Position numbers and translations under genes: made by a program
Shown here: positions 1-35,628 of the stretch, piece after piece
Position numbering within the stretch: the first letter of the stretch is position 1
Layout: each line of letters begins with the position of its first letter
Assembly (NCBI GenBank): GCA_009936995.1
Contig: JAACDH010000339.1
Coordinates: forward strand, 1-35,628
Source: Rhodobacterales bacterium
Lineage (GTDB): Bacteria; Myxococcota_A; UBA796; GCA-2862545
Length of the DNA stretch: 35,628 nucleotides
Reading direction: 5' to 3'
The notes under the pieces: generated by a model
What the model was told of the DNA's origin: nothing
Databases searched by the model: none
What the model saw: only the letters and a program-made list of their open reading frames with translations

Positions 1-160
1 CAATGAGCTCACCGGCCAATTTGCCGAATTCAAGAGTCCCGAGCGCGCTCAGTTCTGTACCGACCTCTCGGCGGACATCGCCGCGCTGGCCGCCGAGGCA
101 TTGATCCGAAATGACCTAACGGTCGAGATTCATCCAATGCGCAAACCAACCGTGTTGTGA
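1..160 (+). CDS. Unidentified protein, C-terminal end (partial)
   Basis: An open frame runs from base 2 to a TGA at 158-160 and gives 52 residues ending in HPMRKPTVL. The start lies outside the window. Codon third positions are mostly G or C and the composition is ordinary for a soluble protein, with an Ala/Leu-rich helix (DLSADIAALAAEAL). I do not recognise the family. The opposite strand is also open here, but its translation is Arg-rich and looks like a shadow. The gene converges on recQ. Confidence 0.5.
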   Translation, partial: NELTGQFAEFKSPERAQFCTDLSADIAALAAEALIRNDLTVEIHPMRKPTVL

Positions 161-206
161 GCGCACAGGGCCGAGCCCGGAACCCCCCGCCGCCATCGTT
201 CTCGAA

Positions 207-220
207 CGTGGGGACCCACG
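207..220. other. Short hairpin in the convergent gap before recQ
   Basis: CGTGG-GGAC-CCACG is a perfect 5-bp stem with a 4-base loop. It lies between two converging genes (161-289 holds no gene I can support). No T-tract follows on either strand, so it is at best a weak bidirectional terminator. CCACGT at 221-226 could pair alternatively with ACGTGG at 206-211. Confidence 0.25.
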
Positions 221-289
221 CCACGTCGACCGGATAATTCCTAGCCTCGAACGATTGCTTTCCGGCATACTCCATCAAGGGCGAGAGGG

Positions 290-2650
290 CTACGGGCGTT
301 GATTCCACTCACGAATCGCCTCCATGAACGCAGGGCCGTAGAGTTGGCACCGCGTGGGGCCCATGCCATGAACCCCGAGCATGGCGCGCTTTGTGGTGGG
401 AAGTACCCGAGCCATGTCTTCGAGGGTTTTGTTGGGCGCAATGACGTAAGCGGGCACATCGCGAGACTGGGCCAGTTGGTTGCGAATGTCGCGCAGAATG
501 GAGAGCAGTTCGCCAGAAACACCGCTGGCGACGGCGTTCGACAACCCCTTGCTGCCTCGCCGATTACGCACCAGCTTCTTGGCGTGGGGAAAGACCATCT
601 GGAAGTCGGGGGCTTGGCGTCGCATCACAGACCAGCCCAATTCCGACAACTTCACCGTCTTGTAGGTTCGCTCGCGACCGCCCATATTCCGGGTGCTGTA
701 AACCTCTTCGAGCGCGCCGGTCGCCGCCAAACAGACGATGAGGTCGGTCACCTCGCCCGCGGTCCAGATGACGCCACCATCGCGGGGCGTGAGGATGCCG
801 TAGGTGCTGATCTTGTCGAACCCCCAACGAAGCACTTTCTCTGTTCGGGAGCCCGTGGCCGTGTTGGCGACAAGATCGACGCCCCAACCATTCTTTCCGG
901 TGGCTTGATCCATCCGAGCAACCGTGGCCAGCAGCTTGAGTATCGTGGACTCTTGGTCGGGGGTAAGCGCCTGAGCGGTGTCCACGTCTGGGGCGCCCAT
1001 GCGGCAAACATCGCAGGTACCGCACTGCTCGAACGGCGTCTTCTCGCCGAAGTACTCCACCAAATACCGACGTCGACATTGAGCGGCTGGATAGGCGTCC
1101 ATTTGGTCGAGCTTCTTAAACACCCGGCCACGGCGCTCGCGCATGCTCTTCTCGTCGAGGACCAGCGGATGCCCCGGGCGAAGTAGCTCGATGCCACCGA
1201 CACGCTCAGGCGCACGATAACGAATCAAGCCCCGCTCTTCGAGCCCGTGTAGAGCGGCCGTGAGCTGACCGCGCTCGACGTCGAGCTGACCTGCCCAGGC
1301 CTCGGCGTGAAACTGAAGCGTCTCGCCGGGATTGAGGCGCTTGCTCAGCAGCAATTCCCAGACTTTTCCACGCACACCCTTGGGCAAGGTCTTTGGGTTC
1401 TCGTCGACGACAGACAACCACCCAGAGCGATCGGAGGGCGCGATGCGGCGCACCATACCTTCGCGCACCAGTTGGTAGATGCACGAGGCGACAGCGCGGT
1501 CACCGCCATCAAACGGAAGCGCCTCGGCGAGGGCATCGAGTTTGATGAAGATGGGATTTTCGGCACGGGCTTCGAGCCAGTTGTACAGGTGGTGCACCCA
1601 CTCGACGGGCGGATGGCCATTGTCGATGAAGAACTCGTGGATTCGGCGATCCGAGCGATGGTGTAGCAACACCGCCCGACTCATGCGTCCGTCGCGACCC
1701 GCCCGACCGATCTCTTGATAGTAGGCCTCGACCGTCCCGGGCATGTCGTAGTGCACAATACAGCGGATATCTCGCTTATCGATGCCCATACCAAAGGCGT
1801 TGGTGGCCACCACCACCGGCACGCGCCCCTCCATGAATTCGTTCTGGATACGCTCACGCTCGCCGCTATTCAGACCGGCGTGGTACATGCCGGCACGTAC
1901 CCCAGATTGTCTCAAAGCCGAGGTTGCTCGCTCGACATTCTTACGGGTAGAGCAATACACCAACGCGGGGCCAGGCGCGACGAGATCGGAAAGCAGGGCG
2001 TCTTTGTGCTTCTTTCCGTCCGTATTAAAGACTTCGAGGATGAGGTTGTCGCGGTCGAATCCCTTAATAAAGGTTCGCCCATGCTCGATACCGAGCGTCT
2101 TGACGATGTCGGCCTGAACCTCCGGAGTCGCGGTAGCGGTCAACGCCACGGTGCATGGATTTCCGAGGGCTTCGCGCACTTTTCCCAAACGCAGGTAATC
2201 GGGGCGGAAGTCATGCCCCCATTGGGAAAGGCAGTGGGCTTCGTCGACCGCAAATAGCCGGACGTCGACCTGTTTCAGCCAATGAAGGAACGCCGGCGTG
2301 AATCGCTCGGGCGCTACGTAGAGCAGCTCGATCTCTCCCCGAAGGACTGCATCAGAGCGCTCTTGATACTCGGCACGACTGATCGAGGAGTTCAGAAAGG
2401 TCGCCCGGATTCCGAACTCGTGAAGGTGGTCGACCTGGTCCTTCATCAACGCGATCAATGGGCTGATGACCAACGCCATGCCGCCGCGAGCGACCGCAGG
2501 ACACTGGAAACACAGCGATTTACCGGCCCCCGTAGGCATCACGATCAGCGCATCGCCCCCATCGGTGACGTGCTGAACGATTTCTTCCTGGCCGGGACGG
2601 AAGTCCGCGAAACCAAAACGATCCTGCAATATGGCAGTCAGTGAGGACAT
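290..2650 (-). CDS. recQ: RecQ-family ATP-dependent DNA helicase
   Basis: This 3'-5' DNA helicase would unwind recombination and repair intermediates. Start chosen at ATG 2648-2650 (MSSLTAILQDRFGF), which gives 786 aa; a longer frame upstream has no RecQ-like sequence. Visible motifs are motif 0 (FRPGQ, residues 17-21), Walker A MPTGAGKS (38-45), DEAH (136-139), TATATP (171-176), and motif VI QEIGRAGRDG (312-321). The zinc site uses Cys525, Cys543, Cys546 and Cys549, in the usual CRRRYLVEYFGE...CGTCDVC context. An HRDC-like domain occupies about 713-786. The zinc site lies about 185 residues beyond the helicase core, whereas in E. coli RecQ it follows almost directly. The insert is helical and probably contains winged-helix units, as in the longer RecQ paralogues of other phyla. 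Divergent from the protease gene across 88 bases. Confidence 0.95.
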   Translation of the reverse strand: MSSLTAILQDRFGFADFRPGQEEIVQHVTDGGDALIVMPTGAGKSLCFQCPAVARGGMALVISPLIALMKDQVDHLHEFGIRATFLNSSISRAEYQERSDAVLRGEIELLYVAPERFTPAFLHWLKQVDVRLFAVDEAHCLSQWGHDFRPDYLRLGKVREALGNPCTVALTATATPEVQADIVKTLGIEHGRTFIKGFDRDNLILEVFNTDGKKHKDALLSDLVAPGPALVYCSTRKNVERATSALRQSGVRAGMYHAGLNSGERERIQNEFMEGRVPVVVATNAFGMGIDKRDIRCIVHYDMPGTVEAYYQEIGRAGRDGRMSRAVLLHHRSDRRIHEFFIDNGHPPVEWVHHLYNWLEARAENPIFIKLDALAEALPFDGGDRAVASCIYQLVREGMVRRIAPSDRSGWLSVVDENPKTLPKGVRGKVWELLLSKRLNPGETLQFHAEAWAGQLDVERGQLTAALHGLEERGLIRYRAPERVGGIELLRPGHPLVLDEKSMRERRGRVFKKLDQMDAYPAAQCRRRYLVEYFGEKTPFEQCGTCDVCRMGAPDVDTAQALTPDQESTILKLLATVARMDQATGKNGWGVDLVANTATGSRTEKVLRWGFDKISTYGILTPRDGGVIWTAGEVTDLIVCLAATGALEEVYSTRNMGGRERTYKTVKLSELGWSVMRRQAPDFQMVFPHAKKLVRNRRGSKGLSNAVASGVSGELLSILRDIRNQLAQSRDVPAYVIAPNKTLEDMARVLPTTKRAMLGVHGMGPTRCQLYGPAFMEAIREWNQRP

Positions 2651-2738
2651 GTGCAGCGGGTAGCCCGTCGCCACAATGAGAGCCAGGGCACATCTGTGGT
2701 GGCGCACGGGAATTTCCGTCCGGCACAATGCGTCCACG

Positions 2739-3932
2739 ATGTTCCTCGCCCTCGCCATCCTGCTAAGAGTCGCACCAGCAGCCCAAGCTTTGCCCCTCGA
2801 ATCACAGGGAGACAATGTCGGGCTTCCCCAAAGCTCGTTCTACCCCGAGCTCGTTGTGGGCGGTGAGGACGCGCCAGCCGATCTTTGGCCCGCCACGGCA
2901 GCACTCCTATACGGAGGCTACAACGCATGCAGCGGCGTCTTGATCGCCCCAGAGTGGGTACTCACCGCGGGCCACTGCGCCCCCACCGTCTCCGACATCC
3001 TCCTCGACACCACCCAGCTCGACGCCCCCGGCGAGCAAGTGGCCGTCGCCAACTTCTTCGCCTACCCCAACGCCTCCTCCTCTTTCGACGTAGCCCTGGT
3101 CCAGCTCGCGCAACCGGCTCAGACCCCACCCTCGCCCATCGCCATGGATTGCATCGCCCAGGACTTTGCCTATGGGGGAGCACCAGTGGTGATCGCCGGG
3201 TTTGGTGCCACCGACACCTTGGCCCTGCAAGACGCCACCGCCCTACAGCAGGCCTTCACAACCCTAAAAGACGTGCACTGCGAAGACGAAACAGTCGGCT
3301 GTCAGCCCGGCGCCATGCCCGACGGCGAGGTCATCGCGGGCGGCGATGGCGACGACTCTTGTTCCGGGGATAGCGGCGGCCCTCTCTACCTTGAGACGCC
3401 GCACGGACCTCACCTATGTGCCGTCACCTCTCGGGCGACTATCCCGGCAACGCGGCCATGTGGCGACGGCGGCATCTACGTACGCGTCGACGCCGTTCGC
3501 GACTGGATCACCGAGGTCATTGGCGAAGCGCTGTCGGCGCCCGACTGTGCCAATCTGAACCGAACACCAACCCTCGAAGCTCCTGCGTTCTCGGTAAAAG
3601 CGGGCTCTACAGGCCAAGTCCAGATTGAGCTGACCGACCCGAACCCCACCGATCAACACCGCTTCACCCTCCTGGACGCGCCCGCTCACGGACGGGCCGC
3701 GGTCACCCAGACGGGCCTGCTCTATTACTCCGCCTCGCCGATTCCGAGTCCACCACAAACGCTCTCTGTGCACGTGGTCGACGACGGAGAGCCACCCCTC
3801 GAAGCCGTCGTCGAGGTCACCGTACACATCCTCCACAGCGGGCACATCGCCCGAGGCTGTGCGACAAGCCCAACGCCCACCGCTCCGGCTTGGCTCTTCC
3901 TCCTCCTCCTCGCCCGCAGGTGGCGACCGTGA
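2739..3932 (+). CDS. Secreted trypsin-like serine protease with MYXO-CTERM-type tail
   Basis: Start chosen at ATG 2739 because it opens directly into a signal peptide (MFLALAILLRVAPAAQA), giving 397 aa. The S1 peptidase domain covers about 39-275. Its triad is His79 (TAGHC), Asp117 (SFDVAL) and Ser212 (CSGDSGGP). Asp206, six residues before the serine, predicts trypsin-like cleavage after Lys/Arg. A beta-sandwich (cadherin/Ig-like) domain follows at about 285-370. The end is CATSPTPTAP, then a Leu-rich membrane segment and RRWRP, which matches the MYXO-CTERM sorting pattern of an invariant Cys, a hydrophobic stretch and an Arg cluster. This suggests Cys processing and surface anchoring. The stop overlaps the start of the next lipoprotein gene, so the two are probably co-translated. 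Confidence 0.9.
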   Translation: MFLALAILLRVAPAAQALPLESQGDNVGLPQSSFYPELVVGGEDAPADLWPATAALLYGGYNACSGVLIAPEWVLTAGHCAPTVSDILLDTTQLDAPGEQVAVANFFAYPNASSSFDVALVQLAQPAQTPPSPIAMDCIAQDFAYGGAPVVIAGFGATDTLALQDATALQQAFTTLKDVHCEDETVGCQPGAMPDGEVIAGGDGDDSCSGDSGGPLYLETPHGPHLCAVTSRATIPATRPCGDGGIYVRVDAVRDWITEVIGEALSAPDCANLNRTPTLEAPAFSVKAGSTGQVQIELTDPNPTDQHRFTLLDAPAHGRAAVTQTGLLYYSASPIPSPPQTLSVHVVDDGEPPLEAVVEVTVHILHSGHIARGCATSPTPTAPAWLFLLLLARRWRP

Positions 3933-5047
3933 AGTGGTGGCTTCCCCTCGCCCTAACGGGTTGCACCTTGGCCCTCACCACCGAAGAAGAGTCGTACGAA
4001 GAGCCGGTCACCGTAGCCCAGCTCTGGGACGGCGTACATAATAACGGACTGGTGGTCACCCTCGACGACCTGATGATCACCTCGCCGAAGACCTGGAACG
4101 GTCGAAGCTTCTTCGCGCAGACCACCGCTGGCGGACCTCAGTCAGGCATCCGGATTGAGCTGGACGGCAACCTTTCGGGCTGGCCGCCCCCTGTCGGAAC
4201 CCCCGTCTCCCTCCGCGGTCAGATCTGGCTGTTTGACGAGGGGCCAAGTCTCTTCCTGTCAAAGCAAGACAACGCCGAAATCCTGGAAGAACCAGCGACA
4301 CCTACCGTCACCCCCTGGACCGACGACCCCGAACTGGTGTACGCCCTGGTACAAGTCGAGCTGGGGGGCACCACCGCGCCCGACCCCGCCGGACTGGCCC
4401 AAACCGACCTCGACCTCCAACTGCGGCGACTCTTCGACGTCAACACACCCGGCATCGACCAACACGGCGTCGCGACCGGGATCGCCCTATACGAAAACGG
4501 GCTCGGTCTTCGCAGCCCAGCCGATTGGTCCGGCGACTTCGAGAACGCCCCGCCCATAGACGTCTCGGTGACCGACCTGGTCGATCTACCCGATGGGAGC
4601 TGGGTCCGTATCACCAACCTTACGCAGGCCACGCCCTGGTCCCTCGATGGTAGATACGCCGTGCTTCAGGACTCCGTTGGTAACGGGCTCTGGGTCGACA
4701 CCGAGGGCTGGAGCTCCGCCCACACCCTGCTGGGCGACCGCGGCGACTGGATCGGCGAAGTGCGCACCGACGGCGAGGGGCTCCGTCTGCGCACCTGGCT
4801 TCCGCCCACCATCAACGGCCAAGGCGACGTCTTCCAAGTGGTCGGCACCAAAGTAGGCGACCGAATCGCCCTCCACCTCACCGACCTCTCCGAACCCGAC
4901 CTGCAGGGCTACCGTTCATCGGCAGAGGGATGGCGGATCGACGGTCGCTTCACGCCAATCGAGTCTTTGCCCAGCGATGTCATGGTGGTGGGAGTGATTC
5001 GCTCCAGCAATCTGCTGGCCGTCACGGAGACAACCGCTGCGCCTTAG
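3929..5047 (+). CDS. Lipoprotein with OB-fold-like domain, coupled to the protease gene
   Basis: GTG 3929-3931 is chosen as start: it overlaps the protease stop (GTGA) and gives a compact lipoprotein signal, MKWWLPLALTGC, with lipobox LTGC. The product is 372 aa. The segment from VTVAQLWDGVHNNG through FFAQTT, SGIRIEL and GTPVSLRG resembles the beta-barrel (OB-fold, YhcR/DUF5689-like) modules of secreted proteins; this is a pattern-level resemblance only. A second similar module may lie near VSVTDLVDLPDGSWVRITNL. No catalytic motif is visible. Co-translation with the surface protease suggests a partner or substrate-presenting role. Its stop overlaps the converging kinase gene by 4 bases. Confidence 0.75.
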   Translation: MKWWLPLALTGCTLALTTEEESYEEPVTVAQLWDGVHNNGLVVTLDDLMITSPKTWNGRSFFAQTTAGGPQSGIRIELDGNLSGWPPPVGTPVSLRGQIWLFDEGPSLFLSKQDNAEILEEPATPTVTPWTDDPELVYALVQVELGGTTAPDPAGLAQTDLDLQLRRLFDVNTPGIDQHGVATGIALYENGLGLRSPADWSGDFENAPPIDVSVTDLVDLPDGSWVRITNLTQATPWSLDGRYAVLQDSVGNGLWVDTEGWSSAHTLLGDRGDWIGEVRTDGEGLRLRTWLPPTINGQGDVFQVVGTKVGDRIALHLTDLSEPDLQGYRSSAEGWRIDGRFTPIESLPSDVMVVGVIRSSNLLAVTETTAAP

Positions 5048-7017
5048 GGCCAAGACAGGTTTCTGTCCAACATGATGCCCTTGACCTCGCCCTGAAGGCT
5101 TGCATTGCCCGAGTCTAGGGCCTTGCAGAAGTACACCACCGCTTGTTCTAGGTCGCCAGCCTCCATGCACGCGTAGCCCAAGCCGTAGATGGCATCGCTA
5201 TGGCCCGGCTTGATGTCGAGGGCCTGCTGGAACAGCCCCTTCGCCGCTTGAGGGTCACTACCGACCTTGTCCCATCCGCTGGCAACCAAGTCACTGACCG
5301 AGGGCTCCTTTGGAGTGGGCGTGGGTTCGGATTCAGGCGCAACCTCGTCAGGGGTGCCTTCCGTAGGCGTCTCTTCGTCGGGGATCGCCTCGTCGGGCGT
5401 GGCATCCTCGGGCGTGGCGTCTTCGGGGATGACGTCTTCGGGGATGACGTCTTCGGGGATGGCATCTACAAGCTCGGAAAGTTCAGGCTGTTCGACGGGG
5501 ATTTCTGGCCCATCCATTTGACTCCAGGTGATGAGCGCGACGCCGACCGCCCCCATCGTTCCCATGAGCATAATCAGCCCGACAAATAGACGCGTCCAGC
5601 GCTTGCGACGCACGGCCAAGGCCTTGAGGATTGCGTCGAATTCAGCCTCGTCGTCGTCGATGACATCGGCGGTTTGGGTGCCAAAACTGAGCACATGACC
5701 GCCACCGTCAGCATCGGCGTGGGCGTTCCTCATGTCGCCGAGCCCTGGCTCACCGAGCCCGAGTGATTCGTCGGCCGTAGGTGGGCGGCGTTCTATCTCT
5801 TCGGTAGGATCGTCTTGGGTTATCGGGGCGTTAAACCGCTGAGTGGCCAACACGGGAGCCGCGCCCAAAGATTGGGGAACCGGGGGAGCTGAGGGAACAG
5901 GAGGGGTCGCTCGAAGCGGAGCACTATAGGCGGGCGCAGACGGTGCGTTGGAGATATGCCTGGACACCGAAGAGGGCGTTCGACTGCCCCTCATGGGCGC
6001 CGGCTCCATGGTTCCGACGGTACCGGCGGTCAGCACGCGACCGTCTAAGGAACCGCGATATTCGCTGCTATCGGGCCAGTCGCGCTTGCGACACCACCGC
6101 TTCAAAGTTGCGCCCGGGAGTGTCTCGGCCAGATCTTCGCAACGTTGGCTGACGTCGGCGGCAGAAGGACGCTCGTCGGGGTCGGGGTGCATCATCTCAC
6201 CCAGCAGGGTGAGCACGTCCTCGGGGACATCCAGAGCCAGCTCGGCCACACGCTCTTCGAGTCGGCGCCGGAACCGAGTTGGACTCAACATGAACGCATA
6301 CACTTGTTGCAGCGACAGCCCGGAAAAGAAGCGCTCGCCTGCCAAGCCTTCGTACAGCACCGCGCCCAAAGCGAACACATCACTTGGGGTTTCAATGTCG
6401 TCTTCGTGAAAGCGCTCGGGAGCCATGTACAGGTAGCTGCCCATCATCGCGTTGGCGGCAGTTTGGGCCTCGCGAACAGCATTTCCAGCCCGTGCGATAC
6501 CAAAATCGAGGAGCTTGATCTCGCCGTGCCGGCCAATGCGGATGTTGGCGGGCTTAACGTCGCGGTGGATGAGCTGAAGCGGTTTGCCCGTGGTGTGTGA
6601 CGGAGAGGACCAAGCCGCCTCGAGTGCCGATGCGACCTCACCGATGGCCATGACCAACGCACGGGCAGGCAGGCGTTCCGCCCCCTTGAAGCAGCTGTCG
6701 AGATCTTCGCCGTCGATGAACTCAGTAACCAGGGAAACCCGATTCTCGAGAAGCACCAAGTCGTGCACCTTTACGATGGACGGATGGGAGAGCTTACCCA
6801 GCAGTCGACCCTCGTCGCGCAAGCGCTTGACAGAGTCGCTACCCGGATCGATGTCGGAACGAAGCACCTTAATGGCGACCTCGGTTGCGACGCCACCACT
6901 GGACTCCATAGTCGCGCGGTACACCTCGCCGAATCCACCACGGCCTAAACAGCGGTGAACACGAAATACGCGGCGTTCGCTACCCATTTGGGTCTGCCCG
7001 ATGAAGCCCTGGCGCAC
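5044..7017 (-). CDS. Membrane Ser/Thr protein kinase with C-terminal TPR
   Basis: GTG 7015-7017 is chosen because AAGGAG sits at good spacing upstream; an internal ATG (MGSERRVF) is an alternative. The product is 657 aa. The Hanks-type kinase domain (about 17-300) is intact: Gly loop GRGGFGEV (25-32), VAIK Lys50, HRD (151-153) with HRDVKPANI, DFG (171-173) and APE (199-201). A long Pro/Ala linker follows, then one membrane segment (about 477-498). The outer part has a Glu/Asp/Pro pentapeptide repeat (about 518-560) and TPR-like helices (about 575-640, AIYGLGYACMEAGDLEQAVVYF). This is the classic Pkn layout: cytosolic kinase, single span, extracytoplasmic sensor or scaffold. Substrate unknown. 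It ends convergently, overlapping the lipoprotein gene by 4 bases. Confidence 0.93.
   Translation of the reverse strand: MRQGFIGQTQMGSERRVFRVHRCLGRGGFGEVYRATMESSGGVATEVAIKVLRSDIDPGSDSVKRLRDEGRLLGKLSHPSIVKVHDLVLLENRVSLVTEFIDGEDLDSCFKGAERLPARALVMAIGEVASALEAAWSSPSHTTGKPLQLIHRDVKPANIRIGRHGEIKLLDFGIARAGNAVREAQTAANAMMGSYLYMAPERFHEDDIETPSDVFALGAVLYEGLAGERFFSGLSLQQVYAFMLSPTRFRRRLEERVAELALDVPEDVLTLLGEMMHPDPDERPSAADVSQRCEDLAETLPGATLKRWCRKRDWPDSSEYRGSLDGRVLTAGTVGTMEPAPMRGSRTPSSVSRHISNAPSAPAYSAPLRATPPVPSAPPVPQSLGAAPVLATQRFNAPITQDDPTEEIERRPPTADESLGLGEPGLGDMRNAHADADGGGHVLSFGTQTADVIDDDEAEFDAILKALAVRRKRWTRLFVGLIMLMGTMGAVGVALITWSQMDGPEIPVEQPELSELVDAIPEDVIPEDVIPEDATPEDATPDEAIPDEETPTEGTPDEVAPESEPTPTPKEPSVSDLVASGWDKVGSDPQAAKGLFQQALDIKPGHSDAIYGLGYACMEAGDLEQAVVYFCKALDSGNASLQGEVKGIMLDRNLSWP
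5386..5460 (+). repeat. 15-bp tandem repeat inside the kinase gene
   Basis: Three near-identical 15-bp units lie at 5416-5430, 5431-5445 and 5446-5460 (GACGTCTTCGGGGAT type), with two more diverged units upstream. On the coding (minus) strand they give the pentapeptide PEDVI/PEDAT. Unit length is a multiple of three, so copy-number change would lengthen the linker without breaking the frame. Confidence 0.85.
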
Positions 7018-7104
7018 CGTTGTCTCTCCTTAATCCAGACCAGTCTAGCCTGTCCTGACGTAATCAAGGGTCAGAAAATGGCGTTGATACCAATTAGGGC
7101 GTTT

Positions 7105-7935
7105 TTACGGAACATCCATACGATTAAACCGCATAGTTGCCAACACCAGAGCCCCGAAGATGATCCCCGCCAGCGCTGCAAAATTCTGCCAAACCCACGG
7201 ATCGGTGCCTCCAAAAGTAGACCACACGCCAAACGCGGAGGACGGCAGCCACGGTCTCGCCTGAATCGCGACCTCCAGGGCAACGGGTGCTTCTATGGCT
7301 TCGCCGACCATCGACACCGCGCTCAAGGCCCAACCCAGTACCATATCGAAAACGACGAAGAGCACAACGCCGACGATTGTGCTTGCGACGCTGCGAACGA
7401 GGACGGCGACGAGCAGTACCAACGCCGCAAATCCACAGTCACAGAGCACCGAAACGGACCAGGCTTGGATGGCCAAGGACCACTCTCCCTCGGTGCCAAA
7501 GAGGATGGCGCCAAAAACCGCGCACACGAGCCATGAAAGCAGCGTTGCCAAGGCGACGTATGCGCTCAAGGCCGCCCATTTAGTGAGCAAGACCGACATC
7601 CGGGAGACCGGCCGCAACAAGTCTTCACGGAGGGTTTTTCCCTGGAGCTCACCGGCAAAACTCAGGGCCCCCAGCAACGCGATAAACGCCGGCATGATGC
7701 CCAAACGATGCAGGGCGCTAAGGGTCCAAAGCAACGCCTTCGGGGCGCTACCTTCCCACATCTCGGCCATGGGTACACCGTTGAATTCAGCCGCGGAGTC
7801 ATCTAGGTAGTACAGCACCAACACCGGGGCCATGGACATGGCCATCAACAGCACTAATCCCACACGGGCGCTGGTACGCGACATGAGCTTACGAAATTCG
7901 ACCTGCCACATTGGCAGCCAGGGTGTGCCGCTCAT
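7105..7935 (-). CDS. ABC-2 type transporter permease
   Basis: A 276-aa membrane protein with about six hydrophobic segments (for example VGLVLLMAMSMAPVLVLYYL, AYVALATLLSWLVCAVFGA, TIVGVVLFVVFDMVLGWAL). The N-terminal lead (WQVEFRKLMSRTSARVGL) is typical of ABC-2 permeases, whose first helix follows a basic amphipathic segment. ATG 7933-7935 overlaps the stop of the ATPase gene (ATGA), so the two are coupled and probably form one exporter. Substrate cannot be read from sequence; related pairs handle antibiotics, lipids or polysaccharides. Confidence 0.88.
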   Translation of the reverse strand: MSGTPWLPMWQVEFRKLMSRTSARVGLVLLMAMSMAPVLVLYYLDDSAAEFNGVPMAEMWEGSAPKALLWTLSALHRLGIMPAFIALLGALSFAGELQGKTLREDLLRPVSRMSVLLTKWAALSAYVALATLLSWLVCAVFGAILFGTEGEWSLAIQAWSVSVLCDCGFAALVLLVAVLVRSVASTIVGVVLFVVFDMVLGWALSAVSMVGEAIEAPVALEVAIQARPWLPSSAFGVWSTFGGTDPWVWQNFAALAGIIFGALVLATMRFNRMDVP

Positions 7936-8858
7936 CGGGTCGCCTCCAAGAACACATCTTCTAGGTTGCCTTGCTCTGGAACAAGCGCGGTGACTGAAAT
8001 ATCGGCCTGTACCAAGGACCGATTCAGGTCGGCCACAGTGAGCTCCGTAAGCTCGACACGGACGCGTCCCTTGGCTCCGGGGCCCACATGCCGAGCTCCG
8101 TCGATTTGCCCCAGCGCTGCTTCGAGCATCTTGGCGTCTTCGGCGTCTACCTCGACCACAGTCTGACGACGCGCTTGAGAGGCCAGTAGCTCGCTGACCT
8201 GCCCTTCTACCTTAAGCACGCCTTCTTGCAGAATGCCCACCCGATTGCAGATCGCCTGAACTTCGCCCAGCAAATGAGACGAGATCAGCACTGTGATTTG
8301 ATCGGCCAACGCTAGGGAGCGAATCAGGTCGCGCACCTCGCGCATCCCCCTGGGATCGAGTCCATTTGTGGGCTCATCGAGAATCAGCAGCTTTGGCCCG
8401 CCCAGCAGCGACCGGGCGATCGCCAGTCGCTGACGCATGCCCAAAGAGTACCCACCGACCTTATCTTTGCTGCGCTCAAGGAGCCCCACGCGGTCGAGCA
8501 CGCGGTCAACCTCTCTCTTTACAGACGAACCGGGAATACTCGCGTAGGCTGCGGCGGTCAGCAGGTTCTCGCGTCCATCCATCCACACGTGAAACGCTGG
8601 CGTCTCGACCATCGCGCCCACATGCTGTAAGCGAGCAGGGTGAGCCACCTCGCCAAAAATCGCCATCTCACCACGGTCGGGGCGAATGAGCCCCAACATA
8701 CATCGGATGGCGGTGGTCTTGCCGGCGCTATTGGGCCCCAAAAAACCGTACACATCTCCAGCGTGCACATTGAGATCGAGATCGCGAACGGCGACTCGCC
8801 CACGATATGTTCGCGTCAAGCCGCGAACCTGAAGGGCTACAGAAGAATCAAGTTGCAT
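7932..8858 (-). CDS. ABC transporter ATP-binding protein
   Basis: Start taken as ATG 8856-8858 (MQLDSSVALQVRGLTRTY), giving 308 aa; the longer frame adds non-homologous residues. Motifs are Walker A GPNSAGKT (41-48, with Ser where Gly is usual), signature YSLGMRQR (137-144), Walker B LLILDEP (157-163) and a switch His in SSHLLGEV. The C-terminal domain after about residue 225 (VEVDAEDAKMLEAALGQIDG) and the ending VPEQGNLEDVFLEAT match the CcmA/NatA-type ATPases that serve ABC-2 permeases. It is first in the two-gene operon. A 71-bp gap separates it from a divergent lipoprotein gene. Confidence 0.95.
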   Translation of the reverse strand: MQLDSSVALQVRGLTRTYRGRVAVRDLDLNVHAGDVYGFLGPNSAGKTTAIRCMLGLIRPDRGEMAIFGEVAHPARLQHVGAMVETPAFHVWMDGRENLLTAAAYASIPGSSVKREVDRVLDRVGLLERSKDKVGGYSLGMRQRLAIARSLLGGPKLLILDEPTNGLDPRGMREVRDLIRSLALADQITVLISSHLLGEVQAICNRVGILQEGVLKVEGQVSELLASQARRQTVVEVDAEDAKMLEAALGQIDGARHVGPGAKGRVRVELTELTVADLNRSLVQADISVTALVPEQGNLEDVFLEATR

Positions 8859-8929
8859 AGCGACGAGGCTAACCTCACACTGGGATTGCGGCGAACGCCC
8901 CACGGGTTCAATCGACGACTGGAGAAAAG

Positions 8930-9199
8930 ATGAAACGGACTGTCTGGGCTGCGCTGTTGCTCACAATGTGCATGAGCCCCGCCTGTGAGGACGAAAACCC
9001 CTGCGATCGGTACATCGATTACATGTGTGATTGTCACGGTGCCGACGAGGGTTTCGACTGCCAAGAGATCTCGGACAGCTTCGCCGATGCCGACAATGAT
9101 GTGCAGGACTCCTGCGCCCTCGAGCTCTCGGCCCAAAAAGACGTCGACGAAGAAGAAGACAACACTTGCACAAATTCTGTTGCCGCTACGGCGCGGTAG
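8930..9199 (+). CDS. Small Cys-rich lipoprotein
   Basis: 89 aa with GGAG close upstream of ATG 8930. A signal peptide ends at a lipobox-like MSPAC (Cys19), although the -3 residue is Ser rather than the preferred Leu. The mature part has further Cys (25, 33, 35, 44, 62, 80) in a CDRYIDYMCDCHG...FDCQ arrangement and many Asp/Glu, suggesting a small disulphide-stabilised or metal-binding domain. Similar short Cys-rich lipoproteins are common in myxobacterial genomes; no function is known to me. It is probably co-transcribed with the next lipoprotein, 39 bases away. Confidence 0.75.
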   Translation: MKRTVWAALLLTMCMSPACEDENPCDRYIDYMCDCHGADEGFDCQEISDSFADADNDVQDSCALELSAQKDVDEEEDNTCTNSVAATAR

Positions 9200-9238
9200 G
9201 GGCACGATGGCACCCACCCGACCACAGGCGGAGGCGAG

Positions 9239-9898
9239 ATGATCTTATCGGTACTGATTGCCTCGATGATGGGCTGCAGCACGCAAGCGCAGCAACCGTG
9301 CGACTCGTCCGTCTACATCTGCGACACCGCAGCGTACTGGGGTCGAATCAACGACGACAAGGCCACCATCGACACCACAGATGGCACCTGGATCGATCAG
9401 GCCTATCTCCCTGGTTGCGACGGCGATCCCGACCGCTGGAAGTACAGCGCAAAGACCGGCGGCTTGACCTTCGGAAACAACATCGTCAACGCCTGGGCCC
9501 CAGAGGATCTGGGCGGCTGGAACGAAGAGCACCCGCTACTATCGGTCAACGCCAGCATCACGGGCGTCTGGGACGCCCTCCTCACCGAAGTTCGCGACGA
9601 GGCAACTATCGCCCAATACGAACCGGGCGCGCGTACGGCCTACACATGCGGCGAGCACGACGTCGAGGTCGGCATGGTCTACGCCTACCGCGTCTACGAC
9701 CTCAACGGGTCCTATGCCGGCTGCGCCATCTTCGGAACCGGCCCCGACGCCGCGGCCAACGTCGCCAAGGTTTTTGCGGTCGACTACCCAGAAGACAACC
9801 CGGTAACCGACCGCGCCGAGATCAACCTCGAGAGCTGCCAGATGTGGGTCGCCGGCCCCGACGACGCCACCCAAACAGGCTCCACCAGGTCCCGATAA
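9239..9898 (+). CDS. Hypothetical lipoprotein
   Basis: 219 aa with GGAGG six bases before ATG 9239. The short signal MILSVLIASMMGC ends at lipobox SMMGC (Cys13). The mature protein has scattered Cys, Trp and acidic residues (DDKATIDTTDGTWIDQAYLPGC) and no motif I recognise. Its last 77 bases overlap the tail of the convergent MopE-motif gene, so one of the two 3' ends may carry a frameshift or a late stop. Confidence 0.7.
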   Translation: MILSVLIASMMGCSTQAQQPCDSSVYICDTAAYWGRINDDKATIDTTDGTWIDQAYLPGCDGDPDRWKYSAKTGGLTFGNNIVNAWAPEDLGGWNEEHPLLSVNASITGVWDALLTEVRDEATIAQYEPGARTAYTCGEHDVEVGMVYAYRVYDLNGSYAGCAIFGTGPDAAANVAKVFAVDYPEDNPVTDRAEINLESCQMWVAGPDDATQTGSTRSR

Positions 9899-10193
9899 CG
9901 GCGAACGTAGGCAAGACGAACAGCTTGGCGCGGCTCCATATCTGAGCCGATGTGGGCGAATGATGCATGCCATCTAGCCCATCGCAGTCCGCGTCCACCC
10001 CGTCGCCCGCCGCATCCCATGTTCCAGGGTTTACCAACGCATCTCGGTCGTTACAGTCCATTCCTAGCGCCAGCGTACTCTCGTATCCATCGCCATCTAG
10101 GTCGATGAGGTCGCCCCCATCTCCGTCTTGGTCAACGCCATCGTAGGGGATCTCTCCCACTGCGAGGGCAACCGCAATCCAACACCACCACAT
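9822..10193 (-). CDS. MopE-type metal-binding motif protein, exported
   Basis: ATG 10191-10193 is fixed by an excellent GGAGG six bases upstream, giving 123 aa. A signal peptide (MWWCWIAVALAVG) is followed by Asp-rich repeats: DGVDQDGDG, DLDGDGYES, GMDCNDRDALVNPG and DGVDADCDGLDG. These match the putative metal-binding motif family named after Methylococcus MopE and abundant in myxobacteria; Asp side chains probably bind calcium. The last 40 residues are different: a hydrophobic, Trp-rich stretch then WRRRGRR. That tail could be a membrane anchor, or frame-shifted sequence, because it overlaps the convergent lipoprotein gene. Confidence 0.7.
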   Translation of the reverse strand: MWWCWIAVALAVGEIPYDGVDQDGDGGDLIDLDGDGYESTLALGMDCNDRDALVNPGTWDAAGDGVDADCDGLDGMHHSPTSAQIWSRAKLFVLPTFAVIGTWWSLFGWRRRGRRPTSGSSRG

Positions 10194-10303
10194 CGGCACC
10201 TCCAAAATGTGCAGGTGCAAGATGCGGGCCCGATGTGCCAGACGGTCCTACGCCGATTATCAGCTTAAATCAGGGTTCGCGTAGTGACGTTCGTCGACGG
10301 ATG

Positions 10304-10747
10304 TCAGCCGCAGTCGTCGGAGGCGAGCTTGATTGCGTGCAGGACGGTCTCTTGGTCAGCCGCGGACACGTCTCTGAAGGCGATGCCCATACCTGGCGCG
10401 CAGTTGTCGCCCACGGTGTCTCTGACCCACGCGACCCGACCGCTGAGCCACAGGCGTCCATCGGGCAGATCCAGGTCCACCTTCACTTCGACGTCCAAGT
10501 CGAAGAAGTAATAGGTCTCGATGAAGATGCCGCCATCGGAAAGGTTCGTCACTACGCCACTACAAAACTCATTCTCCCCATACAGGTTTACCTCGAGGTG
10601 GTAAGGAATTCGGGTGCTGGTGCGCTGCTCTGCGCCAGTGAGCTCCCGTTCGGGTGGCGGACTAGCCGTGACGTCGTCGGGGCGGACTTCGCGCTCGAAG
10701 TGTTCTTGGGTCGGTGCGTTTTCTGCCGAGAAGGATGGGGTGGACAT
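10304..10747 (-). CDS. PilZ-domain c-di-GMP receptor protein
   Basis: Start set at ATG 10745-10747 (MSTPSFSAEN) with AGGAG upstream, giving 147 aa. After a Pro/Glu-rich lead of about 40 residues, a PilZ domain carries both c-di-GMP contacts: RTSTR (RxxxR) and NLSDGG (NxSxxG). GGIFIETYYFFDLDVEVKVDLDLP and VAWVRD...GMGIAF resemble the deltaproteobacterial single-domain PilZ subgroup. It probably signals second-messenger levels to motility, surface or developmental machinery. A bulged hairpin (TAACG...CGTTA, 10769-10793) precedes its ribosome-binding site. Confidence 0.88.
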   Translation of the reverse strand: MSTPSFSAENAPTQEHFEREVRPDDVTASPPPERELTGAEQRTSTRIPYHLEVNLYGENEFCSGVVTNLSDGGIFIETYYFFDLDVEVKVDLDLPDGRLWLSGRVAWVRDTVGDNCAPGMGIAFRDVSAADQETVLHAIKLASDDCG

Positions 10748-10799
10748 GGGGGAGTCTCCTGCCCCTCCTAACGGCCCATTCACGCTGGCGTTAAGGAGA

Positions 10800-11237
10800 T
10801 CACATCCGAAGAAAGGCGATTGCCGGCAGTAAAACCGTAAATAGCACGGTTGCCGGCGCCGTCAGAGCCAATGCCTGCCATGAAGCACGAGGCCGAGATT
10901 CTCGCCACGACCACCACGCGACCCACCCGGGCAGCGGTGTCAGGAATAAACTTCCGGCGAGCAAATAGAGTCGCTCCTGAATGGTGAGGCCAGGATCACT
11001 AGAGAAGGCCAAGCCGAGAGCGGCGCGCGCCTTTTGGAGCTGGGCAGGAGATGGCCGCAGGGGTTGTCCACCCTTGATCCGCTCGGCGACGGCTTCGAGT
11101 TGTTCCTCGGTGAGATTTTCGGCGGAGAGCAACCACGCCACCAGCAGCCCCTCTCCCTGGGCGGCATGGCCACAGCTGGGGCAAACGGCCTGGATGGTCT
11201 CTCGGCTGCCCCCGCAACGACTACAGACGACCTTCAA
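10800..11237 (-). CDS. Zinc-ribbon membrane protein
   Basis: 145 aa. The start is TTG 11235-11237, which overlaps the stop of the upstream gene (TTGA) and puts the zinc ribbon at the very N-terminus: Cys5, Cys8, Cys19, Cys22 (CSRC...CPSC). A helical middle (LTEEQLEAVAERIKGG) leads to two hydrophobic segments near the end (LYLLAGSLFLTPLPGWVAWW and ATVLFTVLLPAIAFL). Function unknown; translational coupling ties it to the RecF-like protein. Confidence 0.72.
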   Translation of the reverse strand: MKVVCSRCGGSRETIQAVCPSCGHAAQGEGLLVAWLLSAENLTEEQLEAVAERIKGGQPLRPSPAQLQKARAALGLAFSSDPGLTIQERLYLLAGSLFLTPLPGWVAWWSWRESRPRASWQALALTAPATVLFTVLLPAIAFLRM

Positions 11238-12181
11238 GTGGACCCCGAGAGCACAAAGACCTGCTCAAGCGTGGCGCCGTCGCCTTCGGTGAGGCCTTGG
11301 AGCCAGTGTCGCCAGGGCCAGGCCGCGTCGTCTTCGACTACCAGCACATCCGGCGCATGAACCAATGCCGCCTCGACAATTCGCAACGCACGACTGGCGC
11401 GCGGTCCGAGCTGTCGAACCCGGCGGAGGTCCGGGCCAAAGCCGGCGACAACCCCGTCGCCGGCGCGCACCAACTGGAGCACCCCCATGCTGAAGGGCGC
11501 CTCATCGAAGGCCGACTTCATTCGCATTACCCTTCTTCTAAGGACGATATCGGAGGATAGAGTCGCTTCGAGAACCCGCGCGCAGACCATGGCTGCATCG
11601 TCGACCGCTCCCACGCCGCCCACGCGCTCACCGATGGCGCTCAACATGCCGTCCATCCACTTAGGCCGCTCTGAACGGCCCGTGGGAAATGCGGTCTTCG
11701 CCACGCGCACGTCGAGCACGCCCACCGAGGCCGCCGTTAAATCCTTGGTGAACAGCCAGCCCACCTTCACAGCCACCGTGGGGTCCTCGGCCAACGCACC
11801 CAGCATCCTCGGATCTCTTAGCGACTCGTCTCGCAGACGTCCAAACAGCGGCGGATCGAGGGCCAGTCGCGCCGTGATCAGCATCTTCCGGGAGGCATCG
11901 GGGTGTAGCATCCCTTCGATCGACACGGGGTCTAGGCCGGTGAGTTGCTCAGGAAAGCCTCGTGAATCCAGGTGTATTTCGAGCTCGGGCCCGGCCATTC
12001 CAGCGCGGGTGAGCGCCGCTTTGACGCGGGTAGCGTCCAGGGCCATTCCCCACAGCATCAGCCCGTCGGCTACCGCCATGCCCTCGGGCGCCGGCGGTAA
12101 TTGCACCAGCGCGCCGAGGTCGGGGAGGTCGAGTTCATGGGCGTCTTTGAGGCCCGACAGCTGCAGTCGTTGAATTCGCAT
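11234..12181 (-). CDS. RecF/SMC-like protein without a P-loop
   Basis: 315 aa from ATG 12179-12181. The opening MRIQRLQLSGLKDAHELDLP matches the first strand of RecF/AAA_23/SMC-type ATPases. In those proteins GxxGxGKS comes next; here the equivalent stretch reads LPPAPEGMAVADGLMLWGMA and has no Lys-Ser/Thr. Near the end, LGPRASRALRIVEAAL followed by APDVLVVEDDAAW resembles a degenerate signature plus Walker B. No coiled coil is evident. I infer an ABC-ATPase fold that no longer binds ATP in the usual way. It is coupled to the zinc-ribbon membrane gene and divergent from a beta-barrel gene 36 bases away. Confidence 0.65.
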   Translation of the reverse strand: MRIQRLQLSGLKDAHELDLPDLGALVQLPPAPEGMAVADGLMLWGMALDATRVKAALTRAGMAGPELEIHLDSRGFPEQLTGLDPVSIEGMLHPDASRKMLITARLALDPPLFGRLRDESLRDPRMLGALAEDPTVAVKVGWLFTKDLTAASVGVLDVRVAKTAFPTGRSERPKWMDGMLSAIGERVGGVGAVDDAAMVCARVLEATLSSDIVLRRRVMRMKSAFDEAPFSMGVLQLVRAGDGVVAGFGPDLRRVRQLGPRASRALRIVEAALVHAPDVLVVEDDAAWPWRHWLQGLTEGDGATLEQVFVLSGST

Positions 12182-12217
12182 GAGTCACCGTATCCCATTG
12201 CAGGCTATGTTCCCGCC

Positions 12218-12877
12218 GTGCTGCTTCTATGGACCATTGCTATCGCCCACGCCGCCACCCCTTTTGGAGGGGTCGAGTGGCATCCGCTGTCCCGTGCCGA
12301 CTTGGCGTGGGTCGAAGAGTCCCGCACGTCCGGCGTGGCTGTCGGTGAGTTCGACGGCACCGCCCGACCCGACCTCGAGGCCTTCGGGGGCCTGTGGTTC
12401 AACGACCAACTCGGACTCAGCGCTGGACTCGGCATGGCCCGCCTGCAGAACACCACCGAGCTCGACAGCGTCATTCGGCAACGCCACTGGGGTGTCGTCC
12501 GGCCCAGCATCGACGCGCGAATCGGCCTTGGGCAGCGCCGCGAACAAGTGCCCTTCGCCTGGCTGCTCGTCGGAGCCCATGGCGACATCCCCTCCGCCCG
12601 CGATGTCTCGGTCGGGTACACGCCCAAAGAGCAGAAAGCCGCCGACGAGATCGCCTACGTCGAACGCGGTAAACTGGGTGGTTTTGGCGGGCGACTTGGC
12701 ATCGGTGCAGAATACGACCTGCGCCCTGGACTGGCCCTGGGCGCCCAGTACGCCATCGAGTGGCACCGTGGCGTGTGGCGCTCGGACGATCTCGCCATTG
12801 CCAGCCAGTGGGTGGCGGGCGAAGCGTCTCTGCTGTTGATGTTCCGCTGGCCCAAAGCCTCGGACTCGGAAGATTAG
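12218..12877 (+). CDS. Exported protein, probable outer-membrane beta-barrel
   Basis: GTG 12218 is chosen because it opens onto a short signal peptide (MLLLWTIAIAHAA), giving 219 aa; the longer frame would overlap the divergent gene. The mature part alternates polar and hydrophobic residues with many Gly and aromatics (AFGGLWFNDQLGLSAGLGMA, LGIGAEYDLRPGLALGAQYA) and ends EASLLLMFRWP, close to the C-terminus. These are usual signs of an 8-strand outer-membrane barrel. Ligand or role unknown. The ribosome-binding site is weak, so the start is uncertain. Confidence 0.65.
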   Translation: MLLLWTIAIAHAATPFGGVEWHPLSRADLAWVEESRTSGVAVGEFDGTARPDLEAFGGLWFNDQLGLSAGLGMARLQNTTELDSVIRQRHWGVVRPSIDARIGLGQRREQVPFAWLLVGAHGDIPSARDVSVGYTPKEQKAADEIAYVERGKLGGFGGRLGIGAEYDLRPGLALGAQYAIEWHRGVWRSDDLAIASQWVAGEASLLLMFRWPKASDSED

Positions 12878-12926
12878 TCGCCCCCCACTCACGCTCGCAT
12901 CTTACCTCCTTAAAGAGAGCTGCCCC

Positions 12927-13568
12927 ATGCGCTACCCTCCCCTCCCCGGCTTGCTCTTGATCACGGCCTGTGGCGGCTCCGTCGATGCGGCCGACAGCGC
13001 AAGCGCCAACGGGCTGCCCGCGTGTGCTCACCTGGTCGTCACCGACATCGACGAGACGCTCACGACCTCCGACGGCGAATATTTGGCACAGTTGGCGGAC
13101 CCTACGCACGACCCGGCGCTTCGCCCCCAAGCCGCCGAGCTCATTCAGGCCTACACCGACAAAGGCTACACAGTGTTCTACATCACCGCCCGCGGCCAAG
13201 ACGTGAACCTGGGCGACGGACGGACGGGCACCCAAGCAGCGGAGGACTGGCTCATCGCTCACGGGTTCCCCTACGAGGAGGGCAGGCTGTACCTGGCGCC
13301 CGGCATAGGCGTTCAAGGAGAGGACGCCGTCTCGTACAAAGCGGACGTAGTGAACGAACTCACCGCCGCCGGCTGGACTGCCGACTGGGGCTACGGAAAC
13401 GCGACCAGCGACATCGAAGCATTCCAAAAGGGCGGCATCGCCGATGACCACTTGTTCCTCGTAGGCGAATTAGCAGGAACTATGGGCGTTAATTCAATTA
13501 CTGATGAAGAGGCATACGCTCAACATATTGCCGACCACGTGCAGGCTCTTGACGACGCCTGCCCCTAA
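12927..13568 (+). CDS. Lipin-like (LNS2) HAD phosphatase lipoprotein
   Basis: 213 aa. The signal MRYPPLPGLLLITAC ends at lipobox ITAC (Cys15). The rest follows the LNS2/lipin HAD pattern: catalytic DIDET (Asp40, Asp42), motif II Thr87 in YITAR, motif III Lys138, and GYGNATSDIEAF (155-166) as the acid-pair loop. In eukaryotes this domain dephosphorylates phosphatidate. Here the enzyme is exported and lipid-anchored, so an envelope phospholipid or other phosphate ester is a plausible substrate; that is inference. Near 13480-13540 the codons become AT-rich (for example GTTAATTCAATTACT), unlike the rest of the gene. It lies just upstream of the atp operon with a 129-base gap. Confidence 0.82.
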   Translation: MRYPPLPGLLLITACGGSVDAADSASANGLPACAHLVVTDIDETLTTSDGEYLAQLADPTHDPALRPQAAELIQAYTDKGYTVFYITARGQDVNLGDGRTGTQAAEDWLIAHGFPYEEGRLYLAPGIGVQGEDAVSYKADVVNELTAAGWTADWGYGNATSDIEAFQKGGIADDHLFLVGELAGTMGVNSITDEEAYAQHIADHVQALDDACP

Positions 13569-13697
13569 CTCGGCTCGAAAACTCCACTATGGTCACCACT
13601 TTGCGCCGCTGATACCCATTGTTGCAGGCGCTTGCGGGTGATCCCTCTTTCGAGTTAACGAGCGCGTCCTTCACTGGTTCAATTCACGGCGGCTTTG

Positions 13698-14129
13698 ATG
13701 GTCATCATCCCAGAACTCGTACCCTCTGTCCTTCTCGCGATGCCCTACGTGGTGACGCTGGTGGCGCTGCATTTCCTGCTGTTCCGCCCGTATCACGACT
13801 ATATGGAAGCCCGAGACGGCGTCTCCAGCAAGGCACTCGGCGAGGCGAGCGAACTCCGCGAAGCCACCGCCGACAAGCTCAAGCAGCTTGAAGACCAGCT
13901 GGCCGAGGCCCGAAAGAACGTCACCGCCATCCGCAAGGAAGCACGCGGTGTCGCTCAAGGCGAAGAGGCCGAAATCCTTGCCGCAGCCCGGGTCAAAGCC
14001 GAAGCCAAGATCGCAGAAGCGGTCGAGCGCATCCAGGCCGAGCAAAAGACCGCCAGTATCACCCTGCGCGGCACCGCCAAGGTCCTCTCGGGCGATATCG
14101 CCCGACAGGTTCTCGGCCGAGCCAACTAG
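13698..14129 (+). CDS. atpX: ATP synthase F0 subunit b'
   Basis: 143 aa from ATG 13698, just after a TTG that could also start. One N-terminal membrane segment (PSVLLAMPYVVTLVALHFLLF) then FRPYHDYMEARD and a long Ala/Glu/Lys helix (KQLEDQLAEARKNVTAIRKEA) make the stalk-type layout of b'. It would pair with the following b subunit to form the peripheral stator. First gene of the atp operon. No a (atpB) or c (atpE) gene precedes it in this window. Confidence 0.88.
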   Translation: MVIIPELVPSVLLAMPYVVTLVALHFLLFRPYHDYMEARDGVSSKALGEASELREATADKLKQLEDQLAEARKNVTAIRKEARGVAQGEEAEILAAARVKAEAKIAEAVERIQAEQKTASITLRGTAKVLSGDIARQVLGRAN

Positions 14130-14140
14130 GAGCATCGACT

Positions 14141-14899
14141 ATGCGTACCTTCATCCGCCTGTCCGCTCTCGCGGCGCTCACCCTGTCGGCGCCCGCCTTC
14201 GCTGAACCCGCACACGGCCAAGACGCTCCCGCAGCGCACGGCGACGCTCACGCGCCCGCCGATGCACACGGCGATGCCGAGCATGGCGAAGAAGACCACG
14301 GTGGCGGGCATCACATCCGCTACATGGCCGACGACGACGCCGATGGCACCGCCAACTGGCGCGACAGCACCAACGGCAACGAGCCAAACGAAGAGTCCTA
14401 CGCGGCTGGTGGCCTGTTCTTTCACGCCATCAACTTGGCCCTGCTCTTCGCCCTCGGGCTGTGGGCCGTTCGCACCCCCGTGCTCTACGGCCTCCGGGCC
14501 CGCGCCCTGGGCATCCGCAAGACCCTCAACGACAGCGCCAAAGTGCGCGATGAGGCCAGCGAAAAACACGCGAAGGTTCTCATTCGCCTCGAGAAGCTCG
14601 CCGAAGAGGTCGCGTCCATGAAGGCACAAGCTGCCGAAGACGCCAAGACCGAGCACGCGGCCCTTCTTGTCCGCGCCCACGAAGAGGCGGAGCACATCCA
14701 AACCCTCGCCGATCGCAACATCCGCGACGAAGTGGCTCGCGCCCGCTCTACGCTGCGTCGCGACGCGGTCGAGCTCGCTATTGAGCTCGCCGAGAATACC
14801 CTCCGTAGCGATATTGGCACCGACGACCAAAAACGTCTGTCCCAAGAGTTCCTCGACACCCTAAACATTGACGGGAAGGCCGCAAATGCCCGAACATAA
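14141..14899 (+). CDS. atpF: ATP synthase F0 subunit b with signal peptide and His-rich extension
   Basis: 252 aa, well above the usual 155-170. AGGAG precedes ATG 14141. A cleavable-type signal peptide (MRTFIRLSALAALTLSAPAFA) leads to a segment with eight His in residues 25-58 (pattern AHGDAHAPADAHGDAEHG) and an Asp-rich patch (YMADDDADGT). The normal b-subunit anchor follows at about 89-111 (GGLFFHAINLALLFALGLWAV), then the stator helix up to residue 252. The topology implies a periplasmic, potentially metal-binding N-terminal domain on the stator. The last 14 bases overlap atpH. Confidence 0.88.
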   Translation: MRTFIRLSALAALTLSAPAFAEPAHGQDAPAAHGDAHAPADAHGDAEHGEEDHGGGHHIRYMADDDADGTANWRDSTNGNEPNEESYAAGGLFFHAINLALLFALGLWAVRTPVLYGLRARALGIRKTLNDSAKVRDEASEKHAKVLIRLEKLAEEVASMKAQAAEDAKTEHAALLVRAHEEAEHIQTLADRNIRDEVARARSTLRRDAVELAIELAENTLRSDIGTDDQKRLSQEFLDTLNIDGKAANART

Positions 14900-15431
14900 G
14901 GTTGCACGGCGTTACGCCGAAGCCCTGATCGACGTGGCCTCCGAGGCCAACGCGGCCGACCAAGTTGGCGCCGACCTCCGAGGGTTCACTGCCCTCCTCC
15001 GCGCTGGCGAAGGTCAACTCCGGGACGCGCTGTGTACGCCGTTGTTCTCCAGCGCAGAGCGCGGCAGCGTGATCGAGGAGCTGCTTCCCAAGCTCGCACT
15101 GCACAAGCTGTCCAGCAACTTCCTGCGGCTGGTCAACACCAAGGGCCGTATGGCCGTGGTCGGCGACATCGCCGAAGTTTATGGTCGCCTCGCCGACGAG
15201 CGTGCGGGCCGTATCAAAGTCTTCGTCACTACCGCCGAGTCCATGACCGACGCCATGGCCGCCGAGGTGCAGGACGCCATGTCCAAGACCACCGGTAAAG
15301 AAGTCATCCTCGAGACCACGGTCGACGCCAGCCTCATCGGCGGCATGATCGCCAAGGTCGGCGGAACGGTCTACGACTCCAGCATTCGCAGCCGCCTGAC
15401 TCAAATCAAGCAGCAGCTTCTTCACGCGTAA
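14886..15431 (+). CDS. atpH: ATP synthase F1 subunit delta
   Basis: Start at ATG 14886 ([18 protein letters not shown]), the standard OSCP/delta opening; GGGAAGG lies upstream. 181 aa. The N-terminal helical domain ([13 protein letters not shown]...[16 protein letters not shown]) and the C-terminal [29 protein letters not shown] are diagnostic. It links the top of F1 to the b/b' stator. It overlaps atpF by 14 bases, suggesting translational coupling. Confidence 0.95.
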
Positions 15432-15436
15432 TTCGT

Positions 15437-15457
15437 GGCTCAGGCCTAGCCTCAGCC
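15437..15457 (+). other. Imperfect hairpin between atpH and atpA
   Basis: GGCTcAGGC, loop CTA, GCCTcAGCC: nine-base arms with a single C:C mismatch. No T-tract follows, so it is probably not a terminator. It could stabilise or insulate the atpA message, which must be translated three times more than delta. Two direct copies of CCGAATCGA follow at about 15477-15495. Confidence 0.5.
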
Positions 15458-15514
15458 CAGCGCTTCTCTTCCTTTCCGAATCGAACCGAATCGACACTCT
15501 CCCAGGAGACCCCC

Positions 15515-17041
<1,527 letters not shown>

Positions 17042-17053
17042 GACAGCTCAATG

Positions 17054-17092
17054 GGGTCCTATACCGGACCCAACTAGGGTCCTTTATCGGAC
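17054..17092 (+). repeat. Tandem hairpin pair between atpA and atpG
   Basis: GGGTCC-TATACC-GGACCC (17054-17071) is a perfect 6-bp inverted repeat. A near copy, GGGTCC-TTTATC-GGAC, starts 23 bases later (17077-17092). No T-tract follows. They sit in a 111-base spacer, unusually long for this tightly packed operon, just where expression must drop from three alpha to one gamma. An attenuator or RNA-processing site is a reasonable inference. Confidence 0.6.
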
Positions 17093-17152
17093 ATCCCCCG
17101 AGGCCCGTTCATCCGGGTCCCGCGTTCCGCCCTCTAAAACAGGCATTGCCCA

Positions 17153-18007
17153 ATGGCGAACCTCAAAGACATCAAGATCCGAATCGGATCGGTCAAGAAG
17201 ACCCGTCAGATCACAGCAGCCATGAAGCTGGTGGCTGGCGCAAAGCTCAAGCGTGCAACCGACGCCGCATTGGCCGCTCGCCCCTACCAGGAGCAGCTGA
17301 CCGAGGTGCTCGGTCGCGTCGCCGCCAAAGCTGGCGACGATAGCGAAGAGCCGCTGCTCACCGCTCGCGAAGAGATCAAGCGAATCCTGGTAGTCTTCCT
17401 CACCAGTGACCGTGGTCTCTGCGGCGGCTTCAACAACAACCTCATGCGCAAGGGCATCGTCTTTCTAGACGAACGCTCCTGTACTGTCGACATCGTCTCC
17501 TACGGCAAAAAAGGAACCGCCTTCCTGAACAGCCGCAAGTTCGAGACGATCAAAAATGTCGAAGACTGGTCCAAGCTCGACAAGGGTGAGTTGGTCCGTG
17601 AGCTCTCGGCCACCGCGGTCGCTGGCTACATTGACGGCAAGTGGGACGAAGTCTGGTTCGCCTTCAATGACTTCGAGTCCGTTCTCACCCAAACGCCTAC
17701 CTTCGAGAAGATGCTCCCCCTCAGCGTCGAGGCTTCGGCCGACGACGCTGGCGGCGACTATCGTTACGAACCCAGCGCACAGCAGATCCTCGGCGAGTTA
17801 CTGCCCCTCTTCGTCCAGACCCTCATTCTTCAGAAATTCCTGGAGACCGAGGCTGGCGAGCATGCTTCTCGCATGACCGCCATGGACTCGGCGACTCGCA
17901 ACGCCGACGACCTTATCGACAGCCTGTCGCTCGAATACAACCGAGCCCGTCAGGCCGCCATTACCACCGAAATCATCGAAATTGTCTCGGGCGCAGCAGC
18001 GCTCTGA
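17153..18007 (+). CDS. atpG: ATP synthase F1 subunit gamma
   Basis: 284 aa. The conserved start ANLKDIKIRIGSVKKTRQIT and AMKLVAGAKL form the first coiled-coil arm, LTSDRGLCGGFN is the central hallmark, and the C-terminal helix carries ESEH-type residues (SRMTAMDSATRNADDLI). It is the rotating shaft of F1. ATG 17153 has only a weak AGG upstream. Confidence 0.97.
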   Translation: MANLKDIKIRIGSVKKTRQITAAMKLVAGAKLKRATDAALAARPYQEQLTEVLGRVAAKAGDDSEEPLLTAREEIKRILVVFLTSDRGLCGGFNNNLMRKGIVFLDERSCTVDIVSYGKKGTAFLNSRKFETIKNVEDWSKLDKGELVRELSATAVAGYIDGKWDEVWFAFNDFESVLTQTPTFEKMLPLSVEASADDAGGDYRYEPSAQQILGELLPLFVQTLILQKFLETEAGEHASRMTAMDSATRNADDLIDSLSLEYNRARQAAITTEIIEIVSGAAAL

Positions 18008-19468
<1,461 letters not shown>

Positions 19469-19512
19469 CTTCTCGCTAGCCCGACGCAGAACACCGAGCT
19501 TTTGGAGCCAAC

Positions 19513-19908
19513 ATGGCTACTGAGATTCAACTCGAAATCGTTACGCCGCTCAAGAGCGCGTTCAGCGGAAAAGTCCTTCAAGTCCTCCTTCCCGCTTGGG
19601 AAGGTCAAGAAGGCGTCCTTCCTGATCACGACGCCAAACTCGCCCTGCTCAAGGGCGGTGTTTGTACCGTTGTGACCACCGAGGGCGAGACCCGTTACGC
19701 TATTGGTCGCGGCTTTGCCGAGATCTCGGGCGAGCGTGTCACGCTGCTGACCGATTCTTGTGTCGCCAAGGCCGACGTGGATACCGCTGCGGCGGCTGCG
19801 CAGCTCAAGGAAGTGGAGGCCAACTTGGCTACCCTCGACTGGGTCAGCGAAGAGGCCAACCAAGCCCGCGTCCGAATCGAGACCCTTCAGGCGCAACTTA
19901 GCGTATAG
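19513..19908 (+). CDS. atpC: ATP synthase F1 subunit epsilon
   Basis: 131 aa with GGAG upstream of ATG 19513. The N-terminal beta-sandwich (EIQLEIVTPLKSAFSGKVLQVLLPAWEGQEGVLPDHDAKLALLKGG split here into its recognisable strands) and the helical hairpin at the end mark epsilon, which couples gamma to the c ring and can inhibit ATPase activity. Last gene of the operon; a terminator follows 30 bases on. Confidence 0.95.
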   Translation: MATEIQLEIVTPLKSAFSGKVLQVLLPAWEGQEGVLPDHDAKLALLKGGVCTVVTTEGETRYAIGRGFAEISGERVTLLTDSCVAKADVDTAAAAAQLKEVEANLATLDWVSEEANQARVRIETLQAQLSV

Positions 19909-19938
19909 TCCACGTTCGTCCATGGCGTTCGCGAGATT

Positions 19939-19966
19939 GAGCGACCTTCTGTAGGTCGCTCTTTTT
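19939..19966 (+). terminator. Rho-independent terminator of the atp operon
   Basis: GAGCGACC (19939-19946), loop TTCTGTA, GGTCGCTC (19954-19961), then TTTTT. A perfect 8-bp stem with a T-tract, 30 bases after the atpC stop. The clearest terminator in the window. Confidence 0.95.
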
Positions 19967-19977
19967 GTTGGAACCAT

Positions 19978-20109
19978 CTACTCCGAGCGATCGGGTCCTT
20001 CCGCAGCGACCCAGCCATCGCCGTCGTTGTTGAGGGGGTGCCGACAGCCGTACTCTCGCTCACCGACTGGCTCGCCAATACAACTGCTGTTTATTAAATA
20101 GGCAAGCAT
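19978..20109 (-). CDS. Possible small or remnant ORF
   Basis: On the minus strand, ATG 20107-20109 to TAG 19978-19980 encodes 43 aa with a Cys-rich, Asp/Asn-rich end (GCRHPLNNDGDGWVAAEG). The frame is open a further 66 or so bases upstream, without an ATG, until a TAG. The NDGDGW segment resembles a calcium-binding loop. There is no convincing ribosome-binding site. It may be the 3' remnant of a secreted-protein gene truncated by the atp terminator side, or chance. It is the only coding-like signal in the 19967-20172 gap. Confidence 0.25.
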   Translation of the reverse strand: MLAYLINSSCIGEPVGEREYGCRHPLNNDGDGWVAAEGPDRSE

Positions 20110-20172
20110 GAGATCGGCGTTAAATCGCAGAGCGACGCTCGTCTCACGCTTGAGATTACCCTGCAGAAACCA

Positions 20173-21003
20173 ATGTGCACCCTAGTTCTCATCACTCTGC
20201 TCGCGGCCTGTAACGGCGACAAAGCCGAAGTCACCGACACCAGCAGCGCCACATCAACCGCCACGGCTTCGACCACCGGCACGACCACCACAACAGCCAC
20301 GACCACCACAACAACAGCCACCACCTCTCCCTGCGACACGGTCATCTGCGCGAACGGCACCTGCGACGACTCGTCTGGTGATGCAGTCTGTATCTGCGAC
20401 GGCGACTTTCACGGCGACGTGTGCGACCTACGGACGGTGTGGGCCCCCAATGTCCGTGAGACCGAAGCCGGAACCAACCTCCAAAACATCGGTGTATACA
20501 CACGGTCTCATGTTTGGGCCAATCAGCCCGAGGCCCTCCCGGTCGTCCCCATGGAGGTGACTGCTGTTCGGTTTCGACGCAGCGAACAGCTCGATCCAGC
20601 CATCGACCTCCTCATCCCCAATGTGACGGTGGTGATCGGTACGGGAACTCCCGGTTTTCCGGCATCAGGGGTGACGTTCGACGGCTACTTCATCCGCGAT
20701 CAGCGCGAGGTCTTCTCGGGCCAAGTGAATCTACCAGCCATCGGGGCCAATCCCCTGGCCTTCGACGCCTGGGAGATCACCATCTCACCTCCGTTCCCCT
20801 ACGACCCCGCAAATGGAAGGCTCGCCCTCGATTTCCAGATGCCCGGCGCGCCACTCGCAGACACCATTCCGTTGGATTGCAACAACGACGCCAGCAACTA
20901 CATGCGGATGACGAACGAGGCCTTCGTCGGAGCCGTTCCGCCTGCTTTCTCCAACAACGCCACAGGCTGCGCACCCATGATGGAGCTCGACGTTCGCTAC
21001 TAA
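20173..21003 (+). CDS. Lipoprotein with Thr-rich linker and EGF-like domain
   Basis: 276 aa. The signal MCTLVLITLLAAC ends at lipobox LAAC (Cys13). A Thr/Ala/Ser linker (about 20-52, encoded by ACC/ACA/ACG runs) precedes an EGF-like module, CDTVICANGTC and CICDGDFHGDVC, with six Cys in the usual spacing. The C-terminal part (VWAPNVRETEAGTNLQNIGV...) is beta-rich, with Cys near the end, and unassigned. Surface display with adhesion or protein contact is likely. The ATG lacks a strong ribosome-binding site. Confidence 0.78.
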   Translation: MCTLVLITLLAACNGDKAEVTDTSSATSTATASTTGTTTTTATTTTTTATTSPCDTVICANGTCDDSSGDAVCICDGDFHGDVCDLRTVWAPNVRETEAGTNLQNIGVYTRSHVWANQPEALPVVPMEVTAVRFRRSEQLDPAIDLLIPNVTVVIGTGTPGFPASGVTFDGYFIRDQREVFSGQVNLPAIGANPLAFDAWEITISPPFPYDPANGRLALDFQMPGAPLADTIPLDCNNDASNYMRMTNEAFVGAVPPAFSNNATGCAPMMELDVRY

Positions 21004-21007
21004 CGTA

Positions 21008-21357
21008 CTACAGGCGTCGTTTTCTCAGTTTCGGGGTTTCGGCGGCAGTGGACGCTGTCGAAACCGGCGTCGGGGGGTTGGATGCTGCCGGCGGCGGCGG
21101 TGGAGCCGCATCAACGCGCCCAATAGGCTCGACGTCGGCCGGCCGGAGGGCGCCCGCCAAAGCCTCGGCGGTGTCGACCGAGCGGTGTCGAACGTCATCG
21201 GCCCACTACCCCTCGTCGGTCGACGGCCTAGCGCCTCCGAAAGCCTCGCCCGCTTGGCGTGAGGCCACCTTGGCTTTGCCCTTTCCGATGTTGAACAGCG
21301 GTTTGAACGCAGATATCTTGCGCTCCGTAGATGAGAAAGCGTAATCGTTCAGCCACC
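21008..21357 (-). pseudogene. Degenerate reading frame with in-frame amber stop
   Basis: The 345-base gap between two genes holds coding-like sequence on the minus strand. From a TAA near 21357 the frame reads ...SSTERKISAFKPLFNIGKG..., meets TAG at 21206-21208, and continues in the same frame with VDTAEALAGALRPADVEPIG, a Pro/Ala tail (APPPPPAASNPP) and PKLRKRR, ending at TAG 21008-21010. There is no plausible start codon, and the 5' part collides with the 3' end of the next gene. It reads as the tail of a decayed gene of unknown family; a real stop-codon read-through is less likely. Confidence 0.35.
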
Positions 21358-23028
21358 ATTACCAGTGACAATCATCACGCCGTCGATGTTTGGGACCCCA
21401 ATGGCGTCAATCATGTCGTCGATGTTGTTTATTGGCAGTGTGACGTTGTCGTGTACCCACAGGTCACCCGTCACCTGCTGCACACTGTGAAGACCCGTCA
21501 CATCCACCAGCTGAGGGTTCGTGCCCAATTGGAGGGTGCCTTCGACCGTCTCGATGGACTGGAAGCCATCGAGGTGAATCATCATCGGGTTCTGCTGGAT
21601 GAACAGGTCCCCATGGACCACCTGCAGCGCCTCGAGGCGCCCTGGTTCCGTCAATCCGGTTCGTACGATACTCAAGGCACCCGCCTCTTCCAGAACATCG
21701 AACGCCGAGATCGACTCGAGCGATGGCAGATCGGTGAGCAGAATTTCGCGCTGCGGAGTACCCGGTTCGCCAGCCAGGCCGACAGAACTGAGAATGCGGA
21801 ACCCCGACAGGAACCGCAGCACCGGATTGTTCGACACCTCGAACTCTTCGGACACCACTGCGATGAAGTCAAATCCGTCGATGCCGTAGAGACTGTCGTT
21901 GTTGTGCAGCCGAATATGCCCACCCACGCGCGTTAGGCGGGTGAAGCCATAGATGGAGGCCAAGGTAGCGTTATCGACCACCTCGAGGCTACCGCCGATC
22001 TCGGTAATATCGACGAAGCCGTACAGGCTTTGGAGTAGCGGATTGTTCTGAAACACCAGGTCGCCACCAATGGATTGCAACTGGTATCCATCGCCGAGAA
22101 TCGAGTGCAATGCTTCATTTCCGACGATACTAAGGCTTCCACCAACCGTCAGGATTCGATCGAGGCTGAGGGTGGACAGCGTGTCATTGTCTTGGACCAC
22201 AAAATCGTGTTCCACTGTGAGTATGCGGCTGGGCCGGAAGTTCTGTAGGACCGTGTTCTCTTGGATCAAAATACTGCCAGCATGCTGCAGAAAGTCGACG
22301 TCGATCTTGATGAGACCGTCATTGTTCGACACGGACAGCGCCCCGCTGACATCGGTGAGTTCTGGCAACAGGAGCGATTCGAGTGCTGTGCTATCGCTGG
22401 CGCGAATATCGGCGCCGACGGTGGTCAAGTTCGGAAAATCAACCGACGAAACCGAACTCATTTCCACCAAAACGCTGCCGGTGACCTCGCACAGGCAGTC
22501 CACCCGAACGTCATCCCCGCCGTTGACCAACAGATCACCGTCGATGCCGTTGTAATCGACGCAGAAGGTGTCGAAGTCGGCTGCCGTTTGCACCACGAAA
22601 TCGCCCGAGTAAAGCCGCCGCTCGCCTTCACAGGGGTCGGGGGATGACTGCACGCCACCCTGCATACCGCAGGTAATCCACTCTTCAATTAAGGCTTTGC
22701 TCTCGTCCGAAACCCCGCCGGCAGGGGGCATATCCCCACCAACTTCAACCGCACGGGCGAGAATTCGATCAGCCCACCCGACCACACCCTCGTAGGTCTC
22801 AAAATCGACACCGATAGGCGCCCCTTGGCGTTGAACATCCTGCAGTTCGCTGTGGTGACACGGTGTGCACCAGGTTCGAAGCCAGGGCTCCGCGTGGTTG
22901 GTCCAGGTGACCAGATTGCCATCAACCGAGCAAGCGCTGGCTGCTCCTACACCGGAATCATCGACGGTCTTGGTGCAAGCAACTCCGAGCGCAAGCCCGA
23001 GCACAGCGAATGGGATCCGATGAGCCAT
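21349..23028 (-). CDS. Lipoprotein with cytochrome c domain and receptor-L-like repeats
   Basis: ATG 23026-23028 (MAHRIPFAVLGLALGVAC) begins two bases after the DUF1501 stop and gives 559 aa with lipobox GVAC (Cys18). Residues 33-125 form a cytochrome c-like domain with CTPCHH (Cys54-Cys57-His58) and a candidate axial Met in GGDMPPAGG. From about 150 on come many imperfect 20-25-residue repeats of the type GSLEVVDNATLASIYGF and GDLVFQNNPLLQSLYGF, which resemble the receptor L domain / right-handed solenoid. I know of no characterised protein with this pairing. It is the last gene of the redox-type cluster and could be its surface-anchored acceptor or docking scaffold. Confidence 0.8.
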   Translation of the reverse strand: MAHRIPFAVLGLALGVACTKTVDDSGVGAASACSVDGNLVTWTNHAEPWLRTWCTPCHHSELQDVQRQGAPIGVDFETYEGVVGWADRILARAVEVGGDMPPAGGVSDESKALIEEWITCGMQGGVQSSPDPCEGERRLYSGDFVVQTAADFDTFCVDYNGIDGDLLVNGGDDVRVDCLCEVTGSVLVEMSSVSSVDFPNLTTVGADIRASDSTALESLLLPELTDVSGALSVSNNDGLIKIDVDFLQHAGSILIQENTVLQNFRPSRILTVEHDFVVQDNDTLSTLSLDRILTVGGSLSIVGNEALHSILGDGYQLQSIGGDLVFQNNPLLQSLYGFVDITEIGGSLEVVDNATLASIYGFTRLTRVGGHIRLHNNDSLYGIDGFDFIAVVSEEFEVSNNPVLRFLSGFRILSSVGLAGEPGTPQREILLTDLPSLESISAFDVLEEAGALSIVRTGLTEPGRLEALQVVHGDLFIQQNPMMIHLDGFQSIETVEGTLQLGTNPQLVDVTGLHSVQQVTGDLWVHDNVTLPINNIDDMIDAIGVPNIDGVMIVTGNGG

Positions 23029-23030
23029 AA

Positions 23031-24326
23031 TCAACTCTGAAACACCCGGAATGGGTCGACCGCTGGGAACCACTCAGCCGGGTCGACGTCTAGGACCTCG
23101 AGAATGCCAGCGCAGAGGTTCTCGTACTTATTGTAGGGCGAGGCGTCGCTAATTACGCCAGTTTCATAATCAATTCCCTTGGACTCCAAGGTGGTGTCGG
23201 TGGTCTCGCCGATCTGAACGCCGCCCCGAATACCAGCGCCCATGAGCAACGCCGAAGTGTGTCCCCAGTGGTCCTTGCCCAGCGACCCGTTCAGCTTGGG
23301 TGTGCGAGTCATTTCGGACACCACGCAGACCAACGTTTCGTTGAGAATCCCTTCATTCTCGAGGGAGGTCATGAGCGACTCCAAACCGACAAAGAGCGCA
23401 TCAAAGTTCGCGTGCTGGGCGGCGTTATACTCATGGGTGTCCCAATCGCGCCGACTGTCGAGCGTGACACTGCGACACAAACCGTTCTTGAGCAAGCTTG
23501 CGGCGATGCTCGCCTGTGTGATGAGCGATGCAGGTGTGCCCAGCGTAAGGTCGCTCAGAATACCGGTAGCCTCGTTGCGAATCCGATCGGCGCGCAGCAC
23601 CGAGATGTCGAAGTCATCAAGACGGCGGTCGTTGATGGTGCTCCCGCCCCGACCTTCGCGAAGCTGCGCGTTGCGAGCCGATAGGTAGCCGGCGACGTCT
23701 TGGTGCTCTTGTTCGCTGCGGGCAAAGAAGGGGTACTGGACGTCACTGAAGGTGGGCGCGTTGAAGTTCGTGGCGGGATCGATCAACGGCTTGATCTGAC
23801 TGTTCGTACCAATACGACCTGCTGACGCGGCTAATGGACCGTTCATCGACCAACCAGACAAGTCGATAGAGCCCAGCGGAAGCTCTGTCCCGTGTACGTA
23901 GCCCACGATGGTAGCCAAATCGGGAGCGGTGTTTTCCATCACGCCGGACAAGATGCGGAAACGACAAGGGTCGTGGGCAATGGAGCCCATCCACACACCG
24001 TTGATGACCGCCATCTTGCTGTGCCACTTCTCGAAGAACGCGGTGGTCCACGGTCGCTTGAACTCGTTGACGTTGATGATGATGCCGCCAAAGGTCTGCA
24101 CATCTTCGGAGTCGAGCGGGTTGTCGGGGTCGAGGTCTTGCTCGGGTCCGTCGATGGCGCTGGTGTGCAGCTTGGAATCGAAGAGTACGGTGACGTCCCA
24201 GCCACCTTCAGCGACCACAACCACCAAATACTTGGCTTTTTCGGTGCCCGCCGCATGGGCCACGGGGGCCAAAGAGACCGAGGCAGCGCTGGACCATAGG
24301 AATTCACGTCGGGAGAGTCTAGACAT
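23031..24326 (-). CDS. DUF1501-family Tat-exported protein
   Basis: ATG 24324-24326 gives 431 aa with a twin-arginine signal at the N-terminus (MSRLSRREFLWSSAASVSLA), followed by an AHAAGT cleavage-type site. The mature protein matches the DUF1501 (sulfatase-like) family: KYLVVVVAEGGWD at the start, INGVWMGSIAHDPC, DTHEYNAAQH, and VVSEMTRTPKLNGSLGKDHWGH, which carry the metal-binding-type Asp/His of alkaline-phosphatase-fold enzymes. These genes travel with DUF1588/DUF1549-type cytochrome genes in planctomycetes and myxobacteria, as here. Substrate unknown. It begins 52 bases after the haem lipoprotein gene. Confidence 0.88.
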   Translation of the reverse strand: MSRLSRREFLWSSAASVSLAPVAHAAGTEKAKYLVVVVAEGGWDVTVLFDSKLHTSAIDGPEQDLDPDNPLDSEDVQTFGGIIINVNEFKRPWTTAFFEKWHSKMAVINGVWMGSIAHDPCRFRILSGVMENTAPDLATIVGYVHGTELPLGSIDLSGWSMNGPLAASAGRIGTNSQIKPLIDPATNFNAPTFSDVQYPFFARSEQEHQDVAGYLSARNAQLREGRGGSTINDRRLDDFDISVLRADRIRNEATGILSDLTLGTPASLITQASIAASLLKNGLCRSVTLDSRRDWDTHEYNAAQHANFDALFVGLESLMTSLENEGILNETLVCVVSEMTRTPKLNGSLGKDHWGHTSALLMGAGIRGGVQIGETTDTTLESKGIDYETGVISDASPYNKYENLCAGILEVLDVDPAEWFPAVDPFRVFQS

Positions 24327-24378
24327 CCTAGTAAAACACCATGCGAGGGTCTTGAAGGAGCGCGGACAGGGTGACCTT

Positions 24379-26130
24379 CTAGGCAGAGCTGGAATTTTGC
24401 TCACGGTCGTAGACCGTCTCCCACAGCCCGTAGGACAAGTTCACAGACTGGCTATCAACACCGACGAACTCGCCGAGGATTCGCTTGTGCAACCAAACCA
24501 ACTGGGACCGGATAGCGGCCTCGTCGGAGGTTTCGGGCTCGACCAACTGCAGCAAGTGGCGCTCGGTGACCGGCATCGAGAAGTCGAACTCGACCACAAA
24601 CCCGGCAGCCTCGTCGGAAGCCATTCCCATGGCCAAGGCCTTGGTGGGCGTCGGGGTGTGAATGGGGCTGGTGACCGTGTATCCGTCAACGCCGCCTTGC
24701 ATGCTCCGGAAGCCGTAGAGGTCGGTGTTTAGCAGGTCGACGGAAAGCCAGCAGTTGTTGCCGCCCGCAGCGCATCCCGACTGGTCTTGATTGGCCAGCC
24801 ACCTAAAGCCGGTGAGGTCGAAGAGGGTCCGGCTATATTGCTCGGGGCGAATTACCTGCATGCCCGGATAGAAGACCTCTGCTTTGGGGTCTTGCAGCAC
24901 ACGGATGGTGGCGAATTCTTCGGACATCACCATCTCGCGAACCATCGCCTTGATGTTGAAGTCGTTCTGAGTGAGCGTTGTCTGATAGTCGCTTGCGACG
25001 TCGAACGGCACAGCCATCCGCTCCATTTGCCCCAAATACCCGTAAAACGTGCGGGCCGTACATTGAGCGAAGCGGTTGTCTCTGGCGATCAGCTCTCCCA
25101 ACTCGGTCATGTTGCGGGCGGGTTCACCGAAGAGTCCGGGCGGCCGCAATCCCCATTCATCCCAAAGGTTTTCGTCGCTGACCACGTAAAAACGAAGGGG
25201 ATAGCACCAATGGTCGATGCGATAGCTGCCCCGGGGAGGCTCGCCCTTGCTCCAGTCCCACTCGCAGCCCACTCGGTAGGCTTCGTTGATGGCGCCACGT
25301 CCCAGTTGCTCTTTGTAGCCCCAGAAGACGGCGGCGATGGGGTCGATGACTTGATGGCAACCGGTGCAGCTCTCTTGGGACATCACCGCGTCGGCGACCT
25401 CGGCGGGGTCGGAGAGGTCCACGCCTCCGAGGACCACCACGTCGCGGTCTGCGATGTCTTCGCACAGGAAGGTGTTCGAGACGAAGTTTGCCCGACCCCG
25501 GTGGAAGTTCTGCGCGTTGCTGACGTGTCGGCGCCACATTTCGGAGTCGGACAGCACACCGGCGTGTGGTCGACCATCCGTCCAGACGGTCTTTTGCCAG
25601 GTTTCACCATCAGCGTCGTATGGCAAGCCATAAATCTCGGACACCACTCGGTCCGCATATGCGTACTGTCCGGTGACGATTTCGGTGTACGGCCGGTCGT
25701 TCATGATCACGTCTTCGACCAAGCGAAGAGGCGCTTCGACCGTAGATTCGTGTAGGTCGATCTGATCGTATTCCAGGTCTTCGAGGACGCCCTGGACCGG
25801 CAGCTGGAAGGTCGTGTCGGCACGAACCAAATACAGCTCGGCGTGGAGGTCGCGTACCGTCTCACCGAATTCGTAGCTGGCGAGGTAGGTATCGACAAGA
25901 TCGTCGATGGCCCTAGGATCGTCATGTACCCGGTCGAGGTCGGCGACGCTGGGGCGAATGCCGCGAACGGCCATTGACACCCGCAACAAGCGGTCGGTAG
26001 ACGACAGGTGCTCGATCTGCGGGTCTTGGATGCCGTCAACATCCTCTATGGCTTGGTCTTTGCCACAACCCGAAAGCGTGAGTTCACCTGCACAAAGCGC
26101 CGCTAAAATCCAGTGTGCACGTACGTTCAT
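24379..26130 (-). CDS. DUF1588/DUF1549-like haem lipoprotein
   Basis: ATG 26128-26130 overlaps the upstream stop (ATGA) with AGGAAG before it; 583 aa. Lipobox LSGC sits at Cys22. The N-terminal half (DRLLRVSMAVRGIRPSVADL, DDPRAIDDLVDTYLAS) resembles DUF1549, and the FLCEDI...SCTGCHQVIDP stretch (Cys255-Cys258-His259) the DUF1588 module, where CxxCH suggests a covalent c-type haem. A long C-terminal region (LFDLTGFRWLANQ, TKALAMGMASDEAAGFVVEF) resembles the matching parts of planctomycete-type cytochrome proteins. It would be a lipid-anchored electron carrier or oxidase partner of the DUF1501 protein. Confidence 0.82.
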   Translation of the reverse strand: MNVRAHWILAALCAGELTLSGCGKDQAIEDVDGIQDPQIEHLSSTDRLLRVSMAVRGIRPSVADLDRVHDDPRAIDDLVDTYLASYEFGETVRDLHAELYLVRADTTFQLPVQGVLEDLEYDQIDLHESTVEAPLRLVEDVIMNDRPYTEIVTGQYAYADRVVSEIYGLPYDADGETWQKTVWTDGRPHAGVLSDSEMWRRHVSNAQNFHRGRANFVSNTFLCEDIADRDVVVLGGVDLSDPAEVADAVMSQESCTGCHQVIDPIAAVFWGYKEQLGRGAINEAYRVGCEWDWSKGEPPRGSYRIDHWCYPLRFYVVSDENLWDEWGLRPPGLFGEPARNMTELGELIARDNRFAQCTARTFYGYLGQMERMAVPFDVASDYQTTLTQNDFNIKAMVREMVMSEEFATIRVLQDPKAEVFYPGMQVIRPEQYSRTLFDLTGFRWLANQDQSGCAAGGNNCWLSVDLLNTDLYGFRSMQGGVDGYTVTSPIHTPTPTKALAMGMASDEAAGFVVEFDFSMPVTERHLLQLVEPETSDEAAIRSQLVWLHKRILGEFVGVDSQSVNLSYGLWETVYDREQNSSSA

Positions 26131-27533
26131 TGACTTCCTACAACCGGAACCACGCCCACCATTCCCAGACACATCTCGTCCAGGGTAGACACCCCAAAGA
26201 GGACATCGACGGGTACTCGAGGCATTCCTTCGTCTTCCAGAGCCTGCATCCAGAGCTCATTGTCGACGTTGTTATTATAGGTACAGCGCAAACGGATCGT
26301 GTCGCCACCCCGCATTATTGGTGCCTGGCCAGACATCGCGGCGTAGTAGAAGAACGCCTGCCATCCGAAGTCGTAGCGCGGTGTGCACAGCAAACACTCG
26401 ACAAGGGGCTCACCAGGAGCGGCGAATTCCGGCTGATGTTCAACCCACATCCGCATGTCCGTTCCGACATAGTGCATGTGATTCGTCAGCATGAAAGCAC
26501 GAAATTCTGAGCTCGGAGAGCCGGGAACCCTGTAGACCATCTCTTCGGTGTGGTCGTAGGTATTGGCCGGAATGTAGAAGACGGGCACGCCCAGATCGTT
26601 GGGACCGGGAAGCAGCCCTTGACTCGCGTTTCGCGCATCGCCCACGCGGTAAATCTCAGGCTGTAGCGCGGGCTCTTCACCGAAACGAAGCCGTAGACGG
26701 GTTTTGTCGGTGTGAGGCTCGTCGTTGTCGACGTGGTAGTGAATCTGCATGGTGATGCGGGACGAGCGGGTGACCTCGACGGCCACATCAGCGGGCATTT
26801 CGACCGGTAAAGTACCCGGCAACCAGCCTGCAAAATCGATTCCACCCAGCCCGCCAATTCCCGTGCAGTCGAAATATCCAAGCTGGTTGAGCTGGCTATC
26901 GATACTCTCATCGGGAAAGATTTGAACCTGGATGTGATGAGTGACCGTAGCGTCTTCCGGCAACACCTCAAGGGCGTTGAGCCAAATTGCGTCTTCGCCA
27001 GTCTCAAACCAAGATTCGGGGATGGGCATTGCCCAACAAATGGCCAAATCTCCCCGTGTAGGCGAGTACCCGTTTTCCGGTTCAATCTCGTGCGTGTAGT
27101 CCAACAATGACGCCGAGGGTGGTGACTCGATGGGGGCTGCGGAAGAGGCGTCGCCCAGAGGAGCGCCACAGGCGTGCCACCGAGTGAGCGTGTCAATGTC
27201 GGACTTCGCAAGCCTCCGGTCGTGAATGAGCGGGAAACGCTCAGGGCAATCGCCTTCGAAGTCCGCGATAAAGGGCGGCATGGTCCGAGCCGACACTTCA
27301 TCTGCGATAAGAGCCGACCAGGGCTGACTTTGCTCGTAGGTAAGCAACGGCCTATAAGCGGCGATCTGACCTTCGGAGTGGCAGCCAGAGCAGTTCGGCC
27401 CGATGATCGGCGCCACATCCTGGTGCCATGTAGGAGACTGCGCGCAGTCCAAACCCGTGTCTTGAACGGACCCACCACAGCTGTACAACAGGGATGACAA
27501 CGTCGCAATTGCGATGCGGGTACGGACGGACAT
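26127..27533 (-). CDS. Copper monooxygenase-like lipoprotein with cytochrome-type haem site
   Basis: ATG 27531-27533 is set by AAGGAG seven bases upstream (27540-27545); 468 aa, lipobox LYSC (Cys19). The N-terminal part carries NCSGCHSEG (Cys48-Cys51-His52), a c-haem attachment site. Then come hallmarks of the type II ascorbate-dependent copper monooxygenases (PHM/DBM fold): THHIQVQIF (His199-His200), MQIHYHVD (His265, His267), NHMHYVG (His352, His354), the DTIRLRCTYNNN strand and the DEMC motif (about 451-454). Known members hydroxylate organic substrates using copper and an external electron donor; here the haem domain could supply electrons. First gene of the cluster. Confidence 0.88.
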   Translation of the reverse strand: MSVRTRIAIATLSSLLYSCGGSVQDTGLDCAQSPTWHQDVAPIIGPNCSGCHSEGQIAAYRPLLTYEQSQPWSALIADEVSARTMPPFIADFEGDCPERFPLIHDRRLAKSDIDTLTRWHACGAPLGDASSAAPIESPPSASLLDYTHEIEPENGYSPTRGDLAICWAMPIPESWFETGEDAIWLNALEVLPEDATVTHHIQVQIFPDESIDSQLNQLGYFDCTGIGGLGGIDFAGWLPGTLPVEMPADVAVEVTRSSRITMQIHYHVDNDEPHTDKTRLRLRFGEEPALQPEIYRVGDARNASQGLLPGPNDLGVPVFYIPANTYDHTEEMVYRVPGSPSSEFRAFMLTNHMHYVGTDMRMWVEHQPEFAAPGEPLVECLLCTPRYDFGWQAFFYYAAMSGQAPIMRGGDTIRLRCTYNNNVDNELWMQALEDEGMPRVPVDVLFGVSTLDEMCLGMVGVVPVVGSQ

Positions 27534-27546
27534 TCGGAGCTCCTTC

Positions 27547-27563
27547 TGCGTACTTAGCACGCA
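27547..27563 (-). promoter_or_regulatory. Inverted repeat just upstream of the copper-monooxygenase ribosome-binding site
   Basis: TGCGT (27547-27551), a 7-base spacer, ACGCA (27559-27563). It lies between the parA terminator and the AAGGAG at 27540-27545, 14 bases from the ATG at 27533. An operator or a message hairpin is possible; there is no proof of either. Confidence 0.35.
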
Positions 27564-27598
27564 AAAAGGCAGACCCGCAATGGTCCCGTTGCCTCTGC
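27563..27598 (-). terminator. Terminator of parA
   Basis: Read on the minus strand: GCAGA-G-GCAA-cgggacca-TTGC-GGG-TCTGC followed by C and TTTTT (27563-27567). Two stacked stems with an internal bulge and a T-tract, 10 bases after the parA stop. It separates parA from the redox-type cluster. Confidence 0.65.
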
Positions 27599-27608
27599 AG
27601 CTTATGCG

Positions 27609-28460
27609 CTAGCCCAGCAACTCCACCACGTGATCTGCGAGGGCTCGATACTGGCTTGCGCCTCGACATTTTTGGTCGAAGGCGAAGATGTCCCTGCCCT
27701 CGGACTGCGCCTTGGCCAAGGAGCTGTTGATGCCAATGCGAACGGGCAGCAAGCCCTCGCCGTAGGATTCTTCAATCTGACTTACAATACTGGTGTTCAA
27801 ATTGGTATTTCGACCGTCTACTCGTGTGAGTAGAACACCCATAAGATCGATCTCGGGGTTGAGCCGAGCGGCGATGGTAGCCACTGAATGTATCAGCGCC
27901 TCGACGCCCTTCAGCGCCAACGGGCTGGGGTCGCAAGGGATGAGCACCTGGTCGGCGGCGCACAGTCCGTTGATCGTGAGGTTGCCAAGGTGCGGCGGGC
28001 AATCGAGGAGGATGACATCGTAGTGGCTACGGGTGATGCGGATCTTGTCCTTGAGAATCATCTCTTTGCCAATACGCGTGCCGAGCAGGTCTTCTGTCGC
28101 AGTGAGGCGGTCGTCGTAGGGGGGGACGTCGAGCCCTGGGATAGACGTGGTGGTGACCGCATCCAACAGCTCGGTACCGTTCTTGTCATCCTCCAAAATG
28201 GCAGAGAGCGGTTGGCCACCCGGATGAATTTGACACTTGAGTGCGGTGGCGACGTGGCCTTGGGGGTCGAGGTCGACCAAGAGCACCCGCTTGTTGTGGT
28301 ACCTGGCCAGACCTGCCGCAAGATTAACGGAGGTCGTCGTCTTTCCGACACCCCCCTTCTGGGCGGCGACGGCGATGACCACGGCGTGGCGGTCGCCAAT
28401 TGCGTAGCGAGACTGGGCCTGGACAAAGCGTCGCAGGCCGACCTTGAGCAGGTTGCGCAT
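27609..28460 (-). CDS. ParA/Soj-family ATPase
   Basis: 283 aa from ATG 28458-28460. Deviant Walker A KGGVGKTTTSVN (35-46, signature Lys35), Walker A' VLLVDLDPQGH, Walker B ILLDCPPHLGNLTINGL and LIPCDPSPLALKGVEAL all match the Soj/ParA dimer family. A short basic lead (MRNLLKVGLRRFVQAQSRYAIGDRH) could contact nucleoid DNA. No parB or parS-like repeat lies next to it, so it could position a protein complex rather than the chromosome. Confidence 0.92.
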   Translation of the reverse strand: MRNLLKVGLRRFVQAQSRYAIGDRHAVVIAVAAQKGGVGKTTTSVNLAAGLARYHNKRVLLVDLDPQGHVATALKCQIHPGGQPLSAILEDDKNGTELLDAVTTTSIPGLDVPPYDDRLTATEDLLGTRIGKEMILKDKIRITRSHYDVILLDCPPHLGNLTINGLCAADQVLIPCDPSPLALKGVEALIHSVATIAARLNPEIDLMGVLLTRVDGRNTNLNTSIVSQIEESYGEGLLPVRIGINSSLAKAQSEGRDIFAFDQKCRGASQYRALADHVVELLG

Positions 28461-28502
28461 GGGTATTCCGGGGATGTGGGGGTGCTGTGCAGCGGGGGGA
28501 TT

Positions 28503-28514
28503 GGACGAACGTCC
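28503..28514. promoter_or_regulatory. Short inverted repeat between parA and the GTPase gene
   Basis: GGACG-AA-CGTCC at 28503-28514, and a second inverted repeat GTAGC-acgccc-GCTAC (28524-28539) that overlaps the GTPase stop codon. Neither has a T-tract. The 75-base gap is the only room for a separate parA promoter. Confidence 0.3.
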
Positions 28515-28535
28515 GCCCTTACTGTAGCACGCCCG

Positions 28536-29855
28536 CTACCTCACCGAGATGCGAACCACCGCTTTCACATTGGCACATGGCCCCCCAGGGCCCGCATCCC
28601 CGGGAATCATCAGCCGGTACGGCCCGCCCTTCTTGTTCGGCAGCGGCGCACCGTCTAAGCTGTGCAAGAGGAGGGCTTGCTGTAAATCGGCGAGGGCCAC
28701 CGGCTCGGTGGTGAAGCCGTCGGCGGCCACCACGACCGCATTCCCCTCGTGCGGAGCGCCGGCGGCTTTTAGCAACGCGGCCAACGTCACCGCCGCCCCC
28801 TCGCGACCCGGCAGCCGATCCGACACATCGTCGATGCCATCGGGTAGGGCAAGCAATGAAGCGCGGTCGAAGCGTCGATTATCGCCGTTGGGCAACGCCA
28901 CTTCTAGGGCGTCTGCCGCTTGCTGAAGCTCATCTTCTCGAAGCAGGGCCTCTTGAAATTGCGCCCGGAAGACAGCTTGTCGCTCCGCACTCTCGGCGCC
29001 ACGTGCGATCACGTCCACTCGGGTATCTCGACGGTATCCGGTGGTGCGCTCGTGGAGTTCGCCTCCGCTGTGCTCCATCCGGGACCACCCCTCGTCCGTG
29101 CGAAACACCCCCTTGATACGGGCAATTCCGTGGCCCGGCCGACTCAACAAAACACGCAAACGACCGCGAGAAAACACCGACGCTGGCCCCCAAACCATAC
29201 TGGTCACGCCGTGATCTTGGTCATGGCGGTGGTGGTGCTGGTGGCGTACCGCACGAGGCCCCTGCCCTTCGGCCCAATCCAAGACGTCTTTCGGGAGATT
29301 TCCGTGGGTCGCGTGTAGCGTGAGCATGGGCTTGGGCCAGAGGTTTTGCGCCCAGGAGGAGAAGTGCGCGAGCGACGCGGGACTGGCGAGATCGACGCGG
29401 TTCGCCACCAAGATATCGGCGACCTGGGCTTGATCGGACACCTGGCCATCGGTTTCGGCGAGCAGGACCTCGGGGTCGACCAAGACCACCAGCGGGCGGA
29501 GAGAGAGCTGGTCAGCGTAGGGAGCGCGGCGCAGGGTGTCGATGAGATCGGCGGGACGCGCGAGTCCAGTGGGCTCGACCAGGATGCGATCGATGGTCGG
29601 ATCGTGAAGCAGAGACGCCACGGCGCCCACGAACCCCTCGGGAGCGGTGCAGCAGACGCAGCCACCTCGGATCTCGCGTACGGTGCCCACGTTGGCGCCC
29701 TTGCCCTGAAGCGTGAGCTCGTCGAGGGAGCTGGTGCCAAAATCGTTGACCACTACCGCAACGCGCTCGTTGGGGAGCATGGCGAGAATTGCTACCATCG
29801 CCGTGGTTTTTCCGACGCCAAGGTAGCCGCCGATGACGTGTACAGGAATGCTCAT
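28536..29855 (-). CDS. COG0523 (CobW-type) GTPase fused to SUOX-like domain
   Basis: 439 aa, with GGAGG before ATG 29853-29855. G3E GTPase part: P-loop GYLGVGKT (10-17), CxCC metal motif GCVCC (65-69), EPTGLARP (94-101) and NRVD (152-155). A His-rich stretch RHQHHHRHDQDH (204-215) links to a CobW C-terminal-like domain (about 218-310). These features mark metal-insertion or metal-chaperone GTPases. The last 120 residues are extra: ALEVALPNGDNRRF, then VVVAADGFTTEPVALADLQQAL, LDGAPLPNKKGGPYRLMIPG and NVKAVVRI, which fit the sulfite-oxidase (molybdopterin-oxidoreductase) fold. No catalytic Cys is evident there. The fusion suggests metal delivery to a pterin- or molybdenum-type partner. Confidence 0.85.
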   Translation of the reverse strand: MSIPVHVIGGYLGVGKTTAMVAILAMLPNERVAVVVNDFGTSSLDELTLQGKGANVGTVREIRGGCVCCTAPEGFVGAVASLLHDPTIDRILVEPTGLARPADLIDTLRRAPYADQLSLRPLVVLVDPEVLLAETDGQVSDQAQVADILVANRVDLASPASLAHFSSWAQNLWPKPMLTLHATHGNLPKDVLDWAEGQGPRAVRHQHHHRHDQDHGVTSMVWGPASVFSRGRLRVLLSRPGHGIARIKGVFRTDEGWSRMEHSGGELHERTTGYRRDTRVDVIARGAESAERQAVFRAQFQEALLREDELQQAADALEVALPNGDNRRFDRASLLALPDGIDDVSDRLPGREGAAVTLAALLKAAGAPHEGNAVVVAADGFTTEPVALADLQQALLLHSLDGAPLPNKKGGPYRLMIPGDAGPGGPCANVKAVVRISVR

Positions 29856-29878
29856 GGTGTCGCCTCCAGCCAGTAGAA

Positions 29879-29905
29879 GTAGCCCTTAGCTCTCTGTCTG
29901 GCTAC
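29879..29905. promoter_or_regulatory. Inverted repeat in the divergent GTPase/bioD promoter gap
   Basis: GTAGCC (29879-29884) and GGCTAC (29900-29905), a perfect 6-bp repeat with a 15-base spacer, centred in the 59-base gap between two divergent genes. Dyad and placement fit an operator, but no regulator is evident nearby. Confidence 0.35.
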
Positions 29906-29914
29906 CTCCATTCT

Positions 29915-30580
29915 ATGCGCTGGTTCGTCACAGGTACAGACACCGACATAGGCAAGACCGCGGTCACCGCCTGCCTCGCTCAGGCAGCTCGAACCCGAGG
30001 CACTGTCGTGGCCGCGAAACCAGTCGCTTCGGGGGTCGCGCCGGGCAGCGTCCCCGAGGACGCACAGCGCATCGCGGACGCCGCTGGGCACCCGCCCAAG
30101 TACTTCGCCGCTTGGGAGCCACCGCTCTCCCCACATCGAGCAGCCCTGCTGGCTGGCGACACCCTCGACCCAGCCGCGCTGAAGTCCTGGATCTCATCCC
30201 ACCGGGCCGAGACCGTGCTCATCGAAGGCGTCGGGGGTTGGCGGGTTCCACTCCAGTGCGCCACCCGCGAAGTCGCAGCCATCGAGGTGAGTGATTTGGC
30301 TCTGTGGACCGAGGGCGCCGTCATCGTCGTGGCAGCCAACCGGCTCGGGGTTCTGAACCATGCGCGCCTCACGGTCGATGCCATACGCGCCGACGGGTTG
30401 CAGGTTGCTGGCGTCGTCCTGAATCAGGTTCTGTCCGGAACCGACCTATCCGCACAGTCCAACTTTGCGGATCTCTCGGGTTTACTAGATGTTCCGGTCG
30501 TCATCATGCCGCACCTCGACCTCGACAGTCCAGCGGAACGGGCCGCGTGCGGCGCTGTGTTGTGGCTGGAGCTTTTGTGA
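29915..30580 (+). CDS. bioD: Dethiobiotin synthetase
   Basis: 221 aa. It makes the ureido ring of dethiobiotin from DAPA, CO2 and ATP. P-loop GTDTDIGKT (7-15), the substrate Lys35 in AAKPVASG, the catalytic Glu104 in EGVGGWRVPL, and LNHARLTVDAI are characteristic. No other bio genes are in the window, so the pathway is dispersed or the gene is orphaned. Only a weak ribosome-binding site precedes the ATG. Confidence 0.95.
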   Translation: MRWFVTGTDTDIGKTAVTACLAQAARTRGTVVAAKPVASGVAPGSVPEDAQRIADAAGHPPKYFAAWEPPLSPHRAALLAGDTLDPAALKSWISSHRAETVLIEGVGGWRVPLQCATREVAAIEVSDLALWTEGAVIVVAANRLGVLNHARLTVDAIRADGLQVAGVVLNQVLSGTDLSAQSNFADLSGLLDVPVVIMPHLDLDSPAERAACGAVLWLELL

Positions 30581-30656
30581 GGCTCCGGCAGAGTGCTATG
30601 ATCCGACCTGCGCAACATTCTCGCGCTCTCCCCTCCCCACTACCAAGGAAGCGCTG

Positions 30657-32510
30657 GTGATCGGACTTCGCGTCGGCCCCTTCGAGATCACCGAGGCCGC
30701 ATCGGTCCCGGAGCCAGGTGACTGGTACCGGGCAAAGCGCACCGGTATGACCCGTCGCAAGCCCACGAATGTCTTGGTGCAGATTCTGCATCCCGACGCT
30801 TCTCACGCCGAGCGGGGTCAACTGCAAACCCACTACGACAACCTTCGGGGTGTCGAAGATGCGCGGGTACCCGAAGCCGTCGCCATCTACGAGGGTGCCG
30901 GAGCCATCGCCATCTCGGGCATCTACGGGGGTGGACTCGACCGCGTCGTCGACGCCCGTCGCACCAACGGCATCGTCATGACGCCCGCCACCCTCCTCGA
31001 TGTGCTCCTCGAGATCGCCGAGACCCTCCAGCACGCCCATCACCGAGGCCGGTGCCACGGCCACCTCACCGCCGAGACCATTTGGCTCTCCCCCGAGGGG
31101 CAGGTGTGGATTTTTGGTTTTGCCGGAGGACACGAGGCCTCCGTCGCCGACCTGTGGATGCCGCCCGAGCGCGCCCGTGGAGAGGTCCCCACCGAGGCCA
31201 CCGACCAATGGTCTCTCGCAGCATTGGCCGCGGCGCTGATCACCGGCCGCGTGCCTTGGCGGAGCGCCGAACACGCCCAAGCCGGCGACATCGAGCTCAT
31301 CGTCGATCCTGTCGACCGTCAGTGGCCTGCCCTGGCTCGACTTTTACGAAAAATGCTCGATAACCGGCCAGCAAACCGATATCCAACCATGCACCAGGTC
31401 CGACAACAGCTGCTCGCCTTGTCCCGTAAAGCCGGGGGCACCTCCGACCGACGCTTCTTGGGTCAGTGGCTCAGCGACCGCGACAGCGACAGCGACGCTC
31501 CAGTGATGTTTACGGCCGAGACCGACGTGGCGTCAGCGCAACAGGACTCTGCTCCCGCGACACCACAGCCCGCCACTCAGTCGGTGAAAATCGACGACAC
31601 CTCCGCCATCGACGTACCTGAACGCCCCATGGCCCACGCCGGTAAAGAAACCCTCGACGCGTTCGACGAGGTCTCCCCGCCGCCGTCCGTCTTCACCGAT
31701 GCCGATCCACCGTCACAGGCCAGCAACCCCGACATCCCCGAAGCCCGTACCATGTCGGCGGCCAGCGCTCCAGTCATCCCCCGAACGCCGCACGCGCCGC
31801 TGCCGTCCGAGCAACTTCCCGTCGTGCGTCCCGACAACCCCGATGAAGTTTCCGACACCACTGAAGCCACCGAGATCGTCTCCGACGAAACCGCAGAAAC
31901 CGAACAGGTTCTCAGCGGCGGCAATACAGCTGCATGGGACCTCAACGCCCCCGATTCCGTCATCGACGGCGACGACACACCGGACGAGTTCTCCGAGGTC
32001 GAGGTCGAGGTCGAGGTCGAGGTCGAGGTCGAGGTGGAGCCAACGCCTGTAATTACGCCCATTCGTCCCGCAGCCATCGTGTCTCCCGAAGACGGCTGGG
32101 TCGAAGAACAGGCAGAAGACGATCATGCCGTGCTAGCCGAAGTACAGGTTATTCCAACTGATACAGGCGCAGTAGGTTTCATGGCGGGGCACACCATGGT
32201 GCCCAGCACCGACTCACGCGACCCCAGCGAAGAGCTCAACATCGACGGTCAACCCCTCAACGCCGGCGATCCCTCCACGACCGGGTGGCTCCCCAAAAAC
32301 GCCCCCGAGCCCGGAACCAGCGGACCCGCCCTCGGCGACGCCAACGTCACGCTGGGACACGAACACGCCCTGCCCACCGGTGAAGACGGACTACCGACGC
32401 CTCCACTGCCCGAGCGCACGATGACCATCGAGCAAAAGGTGGCTCTTGGAGCCGTCGGCGTCATGTTTCTCCTGTTCCTCCTCTGGGTAGGCCAGACCGC
32501 GCTCCTGTGA
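30657..32510 (+). CDS. Membrane-anchored pseudokinase
   Basis: GTG 30657 preceded by AAGGAA is taken as start, giving 617 aa. Residues about 7-310 keep the Hanks-kinase outline (HAHHRGRCHGHLTAETIWLS, PPERARGEVPTEATDQWSLAALAAALITG), but every catalytic residue is lost: beta3 Lys is Gln42 (NVLVQIL), HRD Asp is His136 (CHGHLTAET), and DFG Asp is Ile152 (VWIFGF). There is no Gly-rich loop. A long acidic/Pro linker includes a Glu-Val repeat, and the C-terminus ends in one membrane span (LGAVGVMFLLFLLWVGQTALL split near 594-614). It probably acts as a scaffold or allosteric partner, perhaps of the kinase at 5044-7017. That pairing is inference. Confidence 0.82.
   Translation: MIGLRVGPFEITEAASVPEPGDWYRAKRTGMTRRKPTNVLVQILHPDASHAERGQLQTHYDNLRGVEDARVPEAVAIYEGAGAIAISGIYGGGLDRVVDARRTNGIVMTPATLLDVLLEIAETLQHAHHRGRCHGHLTAETIWLSPEGQVWIFGFAGGHEASVADLWMPPERARGEVPTEATDQWSLAALAAALITGRVPWRSAEHAQAGDIELIVDPVDRQWPALARLLRKMLDNRPANRYPTMHQVRQQLLALSRKAGGTSDRRFLGQWLSDRDSDSDAPVMFTAETDVASAQQDSAPATPQPATQSVKIDDTSAIDVPERPMAHAGKETLDAFDEVSPPPSVFTDADPPSQASNPDIPEARTMSAASAPVIPRTPHAPLPSEQLPVVRPDNPDEVSDTTEATEIVSDETAETEQVLSGGNTAAWDLNAPDSVIDGDDTPDEFSEVEVEVEVEVEVEVEPTPVITPIRPAAIVSPEDGWVEEQAEDDHAVLAEVQVIPTDTGAVGFMAGHTMVPSTDSRDPSEELNIDGQPLNAGDPSTTGWLPKNAPEPGTSGPALGDANVTLGHEHALPTGEDGLPTPPLPERTMTIEQKVALGAVGVMFLLFLLWVGQTALL
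31995..32036 (+). repeat. Hexanucleotide repeat GAGGTC inside the pseudokinase gene
   Basis: Six perfect GAGGTC units and one GAGGTG, encoding (Glu-Val)7. Slippage here would change linker length in steps of two residues without a frameshift. It lies in the region between the kinase-like domain and the membrane anchor. Confidence 0.95.
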
Positions 32511-32634
32511 GCACGCGAATCCTCGGCGCAGGACCCAAAAGACTCGCAGTTGCCGCGTGGCTCGGCCTAGTAAATCAGCCGTGCACGCGCCTCGAAAAAG
32601 TCACGACGGTGGGCAGCGCCTGAGCTCAACGACA

Positions 32635-32997
32635 TCAGTCGACCGACCGCCCCAGGCCAAACGTCAGCTTGAACGACGGCACCGGATGCCGCTGAATCCA
32701 GAAGCTCACCTGACCGTCGCCGAAGCGCCCCTCGCCGAACAGCCGCTCGAAGTCTTCTTCGAACCACAGCCTCTCGACGCCTTCGATCCACAGTCGGTCG
32801 ACCAGATTCACACCACTTACACGGGCGATGCCCACAGCGCATTGGTCTTCGGCGATCTCAATGATCAGCCGTTCGGACCCGGCGGGGCTCTGAAGTACAT
32901 ACCGCACCAAGCCATCAGGAGCATCGATCGCGGGCTCGACCCACCAATGAATCGCGAATTGCTCAGCATCGGGAATGCGCATCGTCATGCCTGGCAT
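32635..32997 (-). CDS. Hypothetical protein, divergent from the MBL hydrolase
   Basis: Start uncertain: several in-frame ATG codons cluster at 32982-33012; 32997 is preferred because GAGG lies upstream, giving 120 aa. Composition is coding-like (IHWWVEPAIDAPDGLVRYVL, ERLIIEIAEDQCAVGIARVS) with an aromatic, acidic core and a basic end (HPVPSFKLTFGLGRSVD). There is no signal peptide and no motif I recognise. The 13-base gap to the divergent metallo-hydrolase means the two share promoter sequence. The stretch 32511-32634 downstream holds no gene I can support. Confidence 0.6.
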   Translation of the reverse strand: MPGMTMRIPDAEQFAIHWWVEPAIDAPDGLVRYVLQSPAGSERLIIEIAEDQCAVGIARVSGVNLVDRLWIEGVERLWFEEDFERLFGEGRFGDGQVSFWIQRHPVPSFKLTFGLGRSVD

Positions 32998-33010
32998 AAT
33001 AGAGGACCTC

Positions 33011-33844
33011 ATGAACTCTAACATTCCAGGAATTCGACGGGTAGCCCTCCGCCCCCCCACCCTACCGCCCGCGCCCCACACCAATACGTGGATTGTCGGC
33101 GACGGACCCCTGACCGTTTTTGACCCGGCCAGTCCCTGGGAAGATCAACAGCACCTGCTCGCCAACGAGATCGAGGCGCGCATGGCGAACGGGGAGCGCA
33201 TCGAACGCATTGTCCTCACCCACCACCACCACGACCATGTGGGCGGCGCTGTGGCGTTGCGGGATCAGTTCTCCACGCCGTGTAACCCCATTCCCATCGT
33301 CGCCCACGCCGCCAACGTGGACTGGCTACCAGGCATCCACCTCGACCAGACCTGGGCCCATGGACAAACCTTGCAATGCGGTGGACGCAGCATCACCGCC
33401 TACCACACTCCAGGTCACGCGCCGGGACATTTGGTGTTTCTGGACGAGGACAGCCGGGCAGTGATCGCCGGCGATATGGTCGCGGGCGTGGGCACCATCG
33501 CCATCGCGCCCCACGACGGAAACCTAGGCCAATACCTACAGTCCCTCGAAGACATGCGAGGCCTCGACGCCAGCGTCTTGCTGCCGGCTCATGGCGACGC
33601 GCTGCCTCACGCCGAAGCGGTGTTGAGCTTCTACATCGCCCACCGCCACAGCCGCATAGACCAGGTCCGCGATGCGCTCAACAAGCTTGGCACCAGCACC
33701 GCTCTGGAGATCGCAGCGGCCGTCTACACCGAGCTCGATCCTCGGCTACACCCATTGGCCGCCGTGCAGGTCACCACTACGCTGATCTGGCTGCGTGAGC
33801 AGGGTCGGGCAACGCCACTAGGAGAGCACTGGCGCATCACCTAA
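33011..33844 (+). CDS. Metallo-beta-lactamase-fold hydrolase (LACTB2-like)
   Basis: Start at ATG 33011 with GAGG upstream; 277 aa. The zinc motif HxHxDH (71-76, THHHHDHVGG), a further His in TPGHAPGHLVF, Asp in VIAGDMVAG and His in LPAHGD make a complete two-zinc site. The C-terminal winged-helix-like part (HSRIDQVRDALNKLG..., TTLIWLREQGRATPLG) is typical of LACTB2/CPSF-like single-chain hydrolases, which cleave RNA or thioester/lactone substrates. No signal peptide, so cytosolic. Confidence 0.92.
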   Translation: MNSNIPGIRRVALRPPTLPPAPHTNTWIVGDGPLTVFDPASPWEDQQHLLANEIEARMANGERIERIVLTHHHHDHVGGAVALRDQFSTPCNPIPIVAHAANVDWLPGIHLDQTWAHGQTLQCGGRSITAYHTPGHAPGHLVFLDEDSRAVIAGDMVAGVGTIAIAPHDGNLGQYLQSLEDMRGLDASVLLPAHGDALPHAEAVLSFYIAHRHSRIDQVRDALNKLGTSTALEIAAAVYTELDPRLHPLAAVQVTTTLIWLREQGRATPLGEHWRIT

Positions 33845-33931
33845 GGGTGAGCGGGTGCGCCGGCCAGCGGTCCGAGCTTCGGTAGTCGCCGCTATTAAGC
33901 CTGAACAGGTGGGGTAGACGCCGCTTGGGCG

Positions 33932-33943
33932 AGCGTCGACGCT
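33932..33943. other. 12-bp palindrome at the cyclophilin 3' end
   Basis: AGCGTCGACGCT is a perfect palindrome overlapping the last codons and stop (TAG 33942-33944) of the cyclophilin gene. A nearby GACGC (33917-33921) can pair with GCGTC (33933-33937). No T-tract; a possible weak terminator for the convergent pair. Confidence 0.3.
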
Positions 33944-34538
33944 AGAACCGTGTCACCACCAAGAACTCTACTGGCGAATCCAGGTCTTCGCCGCTGATCG
34001 GCATGGCCATGATGGTCTCGACCACGTCCCAGCCCACCACGACCTCACCAAACACCGCGTAGCCGTCCTCGGTGCTGGCGCCGGGGTCGAGGCCGAGGTT
34101 GTCTTCGAGGTTGATGAAGAACTCGGTGGTGGCAGAGTCTGGGTCGGTGGTGCGCGCCATGGCCACTGTTCCAGCGACATTGGACAGTCCCGAGGCCACC
34201 GCCTCATTCACAATCGCCTCTTGTGTGGCCTTACTGCTGCCATCTAGCACCACTCCTCCACCTTGAAGCACAAAGGCTGGAACCCCGCGATAGAACGTGC
34301 CCGCTCCACTTCCATCGGTCCCATCGTAAAAGCCCGCCTCGACATAGGACAGGAAGTTGTCGCTGGTGTCGGGCGCCTCCTCTAAGAAGAGCTGGATCTC
34401 GATGGCGCCGTGAATCGTCTCAATTCGGACCATATCGCCGCTGCCGGTCGGGGGTGCCAGGGTGATGGTGGTCTCGTCGTCGACGGGTTCGACGGGTGTG
34501 CAAGCCATCAGCAGGGCCAGCAGGGAAATCGCGCGCAT
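33942..34538 (-). CDS. Periplasmic cyclophilin-type peptidyl-prolyl isomerase, lipoprotein
   Basis: 198 aa with GAGGAGG upstream of ATG 34536-34538. Signal MRAISLLALLMAC ends at lipobox LMAC (Cys13). The cyclophilin domain is clear: IHGAIEIQLFLEEAPDTSDNFL, FYRGVPAFVLQGGG (active-site Arg) and GTVAMARTTDPDSATTEFFIN, which tracks E. coli PpiA except that the usual SQFF Gln is Glu. That change is in the catalytic groove. It would assist folding of exported proteins. 36 bases downstream of miaE on the same strand. Confidence 0.92.
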   Translation of the reverse strand: MRAISLLALLMACTPVEPVDDETTITLAPPTGSGDMVRIETIHGAIEIQLFLEEAPDTSDNFLSYVEAGFYDGTDGSGAGTFYRGVPAFVLQGGGVVLDGSSKATQEAIVNEAVASGLSNVAGTVAMARTTDPDSATTEFFINLEDNLGLDPGASTEDGYAVFGEVVVGWDVVETIMAMPISGEDLDSPVEFLVVTRF

Positions 34539-34574
34539 TTGGTGTCCTCCTCTGACCAGTGTACCCAGACGAAC

Positions 34575-35174
34575 TCAGCGCGTGTGCTTTTGTGGACCCG
34601 CGCTGTGTAATCGGGCGACGGGCGCCTCGGTGCGAATCACCTCGGCCTCGTGGGCTGCGAGCACTTCCAGCCGCGCCATCACTTCATCGCGAGGCGCATA
34701 GGTGGCCGCCAAATCCACATAGAGCATGTGGTGGCGGGCCTCCGAGGCGAGTAAATCCTTATAGAAGGTGCGCAGCTTCTCTTCGGGGAGGGCCACGGAG
34801 AGAATGCGCATCCGTTCACAGCTGCGGGCCTCGATCAGCGCGCCAATGAGCAACAGATCGGTGAGCTTCTGGGGCTCGCCGTCGCGAACCACCACGTGCA
34901 AGCGACTCGCATAAGCGCTGGGGCGCTGCCGTTGAAACACAATGCCCCGCTCGTCCAACAACGTCAGGCACAGCTCAAAGTGCTCGAGTTCCTCTCTGGC
35001 GAGCTCCGAGAGCGATGTCATCATCTCGCGGCGATGCTGGTAGCGAAAGATAAGCCCCAACGCCGTAGATGCCGCTTTTTTCTCGCAGTGGGTGTGATCC
35101 AGTAGAATTTCGTCGAGGCTGGGCAGGATTCGGACAGCCCAGTCATCATCAGTGCTGTAAGCCAGGTTTAACAT
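34575..35174 (-). CDS. miaE: tRNA-(ms2io6A)-hydroxylase
   Basis: 199 aa. The diiron ligands of the MiaE helical bundle are visible: ILLDHTHCEKKAAS, REELEHFE, EARSCERM and SEARHH. The enzyme hydroxylates the isopentenyl side chain of ms2i6A37 in tRNAs reading U-starting codons, and it needs the MiaA/MiaB products. It starts 7 bases after the mutase stop, so the two are probably cotranscribed. Confidence 0.94.
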   Translation of the reverse strand: MLNLAYSTDDDWAVRILPSLDEILLDHTHCEKKAASTALGLIFRYQHRREMMTSLSELAREELEHFELCLTLLDERGIVFQRQRPSAYASRLHVVVRDGEPQKLTDLLLIGALIEARSCERMRILSVALPEEKLRTFYKDLLASEARHHMLYVDLAATYAPRDEVMARLEVLAAHEAEVIRTEAPVARLHSAGPQKHTR

Positions 35175-35181
35175 AACGAAC

Positions 35182-35628
35182 TCAGAGGTTTCGGCGGTAC
35201 TCGCCGCCCACGGAGTACAGCGCCTCGGAGATCTGCCCCAGCGTGGCCACCCGTACGGTGCTCATCAGCTCTGCGAAGACGTTTCCGCCGTCCATGGCCA
35301 CCTGCTGGAGACGAAGCAGGGCCGGCCCAACCTCGTCGGCGTGCAGGGCCTGGAAGCGACGAACGCTGTCGATCTGCGCGTTCTTCTCTTCGTCGGTGGA
35401 GCGCCGAAGCTCGACATCGGGCGCCTCGTAATCGTCACCGAGGGTCTTGGGGTCCAGGGAGGTGTTCACGCCGATGATCGGCAGCACGCCGCTGTGCTTG
35501 AGGTGTTCGTAGTACAGCGACTCCTCTTGAATCTTGGTCCGCTGGTACTGAAGCTCCATGGCACCGAGGACGCCGCCACGGTCCGAGATGCGCTCGAATT
35601 CCTCCAGAACCGCCTCTTCGACCAGATC
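35182..35628 (-). CDS. Acyl-CoA mutase (IcmF-type), C-terminal part (partial)
   Basis: The frame is open to the window edge; only the last 148 residues are seen. RISDRGGVLGAMELQYQR, KIQEESLYYEHLKHSGVLPI and IGVNTSLDPKT match the C-terminal end of the fused isobutyryl-CoA mutase (IcmF) and related methylmalonyl-CoA mutase large subunits, which shift carbon skeletons using adenosylcobalamin. The B12- and GTPase domains would lie outside the window. Confidence 0.8.
   Translation of the reverse strand, partial: DLVEEAVLEEFERISDRGGVLGAMELQYQRTKIQEESLYYEHLKHSGVLPIIGVNTSLDPKTLGDDYEAPDVELRRSTDEEKNAQIDSVRRFQALHADEVGPALLRLQQVAMDGGNVFAELMSTVRVATLGQISEALYSVGGEYRRNL

Follow-up and report, generated by a model that had tools for sequence, protein, structure and literature searches.

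The window, by which we mean the whole 35,628-nucleotide stretch of DNA analysed, carries on its minus strand (21349-27533) four co-directional genes in the order PHM-like, DUF1588-like, DUF1501 and cytochrome plus L-domain. An ORF check confirmed that they are consecutive, with spacings of -4, 52 and 2 bases as in the original prediction, and the PHM-like gene and core gene 1 overlap by ATGA. The features of the locus are as follows:

27571..27586, minus strand: terminator-like stem with a T-run, between the upstream ParA-like gene and the PHM-like gene
26127..27533, minus strand: PHM-like lipoprotein, an N-terminal mono-haem cytochrome c domain with type II copper monooxygenase domains; accessory gene
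24379..26130, minus strand: DUF1588/DUF1585/DUF1592-like helical haem lipoprotein (C269xxCH273), core gene 1
24328..24378, minus strand: conserved C-terminal tail of core gene 1, past an in-frame stop; KVTLSALLQDPRMVFY then TAG
23031..24326, minus strand: DUF1501 protein with an invariant Tat RR and an alkaline-phosphatase/sulfatase-like predicted fold, core gene 2
21349..23028, minus strand: lipoprotein in which a repeated Receptor L-domain-like array is joined to a mono-haem cytochrome c domain (C69xxCH73, M115); core gene 3

Genes were called by a simple ORF rule and checked where important, and the ATG starts of the four cluster genes were confirmed; residue numbers of the PHM-like protein count from a GTG at 27560, its ATG start being at 27533. 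The terminator-like element is consistent with a cluster that starts at the PHM-like gene, such sites being no commoner than in shuffled sequence. The export signals and haem sites claimed for the four proteins also stood up: all members of the three lipoprotein families keep the lipobox Cys (PHM-like C28, 33/33; DUF1588-like C36, 42/42; cytochrome plus L-domain C33, 28/28), R32 and R33 of the DUF1501 Tat signal are invariant (39/39), and the three CxxCH sites of the lipoproteins lie, in the same order, at C57-H61, C269-H273 and C69-H73. Elsewhere in the window, an ORF for a CobW-type GTPase (28536-29855) has a C-terminal match to a molybdopterin oxidoreductase domain, an unusual fusion, and the F-type ATP synthase alpha, gamma and beta genes are consecutive at 15515-19468, the beta ORF also matching a V/A-type C-terminal model.

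The conservation of the cluster was examined at 49 core loci in 13 genomes, namely the window's own and 12 relatives. The proposal that all four families co-occur held for the three core genes and was weak for the PHM-like gene, which is directly upstream at only 2 of the 49 cores, and a conserved four-gene operon was rejected on this ground. The natural unit is three genes, a DUF1588/PSD-like haem lipoprotein followed by DUF1501 and a cytochrome c lipoprotein. In the window's own genome (a 724-contig draft, 78% complete, of a lineage placed as myxobacteria-like), the DUF1588-like, DUF1501 and cytochrome plus L-domain genes are found intact and in this order five times (contigs C72, which holds the window, C306, C663, C629 and C351), and incomplete versions lie on C190 and C444. 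The DUF1588-like and DUF1501 genes are adjacent at 44/49 loci by a strict script and at about 47 on inspection, DUF1501 having been missed by the script at L134 and L139, where it is present, and at L121, where it is divergent; at L116 and L119, core gene 1 is directly followed by the cytochrome gene, without DUF1501. A cytochrome gene takes the third place at 34/49 loci by script (about 36 on inspection), and nine of the 49 cores have none despite room for it. Of the 63 genomes of the order, 13 have the core; most cores belong to the window's own family, and two other families contribute single copies. Further afield in the phylum, distant families carry it too, with a small cytochrome gene in third place (L216, L217). 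In one genus, both genomes have a contig with a pair of complete cores arranged tail to tail (G016:C89:36000-46500 and G004:C5:10600-21000).

Across the paralogues, pairwise identities of the core parts rise and fall together. In 24 complete units, the correlation was r=0.82 between the DUF1588-like and DUF1501 proteins, r=0.65 between the DUF1588-like protein and the cytochrome, and 0.43 for the L-domain array, and none of 2000 permutations was as high. Since linkage alone could produce such a correlation, it shows inheritance as a block, not interaction. A comparison with the whole third gene gave a weak correlation (r=0.2) because rows without an L array were mixed in, and this was resolved by splitting the cytochrome from the array.

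The window protein of core gene 1, taken alone, is below the Pfam cut-offs for both PSCyt3/DUF1588 (23.9 against 27 bits) and PSD2/DUF1585 (20.3 against 25.8); the DUF1588 label stands at the family level, where 31 of 42 members match PSCyt3 and PSD2 at E<=0.01 (best 4e-10, for PSD2). Weak DUF1800 matches were seen in 11 of the 42. The CxxCH (C269, C272, H273) is invariant in all 42 members, among which no other His or Met is conserved at >=85%, the start Met aside, so the haem may lack a distal ligand from the protein and would be a candidate reactive site. The structure model has a pLDDT of 90, and a fold search with it against the PDB returned nothing at E<=0.001.

In the window, the reading frame of core gene 1 is closed by a TAG at a codon for which 41/41 aligned relatives have Trp. 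Past this in-frame TAG, there are 16 codons of conserved tail (ALLQDPRMVFY), closed by another TAG that is separated from the DUF1501 ATG by one base; the stretch from the first TAG to the second spans 24328-24381. The in-frame TAG thus explains the 52-base gap, which, judging from these aligned sequences, is not the usual spacing between core gene 1 and DUF1501. It may be a recent nonsense variant, an error of the assembly consensus or a site of read-through.

The second core protein matches DUF1501 (PF07394) with 84.9 bits against a cut-off of 27. A PDB search with its sequence found nothing; its structure model, with a pLDDT of 88, has sulfatases, LtaS and YejM as matches (probability ~1.00, TM scores near 0.4), and an alkaline-phosphatase/sulfatase fold is therefore predicted. 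The metal-type residues D70, D322, H324 and H379 are invariant (39/39), and D378 is present in 38/39. Also invariant in all 39 is His144, in a motif H-x-x-C-R-x-R-x-L-T-G that parallels the sulfatase signature C/S-x-P-x-R-x-x-x-x-T-G. By motif and predicted topology, the Cys/Ser nucleophile of the S1 sulfatases is absent, and His144 apparently occupies its place at the start of the nucleophile-carrying helix. This register was not reproduced by a global hhalign alignment to sulfatases (probability 19%), which put the nucleophile elsewhere. In the window's own genome (G000), weak DUF1501 matches lie inside true sulfatase (PF00884) genes on contigs C510, C690, C246, C426 and C237, a sequence-level link between the two families.

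The third core protein has a Receptor L domain (PF01030; 44.5 bits against a cut-off of 21.8), as do 26 of 28 members of its family, and its CxxCH and distal M115 are invariant (28/28). At L216, L217, G042, G014, G018, G003 and C444, the third gene instead encodes a small lipoprotein that has a mono-haem cytochrome and lacks L domains, and L domains on their own are common across the phylum; the third protein of the window is thus a fusion of such a cytochrome with a widespread surface-repeat array. This array changes fastest of all parts of the unit, with a median identity of 0.30 against 0.41-0.43 for the others. An invariant Met beside CxxCH, in this domain as in that of the PHM-like protein, is a pattern like that of electron-transfer cytochromes. 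Such invariant His/Met domains, and the two or three mono-haem lipoproteins in each cluster, could speak for dissimilatory electron transfer to extracellular acceptors, with DUF1501 and the L domains merely structural. We consider this very improbable, as no multihaem cytochrome or porin turned up in the clusters, and the conserved D70, D322, H324 and H379 of DUF1501 suggest chemistry rather than structure.

The accessory protein of the window has no Pfam match on its own, and its PHM-like assignment is likewise secured at the family level: a profile built from 33 relatives recovers solved PHM (E=8e-14), and 32 of the 33 match Cu2_monoox_C at E<=0.1. The original prediction would have been refuted by loss of the copper ligands or CxxCH motifs among homologues, and all proved invariant in their families. 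The six copper ligands H208, H209 and H274, and H361, H363 and M463 (assigned to CuH and CuM by motif order), and the CxxCH and distal M94 of the cytochrome domain, are each conserved in 33/33. The fused cytochrome is general to this PHM family and not peculiar to the cluster; a literature search for cytochrome-fused bacterial PHM found none.

Is the PHM-like gene a functional partner of the core? Only two cores, that of the window and L115 (G013:C101), have it directly upstream, and they share an identical four-gene order. PHM genes occur in 56 of the 63 genomes of the order against 13 with a core, five other PHM paralogues of the window's own genome are not beside any core, and no PHM gene precedes L103/L104, the two cores most closely related to that of the window, all of which would fit a common gene that neighbours the trio by chance, without a functional link to it. 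We hold this to be somewhat unlikely. Besides the ATGA overlap and the order shared with L115, a PHM gene lies within a co-directional cluster of five in G016:C89 (FG-GAP/UnbV, DUF1588-like, DUF1501, arylsulfotransferase and PHM), and G016 and G004 have two further PHM genes at 1.5-2.7 kb from a core. In all, five PHM genes were observed at a distance of 3 kb or less from a core, against 0.45 expected (naive P 1e-4), in three genera, a count that includes the window that prompted the analysis and two genomes of one genus; the enrichment is suggestive. The core-linked PHMs also all fall within one seven-row PHM subclade (support 84), with the order within it unresolved. In the tree, the cores of the window and of G013 do not group as sisters, which favours chance, and led us to reject a single inheritance of PHM and core together; with the core-linked PHMs in one subclade, it implies that the link was gained or lost repeatedly. 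Because PHM is absent beside most cores, the closest two relatives included, it is not required for core function, and it is an add-on to the core that was joined in the window copy. At other cores, the upstream place is taken by an arylsulfotransferase (L032, L118, L125) or a lectin-like protein (L035), and in G016 by the FG-GAP/UnbV gene.

Hence, we see in the cluster an exported three-protein module, inherited as a block and multiplied within the family, which PHM has joined here, and for which redox processing of an extracellular polymer at the cell surface is the likeliest function, one that we propose tentatively. The L-domain array would hold or recognise the extracellular substrate, probably a glycan, and DUF1501 would supply a metal site of the alkaline-phosphatase/sulfatase type, binding or acting on a phosphate or sulfate ester without the normal nucleophile. 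The DUF1588-like protein, with no conserved distal His or Met, would provide a reactive haem, with which the His/Met cytochrome would exchange electrons. The optional PHM may hydroxylate substrates of the same class and be supplied by the cytochrome domain fused to it.

A serious rival, though in our judgement an unlikely one, is that the core builds, modifies or anchors a surface polymer of the cell itself rather than processing a foreign substrate. Bacterial chitin synthase genes occur in operons with DUF1800-DUF1501 pairs (PMC5122149); LtaS and YejM, envelope enzymes of the same superfamily, are among the matches of the DUF1501 model; and arylsulfotransferase genes adjoin several cores. However, no glycosyltransferase was identified beside the cores, whose flanks are partly annotated, and the many copies with a fast-changing L array (0.30 against 0.41-0.43) suggest varied external targets. 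A further reading is a modular and diversified surface system, in which every copy would pair the conserved redox/metal core with a rapidly changing L-domain reader, and the effector encoded upstream would be exchangeable (a copper monooxygenase, an arylsulfotransferase, an FG-GAP/UnbV protein or a lectin-like one). This is quite unlikely in our estimate; if true, each copy would have its own extracellular target.

The cluster is a new form of the PSCyt/PSD-DUF1501 (and DUF1800-DUF1501) class, pairs that are numerous in some bacteria and have been described without a known function (PMC5615132, PMC5122149). The PSCyt/PSD proteins are exported haem proteins of Planctomycetes and Verrucomicrobia, with many paralogues and adjoining conserved uncharacterised genes, and are sometimes fused to carbohydrate-binding domains (PMC5615132, PMC2754498); Rhodopirellula baltica has 41 PSD1/PSC2 genes (PMC2754498). 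Conserved gene clusters that contain DUF1501 are on record for such bacteria (PMC4452313), and DUF1501 also forms operon pairs with DUF1800, some of them beside chitin synthase genes (PMC5122149). Core gene 1 resembles the PSCyt/PSD families (DUF1549, DUF1553, DUF1588, DUF1592) in its weak matches, exported haem and many paralogues. In contrast to these systems, the window's host belongs to another phylum, and the extra cytochrome and the recognition part are on a separate third lipoprotein, the latter as an L-domain array. With the DUF1800-DUF1501 pairs, the cluster shares a helical exported protein and a Tat-exported DUF1501 in one operon (PMC5122149), whereas here core gene 1 encodes a lipobox protein with a CxxCH, and the pair is followed by a cytochrome gene. 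The separate cytochrome/recognition protein and the co-occurring copper monooxygenase and arylsulfotransferase genes give a concrete handle on substrate and chemistry.

The individual proteins also depart from their nearest known relatives. DUF1501 is like the S1 sulfatases and the alkaline-phosphatase superfamily in predicted fold and metal-type Asp/His, but would have His144 in place of the Cys/Ser nucleophile, an assignment by topology and motif with which the profile alignment disagrees. The PHM-like protein is like PHM/DBH in its full set of copper ligands, two-domain order and profile match to PHM, but is bacterial and carries an N-terminal cytochrome c domain and a lipobox. Among its homologues, those at L108:2435-5056, L111:1023-3662 and L107:3553-6114 are about 850-880 aa long; a lamin-tail-like (LTD) domain follows the copper domains in L107 and L111, and the L108 gene adjoins one for an FG-GAP/UnbV lipoprotein.
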